A DNA stretch of 64,000 nucleotides from Amphiura filiformis (taxonomy: Eukaryota; Echinodermata; Ophiuroidea; Amphilepidida; Amphiuridae): contig NW_027305506.1 in assembly GCF_039555335.1 (NCBI RefSeq), forward strand, positions 930,001 to 994,000. Direction: 5' to 3'. This document shows positions 1-64,000 of this stretch, in pieces (the first letter of the stretch is position 1; every line of letters starts with the position of its first letter). Under the pieces are notes generated by a model, which was given only the letters and a program-made list of their open reading frames with translations, did no database searches and had not been told where the DNA came from. The position numbers were made by a program, and so were the translations under genes.

Positions 1-540
1 TAAAAAGCACCGTTTCTAAGCATTGTTGACATGGTGCTTTCAGGAAAGAAAGTTTCCTTTTAACTAATACCTAACTTTTGAGACAGTTTGTATATATGAA
101 GGTGTAAAATTAACCACTGCGTTTAGAAACTCAATCATCACAAAACTCATAAACAAACCGCCCCCAAGTTTGATTGACAGATGACCTCAGATGCAAACTA
201 TAGTAGAACTTTCCTTTGATTGAACACAACTGTCAACAGCTGTACACAATCTGACTGCGACCATATCTGTGCATATTTCAAAATACAACACGAATGCACA
301 ACTTTGGATACTTAATGAAAATACTAACCAATTTAATTACAAGTGTGTTGGCATGGTTGGATTCACTTCCCTCACACACAGTTCATTACACAGTGTACGG
401 AGAAGATCATTATGCTATTGACAGCTGTATTCATTCAAATGAAATTTCCACTAGTCTTTTAAATTATTAAAGCAGACAGTTACTCTGCTTGATAACATGT
501 TAACCCCATGGGCACTATAAAAGCCAAATTATTAGCTTCT

Positions 541-700
541 AAGAACTATTTTGATTGGTTACAAAGAGGACTATATCATGCATTGAGCCAATAAGAAATT
601 TGGAAACAGTGAGCATGGCTATCTAAAAAGCTTGATTTTGATTGGTTATTCAGATGATTATATTAGGCAATTAACCAATGAGGGCCCTGTAAGAAAGGCA
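541..700. repeat. Two adjacent CCAAT/ATTGG hairpin elements
   Basis: Each copy has a TTTTGATTGGTTA block, about 25 bp of spacer containing TATATCATG or a close variant, then a CCAAT block, so it can fold into a stem. The second copy ends in a tail resembling CTGTAAGAAAGGCAGTAGTG. The same element recurs near 1690, 4010, 4335, 4735, 5247, 17225, 21215, 21340, 21470 and 21593, in both orientations, so it is a dispersed MITE-like family. Confidence 0.6.
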
Positions 701-1770
701 GTAGTGCCGACTGCCGACGGGTTTAATTATAATTCAAACATAAATTGAAAGACAAGAAAAACTGTGCGTGGTAAAACCAGAAAATAATTCAAAATGTATA
801 CAACAAATAATAATAATAAAATCAAAAGTTATGAAAATGAATCATGGAAAACAGCCAGAATTGTACATTACTGATGTCTGACTCAATTTACCAGGTCAAT
901 ACATTACATAATTAGGCAAAATGTCACAGGTTGCACTCCACCAGCTACTATAGGATCCACAACTTAAGTTCCCCTAACACTTTCTGAAATAAACTGAAAC
1001 AACATTTTACAAAATGTAAAATAGTTTGTGTATAGCCTTATTTGTCTTACACATCTTTTGGGGCACAATGATTCATTGTGTAAAATAAAGATCCCATTGC
1101 AAAAGTAGCATCTGGAGTCCATAGGCGACAACTCTCTAGTAAGCCAGGCCTATTCTAGTGTTTGTTAAGGAAAGTTGGCTCCTATGGACAACTTTTAAAA
1201 TGGCTTATTTGTTGCGTAATGAACCATTGTACCCGAACACAATAATATGTGATGCTATAAATTGGTCCAGATGTGTAAATAAATATGGCAACACATTTGT
1301 TACATTTTGTAAAAAAAAAATTCCATTTATTTCAAATTTATAATTTATGTATCCTATAGTATCAAACCCAAAGCATTTTAAGCTACACCTAATCATTTTA
1401 TATTATATAGGTAACAATAAATACACTGATATTTAATTTCATGAGTTGTTAATTACCAAAATAATTGTGGCATAACTGAGATTACATATTCATGAATCAG
1501 TTAGAACAATGCTCCATCAAATTCTGTGTACAAAATATTATAAATTTAGCAAAAACTTTTCCATACGCGTAATAATGCAAAGCTTTTTAAATTATTGTAA
1601 AACAAGTCAAACATTTCTAATGGTAATTATGATGAATTTAAATATGGAATAGTACAGTTGACATGTGATATTGGAAACGCCTAAAAGCTCTATTCTGATT
1701 GGTTACTCAGATGATTATATCATGTAATTAACCAATCAGGGAAAGTGTAAGTGATCACTAATCATTCTTC

Positions 1771-1940
1771 AATTGGGCTACTCCATATGAAATCCATACA
1801 CTCTCTATAGAAGCCATGACCTTAATCTCCCACATAGGGGAGTGGAAATTTCAAATGGGATTAGCTGAATGAGTGGCTAAATTTGAAATCTACACCCCAT
1901 GTGTGAAAAGATTAAGAACATGTCTTCCATAGAGAGAGCT
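1771..1940. mobile_element. Palindromic MITE, decayed copy (GAAATCCATACA family)
   Basis: The left arm reads into GAAATCCATACAC, then CATGACCTTAATCTCCCACA. The right arm holds the inverse (a GATTAAG core and TGTCTTCCATAG), so the element is a nearly complete inverted repeat about 170 bp long. Better copies lie at 22292-22474, 24044-24183, 24364-24548 and 26134-26320. Length, symmetry and copy number suggest a non-autonomous DNA transposon; no transposase is seen. Confidence 0.6.
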
Positions 1941-1992
1941 GTCAATTCTCACGCATTGGGCACGAGTCTCACAGATTTGGGCACTTTCTCAT

Positions 1993-2052
1993 GGTCTCAC
2001 GCCAAGGTAGCATAATCTCACGCCAAGGTAGTAAATCTCATGCCAAGAGCTG
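1993..2052 (+). repeat. Short tandem repeat with unit TCTCACGCCAAGGTAG
   Basis: About three imperfect copies of a 16-20 bp unit (TCTCACGCCAAGGTAG and variants) lie in tandem. No function is evident. Confidence 0.5.
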
Positions 2053-3027
2053 CCAAATATGTAAAATCACACGCATCGTAAAAATAAAGCTGTCCCAACC
2101 CCCTACATTTTACATTATCGAGCGCCATGGCTCAAATTATGAACATTGTAGTCGGCAAACTGCCTCGGTATGTCATTCAACAGTGTCTCACACAAAGAAA
2201 TAACAGCCCTGCCCTAGGTGGTGTATGGATTTCAACTGGAATAGCCCAAGCACATAATAGGAAAACATCATTTATTCTACCACATTTCAATCATTTTGTC
2301 ATCTGCTTTAAATACTGACGTATATCAAAAGGCTGACTTTTGAATTTTTTTTTATTATTGTCATCTAATGGTGGCAAAATAAATCTAGAAAATTAACTTA
2401 AAATATTAATTTTGAGGTATTATCACAATATTACAATCTCATGTCCATTCATGAAACAAAGAAGCATGCTGAAATATAAAATAACAATATGAAATAAAAC
2501 GATGATAATAAAAATCACACAAGGCAACCTTTTGAGATATGACAGTATGTGATGCAGACAACCATTTGCAACATGTTAGACTGTTAAGCCTCCTATAATT
2601 GGCAACCATTATCACTATGGCAACCATCACTCTCGGAAGGATTAAGGGTTGACATCGGTTCTTTGAGATAATTACAACAAAATGAGCTCCCCAAAAGTGT
2701 GGGATATTTTACTCCAGGAGAGGGGTAAATCAACAATACAGGGGTCAAAATGAAAAATGCTTGGATTACCTTAACCCTATGAGAACTACCAGCCGATTGG
2801 CCAAAATGAATATTGTGTCTAAATTTGAACCAATCAAGGAGGGTATTAATAAGATCATCTGCATATGCAAGTCTGACCATAAATAGTTTAAAGCCTATAG
2901 TCATTGGCAATTGAAATGAGCATATCAAGTTATCAACCAATCAGAAATGCTGTTAGATGACCAGTAGTATCCAGGGTTTAAAATACATATCAAACTATCC
3001 AGCTTGTCACAAAGATTAAAAATGTAT

Positions 3028-3670
3028 CGTTTCAACTAGCTGCGACTTTTAGTTATAGAGCTACAAAACATAATTCGCCAAATGTCATTCATGCAAGGTC
3101 AAAATTTTAAAATGCTCTGATTTCATGAAAAAAAACTTACAATTGGCAAATTTTTGCCAAAGTAGACCAAATTCTTGACTTTCTTGATTAAGTTCATCAG
3201 GACTGTAATTCAGCATTTTCTTCTATACAAGTCCAATTGAAACACTTACTGTATGGGACGTTTCAAGAGCTAAGGACTGCTCTTTTCATCAGCCAGATGA
3301 TGCACTGATCTGCTTGGGTTGCCAGTTGACTTCTTGTTGGTATTGATTGATGTAACACTGTCATCACCAGAAATCAATACATCATAAAGGTGGCTTAATT
3401 TGAATGTGCCATCAACTCTGTTCATAGATTGGGTGCCCTGCCTCTGGATCCAAATGGATTCCTTGACCCATCTTGTATACTTGTCATTTTCTCTGCCGCC
3501 CACCACCGTCCCCTGTAGTTACATCCCTGAGTGCAAACTATACATGTTTTAATCCTTGTGGCAATTTCAGACTATTTTAAAAAGAAATCAGAGCGTTTCT
3601 AAATTTTGACCCTGTGTGATTGACCTATATCTCCTTAACCATAAGTCGCAGAGAGTAGAAATCCTTACGA
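3028..3670. repeat. Inverted repeat flanking a Penelope-like fragment
   Basis: The segment around 3040-3140 (CTGCGACTT, then GGTCAAAATTTTAAAATGC, CTCTGATTT) recurs inverted around 3580-3660 (AAATCAGAGCG, AATTTTGACC, AAGTCGCAGAG). The arms are about 90-100 bp and bracket a stretch with Penelope-like coding similarity on the minus strand. This may be a pair of terminal repeats or an independent foldback element. Confidence 0.5.
3270..3506 (-). pseudogene. Penelope-like retroelement C-terminal fragment
   Basis: The minus-strand frame of about 78 residues contains RWVKESIWIQRQ, then SMNRVDGTFKLSHLYD, and ends near GNPSR. That order (R-W-I/V-K-E, basic stretch, M-N-R-D/V-x-G, L-S-x-x-Y/W-D) resembles what I recall from the C-terminal tail of Penelope-like retroelement proteins and related GIY-YIG-associated proteins. 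The family match is from memory and was not searched. The frame is short, lacks reverse-transcriptase motifs and has no splice context, so I read it as a 5'-truncated retroelement remnant. It lies inside an inverted repeat (3028-3670). It could instead be an exon of a domesticated gene. Confidence 0.45.
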
Positions 3671-3699
3671 GTTTTATGATGAGACTCAATCCTTCCTAG

Positions 3700-4790
3700 A
3701 GCTGCTTGTGCGGCCACAAAAACCCTAAATACGACTCTCAATTTGGAAGCATAATTAATTGGCCACTCGGATAAATATATCATAATTGCTCAATCAGAAA
3801 TGCTGTACAAAAGGCATTTGTGCCAATAGGGTTAATATCATAAACAAATAATGCATATGGTAATAATTATTGAATAAGAACAATTGGAAAAAGTAATAAA
3901 ATATTGACCTATCTAAGAATATCTAATATATAAATAGCAATAACAAAGTATAATTTTAATCACATAGGCGCTACCAACAAAATTATTGGCAACTAAGAAC
4001 TGTTATGATTGGTTACAGAGAGTCCTATAGACCACTTGGCATGTGATGTCATTGCCCGGCAGTATGCGCGTGCATTATGGCAATTTTCATTGTTCTTTGC
4101 CCTGCAGTGTGCGTACGCATCATAGTTTGCTAGGGGCACATGTATTTTAAATCGCCTGCCACATTTCATATAGTACAAGAAAGCCATTGAACAGTGTAGC
4201 GGCTCGTTCAAGCATATCGACATACGAGTCCCTCGCCTTTGTTGATAAACAGTGATGTCAATTGGTCTATATCATATGTTGAGCCAATCAGGGATATGAA
4301 TTTTAAAAGTGCTATGAGATCTAAAAGCTTAAGTGTGATTGGTCAGTCAGATGATTATGTCATGTAATTAACCTATTAAAGGCATAGGCTTTAACATATG
4401 AAGCCCTAGTTCAAAATATCAAGAGGCTTGTTTGTACTCATTTTGATGCATTTTTCATGCTGATTCTAATATAGTCATGTAAATATAGAATTATGAAATT
4501 TTCGAAATTAAAAAAAAATGAGCTTGTCGTCTGCAGTCGACACCCATGTGGAGAGATTAACATTACAGGTTCATGCAACAATCTCTGATGATACAATTTC
4601 AAGCACAAGTCCTATCCCCATGGGCATTACCTTCTTTCTTATGGTGCCTCTGTCTGGTTAATGAAGGAATAATACCCTGAGCGGCAGGTAATGCCCATGG
4701 GATTAATGTGAGCCCTGCTAATTGGCTTCAATTGGCCTATACATGATATAGCCCTCATTGTAACCGATCAAATTAGCTCTTAAGAGGCCG
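3700..4790. other. Non-coding stretch with CCAAT hairpins
   Basis: No gene is supported. Hairpin-family copies lie around 4003-4060, 4255-4300, 4330-4380 and 4735-4780. The sequence between them is AT-rich and shows no coding pattern. Confidence 0.5.
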
Positions 4791-4794
4791 AAAA

Positions 4795-5099
4795 GGGAGC
4801 ACGGTGGCCGAGCAGAACGGGCTACAACTCATAATCGGAAGGTTGCGGGTTCGAGCCCCGGCGACGCCATCGTGTTGTGCCCTTGAGTAAGGCACTTTAT
4901 CTCGATTACTCCTCTCCACCCAGGTGTGAAATGGGGAGCTGTTATGAATACTGTCCATTGAGTGCCGCCTAAAGGTATGAGCATGCCTTGGGCATTGTAT
5001 GGCAGCTGACATATTCTAACGACGGCGGAATAAATGTAAAGCGCTTTGGTACATATTCACATGTGAAAGGCGCTGTATAAATACCAACATTTATTTTTT
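4795..5099 (+). mobile_element. tRNA-derived SINE, about 300 bp
   Basis: The head looks like a tRNA gene with RNA polymerase III boxes: an A-box-like GGTGGCCGAGC and a B box GGTTCGAGCCC. The body continues with TTGAGTAAGGCACTTTATCT and CTCCTCTCCACCCAGGTG. The 3' part carries AAAGCGCTTTGG and GGCGCTGTATAAATACC, followed by a T-rich tail. This head-body-tail layout is characteristic of tRNA-derived SINEs of marine animals. The element lies downstream of the minus-strand rabaptin gene. Confidence 0.8.
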
Positions 5100-5629
5100 T
5101 AAATTTTAATTGTGGTGGGTAGTACCCATGTGGAAGTCTCATAAAACCAAAAACATTTCACATATTTGCCTGATGGTTTAGTACATATAGAAAATGCCAA
5201 GACCAAAAGCAGCTTTAAAATGAAACCAAAATCATACATTTACCATATCTGTGATTGGCTCAATACATGAGATAGCCCCCTTTATAACCAATCAAAATAG
5301 TTCTTAGAAGCTGATGATGTACAGTAGTGCCCATGGGGATTAATGACTGACTTCCAAATATAGCCAGTCCAGGTTTGCCCCCCAAAAAAATCAGTACAAA
5401 GCATGGGTCAAAAGTCAAATCAATAAAAAGTTACCCAACTTTTCTCTTAATTGTTAGTTTTTATGGGACGGGAATGACCAAAAACCACAGGGCTAAATGT
5501 CAATAGGTCGCCCAATTTAATTGTTAATGTTTCTATGGCACAGGAAACAGTTAAAAGTCACAGGAATATCTACAAACCCACCAAGTCAATCTCCTCTAGC
5601 TGGTCTAATTAAATCTAGAAACACTGGTG
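5100..5629 (-). other. Probable 3' untranslated and downstream region of the rabaptin gene
   Basis: This lies just downstream (minus strand) of the FYVE exon stop. A CCAAT hairpin element is at 5247-5320. I could not choose a polyadenylation site with confidence. Confidence 0.4.
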
Positions 5630-5794
5630 CTATGAAGTCATTGGAGCTTCTTTGCTGAAATACGGTGCCGATTCATTGACTAGTAATGTGTGACAGATGT
5701 TGCAAACTGGCATACGTCTTCTCCGTGGGCCGCTTTCTACATGTTTAGTTACACATTCTGGACAGAAGACTTTACCACAGTGTTTGCAATGTTG
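5630..5794 (-). CDS. RABEP-like: Rabaptin-like gene, last exon: second half of FYVE zinc finger, and stop
   Basis: This exon codes for 54 residues and a TAG stop. It follows a minus-strand acceptor TTTTCAG|CAA at 5795 and starts in phase 0. It supplies six of the eight zinc-ligand cysteines of a FYVE finger: HCKHC, FCPEC and VCNIC. The order, with a SGPRRRR stretch and a terminal CHTLL, is that of FYVE domains, which bind phosphatidylinositol 3-phosphate on early endosomes. The signature written R-R/K-H-H-C-R is weakened here to K-K-Q-Q-H-C-K across the exon junction, so lipid binding may be reduced. The preceding exon (6045-6151) joins in phase. Vertebrate rabaptins lack a FYVE domain; invertebrate family members with one probably exist, but I could not check. 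A short tail of 15 residues follows CHTLL. Confidence 0.8.
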   Translation of the reverse strand, partial: QHCKHCGKVFCPECVTKHVESGPRRRRMPVCNICHTLLVNESAPYFSKEAPMTS

Positions 5795-6044
5795 CTGAAA
5801 ATGAACAAAAATAGCAATGTACCCTTAGTTCAAATTTAGAATTCACCTTTTCGGTAAAGCCTTCGAGTTTAGACAATGTGTACATCGGCGTGACGTCAGG
5901 TGATGACATCGGGGTCCAAACGAAAAAGCTTATGAGATTTAACAAAAAAGTGAGCTAGAAATGACAACATCAGTCAGCCAAAATTGTAAGATTTTACTCA
6001 AAGAATCTGGGCATCTGGGAATACCAAATGAATGCATTGCATAC

Positions 6045-6151
6045 CTTTTTCTTTTTGCCAAATGCTTGTTTACATCCATTACATTTCTCAGCATCGTCCT
6101 CATGCTGCCATCGCACCTCATTATCCTTCTGACGAATGTTTCTAGTTGAAC
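6045..6151 (-). CDS. RABEP-like: Rabaptin-like gene, exon with end of coiled coil and first half of FYVE finger (frame break)
   Basis: This 107-bp exon is bounded by a minus-strand acceptor TTGATAG|GTT and donor AAG|GTATGC. Its main frame gives IRQKDNEVRWQHEDD, then EKCNGCKQAFGKKKK: the W-x-x-x-D start of a FYVE finger and its first C-x2-C pair. It joins the final exon in phase 0. At the upstream edge, a phase-0 splice from the coiled-coil exon at 9853 gives VQLE, which matches the human rabaptin-5 order SQTLQVQLERIRQ as I remember it. The frame must then shift by one base between VQLE and IRQ. The exon therefore looks one base short near 6138. A real frameshift, a sequencing error or an unusual upstream donor are all possible. 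Confidence 0.75.
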
Positions 6152-6720
6152 CTATCAAAAAGTAAGTACAAAATAACATGAAAATAAGTCTCAGTAAAGC
6201 CTCTATCTATTAGAGTAGAACCGATCTGATCAGTTTCTTCTGAATTAGTCCAACTTTGGCATAATCTGATCTGTATCGGAATCGTTGTTGTCCAAGGTAG
6301 GTGGTTTCAACTGGTTTTTACTTGCTTTTATTACCAGCAATTCCTTAATATTTATACTAAGATTTGGGCAGGTGTCCTTACCTTTACATATCACAATGTT
6401 CTTTTACATTAATTTTGGTTTGGACATTGGTCGGAATATATTATGGATTATATTTTGCCGTAAAATGTTGAGCCTGTCATAACACGTTATGAATAAAAAC
6501 AGATGTGTTGTTTCCTTTTTAACTATTGGCCATCAATCAAGGTTGATAAGCGCCAATTATAGAGGGTTATTAATTTCTCAAAGAGTGTAGGATGTGTATT
6601 TTGGGGGGTATTTTGGGCATTTTACAGATCGGGATCAGAATCGGTGATCAGCAGATTAGCATGCAAACTGATCAGCAGATTCAAAAAAATATATATGTCT
6701 ACATTTATTTCATTTTATTT
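6152..6720 (-). other. Intron between the repeat array and the FYVE exons
   Basis: AT-rich intron sequence with no further gene seen. It sits between the end of the 84-bp array and the FYVE acceptor at 6152. Confidence 0.6.
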
Positions 6721-6734
6721 ATATTGTAATGACT

Positions 6735-9700
6735 ATATTCCTACCTGCAATGATTGTGATAGCCTAACAAAGTCCCTCTGAACTGCTTCACTGTTGTCTA
6801 ACTCATATTGTAATGACTGTATTCCTACCTGCAATGATTGTGATAACCTAACAAAGTCCTTCTGCAATGCTTCACTGTTGTCTAACTCATATTGCAATGA
6901 CTATATTCCTACCTACAATGATTGTGATAACCTAACAAAGTCCTTCTGCAATGCTTCACTGTTGTCTAACTCATATTGTAATGACTATATTCCTACCTAC
7001 AATGATTGTGATAACCTAACAAAGTCCCTCTGCACTGCTTCACTGTTGTCTAACTCATATTGTAATGACTGTATTCCTACCTGCAATGATTGTGATAACT
7101 AAACCAAGTCCTTCTGCAATGCTTCACTGTTGTCTAACTCATATTGTAATGACTGTATTCCTACCTGCAATGATTGTGATAACTAAACCAAGTCCTTCTG
7201 CAATGCTTCACTGTTGTCTAACTCATATTGTAATGACTGTATTCCTACCTGCAATGATTGTGATAACTAAACCAAGTCCTTCTGCAATGCTTCACTGTTG
7301 TCTAACTCATATTGTAATGACTGCATTCCTACCTGCAATGATTGTGATAACCTAACCAAGTCTTTCTGCAATGCTTCACTGTTGTCTAACTCATATTGTA
7401 ATGACTGTATTCCAACCTGCAATGATTGTGATAACCTAACCAAGTCCTTCTGCAATGCTTCACTGTTGTCTAACTCATATTGTAATGACTGCATTCCTAC
7501 CTGCAATGATTGTGATAACCTAACCAAGTCTTTCTGCAATGCTTCACTGTTGTCTAACTCATATTGTAATGACTGTATTCCTACCTGCAATGATTGTGAT
7601 AACCTAACAAAGTCCCTCTGCAATGCTTCACTGTTGTCTAACTCATATTGTAATGACTGCATTCCTACCTGCAATGATTGTGATAACCTAACAAAGTCCC
7701 TCTGCACTGCTTCACTGTTGTCTAACTCATATTGTAATGACTGTATTCCTACCTGCAATGATTGTGATAACCTAACCAAGTCCTTCTGCAATGCTTCACT
7801 GTTGTCTAACTCATATTGTAATGACTATATTCCTACCTACAATGATTGTGATAACCTAACCAAGTCCCACTGCACTGCTTCACTGTTGTCTAACTCATAT
7901 TGTAATGACTGTATTCCAACCTGCAATGATTGTGATAACCTAACCAAGTCCTTCTGCAATGCTTCACTGTTGTCTAACTCATATTGTAATGACTGCATTC
8001 CTACCTGCAATGATTGTGATAACCTAACCAAGTCTTTCTGCAATGCTTCACTGTTGTCTAACTCATATTGTAATGACTGTATTCCAACCTGCAATGATTG
8101 TGATAACCTAACCAAGTCCTTCTGCAATGCTTCACTGTTGTCTAACTCATATTGTAATGACTGCATTCCTACCTGCAATGATTGTGATAACCTAACAAAG
8201 TCCCTCTGCACTGCTTCACTGTTGTCTAACTCATATTGTAATGACTGTATTCCTACCTGCAATGATTGTGATAACCTAACCAAGTCCTTCTGCAATGCTT
8301 CACTGTTGTCTAACTCATATTGTAATGACTATATTCCTACCTACAATGATTGTGATAACCTAACAAAGTCCCTCTGCACTGCTTCACTGTTGTCTAACTC
8401 ATATTGTAATGACTGCATTCCTACCTGCAATGATTGTGATAACCTAACAAAGTCCTTCTGCACTGCTTCACTGTTGTCTAACTCATATTGTAATGACTGT
8501 ATTCCTACCTGCAATGATTGTGATAGCCTAACAAAGTCCTTCTGCACTGCTTCACTGTTGTCTAACTCATATTGTAATGACTGTATTCCTACCTGCAATG
8601 ATTGTGATAACCTAACCAAGTCTTTCTGCAATGCTTCACTGTTGTCTAACTCATATTATAATGACTGTATTCCTACCTGCAATGATTGTGATAGCCTAAC
8701 AAAGTCCCTCTGCACTGCTTCACTGTTGTCTAACTCATATTGTAATGACTGCATTCCTACCTGCAATGATTGTGATAGCCTAACAAAGTCCCTCTGCACT
8801 GCTTCACTGTTGTCTAACTCATATTGTAATGACTGTATTCCTACCTGCAATGATTGTGATAACCTAACCAAGTCCTTCTGCAATGCTTCACTGTTGTCTA
8901 ACTCATATTGTAATGACTGCATTCCTACCTGCAATGATTGTGATAGCCTAACAAAGTCCCACTGCACTGCTTCACTGTTGTCTAACTCATATTGTAATGA
9001 CTGCATTCCAACCTGCAATGATTGTGATAACCTAACCAAGTCTTTCTGAACTGCTTCACTGTTGTCTAACTCATATTGTAATGACTGTATTCCTACCTGC
9101 AATGATTGTGATAACCTAACCAAGTCCTTCTGCAATGCTTCACTGTTGTCTAACTCATATTGTAATGACTGTATTCCAACCTGCAATGATTGTGATAACC
9201 TAACCAAGTCCTTCTGCAATGCTTCACTGTTGTCTAACTCATATTGTAATGACTGTATTCCTACCTGCAATGATTGTGATAACCTAACCAAGTCCTTCTG
9301 CACTGCTTCACTGTTGTCTAACTCATATTGTAATGACTGCATTCCTACCTGCAATGATTGTGATAGCCTAACAAAGTCCCTCTGAACTGCTTCACTGTTG
9401 TCTAACTCATATTGTAATGACTGTATTCCTACCTGCAATGATTGTGATAACCTAACCAAGTCCTTCTGCAATGCTTCACTGTTGTCTAACTCATATTATA
9501 ATGACTGTATTCCTACCTGCAATGATTGTGATAGCCTAACAAAGTCCCTCTGCACTGCTTCACTGTTGTCTAACTCATATTGTAATGACTGCATTCCTAC
9601 CTGCAATGGTTGTGATAACCTAACAAAGTCCTTCTGCACTGCTTCACTGTTGTCTAACTCATATTGTAATGACTGCATTCCTACCTGCAATGATTGTGAT

Positions 9701-9930
9701 AACCTAACCAAGTCCTTCTGCAATGCTTCACTGTTGTCTAACTCATATTGTAATGACTGCATTCCTACCTGCAATGATTGTGATAACCTAACAAAGTCCC
9801 TCTGCAATGCTTCACTGTTGTCTAACTCATATTGTAATGACTGTATTCCTACCTGCAATGATTGTGATAGCCTAACAAAGTCCCTCTGAACTGCTTCACT
9901 GTTGTCTAACTCATATTGTAATGACTGTAA
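6735..9930 (-). repeat. 84-bp tandem array, 38 copies, coding-type coiled-coil repeat with a splice donor in each unit
   Basis: The marker TCTAACTCAT starts at 6797 and recurs every 84 bp to 9905: 38 copies, 37 x 84 = 3108 bp, with no net indel. On the minus strand each unit codes for 28 residues, typified by LQKDLVRLSQSLQ, VGIQSL and QYELDNSEA. That is four heptads, homologous to the Rab5-binding coiled coil at the end of rabaptin-5. The unit is the end of exon 9853-9969 plus the start of its intron, so nearly every unit repeats the donor CAG|GTAGGA (some GTTGGA). Stops occur in nine units: CAG to TAG at four donor codons (near 6915, 6999, 7839, 8343), CAA to TAA near 8656 and 9492, and AGG to TAG in three adjacent units near 7095-7270. 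At least the part beyond 9492 is probably intronic. The opposite strand also has a long cysteine-rich open frame, judged a shadow. Confidence 0.9.
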
Positions 9931-9969
9931 TTTATTCTTAGACTCTCTCTGATCTTTCTCAAGCTTGGA
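9853..9969 (-). CDS. RABEP-like: Rabaptin-like gene, Rab5-binding coiled-coil exon
   Basis: This 117-bp exon (39 codons, phase 0 at both ends) follows the acceptor TTGTTTTCAG|TCC and ends at CAG|GTAGGA. It reads SKLEKDQRESKNKLQSLQYE and then LDNSEAVQRDFVRLSQSLQ. The second part matches the human rabaptin-5 order LDVSEQVQRDFVKLSQTLQ as I remember it, the C-terminal parallel coiled coil that binds Rab5-GTP on early endosomes. The donor at 9852 is the first of about 38 near-identical donors, because the exon end is the founder of the 84-bp array that follows. Reading through donors would append 28-residue modules in frame until a TAA near 9492. Use of the first donor joins to VQLE in the FYVE exon. 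Confidence 0.85.
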
Positions 9970-10094
9970 CTGAAAACAAACGAAGAGGAATGTTACATGA
10001 AAACAGTGGCTTTTTTGACAGTAGTAGGCAAACTATGATGAAATCTTATCTGTTTTGCTGTCAAGGCATTATTAAAGGAGGAAATAAGGAAAAG

Positions 10095-10167
10095 TGATCC
10101 CACCAGGGAATTGAACCCAGGATCTCTGGTTTACGAGACCAGCGCCTTAACCACTTGGCCACAGGGG
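10095..10167 (-). tRNA. tRNA-Thr(CGU)-like sequence, probably a pseudogene
   Basis: The minus strand has a D-arm GGCCAAGTGGTTAAGGC, an anticodon stem CTGGT/ACCAG around a loop with CGT, and a T loop TTCAATT. The acceptor stem pairs poorly and the T stem has a mismatch, so it is likely a tRNA pseudogene or the head of a decayed SINE. Confidence 0.5.
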
Positions 10168-11218
10168 CTTCATGATTAGATGCAATGGGATGACTAAAGT
10201 AAGCAATACACAGGGGAAAGAAGAATTACGCATCGCACACTAGCACATTTAAACATGAAGTTACAAATGGAAACATACCGTCGTTTTATCTTTTCAGTTT
10301 CTGTTTCCGTATCCGTAATAGTTTTTGTAAGTCATTGTTATTATGAAGTGGTAGTCTCCCAGGTATGACCAATCTTTTATTCTAGCCTTTTGTTAGTTAC
10401 TGAAAATTTGAAGCTCGTGAATTTCAGTTTTCGTTTTGGTAAGTTATATTGATTTTTTACATAAAACCTTGAGATGTGCGGTTGGGTGCCAATCTAGACA
10501 AAAGAAGAGTCTAAATTTTACGGTCCTAAATTTGCGGTAAATTGTACGGCTTCAATTGACATGTGTTTGGTGTATATGCACTTACGTCTAGTGATTCGTA
10601 AAAAAAGTCTTGCATTGAAATATATACTAACCATGTTGCCAAGTTATAAGCAAAAGTCTTTCATATTGGCGATGAAACGAGCGCCTAAAATAGTCAAATA
10701 TCTCCCAATGAGGCACGATAAGTGGTGATTTAGTAAACATGTTTTACATTGAAATGCAATACAAAAGAATTGCATTGGAGCAAAGATAATTTATTCTATT
10801 CATGGCAAGCTAATCTGATAATTGGTTGGGCCTATATGCAGACTCGGGCCCCGGGTTTATTTTAAATTTATTTTAGTTTATTTTTGCAGAGCTTATTTTC
10901 AGTCATAAATTTCGCGAGGGGGAGGGAGGGAGGGAGATACTTAAGTTGAGACTGAACAAGCGAGAGTGGGAGGGGGGTGAGGAAGAAAGAGAGGAGAGGA
11001 GAGACGGAAAGACTAGAAAGAGAAGAACTCGAGAGGAGAGAGTAGGTACCGAGTGGGGAGACTGATCATGGGGGGCAGGAGGAAGCAAAATAGGGAGATA
11101 GACATTGATACGAGGGAAGGGCGATATGCTCATAAGCGGGCCTTTTGTGATTTTAGAGCTTATTTTCAACGTTTTTACAGAAAAAAGTGGACTTTGTCAT
11201 TCGGATATACCAGAGATA

Positions 11219-11291
11219 TACCTGTGCGGGGACTAGAACCCCAGACCTCTCGCTTGTTGGGCGAGCGATCTATCCACTGAGCTACACAGAC
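11219..11291 (-). tRNA. tRNA-Val(AAC)-like sequence
   Basis: The minus strand folds as a tRNA. The acceptor arms GTCTGTG and CACAGGT pair at all seven positions (two wobbles). The anticodon stem CTCGC/GCGAG encloses CCAACAA (anticodon AAC), and a T stem TGGGG/CCCCG encloses TTCTAGT. The D stem has one mismatch. It could be a working tRNA-Val gene or a well-kept SINE head; no SINE body was recognised downstream. Confidence 0.55.
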
Positions 11292-12359
11292 TGTCCCTGA
11301 TAAACAGGACTCAAGTCTGGTACTTATGGATATGAGCAGTCAAGGGTGAACAGTACAAACAACACATATAATAATACACACCAGTGTAGGAGATCAATTA
11401 ATGATGCTTACCCGCCAGCCTAATATAATCATACAAACAGAGGAAGAGGCTTACGCATCATACACTGGAACATTACAACTAGCGCACGAGATCAAATTAA
11501 TGATGCTTAATCGTAATTCTTAATATATCAATAAACAGGGAAAGAAGAATAAGCAATAGAGATTTACTACAGGGACCCTTTGTCAAGTTATGTCCAATAA
11601 AAAAATGTTTGTGATTTACTAATGGTTACAGCATGGTCTGAGGCCTTATTGTAGTCACACAAAATTTAGTCAGGCCTTCTATAATTTATATAACTACTAT
11701 AATTATGTAATTCATTATACACGCATGGTGAATGAAACAATAAATTACATGAATTGCCACGTGCAATTGTAGTCATTTGGTAAGACAACATTACATACAT
11801 CATGCGTGTGAAACCATGGTGCAGTACAAATAATACCATCTGTTGGCATTATTTTATTCCACAAATACCTGAATTCTAAAAATTTTCAATTTTGGAGTTG
11901 TGTCATAGCGCAGTCTAAGAGGAGTTGATGGAGAAAAAACCCAAAAAAACAGACCTTCCTTTTCCTTTTCATGCCATAGCATGTAAGCACCACAAGTAAG
12001 TTTAAAACTGGCATGTCGTGATCGCAAAATTGCATGGACAAATCACAAATCCAATTCTAGCTTACCTTTCCATCCAATTTAATGTCTAAATAAATTGCAT
12101 TCTTGCCCAGGACTCTTGAATAAAAAAGCACTTATACATGTAGATACTTAGTATATTGCGATAATATGTAATCTCAGTATGGGCACCATGCACTATATTT
12201 CAAGAGTTTTTTCATTGAAAATTCACTTCTAACAAACGCCACCCCACCCCCCCATTTTGGAAAATGCAAAACCCCCATGGTATTAAATAGAGCAAACATA
12301 CGGTATATAGAAGGTATCTGCTCTTTATGTACATGTATGGTAAGGACCCTGCAATGTAC

Positions 12360-12526
12360 CTTGATTCTTTTAAGATCCTCTATTTCATTTTGTAGAATGC
12401 CTATAGTTTCTTGCTTCTTGGTCTCTGTAGATTTCTGCAAACTCTCCAGCTCCTCGATACGGGATCCAAACTCCTCACGTACGTTCTTCTCATGTTCATA
12501 TTCATCTTTGTAACTCCTTAACATAA
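12360..12526 (-). CDS. RABEP-like: Rabaptin-like gene, coiled-coil exon
   Basis: This 167-bp exon follows the acceptor CCTTCACAG|TT and ends at AAG|GTACAT. It starts with two bases that complete a codon with the A left by exon 13706-13895, then codes for 55 residues, ending in phase 0. The protein is a charged coiled coil: MLRSYKDEYEHEKNVREEFG, then ELESLQKSTETKKQETIGIL and QNEIEDLKRIK. The final part fits the position of AELERIK in rabaptin-5 as I recall it. A partial, decayed copy of the start of this exon lies just upstream at 12587-12634. Confidence 0.8.
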
Positions 12527-12586
12527 CTGTGAAGGAATAAAACATATGCAAAAAGTATCATTAATATTCATAAATATACAAAAGAG

Positions 12587-12634
12587 GTCACTTCTTCTCA
12601 TACTCATACTTATCTTTGTAACTTCTTAATAACC
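12587..12634 (-). pseudogene. Partial duplicate of the 12360-12526 exon
   Basis: On the minus strand, TTAAGAAGTTACAAAGATAA and the following TATGAGAAGAAG match the first 40-odd bases of the coding exon. Substitutions introduce stops and the acceptor is gone. It is one of several local exon duplicates in this gene. Confidence 0.65.
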
Positions 12635-12921
12635 ATATATGCGACATGACCTGATCCACTCAGGCCAAAGAAATCTAAAAGCTCTAGATTCTAAAAGAAA
12701 TCTAAAAGCTCTATTTTAATGCAAAACCCCCATGGTATTTCTAAAAGAAATCTAAAAGCTCTATTTTAATTGGTTACTTATTCATTTCATTCCTATCTAA
12801 TACATGCTTCAAGTGATTCACCGAGAGCAAGTTGTGATCAAGCTTTTTGTATTGTTTTAATCTGTCCGCAAAGGGCAATGTTACTGATAATTTAGCAGTG
12901 AAAGGTTTTTGGATGTATTCG

Positions 12922-13392
12922 GCAATGTAACCAATCACAGGCACTGTAAGAAAGGTAGTTACATACACAGCAATGTAACCAATCACAGGCACTGTAAGAA
13001 AGGCAATTATATACACAGCAATGTAACCAATCACAGGCACTGTAAGAAAGGTAGTTACATACACAGCAATGTAACCAATCACAGGCACTGTAAGAAAGGC
13101 AGTTATATACACAGCAATGTAACCAATCACAGGCACTGTAAGAAAGGCAGTTATATACACAGCAATGTAACCAATCACAGGCACTGTCAGAAAGGCAGTG
13201 CAATGTAACCAATCACATGCACTGTAAGAAAGGCAGTTATATACACAGCAATGTAACCAATCACAGGCACTGTAAGAAAGGCAGTTATATACACAGCAAT
13301 GTAACCAATCACAGGCACTGTAAGAAAGGCAGTTATATACACAGCAATGTAACCAATCACAGGAACTGTAAGAAATGCAGTAGTGCCCATAC
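12922..13392 (+). repeat. 48-bp minisatellite derived from a CCAAT hairpin element
   Basis: About ten copies of a 48-bp unit begin GCAATGTAACCAATCACAGG and continue with CACTGTAAGAAAGG. One unit is about 11 bp short. The CCAATCA and CTGTAAGAAAGGCAGT parts are those of the dispersed hairpin element (as at 640-700 and 21340-21410), so the array appears to be a local amplification of half an element. Open frames on both strands result only from the unit length being a multiple of three. Confidence 0.85.
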
Positions 13393-13705
13393 ACAGAGAA
13401 GATATCTTGCACTTCCCATAATGCATTTCTCCCATTTCAATTTTCTGTATTGATTTCCGTGCTGATTTGCTATCCAGTGCAACACTGGTCGATAGTGACA
13501 AAATGTATCTCAATGAACAGAGCCCATCCAGGTCTTACAAAGTATGTTAATTTCTTGACTATTGACCCATGGTTTGCCAGTCTATTCTCAACAAGAAAAC
13601 AAAGGGAATGGTAGTAATGGTAGTGTCATTTTATGAAATGAGGTGATGTATCATGTTGCAAAGGATTCTGGGAAAGGTAAGATAATTTCTCTATCCCATA
13701 CATAC

Positions 13706-13895
13706 TTAGTTCTTCTTTAGACTCATCCAGCTCTGTCTGGTATGTTTCTTCTAGGGTGTTCTTAGTATGTTGTTCTGCTTGGAGTTGATCTTTTAGGAAT
13801 CCAATCTCATTGCGAAGACTCTCCTCTATGTGTTCTGAATTGACCTTGACTGTGATGATATCTTCACGATATTTAATGCACAGCCTTTGTAAGTC
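13706..13895 (-). CDS. RABEP-like: Rabaptin-like gene, conserved coiled-coil exon (KYREDII)
   Basis: This 190-bp exon follows the acceptor TCTCTTCAG|GAC and ends at CTAA|GTATGT in phase 1. It codes for 63 residues including CIKYREDIITVK, then HIEESLRNEIGFLKDQLQAE. Human rabaptin-5, from memory, has LKYREDIINVR, then LKEQIQAEQ at the same spacing, so the match is close. It forms part of the extended C-terminal coiled coil of this endosomal Rab effector. Both splice junctions are in phase with the neighbouring exons (14896 and 12526). Confidence 0.88.
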
Positions 13896-14143
13896 CTGAA
13901 GAGAATAAAAGATTACGTCAAATGTTTACATAAAATAACTATTTTAACTTGAAATTTCTGAATATGATGATTTTGACATAAGATACATTGTATTTGTAAT
14001 GATTGTTTGTAAATTCCCATTCATCCCTTTAATAAGTGGCCCTCCCCCGCACAAGTGAATGAATTAAGAGCCCATGGTGCTCATTGAATGTGGTATTTCT
14101 CCTTCCAAGTAAAGTACAGTTCACCAATGTCGTATCACATTTA

Positions 14144-14262
14144 GGGATTCAATCATGTTTCACCTTGTTCATTACCGTTTAACAACGATGCGGCCGCGCC
14201 GGACGCGAGTTGTTAAATGGTGATGAACAACGGTGAAACAAGACTGAATCCCTTTCAACAAT
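14144..14262. repeat. Foldback sequence with GC-rich loop
   Basis: Arms of about 45 bp (GTTTCACCTTGTTCATTACC and the inverse GGTGATGAACAACGGTGAAA) flank a loop containing GCGGCCGCGCC. It lies in an intron and is probably a MITE. Confidence 0.65.
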
Positions 14263-14895
14263 GAAAAGAAGCTAAAGATCGTATAATTCACGATTATTTC
14301 ACGAGGAAATGTCAGTTAATCATTGTCACTAAGCCTTACAAAAACTTCGATGATTTCTCTGTTAATATCATCAATAAAACTACAGAATAAAACGGCAAAA
14401 TTTAACCGCTATCTGAAAATACTGAATTCAACTTGTAAGCTTGCATACGCACAAAGGTTCCAGGCATGACAAATTTTACGCCTCTCTAGAACGCTGTAGT
14501 CTCGCTCAAGCGTCACAGTATACGCTTACAGTAAAAGTGTGGATTCATCACGGATTAACAACGGTTGGCTCCTGTACAAAGGTATAGGAGGAGTTGTTGA
14601 AACTGAAATGATATACATGCGTATACTATAATCAGCTCTTAATAGGCGAGAATTATTCGGTTTTTGTTACTGCGCGAGTCAATAAAGTTCCAACTTACGC
14701 ACACGTAAATTCATAAAAGCTCGCATCATTCACGCAATACCCAAAGCCCAGTTCGCGTAAGTGCTGCGTTCAGCTGGGTGTACGCCATACTATATCAGTC
14801 CATGGTGTTGTGAGTCCCGCCTATTACGAGCTGATCATCAGAGTATAGATATTCAGATATGCCAATGTCTTTGATGAACCCGAGTATATACTTAC
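14263..14895. other. Intron with foldback-related sequence
   Basis: No exon is seen. The part around 14640-14800 (TACTGCGCGAGTCAATAAAG, CTTACGCACACGTAAATTCA) resembles, in inverse orientation, sequence inside the foldback element at 49003-49384 and its right flank. Confidence 0.45.
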
Positions 14896-14997
14896 ATCTA
14901 CTCCATTTGGCAGTTGGAAATCTTCACCCCTTACAATGGACGTATGTAGAGTTCTTTTGCCACTCAAACTTTCATTTTCTTTCTGAAGTCTTTGTAC
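14896..14997 (-). CDS. RABEP-like: Rabaptin-like gene, exon coding VQRLQKENESL
   Basis: This 102-bp exon (34 codons, phase 0 at both ends) follows TGCATCAG|GTA and ends GAT|GTAAGT. It reads VQRLQKENESLSGKRTLHTS, then IVRGEDFQLPNGVD. Human rabaptin-5, from memory, has VRLQKDNDSLQGKHSLHVS, then AEDFILP at the same position, so homology is clear over most of the exon. It joins exon 13706-13895 directly in frame. The DFxLP segment interrupts the coiled coil and is a useful family marker. Confidence 0.88.
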
Positions 14998-15065
14998 CTG
15001 ATGCAATAGAAGTGTACACAAATCAGACAATTAGGATTAAGTGCCTGAGCTTTATCGAGATTAAA

Positions 15066-15445
15066 TCCATACAACCCCTATGGAAGAAATGACCTTAATC
15101 TCACACACAGGGGGTATATATTTCAAATGGAGTCACCCATTCAGGTAACCCCATTTGTGACACAATCTGGTCCATGGGGGCCAACAGAGGCATTTTTGAA
15201 AATTGAGTTACTGTAATTATTACATTATACATACATTAGGCTATTATTTACTGAAAACACCAAAGGTCTAGCATACTTTGTTGTAAAGTTATGAAGTGTT
15301 TTGATGTCTATTTTCTTTATGTATTTTATTGTTTTTTACTCCATATTTTTACCTTTATCTCAGTTTAAAATTTGCCGCCTTTGGCCCCCATAGACCAGAT
15401 CATGTCACATTTGGGGTGCATGGATTTCAACTGAAACAGAGGATT
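15066..15445. mobile_element. Split copy of the GAAATCCATACA palindromic MITE
   Basis: The left half (AAATCCATACAACCCCTATG, GACCTTAATCTC) is at 15063-15150, and a right-end fragment (TGCATGGATTTCAACTG) at about 15417-15440. Between them is unrelated AT-rich sequence. The copy appears interrupted or rearranged. Confidence 0.5.
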
Positions 15446-15600
15446 AGGTAAAATAATTTGCTGCGACCCAAGAAGGCAGCACATTAAGTGCAAGTGTCAA
15501 TAATGATTCATAATTAACAAATTTCCTAAGATAATTTTAACAGTTTTGCTGATAGGGAGACTGTTGAAATCTTGTACTATTTGATAATTTCTGTCATTAA

Positions 15601-16214
15601 GGTTGGTCTTAACCCTAGAATTATGGAAACTTTTGGGCCTCATAACTTGTTGGTCTAAGTATAAAAATATATATATTTAGAAGAGCAAAGACTTGACAAA
15701 CCCATCTGTGATGTAAAATTTGGCCAAAAATGCTCAGTTTTGGAGAAACTAAAAAAAAATTTTGACTCAAATATTTTCATGCAACATCACAAAAAATTCA
15801 TCAGCAAATTTTCTTTTGTTATTAATTTTTTGAAATTTCGATAAACTTTTTACTATTTTTTGTGTGCAAAATTTAGCATTTTTCAAGCATTTTTGGTGAA
15901 AATTTCTCAAAGTTGGTCAAAGAAAGAAAATCAAAAAGCAGGTCCTGGACATTTATATCTAGTTTTAATTAATATTTTTGGTTTTGTTTTACTGCAGAAT
16001 TTTCCCCGCAAAAAATTGGGTCAAAAAACAAGTTTTTGTTTTTTTTGGGGTGGGGGTGGGGGGGAGGAGAGATTTTCTCCCAAACTGAGCATTTTTGCCC
16101 TAAAAGATGGGCTCGTAATGTCTTTGGCAATATGTATACTTTTTATACTTTAGACCAACAATTTAACAGTTATGAGGCCCAAAAGTTTCCATAATTCCAG
16201 GGTTATGACCAACC
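15601..16214. mobile_element. MITE with about 60-bp terminal inverted repeats
   Basis: The left end GGTTGGTCTTAACCCTAGAA (then AAACTTTTGGGCCTCATAAC) recurs inverted at the right end (GTTATGAGGCCCAAAAGTTT, then GGGTTATGACCAACC). The inside is AT-rich with no transposase. A second copy lies at 62275-62928 and shares internal sequence such as AAATTTCTCAAAGTT. It sits in a rabaptin intron. Confidence 0.8.
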
Positions 16215-16306
16215 TAAAAGCATCTGGGTTTTTTCACCCGCTGGGACCGACAAGTAGAATGCAATTTTTAGAGAAATTATTCAAGTTACAAATTTGAGGA
16301 ACTTAC

Positions 16307-16345
16307 TTCTTGATAAACTGCATCTCTGGAATTTAACAGCATTGT
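16307..16345 (-). CDS. RABEP-like: Rabaptin-like gene, 39-bp micro-exon
   Basis: This exon codes for 13 residues, TMLLNSRDAVYQE, in phase 0 on both sides. It lies between TATCTTGCAG|ACA and GAA|GTAAGT. It corresponds to AVLMQSREQVSEE just before the VRLQK segment of human rabaptin-5 (from memory) and joins exactly to VQRLQKEN in the next exon. Its small size makes it easy to miss in automatic annotation, but both splice sites and the flanking frame support it. Confidence 0.8.
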
Positions 16346-17293
16346 CTGCAAGATACATAACCAAAGACATATGTTATACATGTAAGTCATTGATTTAATC
16401 GTGTGGAGTATGTGAAATATATTTTAGCCCTGTATTTGCTGTGGAGTTCCCTTCAGGTTTTAAGATCCATTTTGACTAGACAGACAAAATGTGCATCTGA
16501 AAAGTCCTACTACCTTTAGCTATCTACACCATGGCTTATTATTTGAATCAGCTTGCCCACCAGCATATCAACTACCCTTGGGCCAAGGCTAGGGGGCTTA
16601 ACTTAGTCACAAAAAATAGGCATAATCAACAACTGATCAAACTCAAATATAATACACCCTGGGCTTATGAATAGTAAAAAGGGCCTTTAAGTTGATTTTT
16701 GAAGATTCTTTGATAGTTAATTATATTGTCCTATGAATGGCAAAGAGACTTGGTCAAGTCTACATATCAAATGGACCTGCACTTGCCAGATTAGAAGTTT
16801 GTCCATGTCAGACATTCTTACAGTAGTACGCTCAAATTTACAATGCACATGATATACATAGGGGTCCTGCAGAACATATAAAGCTAGATTTCAAAATAGG
16901 CCAACATAATTGTAAAGCTCAAGATTAAATATAACAATACTGTTATAATATTTTCCTGTAAACCTTTGATGAGAGTGTATTATAAGTTTACATCGCAGAT
17001 TAACTACGTTGAAAAGCACTTGTCTCTGATTGGCTGCCAAGGTGATCTATGTTGCTGAGTGGAAATTTATGAATGCGCTTTGCATCTGTGTTGTTAGCTC
17101 TGACTTTTCAACACCACAGTACGTAGTATGCTCTCGTCAACGGTTTACAGTAAAATATAGACAAGTATTGAGCAAAAATTAAACAATATAAAATCAATGT
17201 TATGCATCTGTAATAAGATCTAAAAGAAATATTTTGATTGGTTGCCCAGATGATTATATCATGTAATCAACCAATCAGGGGTATTGTACTTAC
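16346..17293. other. Intron
   Basis: No exon is seen. A CCAAT hairpin element lies at about 17216-17285, next to the donor of the 17294 exon. Confidence 0.55.
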
Positions 17294-17392
17294 CAATTGG
17301 TCATGCATTTCATTCTGTGCACGTAAGTAATTTTGACGTAAATCTGTTAGAAACTTCTCAGATTCTAGATTTTTACTACTTGCTGTCATAAT
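17294..17392 (-). CDS. RABEP-like: Rabaptin-like gene, coiled-coil exon
   Basis: This 99-bp exon (33 codons, phase 0 at both ends) lies between TTTCTTTCAG|ATT and TTG|GTAAGT. It reads IMTASSKNLESEKFLTDLRQ, then NYLRAQNEMHDQL. It aligns by position with ISALVLRAQASEILLEELQQ in human rabaptin-5 (from memory) and continues the coiled coil. Splicing to the 39-bp exon gives QLTMLLNSRDAV in frame. Confidence 0.82.
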
Positions 17393-17820
17393 CTGAAAGA
17401 AAAAAGTATGAGTGATTGAAGACTAACCACTAGGCATGTCTGATTTTATGTTGTCCATTCCATTATATGTGAGCGATTGCACTTTGTTGTTAAGGTGAGT
17501 TGTTAATGGAGAACGAAATATTGAGATAAATAAAGCTGACACACAAGAGGAATGTCAATGGTTCTATACAGGATATCCCAAGGCTTAATGTAAGGGGTGT
17601 CATTTCTTCCCCATGTGCATGATTTTTCTCAAGAGGGAAACACCTAAAACTTTTGTTTTGATGTATTATTGGCCTAAACTCAAGAATCCCAAGACCTATG
17701 GAAATATGAATGCGATTATAACTCTCCTTCACTTTAGACTTTGCTTACTGGTTGATTGATACATTGATTGATTGACTACCTGATCCATTTATTGATTAAT
17801 TGATTGATTGACAACAACTT

Positions 17821-18297
17821 AAGCTGAATTTATACTCAATCGCCGAGCGATTGCGATTAAACGCTTTTGAAAAGCGATGAGCAATCGCCGAATTTTGCGA
17901 TGTATCGCTCGTCGGTTTTGCATTTATACTTATCACGGCGATAGCGATTGCAGCCGACAATTAAAATATTCTAAATGCCACAAAATACATTTTTAAAACA
18001 TCAGTTGCTGTCAATAATTATTGCTTTGAATTAATACATCACCAAAAATTAATAATCGAGAAAGGTAAATTAATTAGCAAAATAATAGATTCAGAAGGTT
18101 GTATATGATTGGTTGACGCATTCACGTGTCAAGCGATATCGCAGGGAAGTTGAGATTTCTTCAACTTGCAAAAGCGACATCGTTTTTGTCGGCGATTTGA
18201 ATCGATTGATCGGCTTGACGGTCTGGAAATGTAAGTAAACATTGAGCATGCGTGAAAATCGCTTTTCTGCAAAAGTGATCGAGTATAAATTCAGCTT
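17821..18297. mobile_element. Foldback element with AAGCTGAATTTATACTC ends
   Basis: The left end AAGCTGAATTTATACTCAAT and right end GAGTATAAATTCAGCTT are inverse, with further symmetry inside (CGATTGC-type blocks). A second, diverged copy with the same ends is at 48321-48897. The right end abuts a decayed duplicate exon, so insertion probably truncated that exon. The target duplication is not clear. Confidence 0.75.
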
Positions 18298-18309
18298 TAC
18301 ATGGTTTTA

Positions 18310-18383
18310 CTTCAGCAGCATTTTTCAAACTCTCCTTTAATTCACTTCCTAGTCTTTGCTCATTGGCTACATGAGTCAAGGCC
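18310..18383 (-). pseudogene. Decayed duplicate of the 18649-18747 exon, copy 1
   Basis: The minus strand still reads THVANEQRLGSELKESLKNA and AE, close to the coding exon VANEQRLRSELEESLKNAAE. Its 3' end, including the donor, was lost where the foldback element 17821-18297 begins. Confidence 0.75.
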
Positions 18384-18452
18384 TTGTTGATTGATTTATT
18401 GATTAATTGTTGATTGATCAATCAATCTATTGATTAATTGATTACAACTAAC

Positions 18453-18530
18453 CTGGCTTGGTGCATCTTAGCAGCATTTTTCAAACTCTCCTCTAATTCA
18501 CTTCTTAGCCTTAGCTCATTGGCTACATTA
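18453..18530 (-). pseudogene. Decayed duplicate of the 18649-18747 exon, copy 2
   Basis: The minus strand reads NVANELRLRSELEESLKNAA and then loses frame by a one-base deletion (GCTGCTAAG instead of GCTGCTGAAG). The donor CAG|GTTAGT is retained, identical to that of the coding exon. The 5' part and acceptor are replaced by TGAT repeats. Confidence 0.78.
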
Positions 18531-18560
18531 GTTAGGGATTGATTGATTGATTGATTGACA

Positions 18561-18615
<55 letters not shown>

Positions 18616-18625
18616 CAATCAATCT
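18531..18625. repeat. (TGAT)n microsatellite
   Basis: Long runs of TTGA/TGAT separate the duplicated exon copies; shorter runs lie at 17740-17810 and 18385-18440. These tetranucleotide runs may have mediated the exon duplications by slippage or unequal exchange. Confidence 0.9.
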
Positions 18626-18648
18626 ATTGATTGATTGATAAAACTAAC

Positions 18649-18747
18649 CTGACTTTGTGCATCTTCAGCAGCATTCTTCAAACTCTCCTCTAATTCACTT
18701 CTTAGTCTTTGCTCATTAGCTACTTGAGTTTTGGCTTGCTCCAATTC
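18649..18747 (-). CDS. RABEP-like: Rabaptin-like gene, coiled-coil exon (intact copy of a triplicated exon)
   Basis: This 99-bp exon (33 codons, phase 0 at both ends) lies between AATTGCAG|GAA and CAG|GTTAGT. It reads ELEQAKTQVANEQRLRSELE, then ESLKNAAEDAQSQ. It matches the position of LRQANDQLEKTMKDKQELED in human rabaptin-5 (from memory). It joins upstream to the CDMCSNYE exon and downstream to exon 17294-17392, all in phase 0. Two decayed duplicates of the same exon lie just downstream at 18310 and 18453. Confidence 0.85.
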
Positions 18748-18837
18748 CTGCAATTACCACGGCAACAGAAGAATACATGACAATTTCAAGGTTCCTTAAA
18801 TCTAAAATGCTTCTACACTCAAAAGAATTACTTTTAG

Positions 18838-19050
18838 ATGCGATATAGGTTAAAAAACTCATGTTTCACATTTGAGGTCAAAATTTGAGCTTTGTTGTTT
18901 AATGGGGTCATTGAGTTTGTCATTGGGATGAGATTATAACTCATGACTCATATTAATCTCATCCCCAATGGCAAAGTTCAATGACCCCCATTAGACAAGC
19001 AAAGCTCATATTTTGACCTCAAGTTGTGAAACATCAGTTTTGTATCACAT
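18838..19050. repeat. Inverted repeat, about 100-bp arms
   Basis: The left arm (TTTGAGGTCAAAATTTGAGC, ATGGGGTCATTGA, CATTGGGATGAGAT) is mirrored on the right (ATCTCATCCCCAATG, TCAATGACCCCCATT, TATTTTGACCTCAA). It is a probable MITE in an intron. Confidence 0.75.
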
Positions 19051-19057
19051 TATTTAG

Positions 19058-19232
19058 AGGTTAATAACTTTGCATCGGTAATATGTCGGGCATTGTGAAA
19101 AATCTAAACATTTTGCTTTGGAACCGAGGAATATCCCGAGGGGCGAGCCCCGAGGGATATTCCGAGGTCCAAAGCAAAATGTTTAGATTTTTCACAATGC
19201 CCGATATATTACCGATGCAAAGTTATTAACCT
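19058..19232. repeat. Near-perfect palindrome, about 83-bp arms
   Basis: AGGTTAATAACTTTGCATCG and its continuation through AATCTAAACATTTTGCTTTG are almost exactly repeated inverted on the other side of a GGGCGAGCCCC centre. This is a very strong hairpin, stronger than the other repeats here, and may be recent. Confidence 0.85.
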
Positions 19233-19564
19233 CATTCATAACTTTCGCTACTTTAATCTCTTCACCTTACAAAATAACACCAAATTTTGCTCAAAAGTTT
19301 ATAAAAATAGATGAGTTTTACATCTTCCCTTTCCAAAAATCGATCAGGCTAAAACAGAACGACCAATAACAAAAGTGCGTATCAGAATCTGTGCAAATAT
19401 GGTAGCGCCGCAATCCAAATACGGCAGCCAGCGCCACAAGAGTTTGTTGGACGCTTTAATACGGCTAACGCGAAGTCAATTGTGTGCGACATTGGAACAA
19501 TTACGCATTTTGCGGTCAATTGTGAAATATTAATGACCTCGATTTATTCAGCGTTTTTTGAAAT

Positions 19565-19672
19565 AATAAAATATGATTGGATCACACGCATCATGCATAT
19601 TCATGAGGTTATGAATTCATAGCCATAACCTCATGAATATATGCTATGTGATCAAATCATATTTTATTTTTT
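19565..19672. repeat. Inverted repeat, about 45-bp arms
   Basis: AATAAAATATGATTGGATCA, then CATATTCATGAGGTTATG, is mirrored by CATAACCTCATGAATATATG, then GATCAAATCATATTTTATT. It is probably another MITE. Confidence 0.75.
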
Positions 19673-20085
19673 ATGTAAACACAAGAACACAAATTAATGT
19701 AGGTCATTAACCCTAACACCCAAAGGGTTTTTTTGCTATTGGAAGGGAGAGAACAAACAAAAAAAAGGAGATAAATGACTTAACTTAATGGATTTATATA
19801 ACATGCTCATATCATCAAAATAAGATGGTCAAGGAGCAATACAAAAGCACTTTAAGAAAAAAAAAGTAAAAACTTTAAGATAATTTAGGTAATTGACCAA
19901 TCTGAGGCAATGTTATATCGGCAGGCACGTAGTGCTCAGGGGTTTAAATTGGATGCTTTGGGTAACAGCTGTTTGCAGGGTTGCCAAAATATTTCAGCCC
20001 GAATCCCGGTTCAAATATGGTCGTGAAAATTTACAATTCTGACATGTTTGAATTTTTAAAGAAAATTTGACTATTGTTCACTCAC
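19673..20085. other. Intron, no exon seen
   Basis: AT-rich intron sequence. Nothing was recognised beyond an oligo-A stretch near 19855. Confidence 0.5.
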
Positions 20086-20208
20086 CTGTTTAAAACCTTG
20101 AACCAAATCTTTACACTCCTGTTCATTACTCTGAACAGTCTGTAGTTGTAACTCATAATTACTGCACATATCACATGGCCTGCCTATCTTCTCTCTAGCA
20201 TTCTTGAC
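20086..20208 (-). CDS. RABEP-like: Rabaptin-like gene, CDMCSNYE exon
   Basis: This 123-bp exon (41 codons, phase 0 at both ends) lies between CATGTTTAG|GTC and CAG|GTGAGT. It reads VKNAREKIGRPCDMCSNYEL, then QLQTVQSNEQECKDLVQGFK. The segment GRxCDMCSNYExQLQ is the family hallmark in human rabaptin-5 (GRRCDMCSNYEKQLQ, from memory), just before the C-terminal coiled coil. This exon is the strongest single support for the gene's identity. A decayed second version lies at 20462-20540. The C-x2-C pair might bind metal, but I know of no firm evidence. Confidence 0.92.
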
Positions 20209-20461
20209 CTAAACATGATAATAATGAGATGGAATCAACTGGCAACTCTAGTAGAAGATCTTCTAGAAACACTGATCTCAGCATCTCACACACCATTACC
20301 CACAGAGGAAGGAACCAGTTGGTTCTGAAATTACCTGGGCAAAATCAAAATAACTAAATAACTTGTGTAGTTAAACTGCCCCTATATGAAAGTTGCATGC
20401 ATCGCAACAGACAAAATGTTAAGAGTGCAAATATGCAATGTAACACAGCTTGATGGTCAAG

Positions 20462-20540
20462 GCTGTCTGTTACAGTAGTTGTGCTTCTCATAATTGCAGC
20501 ATATATCACACAACCTGCCTAAGCTTTTCTGTTATAATTT
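20462..20540 (-). pseudogene. Diverged duplicate of the CDMCSNYE exon
   Basis: The minus strand reads SLGRLCDICCNYEKHNYCN before a stop, clearly related to GRPCDMCSNYELQLQ. It has a possible acceptor (TTATAACAG) upstream but a stop after about 22 codons. It is most likely a decayed duplicate; a truncating alternative exon is less likely. Confidence 0.7.
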
Positions 20541-20554
20541 CATGAACTTAAGGG

Positions 20555-20905
20555 TCGGTCACCACCTTTGCACAGTATTTTTGTTGGACCTGGGAGCACA
20601 TCAGATACACCAAATTGCATTCTGAGCATGAGGAATGTCCTTCTGATATTAAATAATTTAGATTTTTTGAAATTTGTGATATAATACAAATTTTATGGCA
20701 AATTATTGAAGTAAACTTTATAAATCATAAATCTAATGATCTGTACTTAAAGTGTATGTAGCTGGGATGAAAAGCCAACCATAAATTGAACATTTTGACT
20801 TTGAATTTTGACATAAAGTTTCCCAAATGACCTAAATTTTTTAGGTCTTTTATGAAATTCCATGTACACCTTTTAGCAATTTCAACCATATCATATGACA
20901 GCTGA
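20555..20905. repeat. Dispersed repeat, one arm of the 28-kb palindrome family
   Basis: The sequence from GGAGCACATCAGATACACCA through AATTGCATTCTGAGCATGAG and TTTATGGCAAATTATTG matches both arms of the palindrome at 28193-28830 and the segment at 37355-37565. It appears to be a partial copy of the same element. Confidence 0.75.
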
Positions 20906-21209
20906 TGTTGTTCTTGCCATCACAATAAATCTGAGCTCTCAACAAAAAATGAAGTTATGACCAACAACTTGATAATTCCCATCTCTGCTTCATAATATTA
21001 CCCACATCTAGCTTATCTTATCCCCATGTGCACTACCAGCCAAATTATTATTGTCTGCCCAGAATTCAATTAATGCTCTGCATGCTAGCCATAGACTTAA
21101 GTTTTCAGATATTTTCTCAAAATATCAAGAACAATATGGTTATGAAAATTTACAATTTTGAATTTACAATATTTAGAATTTAAACAAAAAAAATTATATA
21201 GGCTACCTA

Positions 21210-21662
21210 AGAACTATTTTGACTGGTTACAAAGATAAAGGTCTATAGCATGTACTTAGTCAATCAGATATATGGTAAGAATAGTCAGTAGGCCTGAAGG
21301 AGGTTAAGCTTAAAATTGTAAAAAAAGATCTATAAGCTATATTTTGATTGGTTACTCAGATGTTTATATCATGCAATTATCCAATCCGGGCCACTGTAAG
21401 AAAGGCACTGTAGGGGAAGCCAGACTCACCTGTTCTTGTAGTTGACTCTATTCAACCGATTTCACCCTATCTCTGATTGGCTCAATATAATATGACATAG
21501 CCCTCTTTGTAACCAATCAAAACAGTTCTTAGAGATTCAGACAGACTCGCATCTTCTTGTAGTCGACTCCAATCAACCTATTTTACCCTATCTCTGATTG
21601 GCATAATATATGATATAGTACTCTTTGTAACCAATCAACATAGTTCTTACAACCAGACTCAC
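21210..21662. repeat. Cluster of CCAAT hairpins with two decayed copies of the DWSRLQE exon end
   Basis: Hairpin elements lie at 21215-21275, 21340-21400, 21470-21530 and 21593-21655. Between them are two copies of the end of exon 21663-21790 on the minus strand. At 21426-21458 the donor CAG|GTGAGT is kept but the Trp codon is TAG. At 21541-21580 the donor is lost but the frame DWSRLQED is kept. The hairpin elements probably drove this duplication. Confidence 0.65.
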
Positions 21663-21790
21663 CTGTTCTTGTAGTCAACTCCAATCAACCTCACTGAAAA
21701 TTCTCTTGCCAGTTTATGAGGGGAAACTCTCTGATTTCATCCTGCCACTGGCTAAAACTGACTTGCTATCACCCATCTCAGGAGTGTCAC
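21663..21790 (-). pseudogene. RABEP-like: Rabaptin-like gene, exon before CDMCSNYE, with two in-frame stops
   Basis: This 128-bp exon lies between TTCTGTTGCAG|GT and CAG|GTGAGT. In the phase required by the next exon it reads DTPEMGDSKSVLASGRMKSE, SFPS, stop (TAA), TGKRIFSEVDWS, stop (TGA), LQEQ. The end fits the Trp-containing SETEWNLLQKE segment of human rabaptin-5 (from memory). A decayed neighbouring copy has CGA (Arg) where this one has TGA, so at least that stop looks like a C-to-T change. Skipping the exon would shift frame. The splice sites are intact, so this may be a recent lesion, an allele, or an error. Confidence 0.65.
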
Positions 21791-23281
21791 CTGCAACAGA
21801 AAATATGACAACAAAAAATGTTTAATTTATAACAATATTTTGATTGACACAAGTTTGGGAAATGCTGTGTTCAATTCGAAAGTTAACTCTATCCACAGGG
21901 GTGCCAACTGCAGACAACAAGTTTCGAAATTCAACAATTTCAGAAGGGCAACATTTTCATTAAAATGGGTACAAACAAGTCTAGTATTGGTTCATATCTC
22001 AAAAATTTGACTTTTTATGTTGAAGCCAATGCATGCAAAGCATTAAACCTCTATTCAGTTTGGATCAGACATGAGAGGTAAAGTTCTATAGGCATGTCTT
22101 ATTCCATATATCTAGTATTATTTCATTAAATAAACAAGACAACCTTTATAGAGCCGCTATTATTTTGTGATCAAAACTGCCAGTCAGCTCACAATGTTGG
22201 TACATGGGTAAATTTAGGCCCTACATGTATTTTGCTTTATTGGCAAACAGCTTTAAAATTTCACTTGAATCTGTCTTGCAGATACTGTAATGGGCTATTC
22301 CAGTTGAAATCCATACACCCCCTATGGAAGACATGATCTTAATCTTCTACACAGAGAGTGTAAATTTCAAATGGGATAACCTTTATGTGTGACTCCATTT
22401 GAAACCTACACTCCCTGTGTGGGAGATTAAGGTCATGTCTTCCATAGGGGGTGTATGGATTTCAGCTGGAACCGCTAGCTACGCCATGCACACACACGCC
22501 ATAGTGACCACTAAATTTCCTCTAAACATAGTTCAGGCAAGACAAAAAAATCAAAAACAAAAGACATGTAGTTTGTTTCTACTTGCAAAATGAAAATACT
22601 CAGACTTTGTTGTACTCTTACCAACACACCTTGTACCCATAGCCAGGCATGTATCCAGGCTGTTTCTACTGAGAGCACTTTACCAGAACATTGTATGCTT
22701 AGCGGCAAAAACCTACATTAATTTTTGCATGCCGTGTCAATAGGAAATAATGGTATGAACAGTTTCTACTAAGCTGGATAACAGATCACCCCTTGGTTAA
22801 TATGGTTATTATTCTCAGAACTAACATGCCAATCTATTTGCTGTCAAAGTGAATACATCATACCTTAGTTACTGGTTCACACTTGGTTTGCACACTAAGC
22901 AACCCCTTGACTTTGTGTTGTGATCTTTTGATTGAGGGTTCTGAGCACAGTTACCGTAAACCGATTTGACCTGGCAAAAGTCAAATTTGATGTCACACTA
23001 CAATGTCAAATATGAAGGTGGGATATTAGTGTTTGTACATATACTTTATTTGGGTTTTAAGTTTCAGTTTTAGATTTACGATCATCAAAATTTACAAAAG
23101 ACTGAATTCACAATGTTATGTAATTAGTTTAAAATCAGTCATTTATAGTATATGGGAAATTGGAGCCTCTAATAGAAAAATCTAACTTCATGTTTCACCA
23201 TTCAATCTTCATTTAACTGGATTTTTTTTGGAAAAATTGTGTCACAGTTCTCCTTCAAGGTGACTAATTAGGTTGACTTAC
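21791..23281. other. Non-coding stretch between the rabaptin and vWA-like exons
   Basis: Only a palindromic MITE (22292-22474) is recognised. No exon linking the vWA-like exons to the rabaptin exons was found. Confidence 0.5.
22292..22474. mobile_element. Palindromic MITE, well-kept copy (GAAATCCATACA family)
   Basis: The left end GGGCTATTCCAGTTGAAATC, then GGAAGACATGATCTTAATCT, is mirrored by AGATTAAGGTCATGTCTTCC, then GTATGGATTTCAGCTGGAAC. The element is about 183 bp long and nearly fully self-complementary. It is a non-autonomous DNA transposon; the superfamily is not clear. Confidence 0.85.
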
Positions 23282-23438
23282 TGCATTAGACTGCAAGCCA
23301 TAAGTCTTGTCTATATTCTTCACACGATTCAGCTGCCCTCCACTGCCCCTCTCTGCTACAAATCTGAGTATCTGGTCACTGTAGCCTGCTATGCAGACAT
23401 CATTTGGCTGTTGGTACATGTCAGATGAACTAGAAACA
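23282..23438 (-). CDS. Exon of a vWA-like protein, C-terminal part of the domain
   Basis: This 157-bp exon lies between TAATTTTCAG|T and GCA|GTAAGT. It codes for VSSSSDMYQQPNDVCIAGYS, then DQILRFVAERGSGGQLNRVK and NIDKTYGLQSNA. The pattern GxSDxILxFxxxxxxGxxxxxVKN resembles the end of von Willebrand A domains found with TROVE/TEP1-type proteins, as I remember them. It starts one base into a codon, which fits the two bases left by exon 24849-24925. It ends in phase 0, which does not fit the phase expected by rabaptin exon 21663-21790, so a missing exon or separate genes must be assumed. The function is not known; vWA domains usually mediate metal-dependent protein binding. Confidence 0.6.
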
Positions 23439-23580
23439 CTGAAAATTACACAGAAGTAACAAATAATATAACAATTACTTCTGTTTAAAAACATTGAAGG
23501 ATTTTTATGATTTTGTTCCTATTTACAAGAATTTAAACTGGCCAATAATCTGTTTGTTACATTTAACAAGAAGTCAAATT

Positions 23581-23935
23581 GGCTCAATCAATAAGGCGGT
23601 GACTATGGTGCGAGAGGTTGCGGGTTAGAACCCTGGCGGTGGTTTAGTTAGCTCTCATGGAAAAATTGAGTAAGCTTATTGTTAAAATTCCCCTGGACAA
23701 GGAACTTACTGCTAATTGTCTCATTGTATCCCATACGAAAATTGGGGTGCTGATCCTGGCTGCGAAGGTCAATTGTGGAATGTCGAGGATGTGCGCTTCT
23801 AAGCATCAAAAATGATGTGGGGCCATAGCGGTCAGTGACAACCTGTAAAGTATGCTGAGGCTTGTGGACCAACGTATAGGAAATGCGCCTGTGAATACCG
23901 CACTATAAATATTGTACTTTTCTGTCTTTTTTTTT
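23581..23935 (+). mobile_element. tRNA-derived SINE
   Basis: The tRNA-like head has a B box GGTTAGAACCC preceded by GCGAGAGGTTGCG. The body includes CCCCTGGACAAGGAACTTAC, and the 3' end has CCGCACTATAAATATTGTAC followed by an oligo-T run. The layout matches the SINE at 4795-5099, but the sequence is a different subfamily. Confidence 0.75.
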
Positions 23936-24043
23936 AATGTTAGAGATAATGAAATTGACCATGTTATCATGTGGTCTGACTATTTGGTACTAATCAGTAT
24001 AAATGTTGGTTTCTGAGACAAACATTGCCAACTTTGGTGCATT

Positions 24044-24183
24044 GGGCTATTCCAGTTGAAATACATAATACCCACTATGGAAGACATGACCTTAATCTCC
24101 CACATCCCATTCACACTCCCTGTGTGGAAGATTAAGGTCATGTCTTCCATAGGGGGTGTATTGATTTCAACTGGAATAATCCA
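24044..24183. mobile_element. Palindromic MITE, shortened copy (GAAATCCATACA family)
   Basis: The ends GGGCTATTCCAGTTGAAATA and TGATTTCAACTGGAATAATC are inverse. The middle is shorter than in the copy at 22292. Confidence 0.8.
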
Positions 24184-24363
24184 TTAAATACATACATCTT
24201 AACCACATTGTGCACCGTGGGATGAAGGTGGCAGGAGGAAGCCTGCCTCTTAAGAAAAAACTATTTCACATGAATGCGGTGGATTGGAAGCTAATTGACT
24301 TTGTTGTCCCTGTTTCCGCTCTAACTGGGCTCTTGCTCCCTGAGAGCAACCAGGCTGGTAAGT

Positions 24364-24548
24364 ACTATTCCACTTGAAATCCATACTGTGGAAGACATGA
24401 CCTTAATCTCCCACACAGGGGGTGTAGATTTCAAATGGAATCACCTATTAAGATAACCCCAATTACCCAATTCGAAATTCACACCCCTGTGTGGAAGATT
24501 AAGGTCATGTCTCCCACCTGGGGTGTATGGATTTCAACTGGAATAGCC
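24364..24548. mobile_element. Palindromic MITE (GAAATCCATACA family)
   Basis: Same family as 22292-22474, running from CTATTCCACTTGAAATCC to GGATTTCAACTGGAATAG, with both inner blocks kept. Confidence 0.82.
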
Positions 24549-24848
24549 TTCTGAGATAAATCAAAGATCCTAATACTGCAAAGCATGAAGTGTCTGTGTG
24601 CATGAAAATGTCATAAATTTTGTAAGTGCAGTTGATTTGCAAAATTTTAATGCACATGAATATGTTTTCTTCCTATAGCTTTCAGGAAAATTTCATGTTA
24701 CAGAACCATGGGTTTTCTCCAAAATGTGAAATTTTAAAGCTGTAAAAATAACATACTTTATTGTTTACCAGACATCAGTATTTCTCCCAAGTATCCCACT
24801 TGGATGTAGATATATATAACATTATTCTCCGATTGGCAAGATCATTAC

Positions 24849-24925
24849 TATCGGTATTTGCCCAGGAATGTTCCAATAAGACCACCTTCATCCACTCCAT
24901 CAGATAATATCACAATATTATCAAT
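24849..24925 (-). CDS. Exon of a vWA-like protein, core strand IDNIVILSDG
   Basis: The exon follows the acceptor CTTCCCAG|ATT and codes for IDNIVILSDGVDEGGLIGTF, then LGKYR. The hydrophobic strand followed by S-D-G is the typical fourth strand and metal-site loop of a von Willebrand A domain. I place the donor at CCGATA|GTAATG. It is not a strong site, but it ends the exon two bases into a codon, exactly the phase the exon at 23282-23438 needs, and it avoids the immediately following stop. Part of this exon and its surroundings is repeated imperfectly near 24970-25035. Confidence 0.55.
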
Positions 24926-25413
24926 CTGGGAAGAAAACAAACCAGTATCATTATCAGTAAATATATGACGGTATTTGCTGGGTTTGCCCAGGAATGTTCA
25001 AACCCAGGAAAGAAACCTGTATCATTATCAGTAACTAGACGTAAATTTACAAGCACTCTTTACTCAACAAAATTTACCATTCAAGTCCTTCCGCTACCCT
25101 CATCCTGCAAAATATGGGGCATGTAGCTTGTGTAATGTGTCATTTCCAACCCGCAACTCAGGGGATTGGACAGTAGACAAATCAATGTAAACATCAATCT
25201 CTTAGACAAGACACAATCCACGCTTTAATGCCTACAGATCAAAGAATTTACTTTAATGTAATAAATCTGAAAATGATAAACCTCCTGTTAAAGGGGAGGC
25301 ACCCAGCCTGTAGTGTTTTGTAGATTTCAAGGCAGTTAGGGTTTATATATATATTAACAACACATCAACCTAATTTTCAAATTCACTATAGCCTACAACG
25401 CATTATTAATTAC

Positions 25414-25483
25414 CTGGGTTTTATATCTGAGCATATCAAAGAGAATTGAAGATAGCCTGGTCATCGGAGTAGTCATTCATTGC
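25414..25483 (-). CDS. Exon of a vWA-like protein, with one in-frame TGA
   Basis: This 70-bp exon lies between TTTATGCAG|G and CAG|GTAATT. In the phase fixed by its neighbours it reads (L)Q, stop TGA, MTTPMTRLSSILFDMLRYKT, Q, then joins IDNIVILSDG. The helix before the vWA strand fits. Its third codon (counting the one completed from the upstream exon) is a TGA stop. Another frame reads AMNDYSDDQAIFNSL, so an indel or a wrong acceptor is possible. Confidence 0.45.
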
Positions 25484-25915
25484 CTGCATAAAGACATGAA
25501 GTAGAAATACTAATTGGCAAAGGTCAACCACCATACATTCACCCAGTGTTCGAAATAAGCACTTATCATCTTGTCCTCTTGTCCAAAAATCACTGGGGAC
25601 AACCAAATTGAGCTATGTACTTATCCCCTGGACAACCACTATATTTTACCCCCAAATATATGACACGTTTTGGGGACAACCAAAATGTTTTGAGGACAAG
25701 CAGAATTTATGCTTTAGTTGTCCTCGGGACAACCTCCATATTTTCCTTATTTCGGACACTGCATTCACCTCATACATAAACCTCAGATGTCGTCATGCTG
25801 ATGCGCGTATCATTATTAAGCACTTCATGGCTTTCAAATGCGCCGTAAGGATGTTTGTCAAAACGATGTGCAAATCAGCATGGCGTCAAATGATGACAGG
25901 TCTACCCGCAAAGGC
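25484..25915. other. Non-coding stretch
   Basis: No exon is seen. It includes tandem-like imperfect phrases around GGGGACAACCAA (25590-25730) that resemble a decayed repeat. Confidence 0.4.
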
Positions 25916-26135
25916 TTATGGGTGTATTCCTAATACATTCCCAATACATTTTTTGGGTGTATTCCTAGTACATTTGGATGTATTCCATATACATTTGGGT
26001 GTATTTCTAATTGATTTGGGTGTATTCCTAATACAATTGGGTGTATTCCTAATACATTTGGGTGCATTCCTAATAGACTTGGGTGTATTCCTAATACATT
26101 TGTGTGTATTTCTAATACACTTGGGTGTATTTCTA
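25916..26135 (+). repeat. 21-bp tandem repeat, about ten copies
   Basis: The unit is TTGGGTGTATTCCTAATACA with one more base, varied in most copies. Because the unit is a multiple of three, open frames run through it on both strands; I do not regard them as genes. Confidence 0.85.
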
Positions 26136-26320
26136 TTCTTCCAGTTCAAAACCATTCACCCCTATGGAAGACATGATCTTAATCTCCCACACAGGGAGTG
26201 TGAATTTCAAATAGGGTTACCTGAATAAGCGACTCTCATTTGAAATCTAAGCCCCCCTATATCTAGGATATAAGGTCATGTATTCCATAGGGGTATATGG
26301 ATTTCAAATTGAACAGCCCA
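26134..26320. mobile_element. Palindromic MITE (GAAATCCATACA family)
   Basis: The left end TTCCAGTTCAAAACCATTCA is followed by GGAAGACATGATCTTAATCT; the right end is ATGGATTTCAAATTGAACAG. It is diverged but complete. Confidence 0.75.
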
Positions 26321-26721
26321 TATGAGAGAAGTTGAGATACAAATGGTACAGAAAACTGTCAAAAGTAAAACAAAATATTGTTGGGCTGGAAACACCTCGT
26401 ATGTACTTGTGGCCCTTGAACATGTTTAAAAATAACTGCCAAGAGATTACAAAGAAGGTTTTGCTTGAAACACATGCTCAGGGGCAATAACATATAGGAG
26501 GATTTCCCTGCCCAATGATGAAAACCAGGTTTTGAATCATTCCATGTACACACAGAAATTTATCTCAAGCTTGATGGTACAAAATTGTAGATTTTTAAAT
26601 ATTTTATAAACTTTATATAAATTTCTAACAATGTTTCATATATGTATTTGATATCAAGCAAAATGTTTATATTTTGACACAGAGAGATTCTGGACATGTG
26701 TAATATCATAATGTGATGAAA

Positions 26722-27030
26722 TGGGCTATTCCAGATATCACTGGCATCCCCCCTAAAGAAGACACAGGATTCCCAACATTTCTAGCCTGTTTTTGCCCTG
26801 GGAATCTCCAAGAAATATCTCGTTCAATTCAAAACACAAAAGAAGACATGGAAATTACCAAGAAAATTAGCATTTTCAGCACGGTGGTAATTCCCAAGAA
26901 ATAATCTTTCTAAACCCTAAAGACGACATGGGAAGTTCCATTATGGGGGGGTTAAAATTAGCCTGGGGATGCTCAAAAATTTCAAGTAAAATTTGCTGTC
27001 TTCTTTAGGTTCCATAATGACGGCTGCCCG
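26722..27030. mobile_element. Related inverted-repeat element (CTAAAGAAGACA type)
   Basis: GGGCTATTCCAGATATCACT, then CCCTAAAGAAGACAC, is mirrored distally by GCTGTCTTCTTTAGG. The left end shares GGGCTATTCCAG with the main MITE family but the inside differs. The right end is less clear. Confidence 0.5.
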
Positions 27031-27512
27031 TTTCGGCAAGACAGAGAATTGATTCTCGCAACGATTCTCCTAAACTTAGTTTACAAGAATCAAAATTCTC
27101 CTAAAATCATCCCTATTCCAAAAGCAGTAAGTTGATTCGATTGATTCTTTCAAGATAAGTTTGTGAGAATCAATTTTTGTGTTCAACAAAACTGCACCAC
27201 ACTGATAACACATCCCACACAAACATCTCATAAGCTTATGTGTGGACAAACTTAATTTTGACCATTTGCCTTCAAACTGGCGCCACATTTTTTATTTAAA
27301 TTCCTTTTCATTCATATTTTCTCCAAATACTCTTAGAAAGGCGGTCTTTCAGAATATACAACAAAAATTTGAAATAGACTTTTCTACTTTGAGAGATTAA
27401 CCTTCTAAATTGGGTAAAGTTGTTTTTGGACCAGCCTGTATATGATGAGTGAAAAAAATATGAATGAATGATTTTTTTTAGTCTGATGAGCTTAATCAAT
27501 ATATCTACTTAC

Positions 27513-27654
27513 AGGTCATTATCCCATTCATAACAGGAATTTTCTCTTGTTGCCAATCGTTCGTTGGTGGCACTTGTTGATCGCTGCACTCTATTTATAT
27601 TTACACGCAGACTGGGTACCATGCTGTGATTAATGCTATTGACATCCCATAAGG
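27513..27654 (-). CDS. Exon of an unidentified protein upstream of the vWA-like exons
   Basis: This 142-bp exon lies between TTGTTTGCAG|CC and CCT|GTAAGT. Its frame, fixed by the phase of the next exon upstream, is open throughout: ALWDVNSINHSMVPSLRVNI, then NRVQRSTSATNERLATRENS and CYEWDNDL. I do not recognise the family. Both splice sites are strong and the phases match the exons at 27833 and 25414, which is the main reason for calling it coding. Confidence 0.5.
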
Positions 27655-27832
27655 CTGCAAACAACAAAAATGGTATGTTAGAAACAATACTATGCAAAAA
27701 TTATGAAACCCCAAGTAAATGACAAGATCATATTTAGACTGCTCAGTGGTTAAGTGCAATAGCTGCCACATGTAGCTGCCATGTGTCAATGAGTAAATTG
27801 CCAAATGTTCACAGGGCAGCTATTACACTTAC

Positions 27833-28096
27833 CAACATCTCGCACTGGAGCAGTCGATTTGTGCCCTGAAATCCTCACATGTGATCTCATTAGACAAGAC
27901 ATTCTAGGATTTGGCAAAATCTTTGTGAAGACAAAGGTTTTGAGCAACAAAAAAGTTAGATATATGTAAAGGTATCCTGCTATCATGTCATCAGTGAACC
28001 ACAAGAAATTGTGTGCTGGCAAAATTTGACCAGTCATATCCACACCCAGGCATTTCACTGTTGGCCACACATCACCCTTGTACATTATCCAAGGGT
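27833..28096 (-). CDS. Exon of an unidentified protein in the same chain
   Basis: This 264-bp exon is open throughout and lies between TTTAATTTAG|AC and GTTG|GTAAGT. It includes PWIMYKGDVWPTVKCLGVDM, then TGQILPAHNFLWFTDDMIAG and, further on, GHKSTAPVRDV. YKGDVxPxVKxxxVDMxG resembles a vWA strand (YKxEVNPxIKxFxVDLxG in TROVE-type vWA proteins, from memory). However, that segment should follow IDNIVILSDG, not precede it, so the resemblance may be chance, or the protein may have two such domains. Confidence 0.48.
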
Positions 28097-28192
28097 CTAA
28101 ATTAAACAATGTCAAAGGTGGATAGATACAGATCCATTTGTTTTATTCTGTTGAGAGGAAATTGCACAATTATACACTTAAGGGCTGGGGTA

Positions 28193-28830
28193 TGAACGTT
28201 TGGACAGTATTTATTTTGGGACATTGGAGCACATCAGACATATCGAATTGCATTCTGAATATGAAGAATGTCATTCCGATATCAAATAATTTTGATTTTT
28301 TGAAATTCGCAATTTAATACACATTTTATGGCAAATCATTAAAATTGATATTTTTGATATTTAACAGTACTTGAAGTAAACTTTATAAATCTGATGGTTT
28401 ATACTTAAAGTGTATGTAGGTGGGATGAAAAGCCCGACGATCAATTGAAAATTTTGACCTTTCAGATAAAGATATGGATTTTTTTCCCAAAACACCAAAA
28501 AAAAATTAGGTCTTTTTGGGAAAAAATCCATATCTTCAATATGAAAGGTCAAAATTTTCAATTGACCGTCGGCTTTTCCTCCCTGCTACATACACTTTAA
28601 GAATATATCATTAGATTTATATAATTTACTTCGAGGACTGTTATATATCAAAAATTTGAAAAATATCAAATTTTTATAATTTGTCATAAAATTTGTATTA
28701 TATTGTGATTTTTAAAAAATGAAAATTATTTGATATCAGAAAGACATGCTTCGTATTCAGAATGCAATTCGATAGGTCTGAGGTGCTCTCATGTCCCACA
28801 AAAAATACCGTCGAAACGCAATAAACGCTC
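28193..28830. mobile_element. Long palindrome, about 640 bp with arms of about 310 bp
   Basis: GGACATTGGAGCACATCAGA, AATTGCATTCTGAATATG, TTTATGGCAAAT and AAAGTGTATGTAGGTGGGAT on the left are all found inverted on the right (for example GCTACATACACTTTAAG and TTCAGAATGCAATTCG). The centre is TTTTTCCCAAAACACC against the inverse near 28510. Partial copies lie at 20555-20905 and 37355-37565. Confidence 0.85.
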
Positions 28831-29270
28831 ATTTTGGATCCCTTAATTTTTATGCTGGTTTCAGCACAACATGTGCTTGATCCTGTCATCCAAGATTTAA
28901 GTCATAATTTTCATACTTTTTATTGTTTTATGAATAAAATATCTTTTCTGGTTTTCATTGTGACATGATCAAGGGGAATTACTCTAATTTGGCTAATATT
29001 GATTTACATGGGGTGTGCATGAAAATGTAGTATTTCTGATGGGCTAGTAACTACATTAGACTCGCATGAATCCGTATCATAAACAGGAATAACTGTCACC
29101 AAAATGTTGCATTTTTTCATCAATTTTCAGGGATAGATCTCATATGGATAATAAACAACCTCTGCCCAACCCACCCACCCCAAATTAAAACAAGGATGAG
29201 ATGCAAATACAGGTAGGGGGCAGTCAAATGTTTACTGAATGAGGAGGGGAGATTTTATTGAATCACTTAC

Positions 29271-29373
29271 CATTTCCAGGAATAATCTGCATTAGCAAGA
29301 GAGGTTCTCTGTCATATGAGGTTGCTCTATTGATGCATCACAATCACAACCAAGACTGCTTGTTTTTTGGGAA
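29271..29373 (-). other. Possible exon upstream of the unidentified gene
   Basis: It lies between TTATTTACAG|TTC and ATG|GTAAGT and ends one base into a codon, which completes GAC with the next exon (28096). The last 22 codons are open (INRATSYDREPLLLMQIIPG, N), but two TGA stops occur in the first part. It may be a decayed exon, or use another acceptor. Confidence 0.3.
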
Positions 29374-31359
29374 CTGTAAATAACAATAAATTCAATAATA
29401 AATATTTAATTACAAAAAGTGTAATGATGATAACAATATGTGACATAATCTGATCCACTCAGACCAAAGTAGGACATTTTTGAAATTTGAGTTATTACCA
29501 TTATTATCTTGCTTAGTACTAAGGCTTCAACTGATGTTGAAATCTCTAATAGTCCCTGACATATTTATGTGTCAATTTTCTTATATTTTTGTTCTTTATT
29601 TTTGCTTACATACATGTATCTCAGTATCTCAATTTCATTCTTGCAGACTTTGGTTTGATATGATCAGATTGTGTCACATAAAGCAATATTTTATGCCAAT
29701 ATATTGTGTAAAAGGAAGAGACTGCATGGTTCTCAACAACAAAACAAATCAGTGTGGAAGTGCAAACAGTATTACTATTAGGTGGAAGTCCCGGGTGGAA
29801 GTACAAGAGAGGAAATAAATTGGGTATGCACTCAGATCTACAACATTCCAATCTATCAGGACACAGTTTTTTAACCTCAATTTGTTTGATTCATCAAATG
29901 ACCCTCAAATATGTTGGGTACAAAAACCATAACTTGATGTCAAGGTTTGAGCTATGATTAATGAATGGAGATTATTGAACTGTTCCACTGAAAGTGAGAG
30001 CATTCTTTGTTTTGTTTTTTGTTCTTCGTAGCTATAAATGACAGCAATAAACATGCACTCCTGATGGAACAAGTTGATGTAGCAAGGCGCGGTTAAAAGC
30101 ATTTAAACCACTTAAAAATGCACAATAGACAAATCCTTTTTAAATACGCATCAACAGTATCATATTCATTATGTATTCTGCCACCCCGTATGTAGATTAG
30201 CAGTATATTAAATACCCGGGATTAAATACAATCACCACCGAATTCTGTCACAATAAACAACACAGTAAGTCATATCTTTGCAAATCTCATTTATGACCAG
30301 CAAGCCATCACATCAAACCAAGCACACCTCTGACCAGGTTTGTCAACCTTCATATCACCCTTAAACATTGGGGGAAAGAGAAAACTGGGGCCCTTAATAT
30401 TAACCCTACCCATAGGGAGTTGATCACACTAGTGATATCAAGGTCATCCACACCTACTTACCTCTAGCATTCGTAAATGACTTAAAATACAGGAATCTAA
30501 CATTCCTGACGAACGTTCTGTCTAGCTACAGTTAATGAAACAGGTGAGTATAAATGCATCTTTAGAAATGACCGGCAATTGTGTGTTCTCAAGTGGGTTT
30601 TATCATGTTAATTAGTGACCTGGCACACATTTATATTGGTTCGATCAAGCATTGAAATGCTTTCATTTTTTGTACTGGATCGCTCAAGCATTCCCAACAA
30701 TTTTTTCAATGTAAGTGCCTCTGGCCCTAGTGGAAGTAAAAACGGATACTATGGCCAGAGTTCTAGGGCTAGTGACGATCGCTACGGTCACAAATTTGGT
30801 CATTTTACAGTCTTCAAATGTACCCAAAATTTTCACACATGCACCAAATATTTTTTGTTTAAGTCTTATTTTCATGTGAGGAACGGTAAGAAGTGATATT
30901 TTGTTAATAAAATTCGATACTGTGTACCCTGATGTACCAGATAGGCTCAGAAACCTCAGACCATCGAGATAAACGGAGCAGATCAGTGGAAATCATAGTG
31001 ATGGAGGTGTGTGAGTACCTCAGGCTATTCTGTCGGTCGGACATCCGGGCATGAACCGGCTGACAAACAACATTCACTGGAGTGAAAACAACATTACAAC
31101 ATTCGCATTCACTGAACTCTGGAATGAGCCATCACACTATTGTGCCAGGTTCGACTCTCTGAAAATATAAAAATATGCGATAAAGTTGTTTTCAGTCCAA
31201 TGCATGAATGGGTGTGACGTGACCCGACCGAGAGAATGGAGGATAAAATAATGATAGGTACATGGGTAAGCTTACAAACAATCTTAATCTGAATCTGAAG
31301 AATATTCTCAATGCTTCTCATTCGAAGCCAACCGAGAAGATATGGTGTGCGCAAGAATA
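29374..31359. other. Non-coding stretch
   Basis: No gene is supported. It contains an 80-bp dispersed repeat (30696-30776). Confidence 0.45.
30696..30776. repeat. 80-bp dispersed repeat, copy 1
   Basis: CCAACAATTTTTTCAATGTA through CCAGAGTTCTAGGGCTAG is present, identical as far as I can see, at 36417-36498. It contains inverse CCTCTGGCCCTAG and CTAGGGCTAG-type blocks. The near identity of two copies 5.7 kb apart in otherwise diverged sequence suggests a recent insertion. Confidence 0.8.
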
Positions 31360-32515
31360 TAATTAGTCCACATGTTTTCGCTGGCTGATATAGTTAGCCA
31401 GGGTTTCCTTGAATATATTTGTGTCCTCTATGTTTACTATGTGCTCAGGTAGACTGTTCCAATTGTTTATGGTGTTTGGGAAGTATGAAAAGTTATAGTA
31501 GTTGGTTCTGCCACTTAGTTTCTTGATGTTTCCCTCCTCTCCTTGAGTGGTACCCATTCCAATTTGGTCAACATATCTGTCACGCTGCTTGTCCACCTGT
31601 AATCTGTGAAAACAAAGCGTGCCCCTCCTCGTTGAATGGATTCGATTTGGTCTACCAGATCCTTAGTGTAGGGATCCCACACCGTGGAGCAATACTCCAC
31701 GTGTGGGCGTACCAGAGTCTTGAAAGCTGTGGCTCTAAGGTCACGTGGGCAAGAATGGAGATTTCTCCTCACAAATCCAAGGACCCTACTAGCTCTAGCA
31801 GTGATTTTGTTGATGTGATTCGACCACCTGAGGTCACTAGAGATCTCAATACCCAAGTAATTATGTGAGGATGTTTCTTGTAATGTTGCATTGCCCAGTG
31901 TGTATTTATGTTGTTTACGTTGTCTTGCACGGGATATTTTCAAGGTGTAGCATTTGTCTGTATTAAATGTCATCTGCCAGTTATTTTGCCATGTGGTTAA
32001 AGTGTCGAGGTCTTTTTGAAGTTGTCTAGCGTCTGTGTCGTTTTGATGGGTCTATATAGTACGCAGTCGCTGCAAATAACCTAACTGTTGATGTGATGTT
32101 GAGAGGAAGGTCATTGATGTAGAGCAAAAACAGAAGGGGTCCCAAAACCGTGCCCTGGGGCACTCCGGAGCGCACATGGACCCAATCTGAGTGCTCCCCA
32201 TTGACCACCCTCTGCTTGCGTGTTGTTAAAAAGTTGGTGAGCCATGAATGTATGTTGCCTGTGATACCATATTTGTCTAGTTTGTAAAGGAGTCTGTCGT
32301 GGGGTACTGTCACTGTGTCAAACGCTTTGGAAAAGTCCATTATAATGATGTCTGTCTGTGTGTTGTTGTCGAGTGTGTAAAAGTCATGAACTGTCTGTAA
32401 AAGTTGTGTCTCGCAAGCGTGTTTAGCACGAAAACCATGTTGTTTGTCTGTCAAAATGTTGTTTTTTTCAAGGTGCTTCATAATGTGACTATGTAAGATA
32501 TGGGGTGCTATCATC
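31360..32515 (-). pseudogene. Non-LTR retrotransposon remnant (CR1/Jockey-like reverse transcriptase)
   Basis: The minus strand carries, in order, HGFRAKHACETQLL, IIMDFSKAFDTV, RSGVPQGTVLGPLLFLLYIN (reverse-transcriptase blocks), then after a break the C-terminal region with NYLGIEISSDLRWSNHI, VEYCSTVWDP, QRGGARF and a tail NTINNWNSLPEHIV. The catalytic F-A-D-D block is damaged: a one-base deletion falls in the aspartate codon near 32068, giving FAAT and shifting frame. The N-terminal endonuclease region is missing, and the 5' end near 32515 runs into unrelated sequence. The element is dead and 5'-truncated. Order and motifs are typical of the CR1/L2/Jockey group; I cannot name the family. 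Confidence 0.85.
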
Positions 32516-33027
32516 TTCAGTAGTCCGGTTCTGATATCTGCAATCAATCCTAGGTTCCAGGATCGTGAATAGGTCAAAAAAACTGTGCACGTTAAGCCCG
32601 TGCGACAATAGAGTGTATGCAATAAATCAACCGGAACGGTATAACAATTGAAATGGCAGCCATGCTGGAGGACAGTTCTAAGATCGCTTAAGATGAGAGA
32701 GGGACAGGTCTCTAGATCGATTCCACAACCATTCATACATATAACCTGTTTTATTGTAGTATCATGCGAATTGCCCTGTGGTACCTTATGGAGGACAGAA
32801 TTTTATTTAAATGAGAATGACTCTGTCATGAGTGACGTCGTATACCCTCTATACTCAATTTGAGGTATGCACGTATACATTGTAGGAAGAAGAAGAAGAA
32901 TCAGACCCAGAACAAAATATTAATTTCTGACATGATCCTTCTTCTTCTTCTTCTTCTTTGTGATACTGCACAACGTCCCTTATGGAACTAGACGAGCAGG
33001 AAATAATGGTGTGCGCGTGTGCTGTGC

Positions 33028-33369
33028 TTAGTCCTTGATGTTTGAGTCTTGTGCTTTAGTTAGGTTGCTTGTTGCTGTTTTAAACTGGTTGGGGTTTGTA
33101 ATGCTTGTAATATCTGGTGGTACATCATTCCAATCCTTAATTGTTCTTGGCACAAATGAAAATTTGAATGGGTCGATACGTGTGTGGTACTCAATGTATG
33201 ATGATGAACTTGATCTTCTGGTGATCCTCTGGGCCGGGTGCAGGTAGTTTTGGGTGTGCATCTTCCGGTACAGACATAGACTGTAAGGTACTAATTTCGA
33301 GGAGCATAACAAACACCAAATTGGTGTCATAACAAACACCAAATTGGTGTCGTATGACCTGACATGCAT
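33028..33369 (-). pseudogene. Second LINE remnant, C-terminal tail only
   Basis: The minus strand reads SYIEYHTRIDPFKFSFVPRT, then IKDWNDVPPDITSI and NQFKTATSNL, the usual end of CR1-like LINE proteins (F-P-R-T-I-x-D-W-N). The rest is missing, and a short duplication (CACCAAATTGGTGTC twice) interrupts its start. Confidence 0.7.
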
Positions 33370-33531
33370 GCATTCTTTTGTCGAGAGTTGACATGGTCTT
33401 TCAGTTTGTGCCGAGTGTCCTTGGCAGACTTGACTATGCTTCAGTAGTCATGAAAGGATTCAATAGATAACCTCTGCCCCACTAATCCCCAGCTATTGTC
33501 TGAAATTGCACCTCGGAAAATATATTATAAC

Positions 33532-33603
33532 AACTCAGTCCCTCAAATGATAGTCATATAACGACCAAAAAATAAATGACTGACTATCATTGAGGACTGA
33601 GTT
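33532..33603. repeat. Short inverted repeat
   Basis: AACTCAGTCCCTCAAATGAT and its inverse (ATCATTGAGGACTGAGTT) flank about 30 bp. It is a small MITE-like hairpin. Confidence 0.65.
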
Positions 33604-34155
33604 CCCGCAGTCTACTTCCGGTAGTGTAATCCTGTTCTGGGTGCAAGGTTACACCCATCGCATGTGTGTCATCAGCCCTCAGATCGGCCCTCAGACACAC
33701 ACATGTATACAGGCATAGAGTTGTGCAGTAGGAACCCATGGATTCGATCCATGTAGTGCAAGGTGTGCATCTTCAGACAAACCGTTCAAACCCAAGGGAA
33801 CATCCTTTATTATTATAATACTAGTTCTTTGTTATATACCTAATCCTCTCTTGGCAATGGATGCCTGGATGTTTATGATGGGTTGTGATCGATTGGCTAT
33901 ATTTGGTTATAATTTATTTACAGTTATTTTATAGTTTTCAGTGGAGAAATAAGTTTGATAATATTATTAAAAATAACACGATATAAATGAATTGGATGAA
34001 TGTTTTTTAAAATGTTTTTTGTAATAATCAATATTATTTTTTAATATTATTTTACTACTATTTACTATTTATCATCGTGTATATTATTATTTTTTTTAAA
34101 TAAAAATATCTATTATTATTTTTATTAAATTATTGTTATTTAATATTAATTATTA

Positions 34156-34192
<37 letters not shown>

Positions 34193-34421
34193 TAATTTTT
34201 AAATTTGTAAAAATACACTAAAGTAGGCCTACACTGAAATCATTTTAGATTTTTTTCTTTATCTTTTTCTTCTTCTTCTTCTTCCTATAAAGTGTAGACT
34301 TCAGGTACTGAAGATTTCACACTGCAAGTGGTAGCGCCGCACGTCCTCATGGACGCATTCTCAAATTACAGGTGCAGTTATTTACAGGTGAGTGCAGTTA
34401 AAAAGCTTGGTTTTGTGGTGT
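33604..34421. other. AT-rich low-complexity stretch
   Basis: No gene. It includes a (TTA/TAT)n run at 34010-34200 and TCTTCTTCT repeats near 34270. Confidence 0.6.
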
Positions 34422-34855
34422 CTAGTTGAGGCTGCCCTTCAATGCCGCTTTGAAGGCATTAAGGGATGGCTGCTGTGCTGGCTCCAGTTTGAGTGAATTC
34501 CAGTCTCTAGAAGTTCTCGGAAAGAATGAAGACAGGAAGACTTGTGAGCTGCAATGGTGCGTCTGGAAGCGGGTGCTGTGACCTCGGGTGCGTGATGTTG
34601 ATTGCACTAGGTAGTTGTTCCAGTTGATGTCCACGAGGCGAAGCGGATCTGGTAGAGCATGGAAAGTCTAGTCTGTAATCTTCTGCTCTGCAAGGTTGGC
34701 CATTCGAGATCTTTTAACATGCTTGTAACACTTGCTTTATGCGATCAAAGTTATCCAGAAACGAACCTTGCACCACCTCTTTGTACTTGTTCCACCTTGC
34801 GTATGTTTCGTTGAGTGTGCGGGTCCCACGCCGCTGCAGCATACTCTACTTTTCT
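34422..34855 (-). pseudogene. Third LINE remnant, C-terminal part
   Basis: On the minus strand the order is VEYAAAAWDP, then KVEQVQRGGARF, followed after frame breaks by SSFFPRTSRDWNSL and NAFKAALKGSL. This is the reverse-transcriptase-distal tail of a CR1-like LINE, different in sequence from the two copies to its left. Confidence 0.72.
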
Positions 34856-35952
34856 TTTTATAGGCCTTTTCGTTTATTTGTATAGCTATATATTAATTAT
34901 TTGTTTACATTATTATTTTTTTTTTTTTTCTTCAGGTAGGCCTAACTTTCATTTATTTATCATTCATGAATTAATTTAAATTTATTTAGATGATACTGAA
35001 GGCTAGCATGATTTTAATATAAGTTTGTCATTTATTAAAATGACGACTTTATTTGTTCATTATTTTACATGATAAATCTCTAGTACTGGTATAATTCCTG
35101 TATTTTTATTTATTTTAAAATCATTTTATATCATGATTCATTTTCATTTATTTTTCATTTTAAATGTATTTTTATTTATTTTTAAATATGCTAGTGCAGC
35201 TGCGCGTGAGTGATGGTACTCAAGTACTTGTGGCTTTTGATACCACGGAATAATCTAGACGTTCGCCTTTTGTATCTCTTTCCTTGTTGGAAAGGTATAA
35301 CGTTGTGGAGATAGGAACATGTACGACCATCCGGGACCTACTCTGCCATGTTTGGCTGAGTAACGCTACGTTGAACATGGTCTTTTGTGCCTATGTAAAT
35401 TATCCTCTGACAGGTATTGTGTTGAGAAATGACCTCACGACTTTCACGTGCTTGGAATTGTACCATTGACATTTATCAAATTTTGACGTTCGGACAACTA
35501 TCGGATCTTTCTATATATGCAGATCATATTCGTTAGCCTGATATCTGGCCTTTAAACTTACCAATATTCTTCAGAAACTTGCTCATACTTCTTTACGGTA
35601 TGAAATAGACGACATTTGTGTGATATTGGCAATGTCAAAGGTTACTATAATCTGGACTATTTTACTTTACGGGGGAGTCCGAAAATGAACTTTGGCAGGG
35701 GCTGAAATGCATTTTTTACTAGCGCAATCTCTGTTTGTAACTAAAGCATTTGGAGTTCCAAGACAATCCAGCATGTATTTTTTATTCCAGCAGGCGGCCG
35801 GCGGTCGGACATGCGTGAGTTATTCTCGTTTTATACAGGTGTTTTACGTTTCATGTTAATTTACTATTCCTAGTCCACTACTCCGTCATTTATCCACCCC
35901 ACAAGTAAAATGGACATGACGCCCCCGAGATGTGGCGAGGTCAGATCTTGAT
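34856..35952. other. AT-rich non-coding stretch
   Basis: A T-rich tract lies at 34910-35170; the rest shows nothing I can name. Confidence 0.45.
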
Positions 35953-36106
35953 ATAATTGAAGACCGAATTAAAAAGACTAGTTTGCGTCTGACGTCAGGG
36001 CAAAGGCGCGACGTGATTGGTTACTGACCTGCGCAGTACGGCATTTTTGGTCTGGTTGACAGGGCGTCATACGCAAACTAGTCTTTTCAATTCGGTCTTC
36101 AATTAT
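35953..36106. mobile_element. Small inverted-repeat element
   Basis: ATAATTGAAGACCGAATTAA, then AAGACTAGTTTGCGT, is mirrored by ACGCAAACTAGTCTTTTCAA, then TTCGGTCTTCAATTAT. Arms are about 38 bp and total length about 154 bp. The centre holds a CCAAT box in inverse orientation (GATTGGTTAC). Confidence 0.75.
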
Positions 36107-36416
36107 AGGGAAGATTTCGCATCAGGTCAAGAGGTCAAATGATGCCAATGATGTAAATAACGCAAGAACCGAACAATTCCCTCCAAGTAAATGCAAGCGT
36201 TTTCACGGCAAATCAACAGGGATCGTCGAATTGAAGGTAACACAAATGGGTACAATATGATGGTCAATATTGAGGTTCATTTAAATAGGTAGGGAAAGTG
36301 TGCATAAATATGAAAAATATGTTTTTTCAAATGGAATTTTACAGCTCTTGCGGTGACCCACGAACACAATGAAAAGGTCAATTTTCATCATTTATTTGTT
36401 CTGTTGCATTCAACCA

Positions 36417-36498
36417 TCTCCAACAATTTTTTCAATGTAAGTGCCTCTGGCCCTAGTGGAAGTAAAAACGGATACTATGGCCAGAGTTCTAGGGCTAG
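36417..36498. repeat. 80-bp dispersed repeat, copy 2
   Basis: Same sequence as 30696-30776; see that entry. Confidence 0.8.
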
Positions 36499-37354
36499 AA
36501 TAATCGAAGTCAAGTGGTGACTTCCCATAAAGAGATTGATATTTATAATGGACGTTCATTTGGGTTTGAACATGTTGAACGGTTTGTATCTTCAGCAAAC
36601 ACAAGATTTCACTTCCAAATGCAATAAGCTCATTCAGCATGTTCAGTATCAATTTTAGACAACACCTACTTCTAACATGTCTTAGTCGTTTGTCTTGTGG
36701 TCCACCAAATCGTTTGGGGCCGACGGTTTCGCAGACACAACACTCGGTCTCGGAACGTGAAGGAATTTCCCAACTGGGCGCCGCCATAGTTCAGTTCAGT
36801 TTAGTTAGGATATCCCGCCTTTAAAGAGGCGCACCACCAAAACGTCTTCTTGGGCAATTCCTCCTTTCTGTAAGAGCACCTCCGAGTTCACACATTAAAA
36901 CATACAACATTTTGCAATAATTATATTAATTGTAAAATGCTTTTGTGGTGTTTTTTTCATATAATCAGTGATTGGTGTTTTTTGTATGTTTGTGAAAACT
37001 CAAAATTACGACAATTTCCACTTTTTGCGGCAATTTTGCGCAAAACTGATTTGTTGATCCCCCCCCACAAAAAAAATTCACTTTTCCCCACTAAATGCCC
37101 CCCCCCCCCGAATTTTTTTTTCCGGCGCTGCCGCTGCTGCGAAACAAAATACCCGGTATTCTAACATAATGCTATGTAAGAGTTGACAAAATATTTTGAA
37201 ATTTTACAATAACGTACATTTTGACAACATTATTTTTACAAAATACTGTTGTGTGTGTTTCATCTAAAACGTTTTATAAACGTTTGTCGTTTGACAGTTA
37301 TATAACCTGACATTTAATGTTATCAAACGTTTTGAATAACAGCAAAATTTGGAT
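36499..37354. other. Non-coding stretch
   Basis: No gene is supported. A segment near 37160-37340 (TTTTATAAACGTTTGTCGTT, TATAACCTGACATTTAATGT) is a partial copy of the AAAACGTTTT foldback family seen whole at 54914-55603. Confidence 0.5.
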
Positions 37355-37565
37355 ATAAGCCTATCATTAGATTTATAAAGTTGACGTCGAGTTCAAGGAC
37401 TGTTAAATGTCAAAATTATCAAATTTTAATAATTTGCCAACAAATTTATATTATATCGCGAATTTCAAAACAATCAAAAATTCAAAATTATATAATTTGA
37501 TATCAGAAGGACATTCCTCGTATTCAGAATGCAATGTGTCTGATGTGCTCTCATGTCCCACAAAC
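37355..37565. repeat. Partial copy of the 28-kb palindrome family
   Basis: TTAGATTTATAAAGTTGACG, TCAAATTTTAATAATTTGCC and AGAAGGACATTCCTCGTATT, then TCTCATGTCCCACAAAC, correspond to the right arm of 28193-28830. Confidence 0.7.
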
Positions 37566-37975
37566 TGTGCAAACGTTGCTACAAAGAACCCAATTGAAAC
37601 CCAATGGGGTTCTTTGCATTGTAGAACCAAAAAAGTTCTGTAGCCAAGAAAAAGGTTCTTTGTAGAACCTTAAGCTTGAAGAACCTTTAAGGAATCTTAA
37701 AGAAAGAACCCTCAAAGGTTCTAAGTAGAACAGAAAAAAATGTTCTTTATCCAAGGAAATGATTTTTAGTACCAAAAAGGGTTAACACTATGTTTTACTT
37801 TTCTTAACTTTGTGATGAGTCCCTAAATGAATGAATTAGAATGTCCCCAGGCCTATTTAAATCTTTAAGGTTCTTTATAGAACTTTTTAAGGTTCTTTTT
37901 AGAACCTTATTACTGCTTAGGGTTCTGCATACAGGACAAAAAAAAGGTTCTAAGTTGAACCTTTTTTCTGAGAGT
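37566..37975. repeat. AAAGGTTCT-rich inverted repeats
   Basis: Dense direct and inverse copies of AAGAACC/GGTTCTT (for example AAAAGGTTCTTTGTAGAACC and TTCTTTATAGAACTTTTTAA) can fold into many small stems. It is probably a MITE-type element; the ends are unclear. Confidence 0.6.
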
Positions 37976-38130
37976 GTACTGCTGATAGTAAGCTACTTCA
38001 TCCACTATCTACTGCTGATAACACACTACTTCATCAGCTTTCTACTGCTGATAGTATAGTAAGCTACTTCATCCACTATCTACTGTTGATAGCATACCGG
38101 TACTACTTCATCAGCTATCTACTGCTGCTG
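37976..38130 (+). repeat. Tandem repeat with unit about 33 bp
   Basis: About four and a half copies of a unit starting ACTGCTGATAGTAAGCTACT, then TCATCCACTATCT. A further copy (ACTGCTGATAATACACTACT) lies at 39383-39415, on the other side of the 38131-39382 element, which must have inserted into the array. Confidence 0.8.
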
Positions 38131-39382
38131 ACATGCGCGTACGCAGGAATTTCTCAAGGGGGGTGTGATGATAAAAATACTAAAATAAAGAAATGGCCGC
38201 GTAGCGGTCATCCCGTCGCGCCTGCGCGACGCAGGGGGGTGTCTGAGGGGGGATGTGCCCCCCCTCAGAATTAAGAAACTTTTGGAAAATGAAGACCTAA
38301 TTGAAGCGATTTGGTGGACCATTTTGGCACTATTAGTGGGTACAATTTTAATTTGAAAAAGCCGAAAATTTGTGAAATGACGATCGATGAAGCCTTTCGT
38401 GAACAAGTTTTCACTACAGTTGCAGGCCTATTGTGTTAAACACAAATCGGTAAATGTCGAAAGCAGAAGCAAAATGGCTGCTTGTTTATCCACTATGCAG
38501 GGGGGTGTCTGAGGGGATGTGCCCCCCTCAGAATTAAGAAACTATTTTGGCACTATTAGCATGATTAGCGTGTAAAATGTTAGTTTGAAAAAGCCGAACA
38601 TTTGTGAAATGACGGTCCATGAAGCCTTTCGTGAACAAGTTTTCCCTACAGTTGTAGGCCTATAAATTGTGTTGAACACAAATTGGTAAATGTCGAAAGC
38701 GAAACAAAAATGGCTACTTGTTTATCCACAATACGCAGGGGGTGTCTGAGGGGGAGGCACATTTGAAACTTTTGCAAAATGAAGACCTAATTGAAGCGAT
38801 TTGGTGGACCGTTTTGGCACTATTAGTGTGTAAAATTTTAGTTTGAAAAAGCCGAAAATTGGTGAAATAGCGACCCATGAAGCCTTTCATGAACAAGAGT
38901 TTTCCCCATGCAGAAGTTGGACAAATTTGCAAAATGAAGGTCCGATTGAAGCCATTTGGTGATATTTTAATCATTGTTTCAAACAGAAAAAAGGACCCGA
39001 ACTCAATTTGCACAATTAACACCTTGTAGGCCTACGTTGCCGGGGTAGGGTCCGGGGATAGGGTGTGGGGTGTAATGATGTGAGGGTGGGGGTGTTAACA
39101 TGTATCGACACTTTTACGTACGTTGCCGGTCAATGCCGGGTATAGGGGTGAGAAAAATCTGTGTGGGGGTAGTTAAGGCATCTATATTATGATAATATGT
39201 CCCCTATGCCTTGCTCTTCTCCCTCCTCTCCTCTTCCCCCTCTCTTCCCCCTCTCTCTCTCCCTCCCCTCTCTCTCTCCCTCTCTTTCTCTCTCTTTCTT
39301 TGCCTTTTCGCCCACATTTTTTTTTTTGGACAGAACCAAGGGGGGTGTTTCACACCCGTACCACCCCCTGCGTACGCCAATG
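38131..39382. mobile_element. Insertion with GCGTACGCAGG ends splitting a tandem array
   Basis: The left end has GCGTACGCAGGAATTT and the right end CCCCCTGCGTACGCC, in inverse orientation. Inside are three imperfect copies of a roughly 300-bp block containing GGGGGGTGTCTGAGGGG and AAGCCTTTCGTGAACAAGTT (about 38230-38480, 38500-38740, 38745-38990) and a C/T-rich tract (39210-39300). No transposase was seen. The same 33-bp repeat on both sides shows this is an insertion. Confidence 0.7.
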
Positions 39383-39415
39383 ACTGCTGATAATACACTA
39401 CTTCATCAGCTATAA

Positions 39416-40069
39416 GTAAGTATTTTATTTTAGTTTTTGAAGTTGGGTACATTTCATTTAAGATCACCTTGTATATTATGATTTAATACACGTGTCAAGT
39501 TTATGATCCTGCCAGAGAGCTCCAGAGTAATGAACCATGAAAAATACAAAACATGAACTTCATAAAAGTTCATGCAATTGTTCTACGTCAACGTAGTAAC
39601 CTTGAAAATATAAGGTAGACATTACATGTAACACATGAATACTGCCAACTTGTGACACTTGATTTATTCAATAATTAACGTTAGGAAACCCCCAACTGAA
39701 TTACGCATGCGCAAAAGGAGAGAGAGATCTGATTGGTTAGTCCTGGCTTACAGATTCCCTCTATTTCTGGTTCTGGGAAATTAATGGTAGTTTGGCAAAT
39801 AACTCAAAACTAGCAAACTTGGATACTATGAAAATCATTTAATAAAGAGATTCGCATCATAAGCTGTTAATACATTTTATTAAGAGCTGTTAAAAGTATT
39901 CTTTTCATTTCAAACAAGTAGTGATCTATCCTGTATTATAATTTTATTGTTACTTAAAGGAGGATGAACTGGATGGTCCGACTACAACCTCATTCATTAT
40001 CCTTTTCGCTATCGAAAGTGAGCTTTGGGTATCAAAAAGCTCAAATATTTTGCTCTCATATCAATTCAG
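39416..40069. other. Non-coding stretch
   Basis: Nothing was recognised; AT-rich and without a coding pattern. Confidence 0.45.
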
Positions 40070-40710
40070 AGAGAGCGTGGCGCAATGGTCAGGGTACTTG
40101 CCTTTAGTGCATGAGGTCCCGGGTTCAATTCCCGGCGGTGGCGATTTGCTGGGATATTGACTTGGAAAAAAAAGTCTGAAATTAATTGGCAACTTCTGTA
40201 GATTAAATTCGGACTTCCGTTCTCCCCATGGTTCACTTAGAATTGGGTAAATGAACAGTGTTGGAGGACTCGGGACTCGGACTCGAGTCCGGACTCGAGT
40301 CCTTTTTTCAAGGACTCGGACTCGGACTTGGACTCGGAAGCTAAGGACTTGGACTCGGACTCGGACATCAGAAATTGGCAGGGACTCGGACTCGGACTTG
40401 GACTCGGACACCAAGGACTCGGACTCGGACTCGGACTCGGATGACGAGGACTCGACTACAACACTGTAAATGAATCATGAAAGTACCCGTCCTTCGGAGG
40501 GGACGTAAAGCCGTCGGTCCCGTGTGCAGAGAGCCATTACACACCTGTACATGTAATTCGCAGCCAGTTTCGAAAAGAGTAGGGTATTAACCCCTAACTG
40601 TTCCCAATCCGTCCCGGTGTTCAAATGAACCCCAATGGAAATAAGCTTTCTTGGGTTATCCAGGGTTGTCAAATCCCGAACAAATCAAATCAAATCAAAT
40701 CAAACTGGAT
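40070..40710 (+). mobile_element. tRNA-derived SINE with internal GGACTC-rich expansion
   Basis: The head is tRNA-like with GTGGCGCAATGGTCAGGG (A-box side) and B box GGTTCAATTCC. The body holds GTAAAGCCGTCGGTCCCGTG, and the 3' end is a clean (AAATC)n run (40680-40703). In its middle (about 40266-40455) is a 190-bp array of GGACTCGGACTC-type units, which I take to be an expansion inside the element because SINE sequence continues on both sides. Confidence 0.75.
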
Positions 40711-41337
40711 TGAAATAAAAGCATGAAACTTCATAGGTTGGAAGTTGGAGTCCAGTTTACTCGTCAACCAAAGTGAAAAAAAAAGTAATAAAATCCGACC
40801 ATCCTCTTTAAAGGCTCTAAAAATGGCCAGCGACTGTCAAGGCAGCATATTTCCTCAGCCTTTTCTTCTTGGTTACCCACCCCCCCCGCATCAGAACTAA
40901 ATATCTTCACAAAAATCCTACTATTTGGGGCAAAAAATGCAAAATTTTCTGATCACCCCGTAAAATGTCACATCTCCTCTCCAGGTCCGTTCCCAAATAT
41001 ATAACACCTGGTGCCGTGTCTGGCAGTGGCAGATCTAAAGCAGTCAGGGGGGGGGGCTAATTTGAGAAAAAATCTGAAAATGTTAAAAAAAATGACCATC
41101 GCATCGCGCTTGGGCGACGCAGGAGTGTGTGGGAGGGGATGTGGCCCCTAATTTAGGCCATTTGGTGAACCATTTTGACACTTTTATTGTGTAAAATGTT
41201 AATTTAAAGCAGTATTTCGTGATCCTATATAACATCTTCTTTCTGTGTCATTTTTCAGTAGATATTCACGAAAAAAAAAAAAAAAGATTATTCCCAAAAT
41301 TGCAGTTGATTCCGATTTTGCGTTTGCGAGTTATGCA
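40711..41337. other. Non-coding stretch
   Basis: It includes short phrases similar to the 38131-39382 element (GCGACGCAGGAGTGTG near 41115), so a fragment of that family may be present. No gene is seen. Confidence 0.4.
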
Positions 41338-41509
41338 CAGCGGCGTAGCTGGGATTTTTTCCAGGGGGGGCAAGCCTGTATGGGGCGGGGGGGGGCCCAT
41401 ATCCACCACATTTTCCTGCACTTGGGGGGTAGAGGGCGGGGGCCCAAATAGACAATTTTGCCAGGGGGCAATTGCCCCCCCCCCTGCCCCCCCAGCAGCT
41501 ACGCCACTG
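41338..41509. mobile_element. hAT-like MITE, 172 bp, with 8-bp target duplication
   Basis: The element starts CAGCGGCGTAGCTGGG and ends CAGCAGCTACGCCACTG (inverse ends). It is flanked on both sides by GTTATGCA (41330-41337 and 41510-41517). Eight-base target duplications and CAG-type ends are typical of hAT transposons. The inside is G-rich on the left and C-rich on the right. Confidence 0.85.
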
Positions 41510-41799
41510 GTTATGCATGATTATGTGTATTACACTGCTCCATAGACCACTGTGTGTAATTTCGTTCTGGTATACCAGAACGAAATTCAATTTTGACGAT
41601 ATTTTTGCTAAACGAATTAATCTGCAAGAAATTGTTGGTACATAAACATTCTGTAGCCAGAGGTTTCCAGTGGTATAAAAATCTCAACTTTTTTTTGAAA
41701 AAAGTAGGGGGATGAGGCTTTGGATCGTGAAATGCCCTTTTAACAGAGCCAAAAATTTGTAAAATTGAAGATAATCGTGGACCAGTTTTTTTTCATTCT

Positions 41800-42236
41800 G
41801 TCCACGAATAGCAATCGGAGTGGTCATGGTGGTTGGGATGGGTCATGCTTTGGTGTGGCCTACAAGATCGCCAGACCTCACACTACTTGATTTCTTCCTT
41901 TGGGGCACAATCCAAAGTGATGACTACCAACAGATAGCTTCCAAGATCGTCGCAAACATATTACTTCTGCATTCGCTAATTATCCGGCGCACAAGGTTGG
42001 TACGCACTGTAATTGATAGAATGAGGACCAGGGCTAAAACCTGTGTTCGCCAAAGGAGGCTTTACCAGGTAAAGGGCAGAGCAACACAGACCTTACCAAA
42101 CCAACAAACTAAACAGCCCTGTTTTATCCCAAGAAAGAATAATGGATTATGTTGTAAATTAAAAGAAAGCAAAAAACAACAAAGTAAGAAAGTAAGAAGT
42201 ATAATAAAACAAAAGGCATTACTAACCAAAAAATAA
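41800..42236 (+). pseudogene. Mariner/IS630-type transposase C-terminal remnant
   Basis: The plus frame reads WPTRSPDLTLLDFFLWGTIQ, then, further on, RTVIDRMRTRAKTCVRQRR. W-P-x-R-S-P-D-L-x-x-L-D-F-x-L-W-G is the conserved segment around the last catalytic acidic residue of Tc1/mariner-related transposases. The first two catalytic residues and the N-terminus are missing, and a lysine-rich tail without family likeness follows. The 3' part (from 42021) is tandemly duplicated. Confidence 0.7.
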
Positions 42237-43230
42237 GTAATTGCAAGAATGGCAAAAGAAGTCCCATCCCACAACCACAATTTAATGACACTTAACAAAA
42301 TCTATTGCCCATATAATAAGCCCATCGGTAAGGCTCATTCCCTAAATAAAGTTATTTTTATAAAGTTATCGTTCAGGAATGGTTGATATTCATGCATGGT
42401 ACATGTACTCCTTTTCAATCTTTGAAGTAGCCAAAACTCCTCCGTGGACAGTGTGAAAAATGGGTACATTTCTTTAAAAGAGCATATCTTCATAGGTTTA
42501 TGCCGATTGGAATATTTGTTTCGGTTTATTAAAGCTAATGATTCCAGGTTTCTTTACATACCAAAATATATTTGATCAACTTTTCAGAAATAGGAGAAAA
42601 AGAGGGCGCAATGAGGGTTCTGTTGAATGAGGACCAGGGCTAAAACCTGTGTTCGCCAAAGGAGGCTATACCAGGTAAAGGGCAGAGCAACACAGACCTT
42701 ACCAAACCAACAAACTAAACAGCCCTGTTTTATCCCAAGAAAGAATAATGGATTATGTTGTAAATTAAAAGAAAGCAAGAAACAACAAAGTAAGAAAGTA
42801 AGAAGTATAATAAAACAAAAGGCATTACTAACCAAAAAATAAGTAATTGCAAGAATGGCAAAAGAAGTCCCATCCCAAAACCACAATTTAATGACACTTA
42901 ACAAAATCTATTGCCCATATAATAAGCCCATCGGTAAGGCTCATTCCCTAAATAAAGTTATTTTTATAAAGTTATCGTTCAGGAATGGTTGATATTCATG
43001 CATGGTACATGTACTCCTTTTCAATCTTTGAAGTAGCCAAAACTCCTCCGTGGACAGTGTGAAAATGGGTACATTTCTTTAAAAGAGCATATCTTCATAG
43101 GTTTGAGCCGATTGGAATATTTGTTTCGGATTATTAAAGCTAATGATTCCAGGTTTCTTTACATACCAAAATATATTTGATCAACTTTTCAGAAATAGGA
43201 GAAAAAGAGGGCACAATGAGGGTTCTGTTG
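42021..43230 (+). repeat. Tandem duplication with unit 606 bp
   Basis: The block from ATGAGGACCAGGGCTAAAAC (42021) to GGGTTCTGTTG (42625) is repeated from 42627 to 43230 with only a few differences (for example CGCA/CACA and one base in an A run). The unit covers the end of the transposase remnant and its 3' flank. The high identity points to a recent duplication or an assembly artefact. Confidence 0.9.
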
Positions 43231-45011
43231 TTTTGGGTTTTTTTGGGGTGGGGGCACCCTGTATACTTGGTTTATATTTAACTCCGTGCATGGTCGACGT
43301 TACCATGGTAAATGATATTACAATTTGTATACAATCACGTCAATGCATTGTGTTTGTTGCATTATATTTGCGTCAAATATTCACTCTTTGTTGCCGACGT
43401 TACTTGGTCCTATGCATTTTACTGGCCTATTATTTTACGTCATTCTACGTCACTATATATACATGTACATGTATCTTGCTTGAGATTTTGTTTGATCAAG
43501 TTTATAATTTTCTTGGCACTCAATAATCTCACACACATGTTGTGTGTTGATCTATTAAAGGCCTATTCAGTGATCCCAGTGAAAGAGAAAACCAAAACCT
43601 AAAAGCGTTTATAAATTGTCCAAAAGTGAAGTCATTACCATTGTTATCAGATATATTTGAAATGAAAAATTGGCATAAAACGTGGAAAACAGCAGTATTG
43701 TCAAATTTGAAGCCCCATTCAAATACATGTATTTAATATAGAAAAATTACAGATTAATGTAAAATGTCTTATTTTTGTCTTCAAGCTTTTGGCTTTTAAC
43801 CACTAGCATGCTATGTTAGCAATTAGCACATCGATGCCAAAGATACCAAAATCTGAATTTTGATGATTTTTACGATCCTCCAGAATCACAGAATAGGCCT
43901 AGCCTTTAATGGAGTCGTCATAACATTAATATAATGCATTATAATTATCAGAACATCACAATAATGACCTGCAATTTGATACATTATTGAACTTGAACTT
44001 TTGAACAGATTTACTGTATTTCTTGTTTTGTTTTGTTTTCATTCTGACCGCAACCGGTGTAAAGATTAACAGCAATACAACGCAAATATTGTACAGGCAT
44101 ATATATATATATATATAAGATTAAAAAAACAACAAAAAAACAAAACAACAACCAACAACAATAAGTACATTAAATGATGACCATTTGCGAATATATGATT
44201 CTAAGAATCTTTATTCTGTCGCTATAAAACTAATAGGGCCGTATACTGAAAACAGTCCTATATTGAAGGCCTATCTCAAATGTGTATAATAAATCGAGTT
44301 GAATGTACATTATATCAACATGAGTAAATGAAATGCATTAGAACTGTTCCTAGCCATGTACCTTAAATTTTACATTTATAGATGCAAATTTCAGCAGACA
44401 AATCTCAGTTTCAATGCCTTTCAAGCCCGGGGGACACTTCAATATATACTATAGGTGTAGGGCTGCATGCACTTGTACAGTAAGGACTAAGGAGCATTCG
44501 ATGAGAGCATGATTTTTAGCATTCGGAGAGAGCAAAATGTACAAAATATGGGGTCATTGGGTGATAGACGGACCGTTTGGATCTAAATTAGGGGGATATT
44601 GGGTTAGAGTGTATAAAATGTGGAGTGGGTGAGAGACAAAATAAGCCTCGAAAATTGAATTTCTAGTATTAATTGGCTTCAAATGGCTTTGTTATTTCAA
44701 AAGAAGTAACACAATCAAACAGTGATAGATGACTCATTGCTGTTCAAATGGAAAAATAAGGGTTTTTGCTGACAGATCGAATGGAGAAATAAGGGGTCTT
44801 TGGGTGACAGTTGCACTCGTTACAAAATAGCCCTATAGGGTCTTTGGTGACAGCTAAAGGCCCTACATACACGTCACCTCCAAAGTGGGAGTGCCCCCCG
44901 GGCTTTCAAGATTGCGGAAATCAAAGGTAAACTTAAGCTCCATTATAAAATAATGAACCTTTGATCTTTGATCAACCAGCCTATTTTTAAAACTTTTTAT
45001 TCATAATATTA
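43231..45011. other. Non-coding stretch
   Basis: The left part ends the transposon remnant (GGGGCACCCTGTATAC near 43250). The rest is AT-rich with a (TA)n run near 44100. No gene was recognised. Confidence 0.5.
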
Positions 45012-45447
45012 GGGCCTGTGCAATAATTATGAGCCCTGGGGAGGGTCAAATTTGGAGGGGGGGGGGGGGTCAAGAAATTTTGGGGAGCCGAAAGGGGGGG
45101 GCAAGCAATTTTGGCCAGCCGAGAGGGGGAAGCGATTTTTGGCACACATTCATGGGGTGCCTTTTAAATGAAACGCTCTAAAAAGGCTTAGGAAAACAGT
45201 ACGGAAATGATTAGTATGCAAATTTCCTGCTCGCTGCGCTCGCAACATATATCTAGACCATAAATGGTTTGCAAATTGGGATCCCAAAAAATTGGCATGT
45301 GTAAGGGGGGTGCAAAGATTTTTTGGCGGGCCGAGAATGGGGGGGGGCAAGCAATTTTTGGCAGGCCGAGAGGGGGGGAGGCAAGTGAGTTTTGGCGGGC
45401 CCTTCGAAATTTTACCCCCGGGGGGCTCATAATTATTGCACAGCCCC
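45012..45447. mobile_element. Inverted-repeat element with GGGCCTGTGCAATAATTATG ends
   Basis: The left end GGGCCTGTGCAATAATTATG, then AGCCC, is mirrored by GGGCTCATAATTATTGCACA, then GCCCC. The inside has repeated GGGGGGCAAGCAATTTT blocks. Non-autonomous; the superfamily is not certain. Confidence 0.8.
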
Positions 45448-45477
45448 AAAAGCTACTTTTATAAGAAAAAAAAACCT

Positions 45478-45655
45478 TCCCTGTGCATTTAAATCATTGC
45501 AATGTCAAGATGGTGGGAATGCCTATGCAAATTCTTTTTTACCCCGCACAATAAAAAGCATGGAACAGACGACCGACTTAGTTTCATCGCCAAAGCCCGA
45601 CGCCTATAAAGCTACCCTCGAGAAGCTACGTGACACCAATGGGCAGCCTTAGACC
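45478..45655 (+). pseudogene. LINE C-terminal tail, interrupted by a hAT-like element
   Basis: The plus frame reads AYANSFLPRTIKSMEQTTDL, then SSPKPDAYKATLEKL. N-S-x-x-P-R-T-I-x-x-x-x is the end of CR1-like LINE proteins. It ends at the insertion of the element 45656-47187, and its continuation lies from 47196. Confidence 0.6.
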
Positions 45656-47187
45656 CAGTGGCGTAACTTTGGGACAGGGTGCCCGGGGGCGAAAGTAGTT
45701 CGGGTGCCCCTAACCAAGGGTGTGCATGGTGCAGAGCTAATCAATTTTGGTATTGAAAGGCATAGACCTACCGAATAACTTACAAATAGTGTTTCAGATT
45801 AAATTTATTTCATGTTTCAATACAAGCTAATGCAGTGCATGTTAATAAAACAAAATGTTTTCATATTCTCCAATGTCTTTACTTTTGAAGACTCATCACT
45901 AGCAGCTACTAGCTGCAGTGACGTAGCTAGTGATTGTGGCGATCAGGGGCAAGAATACAAAATAATTTGGTATTAAATCAAGTTGAATTTAGGTCTTTAA
46001 AATGCCAATTTATGTTTCAACTAGCGGGATACCCGCGCTTCGCGCGGGTCCCCGCTAGATGAGTAAATGGGAGCGTTCACTATAACAGGAAGAATTACTG
46101 AACAGGTAGAATCATTGAAAAGTACATTTTTATTGATCTAAATCTGTCTCGTCTTACATTTTCTTTTTTAGTTTCTTCTGCTTAGCTTGTGATTTTTCGT
46201 TTCCATGTTATTTATTTAACCCGTTCCCATTATTTTCTAAATCAGTTCTTTCTTACATTTCCCTTTTAGCATCTTTTTTTATTTGCTGCTTGTGATTTCC
46301 CGTTTCCATCATATTTTTTACTTAATTCTGTTCTCATTATTTTAGCTTCTTTTTTTCTTACATTTCTTGATGATTAGTTTCTTTCCTACTTTGTTTCGTT
46401 CCCGTTTCATTTAGTGACTAACTTTAACCCGTTGGCCTGATTACTCGTACCTTTTTGTCCTCATTTTAATTTAATTTTTCTTTATAGTACCGCTTCATGT
46501 TGTTTATACATTACAACACACATCTTTTCCCCATTTATTATATCCTCTCATATCGTGTCTGCGGACGTGTTCACCCGTATCCCGTGACCCGTCCATGTAC
46601 TTTTTTTGTCCTTTAATTTTCCTTCTTTCCGTATTATCATGTCCACTGGTCTCTGGCTCGCATGTCGAGTGGCACTGCGCCGTTTACGCGCGCATTGGCG
46701 TAATGCGAATTACGCACGCGGCGCCGACGCGCTGGCGGCCAGCTGCAGTGACGCGTAGGCTGGTAACCGATTTTCATAACAAAAACCCCGTTTTTACCCA
46801 TATTTTTACTGTTTTTGCAGCCAATTCTTGACCGTTTCCAACCAAATTTTCGCATAACCGTCTCGGTATATGGTTCAATGTCCCGTATGAATTTGGCGAC
46901 ATTTGGATTGAAACTGACGGAGCCTTTATACACGATACATAGATACATACATAGATACATACATACAACATTCCCCTATTTATAGTAAGATGCGCGCGAA
47001 GCGCCCGAAAAATTTTGTGTTGAAGGGGCACCCAAATGAAGAGTAATTCTATGCATGGTGGGTAAAGGTTTCCACTTCTTTCCTATAACAAAGTATTATC
47101 GTGTCAAAGGCTATCCAGGCTTGGGTGCCCCTTAGCCCGGGTGCCCGGGGGCGCGGCCCCCCAGAGCCCATAGGAGTTACGCCACTG
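45656..47187. mobile_element. hAT-like element, 1.5 kb, with 8-bp target duplication
   Basis: The left end is CAGTGGCGTAACTTTGGG and the right end GGAGTTACGCCACTG, with further inverse GGTGCCCGGGGGCG blocks inside. CTTAGACC flanks both sides (45648-45655 and 47188-47195). The insert splits a LINE tail. No transposase was seen. A second element with a GC-rich hairpin appears nested inside (about 46020-47010). Confidence 0.88.
46018..46062. repeat. GC-rich hairpin CTAGCGGGATACCCGCGC
   Basis: AACTAGCGGGATACCCGCGC is followed by its near inverse (GCGCGGGTCCCCGCTAG). A related GCGCGCGAAGCGCCCG lies at 46991-47006, followed by the end of the nested block. This hairpin is probably the end of an element of its own, nested in the hAT-like element. 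Confidence 0.65.
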
Positions 47188-47195
47188 CTTAGACC

Positions 47196-48320
47196 CCACT
47201 CTCCTCACCTCCAGTCAAAGCGCCTTTATGGCGTTCTCAGGAGGATATCAACCAAGTGCCAAGTACCAAGTGCCCAATGGTACTTTTCCATAGCCACCAA
47301 AATTATTGGGGGGGGGAGGGGTCTGGACAGGAGCCACTGTGCTGTGTCTTCTGCGCTTTCGTTCTTGAAAAAAAAGTTTTCAGCCTGTGAGCCAATCACA
47401 ATTGGTAGTTTAGCTACGGGCTATCTGTAATAAATAACGCGTATGTGCAGCTCGTATGATAATAAAAATGGTCATGAAATCTTGACGAGATTCTCCATGC
47501 ATCAGCGCGGCGGCTCTCTCTCTCTCTCTCTCTCTCTCCGATGGACCTGTCATGCCTGTGCTTCATTTTTTTAAAGCTATCATGCTATCAATGTTCTTTA
47601 AACCAAAAAATTGTCAGAATACTATTCACAATATTTATATTAGTAATGCAGGTAGGGTAATTATAACTAGGCCTAGCTAGTGCTGATGTAAAAATAGTAT
47701 TGCCTTTTCAGGTATGAGTGAGCTGAGAATAGCTCTTTTGAAACGTCATTGGAAACACTGAACAATATGCCTATGCATGCATGCCCACCTCGCCCTAGCT
47801 ATTATTATTATTACAATATTTTTGCGTTTGAAGTTCTCTCCATGTACAGTGTATTAAAAGCTGTAATTAAAGCCCCATCACCATCATGCCCATGACATAC
47901 ATGTTGATGTTGTGGCCGTGGTCAAAACAGCAAGATAAATAAGCCTGCCTTGCATGCTTGCTTGACTTTGTAAACATTGCTATTAAAAAGTAAAAAATGA
48001 ATTTGAATGAACACAGCTGTACGCGATCCGACAGTGATCATATTTCAAAATACAAAGCGAAAGCATGACTTTTTAATTTTAACTTATTAAAAATACTCAC
48101 AAACATGAGTTTGCATAACGAGTGAGTTGAATTCACTTCCGCATCCATGGGCTATGGTGTTTGTATGCCCATGGCATGCGCCTCTTACGCATGTACGCAG
48201 GCGTTATTTCGAACACAGTGTATGCGGACAATCATCACGCTGTTGCCAGCTGTGTTTATTCAAATGAATTATAGGCTTGGCTTCCGCTAGGTAAATTAGA
48301 GTTCTGGTCTGCCTAGGCCT
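47196..48320. other. Non-coding stretch
   Basis: The first part (to about 47290) continues the LINE tail flank. A (CT)n run lies at 47513-47538. Around 47990-48260 the sequence resembles 230-430 of this window (GAACACAACTG..., TTCAAAATACAA...), so these are two copies of one repeat. Confidence 0.45.
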
Positions 48321-48897
48321 AAGCTGAATTTATACTCTATCGCTGAGCAGCAAGCACGATTGGTTTCTAGCCAATGAGGTAGCGCATTATTTCAAATACC
48401 AATCACTCATCGCGATTGCTGACCGATGGCGGTTAATTGAATTCTGCTTATAAATGCCCATATCAATTATCATACTATATTGCCTAGGCAATCGCAACGA
48501 GCAACTAGCGGGACGTAACATCTGTCGCTTCAACTTCAGCTGCTTATGATTTGACACTAAAGCTGGTTTCATACTACCCTGCCGCTTGCCGCTGAGCGGC
48601 GTGGCGCACGCGCATTGCAGACAAACGGACACAATCAAGGATTGTCATTGGTTGAAACGCCCAGCCGCTTGCCGCAGCGGCAAGTGGCAGGAAAGTATGC
48701 TGGGGGCATAATACAGCTGAATTTACACTAGTCTTGATCGCTTGACGCTTTCGCAGAAAAGCGATTCTCGCGCATGCTCAGTGTTTACTTCCGTTTTCAG
48801 AGCATCAAGCCGATCAATCATAACAAATCGATGAGGCTAAAATAATGTTGGTTTCGCGAGTTCAAGAAATCTCAGCGATCGAGTATAAATTCAGCTT
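48321..48897. mobile_element. Foldback element with AAGCTGAATTTATACTC ends, copy 2
   Basis: The ends AAGCTGAATTTATACTC and GAGTATAAATTCAGCTT match the element at 17821-18297. A smaller inverted repeat (AAGCTGGTTTCATACTACCC, then CCGCTTGCCGC, mirrored by GCCGCAGCGGCAAGTGG) is nested at about 48560-48710. Confidence 0.8.
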
Positions 48898-49002
48898 ACG
48901 CCAGCATGCTAGCGACTTATTGATATAAAGATACCAACAATCGCCTTTCCAAGTAGCGACGGAAGTTACGTCACAAAAAACATTGCGCCCCTTGCGAATG
49001 TC

Positions 49003-49384
49003 TATAGTCTGTCTCGTCTCCCATGTTCGATTCGCAGTGGCAGATTTGAATCGCACGCGCTAAAGTTTGTTCGGCTTATATAAGGCGGAAAAAATAAGAC
49101 TCAGGGCTCAGTGCTTACGCTAGTTGTGTGTTGCATAATGTGTGACTAGCGCATGCTTACGTGAATTTATGCGAGCGTAAGGTGGGACTTTATTGATGCG
49201 CGCAGTATAATACACTGAAGCCGAAGAAATTTAATTCCTGCAGGGATACATACGGGTAGAAGTGCGATTTACAAGTTCCGCTGGCGACGTAAAGTTCTGC
49301 GTAAACACACCGATTCCAATTTGCCACTGCGAAATCCAACATGGCATTAGCCGTTACTCTCAACTTGAGACGATACAGACTATA
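49003..49384. mobile_element. Foldback element carrying a TATA-like sequence
   Basis: TATAGTCTGTCTCGTCTC, then TTCGCAGTGGCAGATTTGAA, is mirrored by AATTTGCCACTGCGAAATCC, then GAGACGATACAGACTATA. Related foldback sequence lies at 61510-62265, so this is a repeat family. It sits about 370 bp upstream of the NLR-type exon. Confidence 0.75.
49077..49084 (+). promoter_or_regulatory. Possible TATA box TATATAAG
   Basis: TATATAAG is followed by GGCGG and purine-rich sequence, and it lies about 680 bp upstream of the plus-strand NLR exon. It is inside the foldback element 49003-49384. It could serve as a core promoter with a 5' untranslated exon spliced to the acceptor at 49755, but that is only a guess. 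Confidence 0.3.
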
Positions 49385-49755
49385 ATAGTATCATAAGGGT
49401 AGAAGGTTGGCCCGCAAGTGCCAAGTATGCAAGGCCCAAATTTGATCCTGATGTGTGATGTCCATAAAAACTAAGCGACGCTTGGGCTATCCTGTCTAGG
49501 CTTTCATGTCAGACTTTAAGGCCTAGCCCTAGCCTACTGAGCCTAGCCTACTGGTACTACTAAGCCTAGCCTGCCCTAGACCCCAAACAGCCAACTAAAA
49601 AGGTTTTCTAAATATGTAATGTACTATCATGTATGTATTATGCTAATTATATAGCCTAGGTTTAAAACTTGAGATAAAAATATAAACATGACATTGACAA
49701 TATTTATCATTAACAACATTTTTTCCCCTTTCTGTTACTGTTTGTTTTTACACAG

Positions 49756-51473
49756 AAAAAAATGATCAGAAAACTTGGAGAAATGTCAGCCAAGACCCTG
49801 ACCGCTACTGAGACACAGATTGTATTCACGAAAGAGGAAGCTATTGACAAGTTAGGTGGTGAAGGAATCCTGGTTCAATGTCAAAAATGTGGTATATTGT
49901 GTGACAAAGGTTCAGGTTCCGTCCAGTTTTTTCACAAATCAGGACAAGAATTTTGTGCCGGTGTTTATCTGAGTGAAAACCCAGATAAATTATCCGAGTA
50001 TTTGAAAGAAATAGAAGAAGTTCAAGAAGCTCTAAATCTAGGTCTTGTCCTGGTTTTTGCTGCTGGAAGTAATAAAGAAGCAGCAGAAAAAATTGTGAAG
50101 AAACTGGTGGAGCTGTTTACTACAGACGATTGCTGTAACAAGTACTACTCGGTTAAAGATGACGTGGAGAGGCACCCAGTTCTGAATTATGAGCAATCAC
50201 GCCAAGTGCAAAGATTGATTGAACTAATATTAGAGTGTGCATATGAGGGGGATATAGGCAAAGCTGCTGGCAGTCTGAAACCTGTCTTTTCAGATGGCCA
50301 AGTCCTGTTTACAGGACTTACGCAAAAACTTTCTTTGTCGCTTTCTTACTACATGAGGCACTGTGGAGAAGATGTAAGCGAAATACATCTTCACACAATT
50401 CCTCATGTAAAAGAAGATCAAATGGAAGAGATTATGGAAGGAGCGATGAGGGAAGAGTTTGTACAAACCTATGAAGTCATGAATATGCAAGAGTCTGGTC
50501 CATTGAAAAGACAGTGTGACAGATTTGCAGAAGCAAACAGAGCCACACTAAGTGAGAGTTTTAGGGAAATGCATGAAAAGGCCGCGGATGACGATGATCA
50601 TGACACTATGGCAGTGCTCGCGGCATACATTTCCTGTGTGGAAAAGACCGAAAGCCTACCCTCCTCAAATGAAGTTGATATAACACCTATTATTAATAGT
50701 CTACAGTTCTGCACAAATCTAAAATTGAACTGCAAAGAAGGGTACTTTGGCATCGCGAATAATAGAGTAGAAAATTTGTTGCAACAAATAATAAATGATT
50801 CAATCAATCCCTGCACCCTTGCAGTAGTCCCAGAACTGGATGCCTCATCCTTGACTTACCGGCGTGTCTGTAGTAATGCCTCCGATGTAACACGTGTCAT
50901 CAAATCAATCTCAAAGATGATAAATGTACACAAACTTGACATCAGCATGAATGAGTTTGAACCAGGAGACTCATCAGTATTAGCAAATAGCCTCATTCAA
51001 TGCACGCAATTACAAGAATTCAATATGAGTTACATGAAGGGTGTTACATCGTCAGACATGGGCCTACCCCCACCCCTAGCATCCTCAGACATGAATACGA
51101 TATTCACATGCTTTGCATTTCTTGTTTCATTACGTAAGCTTAATATATCATGGAACCGATTACCAAACGTAGACAGCGTGAAATGTCTACGTAAATGTCA
51201 AGCATTGCAACAGATAGACTTGGTGAAGATGGAAGGCGATGAGGATAAGATGGCTGCATTAATTACTACAGCTGGTGAATTACCTCAACTCACAACACTG
51301 AATCTCGCCTGGAATGATGTAATTAATGACAGCAAGTGTTTCTCAGCGATTATTAGTATTTTGCCTCATCTCAGGAATCTCAGGATTTTGAATCTAGGGT
51401 ACATCAAGTTTACAAAGGAACAACTGGAGACTCTGATATCAACATCAAGAAATACATCCATGCAGCAATTAGG
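49756..51473 (+). CDS. NLR-type receptor exon: end of NTPase region plus leucine-rich repeats
   Basis: This 1718-bp exon follows an acceptor TGTTTTTACACAG|AAA and ends TTAGG|GTAAGA, two bases into a codon. Counted from the first ATG (49762): residues about 1-75 look like the helical segment after a NACHT domain, with VFTKEEAIDKLG and VQFFHKSGQEFCAGVYLS, which matches the F-x-H-x-x-x-Q-E-F/Y-x-A-A-x-Y-L signature of NLR proteins. A helical middle follows. From about residue 380, leucine-rich repeats of the ribonuclease-inhibitor type appear (KLDISMNEFE, LRKLNISWNRLP, LTTLNLAWNDV, LRILNLGYIKF). NLRs are intracellular immune receptors, greatly expanded in some invertebrate deuterostomes. No NACHT, Death or CARD exon was found upstream in the window, so the exon is either an orphan, the 3' part of a gene with distant 5' exons, or a NACHT-less derivative starting at this ATG. 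Confidence 0.85.
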
Positions 51474-51519
51474 GTAAGAAACCTAACGTTTAAGCTTACT
51501 CAAAATAATGACATAAAAG

Positions 51520-52257
51520 TCGTCTCAATAAACCTCTTTTTTAGCAATCTTAGCAATGTTCTACATGAAGGTAAGTTATGTAGTGGTTAGTAGACAGTAT
51601 GAATGAAAGGATAAGGGGTTGTTTTTGTTATTTGGATGTTTATTTTGTTGTTTATTTGTTTGTTTTTGTCTTTACGTCTGTCCGTGTGTTTTTTTCGCGG
51701 CGCATTAGCATTGACCGGTGTGTGCGTTTTTCATGAAATAATTGGTCTGAATAAACTTCTTTTTTAGCAATTTTCGAAATATTTCACATCAAGGAAATTT
51801 ATATAATACTTTTCTAGAGAGTCTGAATGAAAGGATAGTGGTTTGCTTTTGTTGTTTGGGTGTTTATTTTGTTGTTTATTTGTTTGTTTTTGTCTTTACG
51901 TCTGTCCGTGATTTTTGTTTTGTTTTTTCGCGGCGCATTAGCATTGACCGGTGTGCGCGTTTTTCATGAAATAAAATATTTCGTGAAATAATTGGTCTGA
52001 ATAAACCCGTTTTTTAGCAATTTTCGAAATATTTTACATCATTGAAATGTATGTAATACTTTTCTAGAGTGTCTGAATGAAAGGATAGGGGTTTGGTTTT
52101 GTTGTTTGGATGTTTATTTTGTTGTTTATTTGTTTGTTTTTGTCTTTTATGTCTGTTCGTTTTTTGGGTTTTTTTGTTTTTTTGTTTTTTTCGTGGCGCA
52201 TATAGCGGCGTTGACAGGCCCGTTGCGGCGGCGCAAGGCGTTTGCGTTTGTGAAATA
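51520..52257 (+). repeat. Tandem repeat with unit about 225-255 bp, three copies, in the flank or intron of the NLR exon
   Basis: Units start near 51527, 51750 and 52000 with AATAAACYYSTTTTTTAGCA and contain GTGTCTGAATGAAAGGATA or a variant and TTTATTTTGTTGTTTATTTG. Two more units lie at 60811-61140, on the other side of the 52258-60810 insertion. The third copy is therefore split by the insertion. Confidence 0.88.
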
Positions 52258-52561
52258 CAGGGCCCGTGGCGTGTTTCACTAAGATGTACGTAAGTAGAGT
52301 CCTTACGTGCAGTATTTGGCGTTACTTACGAACGGTCTCTTACGACTGATCGTAGCCACGTACTGTACGTAAAACTGTTTCACTAAACTGTACGTGGCTA
52401 CGTTGAGTCGTAAGTCTGATTGTACGTAAACTCTGCGTGTAAACATGTTTTAAACACTGCGTTGAACCCCATACGCGCACATGCACGCTTATAATTGCGG
52501 ATTTTAAAATTGTGATTTTTATTTATTATGTAGGTCCTATTTAGCAATGTTATAGGTCTAT

Positions 52562-52573
52562 ATTTCCTTCTTT

Positions 52574-52613
<40 letters not shown>

Positions 52614-52945
52614 TTTCTCTTTCTTTCTTTCTGTTTTTCTTTCTTTATCTCTTTCTTTCTTTATCTCTTTCTATCTTTCTTTCTTTCTGTCTTTCTTTCT
52701 TTCTTTCTTTATCTCTTTCTTTCTTTCTTTCTTTCTTTCTTTATCTCTTTCTTTCTTTATCTCTTTCTTTCTTTCTTTATCTCTTTCTTTCTTTATCTCT
52801 TTTTTTCTTTATCTCTTTCTTTCTTTCTTTATCTCTTTCTTTCTTTATCTCTTTCTTTCTTTCTTTATCTCTTTCTTTCTTTCTTTATCTCTTTCTTTCT
52901 TTATCTCTTTTTTTTCTTTATCTCTTTCTATCTTTCTTTCTTTCT
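52562..52945 (+). repeat. (CTTT)n microsatellite
   Basis: About 380 bp of CTTT with regular TATCTCTTT interruptions. Confidence 0.95.
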
Positions 52946-54913
52946 TTCTTTGCGTCTTTATCACGTTTCTTCCTTCCACCTCATAATATACATTATGACT
53001 TTATCTTCTGTTTTCTTTGTTTCTCTCCTTTTTTATTATTATTATTTAATGAATCTCTCTTCTTTTAAAACTTCGGGTTCCTCACCTTTCCACTTTATAA
53101 GCAGGCTCCCTTTTTGTTCTTTCTTGTCACTTTTTTTTTATAAGTTGAACTATTCTTGTTTCATATATTTGTCATTCCATCATTTCCTTCTGTTCTTTGT
53201 ACTTTTACTTCTCCCTTTCGTTTCTATCCACTTTCTGTCATTTTTATTGTTTATATTTCTTTGTTCTAAATTAATCAATCAATCAATTAATCAATCAATC
53301 AAGCAATCAATCAACTTCAGCTAACTTTATTTTCAAATCACAACAACAATATATTTATTTTCCCTACTTTGTGTCTTCTTTCCTCTTTTTCTTCCATTCT
53401 GTATTACATCTACAGGGTGTCACAAAAGTTCCTTTACCATTTTGCTATTATAACGTATCGTATATACATTAGATTATGAACAATATGAAAATAGATTTTC
53501 GCAAAGAGGAAACTTGAATTGTTTTGATATTTTAACATGATCAGTTTTTGGTCAAAAGAAATTATAGCACGACACGTGACGGTGAAATATTAATACTGGT
53601 TCGCTCAAAAAACACTACGGATACTTTAGCCTCCTCTCTGTTACAATAAAAGCATGTGTCTACAATTAATAATAGCTTATTATTGGTCACAAAATGATGA
53701 ATACAATGTTTGTGATATAGGCCTACAATCAAATTTAAAAAAATGTGTACGAAAATTGGCAACAGGTGAAACATTTTCTTAATTTTATGTTGGGGTTGCT
53801 ATTCTTAATATCGCAAGATTATTTAAATTGGCTGGGCAGCATTTCATTATATCAAACTGATGAGTAATTTTAATTAAAAAGGGAGAAAACATACCTTATA
53901 CTGAGTAAAATGAAATCATTTACTTTGACAGATTATTAGATGACTTTTCCTTGCAAAGTCTCAAATGAAATTATATAAAGTATATTAAAATATAAAGCCC
54001 AATGGCAGTACCTAAACGTTGATGTGAGGGTGCAATCAAAGTTGATGTGAAGGTGCAATCAACATGATCAAGCCCATTATATAGAAGGGCTTGGCGTTGA
54101 AGCAATTTTTGACAACATCATGGTCGTTGAAGCTGAAACTTATTTGAGAATTTTCTTGTTATGCGTAGTGACAGAATTTTTAAAACTTCGGAAGTTCAAA
54201 ATTCAAATATTCAAAGTTGGTAAACATCATGAGCAACATCCTGACATGGATTATAAAAGTTGATATCCTTGGTTTAAAAAGGGCAATTGAGCTGCATATG
54301 AACTCTGACATGCCCAATGGAATAGGCCTACCCATATATTTGAGTAGTTTAGAAATGGTTTTAATGCTTTCAAAGAAAAGTAAATTATGCTAAGTTTGGT
54401 ATCAGATTAATTGTACAAGTTTGCTCTTTTCAAACTAAATTTATGTATTTGAATTATCCTTACGATTATATTTGTGAGAGACATGGTTCAAAATGGAAAA
54501 GAGACTTTTGGGATAGGCCTACCCTGAATTTATAATTTCTTTAGTTTCGGCTCTCTTAATTCTTTGTATTTTCGCTTTTAATTCTTTTCCTTTCCTTTCC
54601 TTTCCTTTCCCCATATATCATTTAATTTTTCCCATTACATGTCTTCTATTGTTGTATTTCTGTTAACTCTACTTTCTTTCACTCCCTCATCTGCACATGC
54701 CTGTTTTCCCTTTGTCATTTTCTTTCTTGCTCTCTTTCATTCATCCTGCCATTATTTCTATTATGTATTCGTGCCTTCTTTCTACGTTCGTTCTGTATCT
54801 TATTTCTTCCTTGTTTAATTTCTCCCTTTTTCTTCCTTGGTTTTTGTGTTCACTTCCTGGCTTTTTTTGCTGTATGCTCCAAAACGTTTTTTCCTTACTT
54901 GCTTCCGTACCGA
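52946..54913. other. T-rich non-coding stretch
   Basis: No gene. TACAGGGTGTCACAAAAGTT at 53413 looks like the end of a Tc1/mariner-related element. A (TCAA)n run is at 53275-53310. Confidence 0.5.
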
Positions 54914-55603
54914 CCCAGCAAACACAAAACGTTTTCGACATCATTCGCAAAAGGTTATAAAAGGTTGTCAGAAAACGTTTAAATGTCGGGTTATATACAG
55001 GGTATATTAAGAGTATAAAACGTTTTCATAACCTTAAAAACATTTTTGATAATCTACTGCTCAGGAAACAAAAATGTTTTACAGAAAACGTTTAAATGTC
55101 GGGTTATATAAAGGGTATAAAAACGTTTTGGTAACATTCCAAAAACATTCTTGAAAAATTGATACAAAACATTCTAAACAAAATGTTATTTTGGGGTTGA
55201 AAAAATATTTTGCGAAAAATGTTTGCCCAAAATATTTTCAATAACGTTTTAAAAACGTTTTCATGACCTTTATATAACCCGACATTAAATGTTATTAAAA
55301 GGTTTTGAAAAAACATTTTAAGAACATTTCTTTGTTTGCTGGGTTCAAATATTTTAACATAATGTTATCTAAGTATTGACACAATATTTTGCAAAAATGT
55401 TTGCAAAAATAGTTTGCAATAACATTTTTTGAAAACATTTAAAAATATTGTTGTAGTGTGTTTTCATACAAAACGTTTTATAACGTTTTCATGACCTTTA
55501 TATAACCCGACATTTTAATGTTATTAAAAGGTTTTTACCTAAACCAAAAGCCAACATATAACTTATTGAAAACGTTTTTGAAACGTTTTTGTGTTTGCTG
55601 GGG
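54914..55603. mobile_element. Foldback element with CCCAGCAAACACAAAACG ends
   Basis: The left end CCCAGCAAACACAAAACGTT is mirrored by AAACGTTTTTGTGTTTGCTG, then GG. The inside is full of direct and inverse AAAACGTTTT and TATAACCCGACATT/AATGTCGGGTTATA blocks. A diverged fragment lies at 37160-37340. It is nested in the large 52258-60810 insertion. Confidence 0.85.
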
Positions 55604-55960
55604 ATTTATCTTTTTTATTGTATTATAAAGTGTTTGTTATTGTTACAATGTTTTTTCTCTTTGCATTCGTGATATTACATTTTGAGACATGCTCAAACAT
55701 AAAACAAATCATTTATCACTCTTTAGTTCTTTCTTTCTTTCTTTCATGATTTCATACAATCAATCGTTCATTCATTCTCATTTCTAACTTCATTTTTCTT
55801 AATTTCACATCCTTCTTTCATCTTTCATTTTCTTAGCATGTTTTACTCTTTCGTTTTGTTTTATTTCCCCCTTCTCTTTCTGACTTCTTGCTTTCAAGTT
55901 TCATTTATTCTTTCTCTCTATTATCTTTCAGTCTTACTTTCATATCATAAATTCATTCTT

Positions 55961-56151
55961 ACACTGTAAAAACAGTGTTCAGAAAGTGATGACAAGAATG
56001 TGTTTAGAAACGTTATGTTTAGAATATGGATGTCAGATGTTTAGAAATCAGTAAACACCACATGATGTTTAGCTTCTAAACTTGTTTGCAAAGTGAAGGC
56101 AAAATTGTGTTTAGAAAACTGTTTAATTTCTAAACACTGTTTTTGCAGTGT
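55961..56151. mobile_element. Small MITE with ACACTGTAAAAACAGTGTT ends
   Basis: The left end ACACTGTAAAAACAGTGTTC and right end AAACACTGTTTTTGCAGTGT are inverse; several TGTTTAGAAA blocks lie between. About 191 bp. Confidence 0.8.
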
Positions 56152-56894
56152 ACGTTTGTGCTTTACATCATTTACTTTACATATCTTTCTTCTTTGCTTT
56201 TCCCGGCATTTCATTCCTTCGTAAGGTTAATTTTCTTCTTTCTTAATTGCCCTGGAATATACTGTTCATTTGTACTGTCTTACTTTTCTTCAAGTTCATC
56301 ATTATTTACTTTTCATGCTTTCACTTTCATCCTGTTTTTATCTTAAGAATTCCCTTCTCTTTTCATCACTCTTTCTCTCCCTTTCCTATCTTTACTTCTT
56401 TTATGAAACAGTGACCATACATATGACTAATGAACTTAGCAGAGAATTAAAACAGTATTTTAGTAAATAAATAATCATTTTCTTCCAACATTAACTTTAA
56501 AGATGGTTATACATAATCGACTCGAGTCAAGATTCTCTTTTTCAAAGGGGTCACATTGACTAAAAGTGCCTTTATTATTCGTTTATTTTTGATGCACTCG
56601 GGAGTTATCATTAGCCTTCTCAAGTTTACAAAACAATCATAAAAACATAGGCATAAATAATTTCAATAAAACTTAATGAAAATAAGATATTATGAAGTAA
56701 GTATAGTAACAAAAGATAATTTTAAATTGATAGGCCTAAGTATCTAACGTATATGAAAGAATAACTTCATGAATGAATTCATTAACTAACAAAAAAAATA
56801 AATAAATAAATAAATAAATAAATAAATATATAAATAAATCCAAGTAAGGTAAATCATCCACAGTAAAGTGCTCAACCAAGAAGGGGGCTGGAAT

Positions 56895-57038
56895 ACATTT
56901 AAAATAGACTTGGTGATTTATTAAAGCATTATACACACTCATCAGAATATTCTGATGAGCGTAGGTCGGCTTCGGCTGGCCTGCATGAAACAATATTGTA
57001 AATAATGCTTTAATACATCACCAAGTCTATTTTAAATG
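56895..57038. mobile_element. Small inverted-repeat element
   Basis: CATTTAAAATAGACTTGGTG, then ATTTATTAAAGCATTAT, is mirrored by ATAATGCTTTAATACATCAC, then CAAGTCTATTTTAAATG. The centre has a second palindrome ATCAGAATATTCTGAT. Confidence 0.82.
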
Positions 57039-57414
57039 TAAATAAATATATAAATAGGCCCTATAAGTGAATAAGTAGGCCATATAATATAAAGTAAAAT
57101 GAAAGTAAATAATATAAATAAATCGAGAAATGCTCAAACATTAAACAACTCGTTTTTCTTTTTTTCATGCTTTCATTCATTAATTCATTCATTCATTTGT
57201 TCCTTCGTTTATTCTCATTTCTAACTTCCTTTCTTTTGGTTTAACATTCTTTCCTTTAAAAAAAATTTTTGCACCTTTTATTTCTTTATCTTTCGTTTCG
57301 TTTATTTCGATTCTCATTTTTTACCTTTTCCCTTTCTGACGTTTTGCTTTCATTTATTCTTTCTCTCAATTTTCTTTCTGTCTTACATATATTTGTAATA
57401 TATATCTTTAAGTA

Positions 57415-59080
57415 AGTATATATCTTTAAGTAAGTCTATTTTCCCTGATCTATGGAAAAAAGCAAAAGTAACACCAATCTATAAATCAGGTGACAAAACT
57501 GATGTTGGAAATTATAGGCCCATTTCTGTTCTTCCAATTGTTTCCAAAATTATTGAGAGGGCCATTCATGATCAATTGTATGTTTATGACTAATGCAGGT
57601 CTTCTCTCTGAAGATCAATCTGGTTTCCGTGCCAACCATTCAACTACCACAACTTTACTTAATGTAGAAGATTTTATACTTAAGAACATGGACAGTGGAT
57701 TCGCTACTGGTGTTATATTTATTGATTTAAAGAAAGCTTTTGACACGGTCAATCATGAAATACTACAAAAAAAAAAAAAAAATATGGTGTTCAAGGCAAA
57801 GAGCTTCTGTGGTTTAAATCATATTTGTATAAAAGATCTCAAACAGTTAGTGTAAATTCTTCTTTATCTGACTTTGAAAATGTTAATATTGGAATTCCGC
57901 AAGGATCAATCCTAGGTCCTTTGTTATTTATTATTTTTGTAAATTGTATGCCTAATGCTGTTAACTGTAAAACTATCATGTACGCAGATGACACAAGTTT
58001 AATGTGTAATGGAAAGAATGTTTTGGAATTGCAAGCTAAATTAGAGTCAAGTCTTTGCAGTGTAGCAAATTGGTTTCATGCAAACAAACTTACTTTAAAT
58101 GTTGATAAGACCAAGTTTATGGTCTTTGGTACCAACCAAATGCTTGAAAAGTTTAATGATATAAATCTAACATATGAGGATACTTTTATTATTGAACGAG
58201 TTCACGAGTTTAAATATCTTGGGAGTAAAACTTGATTCTAAACTTTCTTGGTCAGCTCATGTAGATTATTTATGTACAAATGTTTCTAAAAAAATTGGTG
58301 TCATTAGGCGTGTTAAATACTTCCTGCCTCGTCAAACCATTGTTATGTTATCAAATGCACTTGTTATGCCTCAATTTGATTATGGTAGTTCTGTATGGAG
58401 TAATTTTTCTTGTGAATCTCAAGCAAGGCTGCAAGTGTTACAAAATCAGCTAGCCAGGACAATTTTATCTGCTGATATTAGAACACCAATAAGTAACTTA
58501 ATGAGTGCACTACAGTGGATAAAACTAAATGATAGATGGAATAATCAACTTCTTATTTTAGGTTTTAAGTGTTTAAGAAACCTGGGTCCATCTTATCTAT
58601 CATCTAAATTTGAATTTGTTCATGATAGTCATATGCATATTACCAGGAATCATTCATCAAATACTCTTGTTGTACCAAAATGTAATTCAAATTCAGGCAA
58701 GCGTACATTCCATGCCAGAGCTGTTAATACTTGGAATGAAATTGCACCTCAAATCCGCAAAGAATTAAATAATATGTCTTTGTATCAATTTAAAGCACGA
58801 ACAAAATAATACGAACTGCTAAATAATTTGGAATTTCTTTTCCCTTATAAATTGTACTTTTTATAAGGACATTTTAGCTTCAGCTTGTATTTTGTATAAT
58901 CTTTGCCATATGAGTTCAATACTATTATGTTATTGATTTACCATGTGTAAGATGTAAATTTACTATGTATCAATATGTATTACAGTATTTTATAATTGTA
59001 TGAGGGCCTGCTTGGAAAGCAGTGCTTGACACTGAAGTGGAATTACCCTCAATAAAGAAAGATTATTATTTATCATATTA
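57415..59080 (+). pseudogene. 5'-truncated LINE with reverse transcriptase, frameshifted
   Basis: The plus strand holds VGNYRPISVLPIVSKIIERA, then (after a break) EDQSGFRANHSTTTTLLNVE, VIFIDLKKAFDTVNH, GIPQGSILGPLLFIIFVNC, MYADDTSLMC (catalytic aspartates kept), VHEFKYLG, and after another shift LDSKLSWSAHVDYL, LVMPQFDYGSSVWS and the tail FHARAVNTWNEIAPQIR. The interruptions are near 57585, at a 15-base A run near 57770, and near 58230. The 3' end has CAATAAAGAAAGATTATTAT. There is no endonuclease region: 5'-truncated. It is less decayed than the copies at 31-34 kb, so it is younger. Group: CR1/Rex1-like by motifs; not searched. Confidence 0.88.
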
Positions 59081-59101
59081 CTTTCATATAATGGATTCAT
59101 T

Positions 59102-59757
59102 ACCTAGCTGGGGGGTTTTCAACCCCCCGAGCTAGGTACTGTTTTGCTATCCGATCTTTCTTCTTTCTTCTTCTTCTTCTTCTTTCTGGCAATAAATTTC
59201 AAAATGCTTCTCCTCCTACATGTTACACCCTACAATTACGTAACTTGCACATATGTATCGGCTATATCCAGTGCCCATAGGGTGCAAACAGAATTGGGAT
59301 CAAAGGTCATTAAAGGGCATTTTCGGTATATAACCAAATATCTTCAAAATGCTTCTTCTGCCACATATTACATAGCACAATGACGTCACTTACACATGTG
59401 CATCGGCTTTACCCAGTGCCCATACCTTGCACACAGAATTGGGGTCAAAGGTCACTCATTAAGGGGTAAAATCTTACAATTGCATTATCTGGACATCTGT
59501 AAGGAGTATGGGGCTCAAACTCGATACAATAAATCTCATGACCAGGGGAACATTTTGCGGGGGTCAGGTCAAAGGTCATGCAGAGGTCAAATTTTAGAAA
59601 CGCATTTCCTGGACATCTGTAAGGGGTACGGGGCTCAAACTTGGTGACAACAAACTTAATGATCAGGGGAACATGTTGGAACACTTTACAGGGGTCATTT
59701 TTGGAACATTTTGTAGGGGTCAGATACCTCCACAACACCAACATACCCCAGCTAGGT
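59102..59757. mobile_element. Element with ACCTAGCTGGGG inverted ends
   Basis: The left end ACCTAGCTGGGGGGTTTTCA can itself fold (CCCCCCGAGCTAGGT follows), and the right end is ACCCCAGCTAGGT. The inside has repeated phrases such as GGGTCAAAGGTCA or GGTCAAAGGTCAT and GGACATCTGTAAGG. Non-autonomous, about 656 bp. Confidence 0.75.
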
Positions 59758-60600
59758 TTGTGGTCTATGACCACCATTTGCCACTAGTTCTTACTTTTAC
59801 TTTACATTTATATGTGTATCTTTCTTCTTTAAGGTTTTCTTTCTTCTTCCCGTCATTTCATTCCTTCGTTTTCGTAAGGTTTTCTTCCTTCTTGATAATG
59901 CCTGGCCTATATACCGGTACTGTTCCTTTGTACCGTCTTTATACGTTTCTTCATTCATCCTTTTACTTTTCATTCTTTCACTTTCATCCTATATTTTTAT
60001 CTTTAGATTTCCCCTTTTGTTTTTATCACTCTTGTTTTAATTCTGATTTACCTTTTCTGCACATTTTGTCTACCTGATTTCACCTAACTTCCTAAGTTTC
60101 TCTCTCGTTTTAGTTGTTTCTTTGTCTCTATCTTTTACATTCTTTGGCTTAATTCCCTGTTTTTACTTTGTCCTTTTCTTTCTTTTTTCCTTTTTTTGTT
60201 AGCGTTTTTTCTTCTTTCCCTTTGCCTTTCCGATCTTTACTTCTTGTTCTTTATTTTTCCCAATGTTCTGAAGGAGGGTGGGGACGACGGGAAAGTGAAT
60301 TGTTCCTTTGCTTGGTTTTGTTTTGTGTGAATTTTGTTTTTCTGAGCTCTATAACATTTAGTTTAAACCGTCATTATTTCGTTTAAGAAATATATAGATA
60401 AAGAAAGAAAGAAAGTTAAAGAAAGAAAAAGATTAGACCTATTAGTAAATAAGTAAGCCCCAATAAAAATTAATGAATAAATGAATAAATAAAAGTAAAT
60501 AATATAAAATAGGCCTAAATCGAGATACATTTTCAATTTCAGATTGAGCGGGATTCGCGCCATGCATGCATGGCATTGGTGCGCTGTATGCAAATTAGGC
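59758..60600. other. T-rich non-coding stretch
   Basis: No gene; open frames here come from pyrimidine-rich sequence. Confidence 0.5.
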
Positions 60601-60810
60601 AACAAATGTGCTTAACTGTACTTACGAACACACCCCTTGAGGTGCTCATAAAGTTACGATGCGTTTGCCTCATTTACGTACTGTTTACGAGTCGCAGACT
60701 GTTTGTGAAACAAGTTTACGTACTGTTCGTAACTTACGAACGGTTCACGGAGTTTACGTACGGTTGACACCCCTTACGACGAGTCGTAACGCTTAGTGAA
60801 ACAGGGCCTG

Positions 60811-61140
60811 GTGAAATAAAATATTTTGCAAATTTATTGGTCTAAAAACCCTCTTTTTAACAATCTTAGAAATGTTTTACATGAAGATAATTTATGTTAT
60901 TCTTTTGTAGAGTGTCTGAATGAAAGTGTAGGGGGTTGCTTTTGTTGTCTGGATGTTTATTTTGTTGTTTATTTGTTTCTTTTTGTCGTGTTTGTTTGTC
61001 ACTTTTTGTGTGGGTTTTCGTACGTGTTTTCTCATGAGATTATTTTGCGAAATAGTTGGTCTAAATTAATTCCATTTTTAGCAAACTTTTTGATATTTTA
61101 CAAAAGCACAAATTATATAAAAAGTTTGCCGGATGTCTAA
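60811..61140 (+). repeat. Continuation of the 225-255 bp tandem repeat
   Basis: GTGAAATAAAATATTTTGC, then GAGTGTCTGAATGAAAGTGT and TTTATTTTGTTGTTTATTTG, continues the third unit from left of the large insertion, followed by a diverged fourth copy. Confidence 0.82.
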
Positions 61141-61509
61141 ATGAATAAATAAAAGGTAATTTTAATGGTTTGAATGTTTTATTTGTTGTTGGTTGGTTTT
61201 GTCACTGTGTGTTGGTTTGTTATTCCTTTGTTTTTTGTCTTTCATGTTGGATTTTTCATAGGCCTAGCTAGCTCTTGGCCTAGCTAGGGCTAGGCCATCA
61301 TGGTTTCCCTCTTAAAATTTCACTCAGGGTATCAGAATGTTAAGCTTCAATAAATAAAATTAATATTTTGTAAAATATTCAGGCGAGTATTGACAAATAT
61401 TCAATTTTTATCATCGTTTATTTATTTTCCTGTCCATTATATTTTGGACTTGTCTGTCTTGTTGTTTGGCATTTTTATTTCATATGTTACGACTATAAAA
61501 TAATTATAG
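61141..61509. other. Non-coding stretch
   Basis: AT-rich, no feature recognised; the expected next LRR exon was not found here. Confidence 0.5.
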
Positions 61510-62265
61510 GCCTACTGCATCTCGTCTGAAGTTGAGAATGCCATCAGTGCATTTACGCGGTTCGCGGTTGCATCGACAGCATGTGTGATTCGAACTGCGA
61601 AATGTGTATGGTGTTATCCTCAGCTTGAGACAAGATGCATCGGCACCTAGTATTATAAGTTGAGAGCTGATGAGAGTGCCATCACTAAACATCAGTGCAT
61701 TTAAAAAAGCGGTTGTGTCGCCAGCGTACGGTCAAAATCGCCGCATGTGTATACATGCGTACGGTCAAAATCTACACGTGTCTATATGAAATCCAACATG
61801 GCGCTACTGTCAACTTGAGATGAGACACTATAGAGGCCCTGCATCATTTTATCGATTGGCTCCAAACAAAGGATTTGAACCGGTGTCCTTCACCGTAGTT
61901 ATGGCGGAGTGCAGTCCATTCAATCAAATGTTGTCATCAACCTATTTGATCGTAGTGCAGGGTTATGTGTGTGAGACCAACTGTCACGGTAGATTGCAAT
62001 CATGCTTTTGTTGAATGCATTTGAGTAGTCCGCCATATTTACAGGATGATACGTTATGCAGGGCCTCTATACTGTGTCTCGTTGCAAGTTGCAGGCAGTA
62101 ATGCCATGTATGTATTTCACAGTGGCAGTCAGTTTGAATCGCACCCACTAACCAAATCCGACAGGGCATATGATACATGCGTAAATAGTGTCAAGCATTT
62201 TGTGCATGCTGGAGACATTATTGCGTAAACGCACCTATGGCACTCTCAACTTGAGACAACTTCAC
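61510..62265. mobile_element. Foldback cluster related to 49003-49384
   Basis: GAAATCCAACATGGCGCTAC, then CAACTTGAGATGAGACACTA and TAGAGGCCCTGCAT, is mirrored by ATGCAGGGCCTCTATACTGT, then TCGTTGCAAGTTGCAG and ATTTCACAGTGGCAG. Fragments of the same motifs occur at 61520-61660. Several partial copies seem stacked. Confidence 0.65.
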
Positions 62266-62274
62266 CAAAAATAT

Positions 62275-62928
62275 TTGAAATTTTGATGGAAAATGAGGCT
62301 TTTTTGGAAATTGAGTATTTTTTAACCATTTTTGGTGCAAATTTCTCAAAGTTCGTCAAAATATAAAAAGGCGGGTCCTAGACATTTTTATCTACCGGAT
62401 TCATTCCAATAAGCGCCCAGAGCGCTTTACAAAGTCATTTTGGGTGGGCCCTTATTTTTTACCTGGTTTTAATAGCTAATTTTTTCATAAGGGCCGTTTA
62501 TTAGAAACAAATTTAACATCATTTTTATTATAATAAGGTCCCGAGATGTTCTAGTATTCATTCATTTCATTTTTCATTTTTCATCAACGTCTATCAGTCA
62601 CTTCAAGTTCAACATTAACGGTACCCTTTAGCAAATTGAAAATACACTGGGTGGGCACTTATTGGGGTATGGGCGCTTTTTGGAACAAATACGGTAGTTT
62701 ATAAAAATTAAAAACATTTTTATTTTTTATTTTTGTTACGTGGTCCGAAATAATTGGGCAAAAAAAAAGCATTTTTGGGATTTTCTCCAAAAATGAGCAT
62801 TTTTGCCCAAATTTGACCTCAAAGATGAATTCATCAAGTACTTCAATACAATTTAGATCAACATTATTTAGCAGTTACAAGGCCCAAAAATTTCCATAAT
62901 TCCAGGGTTAAGACCACCCTTTAAAGCC
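62275..62928. mobile_element. Second copy of the 15601-16214 MITE, with a nested element
   Basis: Shared inner sequence (AAATTTCTCAAAGTTCGTCA, GGTCCTAGACATTTTTATCT) and the right end GGCCCAAAAATTTCCATAAT, then CCAGGGTTAAGACCA, match 15601-16214. A nested block at about 62394-62700 has its own inverse ends (ACCGGATTCATTCCAATAAG and its mirror TTGGAACAAATACGGTA). Confidence 0.7.
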
Positions 62929-62981
62929 ATATTGTAACATTTGCTGATGAGCACGCCCTTTCAAAATTTTGTTTTTTTTAC

Positions 62982-63269
62982 CAGTGGCGTAGATTTTTTT
63001 GGACATTGGGGGGGATGGGATTTGAAAAAATTCAGTGAAAATTTTTACCATATTGAAGCTGAACTGGTGAAATATGGTACAAAAGTGGAATAAATTCGCG
63101 CAAAGCGCGAACAATTTGGCACCTTTTAGGTTAAAATGGCAAAATATGGGGTTAATTTGGTCAGAAACCCATATAGGCCCTACGGCAACATGGGGGGATG
63201 ATTGTATGGACCATCCCCCTGACAAAATATTGGGGGATTTATCCCCCCCCCCCCGGATCTACGCCTATG
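62982..63269. mobile_element. hAT-like MITE, 288 bp, with 8-bp target duplication
   Basis: The left end CAGTGGCGTAGATTTTTTTG and right end CCGGATCTACGCCTATG are roughly inverse. TTTTTTAC flanks both sides (62974-62981 and 63270-63277). G-rich left and C-rich right interior, as in the element at 41338. Confidence 0.78.
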
Positions 63270-63277
63270 TTTTTTAC

Positions 63278-64000
63278 ACAATTATAATGTACTTTAAACT
63301 AACAGCTAACACACCCTGCAAAAATCAAGAATCTAGGTACCGTACTGTAGTTTTGTCAAAATCCGAAATAAAACGCAGGAACCGTCATTTAATTCTTAAT
63401 TATTACGATGGAAATATTAGTCGAACGTGTACCGGTATGCGATGTTCATAACAGAGTACGTACATGGCGTGCAGGTCTGCGGGAAATCCGGAATACTATA
63501 CACACATCAAAGGATCGTACTGTAGCACGACTAATGTAGTGACACGCATTGGGGACATCAGTGCTGGTAGTAAATTCTAAATTTCTTTGCTTTACCTCGC
63601 GTTGTTCAGCTCAAAATTATAAGGGGACATATATCTGACATTAAAAAGCTAACATTTTATTAAAAAGAATGTCTATTTTGATGGAAATGTAACAATATGG
63701 CTAGCTTAAAGCAGGTTGTGTGTCTTGTAGTAGGGCCCTTAGCATACCGGTAACATCAAGAAAAACTTGATCCACATAATTATGTTACTGTAACTTTAAA
63801 ACCATAAACAGCACAATACCAAAACCATACATTTTCTGAAAGCTAAATGTATAGGGACTCTATACATGTAGCTTTCATGGTAATATACAGGGTGCGTAAG
63901 AAAACATACAGGGTGGAAAACTAAAAATACCCATTTTCATTAAATATGTTACCTCATATAAATATTTACAGACAAGTAGTATATTTAAAATAATGTCATA
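63278..64000. other. Non-coding stretch to the window end
   Basis: No gene was recognised. ATACAGGGTGCGTAAGAAAA near 63887 may be the end of a Tc1/mariner-related element. Confidence 0.4.

Follow-up and report, generated by a model that had tools for sequence, protein, structure and literature searches.

The window, by which we mean the whole stretch of 64,000 nucleotides analysed here, carries on its minus strand a Rabaptin-5-like gene with a putative C-terminal FYVE finger. Two of its exons exceed the gathering score of the Pfam Rab5-bind family (PF09311). One is exon B, a Rab5-bind coiled coil at 13706-13895 (2.2e-19), and the other is exon D, a 117-nt, phase 0 exon at 9853-9969 that holds the end of the Rab5-binding coiled coil (1.5e-11) together with the exonic part of the first unit of a tandem array, and whose acceptor ends at 9970 (8.31 bits). 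Exon C (12360-12526) is a coiled coil upstream of exon D, to which it joins in phase 0; taken alone it is without a significant Pfam match, and a query made of exons C and D matches the solved Rabaptin-5 chain PDB 1TU3 (7e-09). The first-pass annotation had described the exon at the array as a Rab5-binding coiled-coil exon, and these matches bear that out. Exons B, C and D are open, with consistent phases at their joins, and three of six further gene segments match PF09311 below the gathering score. Downstream lie exon E (6045-6151, 107 nt) with the first half of the FYVE finger and exon F (5630-5794) with the second half and the stop codon, both also on the minus strand; read in the FYVE frame, the two match Pfam FYVE (PF01363, 6.3e-12).

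Spliced coiled-coil and FYVE exons mark the window as eukaryotic, and the gene is probably that of an invertebrate, for which the predicted architecture, a Rabaptin coiled coil with a FYVE finger after it, is unremarkable. Drosophila Rabaptin-5 (Rbpn-5, CG4030) likewise has a C-terminal Rab5-binding region and then a C-terminal FYVE domain, which is said to appear conserved in many invertebrates; unlike the present gene, it is described without mention of an array in the accessible part of the source (PMC3858806).

Adjoining the end of exon D, and including what the Rabaptin match indicates to be its canonical donor, is an 84-bp tandem array at 6721-9929 (minus strand) that covers the end of the exon and the start of its intron. 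Tandem Repeats Finder reported a period of 84, 38.2 copies, 95% matches and 0% indels, and the unit anchors (n = 38) were spaced by exactly 84 nt throughout. AGGT was present in 38/38 units and the GT was kept in all of them, confirming the earlier claim that an exon end had been amplified with its donor re-created in each copy. When exon D and the second unit were aligned at the donor, 74 of the last 77 nt were identical compared to only 1 of the preceding 7, and those 7 nt are, in the repeat copies, the first 7 nt of the intron. The founding duplication therefore took in 77 nt from the end of the exon and 7 nt from the start of the intron. This agrees with the earlier description of the unit as exon end plus intron start, but not with its equation with the last 28 whole codons of the exon. 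Because the 3' edge of the array is a partial unit, the original intron sequence just after the donor is no longer readable. The 38 units comprise 24 distinct sequences, and no run of more than two adjacent units recurs. A higher-order block structure was considered and rejected, as only two-unit runs recur and mean differences are nearly flat with the distance between units. On the strand opposite the array, a 592-residue open frame at 7271-9049 (plus strand) encodes a Cys-rich repeat of 28 residues, as is to be expected from an array period divisible by three.

Partial copies of exon sequence also occur elsewhere in the gene. Four of nine exon segments (A, the exon at 18747, C and D) have a same-orientation partial copy nearby, compared to 18.4% of random control segments from this region (n = 1500) and 15.7% from the whole window (n = 1500). 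The resulting excess at exons is weak (binomial 0.066 for the region and 0.039 for the whole window), with several of the nine segments having rough open-frame boundaries and the controls omitting the array, which counts for exon D. The exon at 18747-18649 (minus strand) is followed in its intron by two decayed copies of its end (18541-18453 and 18376-18310), the whole spanning 18310-18747; one copy keeps CAG|GTTAGT but has lost a base, and the other is without a donor. Just upstream of exon A lies a 47-nt partial copy of it (79%) at 20475-20521 (minus strand), and just upstream of exon C a 38-nt copy (87%) at 12592-12629 (minus strand).

The intron between exons B and C contains a second, 48-bp tandem array (12922-13381, minus strand) with ten acceptor-like sites on the gene strand. 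These sites, of the CTGCCTTTCTTACAG|T class, score 7.33 to 9.60 bits, and six of the ten lie above the real exon C acceptor (8.85). Sequences resembling tRNAs, possibly tRNA genes or tRNA-derived repeats, are found at 10096-10169 (minus strand), 11219-11291 (minus strand) and 40076-40137 (plus strand), the first two of them in the intron preceding the array exon. Inspection by eye further suggested LINE-type reverse transcriptase-like fragments in open frames at 31363-32802 (minus strand) and 57472-58809 (plus strand), as well as leucine-rich-repeat-like segments in a 587-residue open frame at 49714-51477 (plus strand).

Splice donors and the extended reading frame

The donors of the array keep CAG|GT in 34/38 cases and fall into classes of 29 CAG|GTAGGA, 5 CAG|GTTGGA and 4 TAG|GTAGGA, of which the first-pass annotation had named the first two correctly and omitted the third. 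Scored in bits with a weight matrix, the classes reached 9.71, 5.31 and 7.32, respectively, corresponding to the 99.3rd, 94.2nd and 97.4th percentiles of GT sites in the window. This scoring, which had been proposed earlier as a check, placed the main class above the four other scored donors of the gene (exon B, 3.63; exon C, 5.45; exon E, 8.32; the exon at 18747, 8.61), and the downstream array donors therefore appear strong enough to compete. Computed duplex energies with U1 were -10.7, -6.9 and -9.1 kcal/mol for the three classes in the same order, with -11.6 for the consensus and -2.6 to -5.7 kcal/mol for the exon B, C and E donors. Use of AGGT as an acceptor as well as a donor inside the array was set aside: it is possible, but the site scores 5.62 bits (93.9th percentile), below the range of 8.31 to 12.04 that the exon B to F acceptors reach.

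Five donors, with GT at 9852, 9768, 9684, 9600 and 9516, lie upstream of the first in-frame stop, a TAA at 9498-9496 in unit 5; the same count had been given before, with the stop placed near 9492. Donor 1 (CAG|GTAGGA, 9847-9855, minus strand, GT from 9852) is probably the main one, to judge from CBS and ABCA7, and donors 2 to 5 stand in an in-frame extension at 9496-9852 (minus strand) that ends at this TAA. Exons ending at donors 1 to 5 would be 117, 201, 285, 369 and 453 nt long and all of phase 0, so the steps are indeed of 28 codons, or four heptads, and preserve the frame as had been claimed.

Since the 28 residues encoded by 84 nt are four heptads, any heptad register is kept from unit to unit. 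The best register over the five-unit frame has 62% hydrophobic residues at a and d positions; a rival register scores 60%, and the register is for this reason not firmly assigned. Within exon D, the best and second registers have 58% and 50%, respectively. In the extended frame, five Rab5-bind stretches are recognised by Pfam, and any additional unit would thus both lengthen the protein and repeat the end of the Rab5-binding region. A single-sequence AlphaFold model of the five-unit frame was of low confidence (mean pLDDT 49.2), with the helix broken about once per unit, and at that level it weighs neither for nor against any reading.

The claim that donors 1 to 5 all join one downstream exon in frame held for the steps themselves, which are phase 0, but not for the join to exon E, which as assembled puts the FYVE finger out of frame. 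The Rabaptin match runs from exon D across the intron into exon E, and this exon starts at 6151 with VQLE, as in 1TU3; the IRQ segment and FYVE half that follow lie in another frame, the exon being, at 107 nt, one base short of the frame needed by the finger. Whichever of the five donors is joined to exon E, translation runs out of the FYVE frame and reaches a stop after 50 more codons. As assembled, there is thus no in-frame Rabaptin-FYVE protein through exon E from any donor, and the missing base may be either an assembly error or a real lesion. The break does not separate the readings weighed below because all five donors are equally affected. Later acceptors that would restore the frame are unlikely, with the AGs ending at 6129, 6126 and 6105 in the FYVE frame scoring -1.87, -0.29 and -0.70 bits, respectively. 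The end of exon D and the start of exon F are both in phase 0, and a transcript that skipped exon E would thus keep the frame from D into F.

Variation among units and the explanations weighed

Across the 38 units, 16 of the 84 columns vary. In a codon-by-codon reading, 5 of the changes among units are synonymous, 6 are nonsynonymous and 4 create a stop, in one case by a change of two bases. Classed column by column against the consensus, they comprise 4 synonymous, 8 nonsynonymous and 4 stop, with a neutral expectation of about 4.5, 10.1 and 1.3; this classing misreads codons 9, 11 and 15, where two columns change together, and the codon-wise reading gives the same conclusion. Stops are, if anything, in excess (chance of at least four, 0.039). 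An in-frame stop occurs in 10/38 units, and the chance that units 1-4 would all be free of stops is 0.28 under random stop placement. Variable columns make up 2/9 of the donor and 14/75 elsewhere in the unit (Fisher p 0.68); for the donor G and T both to be invariant, the chance is 0.65.

Selection on the reading frame or donor of the array was tested across the 38 units and none was seen, the test being of low power with 16 variant columns and units that are similar to one another. Within that power, unit variation looks neutral, with no constraint visible on reading frame or donor; nor is there any apparent sign in the sequence of selection maintaining the extra donors. Searches for relatives in two non-animal collections returned 30 pattern stretches from viral_contigs and 89 from genome_contigs, with 0 confirmed in either.

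With a probability of roughly 70%, we read the array as an intronic minisatellite that began with the duplication of an exon end, with donors that are passengers, splicing that proceeds mainly from the first of them and perhaps minor in-frame isoforms. To judge from the make-up of the unit, an invertebrate-type Rabaptin-5/FYVE gene underwent a short tandem duplication that took in 77 nt at the end of exon D and the adjoining 7 nt of its intron. Unequal exchange or slippage probably then enlarged this to 38 units, the donor copy observed in each unit presumably riding along. By analogy with CBS and ABCA7, most transcripts would be spliced from the donor at 9852, so that the array is removed in full along with the rest of the 3.7-kb intron. 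Where one of donors 2 to 5 is occasionally chosen, the protein would gain 28, 56, 84 or 112 residues, each step repeating a Rab5-bind segment, and transcripts from donors 6 to 38 would carry the unit 5 stop and probably decay. The two decayed copies of the end of the exon at 18747 look like such a passenger after decay, and may be a small parallel to the main array. Weighing against donors that merely ride along are the strength with which the downstream copies could compete, the CAG|GT kept by 34 of the 38, the exact 84-nt spacing taken with the stop-free first four units (at the chance given above), and the in-frame isoforms expected from donors 2-5, which would escape decay by the array stop, unlike the ABCA7 isoform.

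We regard it as unlikely that the array acts as the ABCA7 repeat does, in which case the long intronic repeat would raise skipping of exon E and the first half of the FYVE finger would be lost from an in-frame join of D and F. In ABCA7, according to the available part of the report, skipping of the next exon grows with VNTR length, by 3.2-fold from the smallest to the largest combination of diploid lengths in cell lines (PMC5954066). The phases of exons D and F are compatible with such skipping; the ABCA7 effect may, however, depend on protein-binding motifs in its 25-bp unit.

Long tandem arrays are often misassembled, and the locus or its copy number could mislead in that way or by belonging to a decaying gene copy, the array length and the exon E frame then being unlike those of a working gene. 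The single base missing from exon E would fit this explanation, as would the proneness of such arrays to misassembly, but exons B, C and D are open and consistent in phase, B and D match Rab5-bind, and the query joining C and D matches 1TU3. The number of distinct unit sequences also argues against it, and the recurring runs, being at most two units long, indicate that no large block was pasted twice. We therefore think an explanation of this kind quite unlikely.

It would be more surprising still if donors 1 to 5 were used in regulated proportions, so as to fix how long the Rabaptin rod is, or how many Rab5-bind segments it has, in 28-residue steps. Such regulation would be well served by five strong, phase 0 donors ahead of the first stop, by a four-heptad step that keeps a register through five units and by the five Rab5-bind stretches that Pfam finds in the extended frame, and use of a second donor is known from the accessible text on ABCA7 (PMC5954066). 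Against it, constraint on coding or donor beyond the neutral level was not seen (at low power), exon E as assembled throws the FYVE out of frame from all five donors, and no relative came from the two non-animal collections searched, viral_contigs and genome_contigs. The first-pass annotation had raised a splice-choice mechanism that sets the length of a tethering rod; with neutral-looking changes, frequent stops, donors no better conserved than their surroundings and a frame-broken exon E, the sequence lends that idea no support. Just as improbable, in our judgement, is that a boundary-spanning minisatellite with a period that is a multiple of both three and the heptad turned donor choice into a dial for in-frame length and valency. 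Were this true, donors 1 to 5 would place one to five Rab5-bind end segments ahead of the same FYVE exons, and splicing noise or individual array length would set the reach of an endosomal tether and its avidity for Rab5. Hardly credible is a buffer of decoys, in which the 38 donors (38 U1-like sites in 3.2 kb, with the duplex energies predicted above) would recruit U1 snRNP but not be spliced, protecting the intron against premature polyadenylation or adjusting splicing. The donor columns are no better conserved than the remainder of the unit, and copying of the founding donor accounts in full for the sites.

Repeats that span an exon boundary multiply a donor almost unchanged and so provide natural tests of how the spliceosome chooses among near-identical 5' splice sites. 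Here 38 donors follow one another in whole-codon steps, and the products of donors 2-5 would be without the array stop, so that leaky choice could be measured free of that decay loss. The array also illustrates how, with a shift in donor choice, a duplication within an intron could give rise to repeats in the protein.

Comparison with known boundary-spanning repeats

The human CBS gene carries a 31-bp VNTR, the original paper on which is reportedly Lievers 2001. Named c.1444_1467+7(16_21), it consists of an exon end and 7 intron bases in 16 to 21 copies, according to the part of the source available (PMC2630376), and a review, in its accessible text, places it at the boundary of exon 13 and intron 13 and associates more units with lower CBS activity (PMC5188458); the same VNTR is also treated in PMC1395315. 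From the name, each CBS unit would re-create the donor. Our array resembles it in having a unit made of an exon end and 7 intron bases, but the exonic part in CBS is, by name, 24 nt compared to 77 nt here, and 31 bp is not a multiple of three (PMC2630376).

The human ABCA7 VNTR in intron 18 has a 25-bp unit and alleles of about 12 to 427 units, and its first GT is the canonical exon 18 donor, as described in the accessible sections of the report (PMC5954066). Retention of one unit through the second donor, which shifts the frame, was seen in cDNA at 2 +/- 1% independently of VNTR size, and premature-stop transcripts rose when decay was blocked (PMC5954066). Because this frame-shifted isoform is exposed to decay, the 2% may understate donor choice and is better taken as a lower bound. 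As in ABCA7, the present array includes the canonical donor of its exon. In contrast, a 25-bp step is not a multiple of three and shifts the frame, the ABCA7 array as described begins on the intron side of the junction, and its length affects skipping of the next exon and leaves unit retention unaffected (available part of PMC5954066).

A further comparison is with intron gain by tandem duplication of exon segments bearing AGGT, set out in the accessible part of one source as the Rogers model and for ATP2A1, along with examples from fission yeast that extend over two and four repeats of 24 bp (PMC4974935). The unit of our array also holds AGGT, and its junctions could in principle serve as both donor and acceptor, but here the intron existed before the duplication and its start lies inside the unit. 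Such an origin does not fit this content of the unit, nor the Rabaptin match that spans exons D and E across the intron.

The first-pass annotation knew of no described example of such an array. The kind is in fact known, as the CBS and ABCA7 VNTRs include the exon's own donor; in the available portions of the open-licence literature on such repeats, we found no described case of a boundary-spanning VNTR with every step in frame, and to that extent the earlier statement stands. Judged from its make-up, the array belongs to the same kind as the CBS and ABCA7 repeats, that is, VNTRs that lie across an exon-intron boundary and carry re-created donors. Its departure from both is that the period keeps the frame and the heptad, so that use of donors 2-5 would alter the protein without a frameshift.
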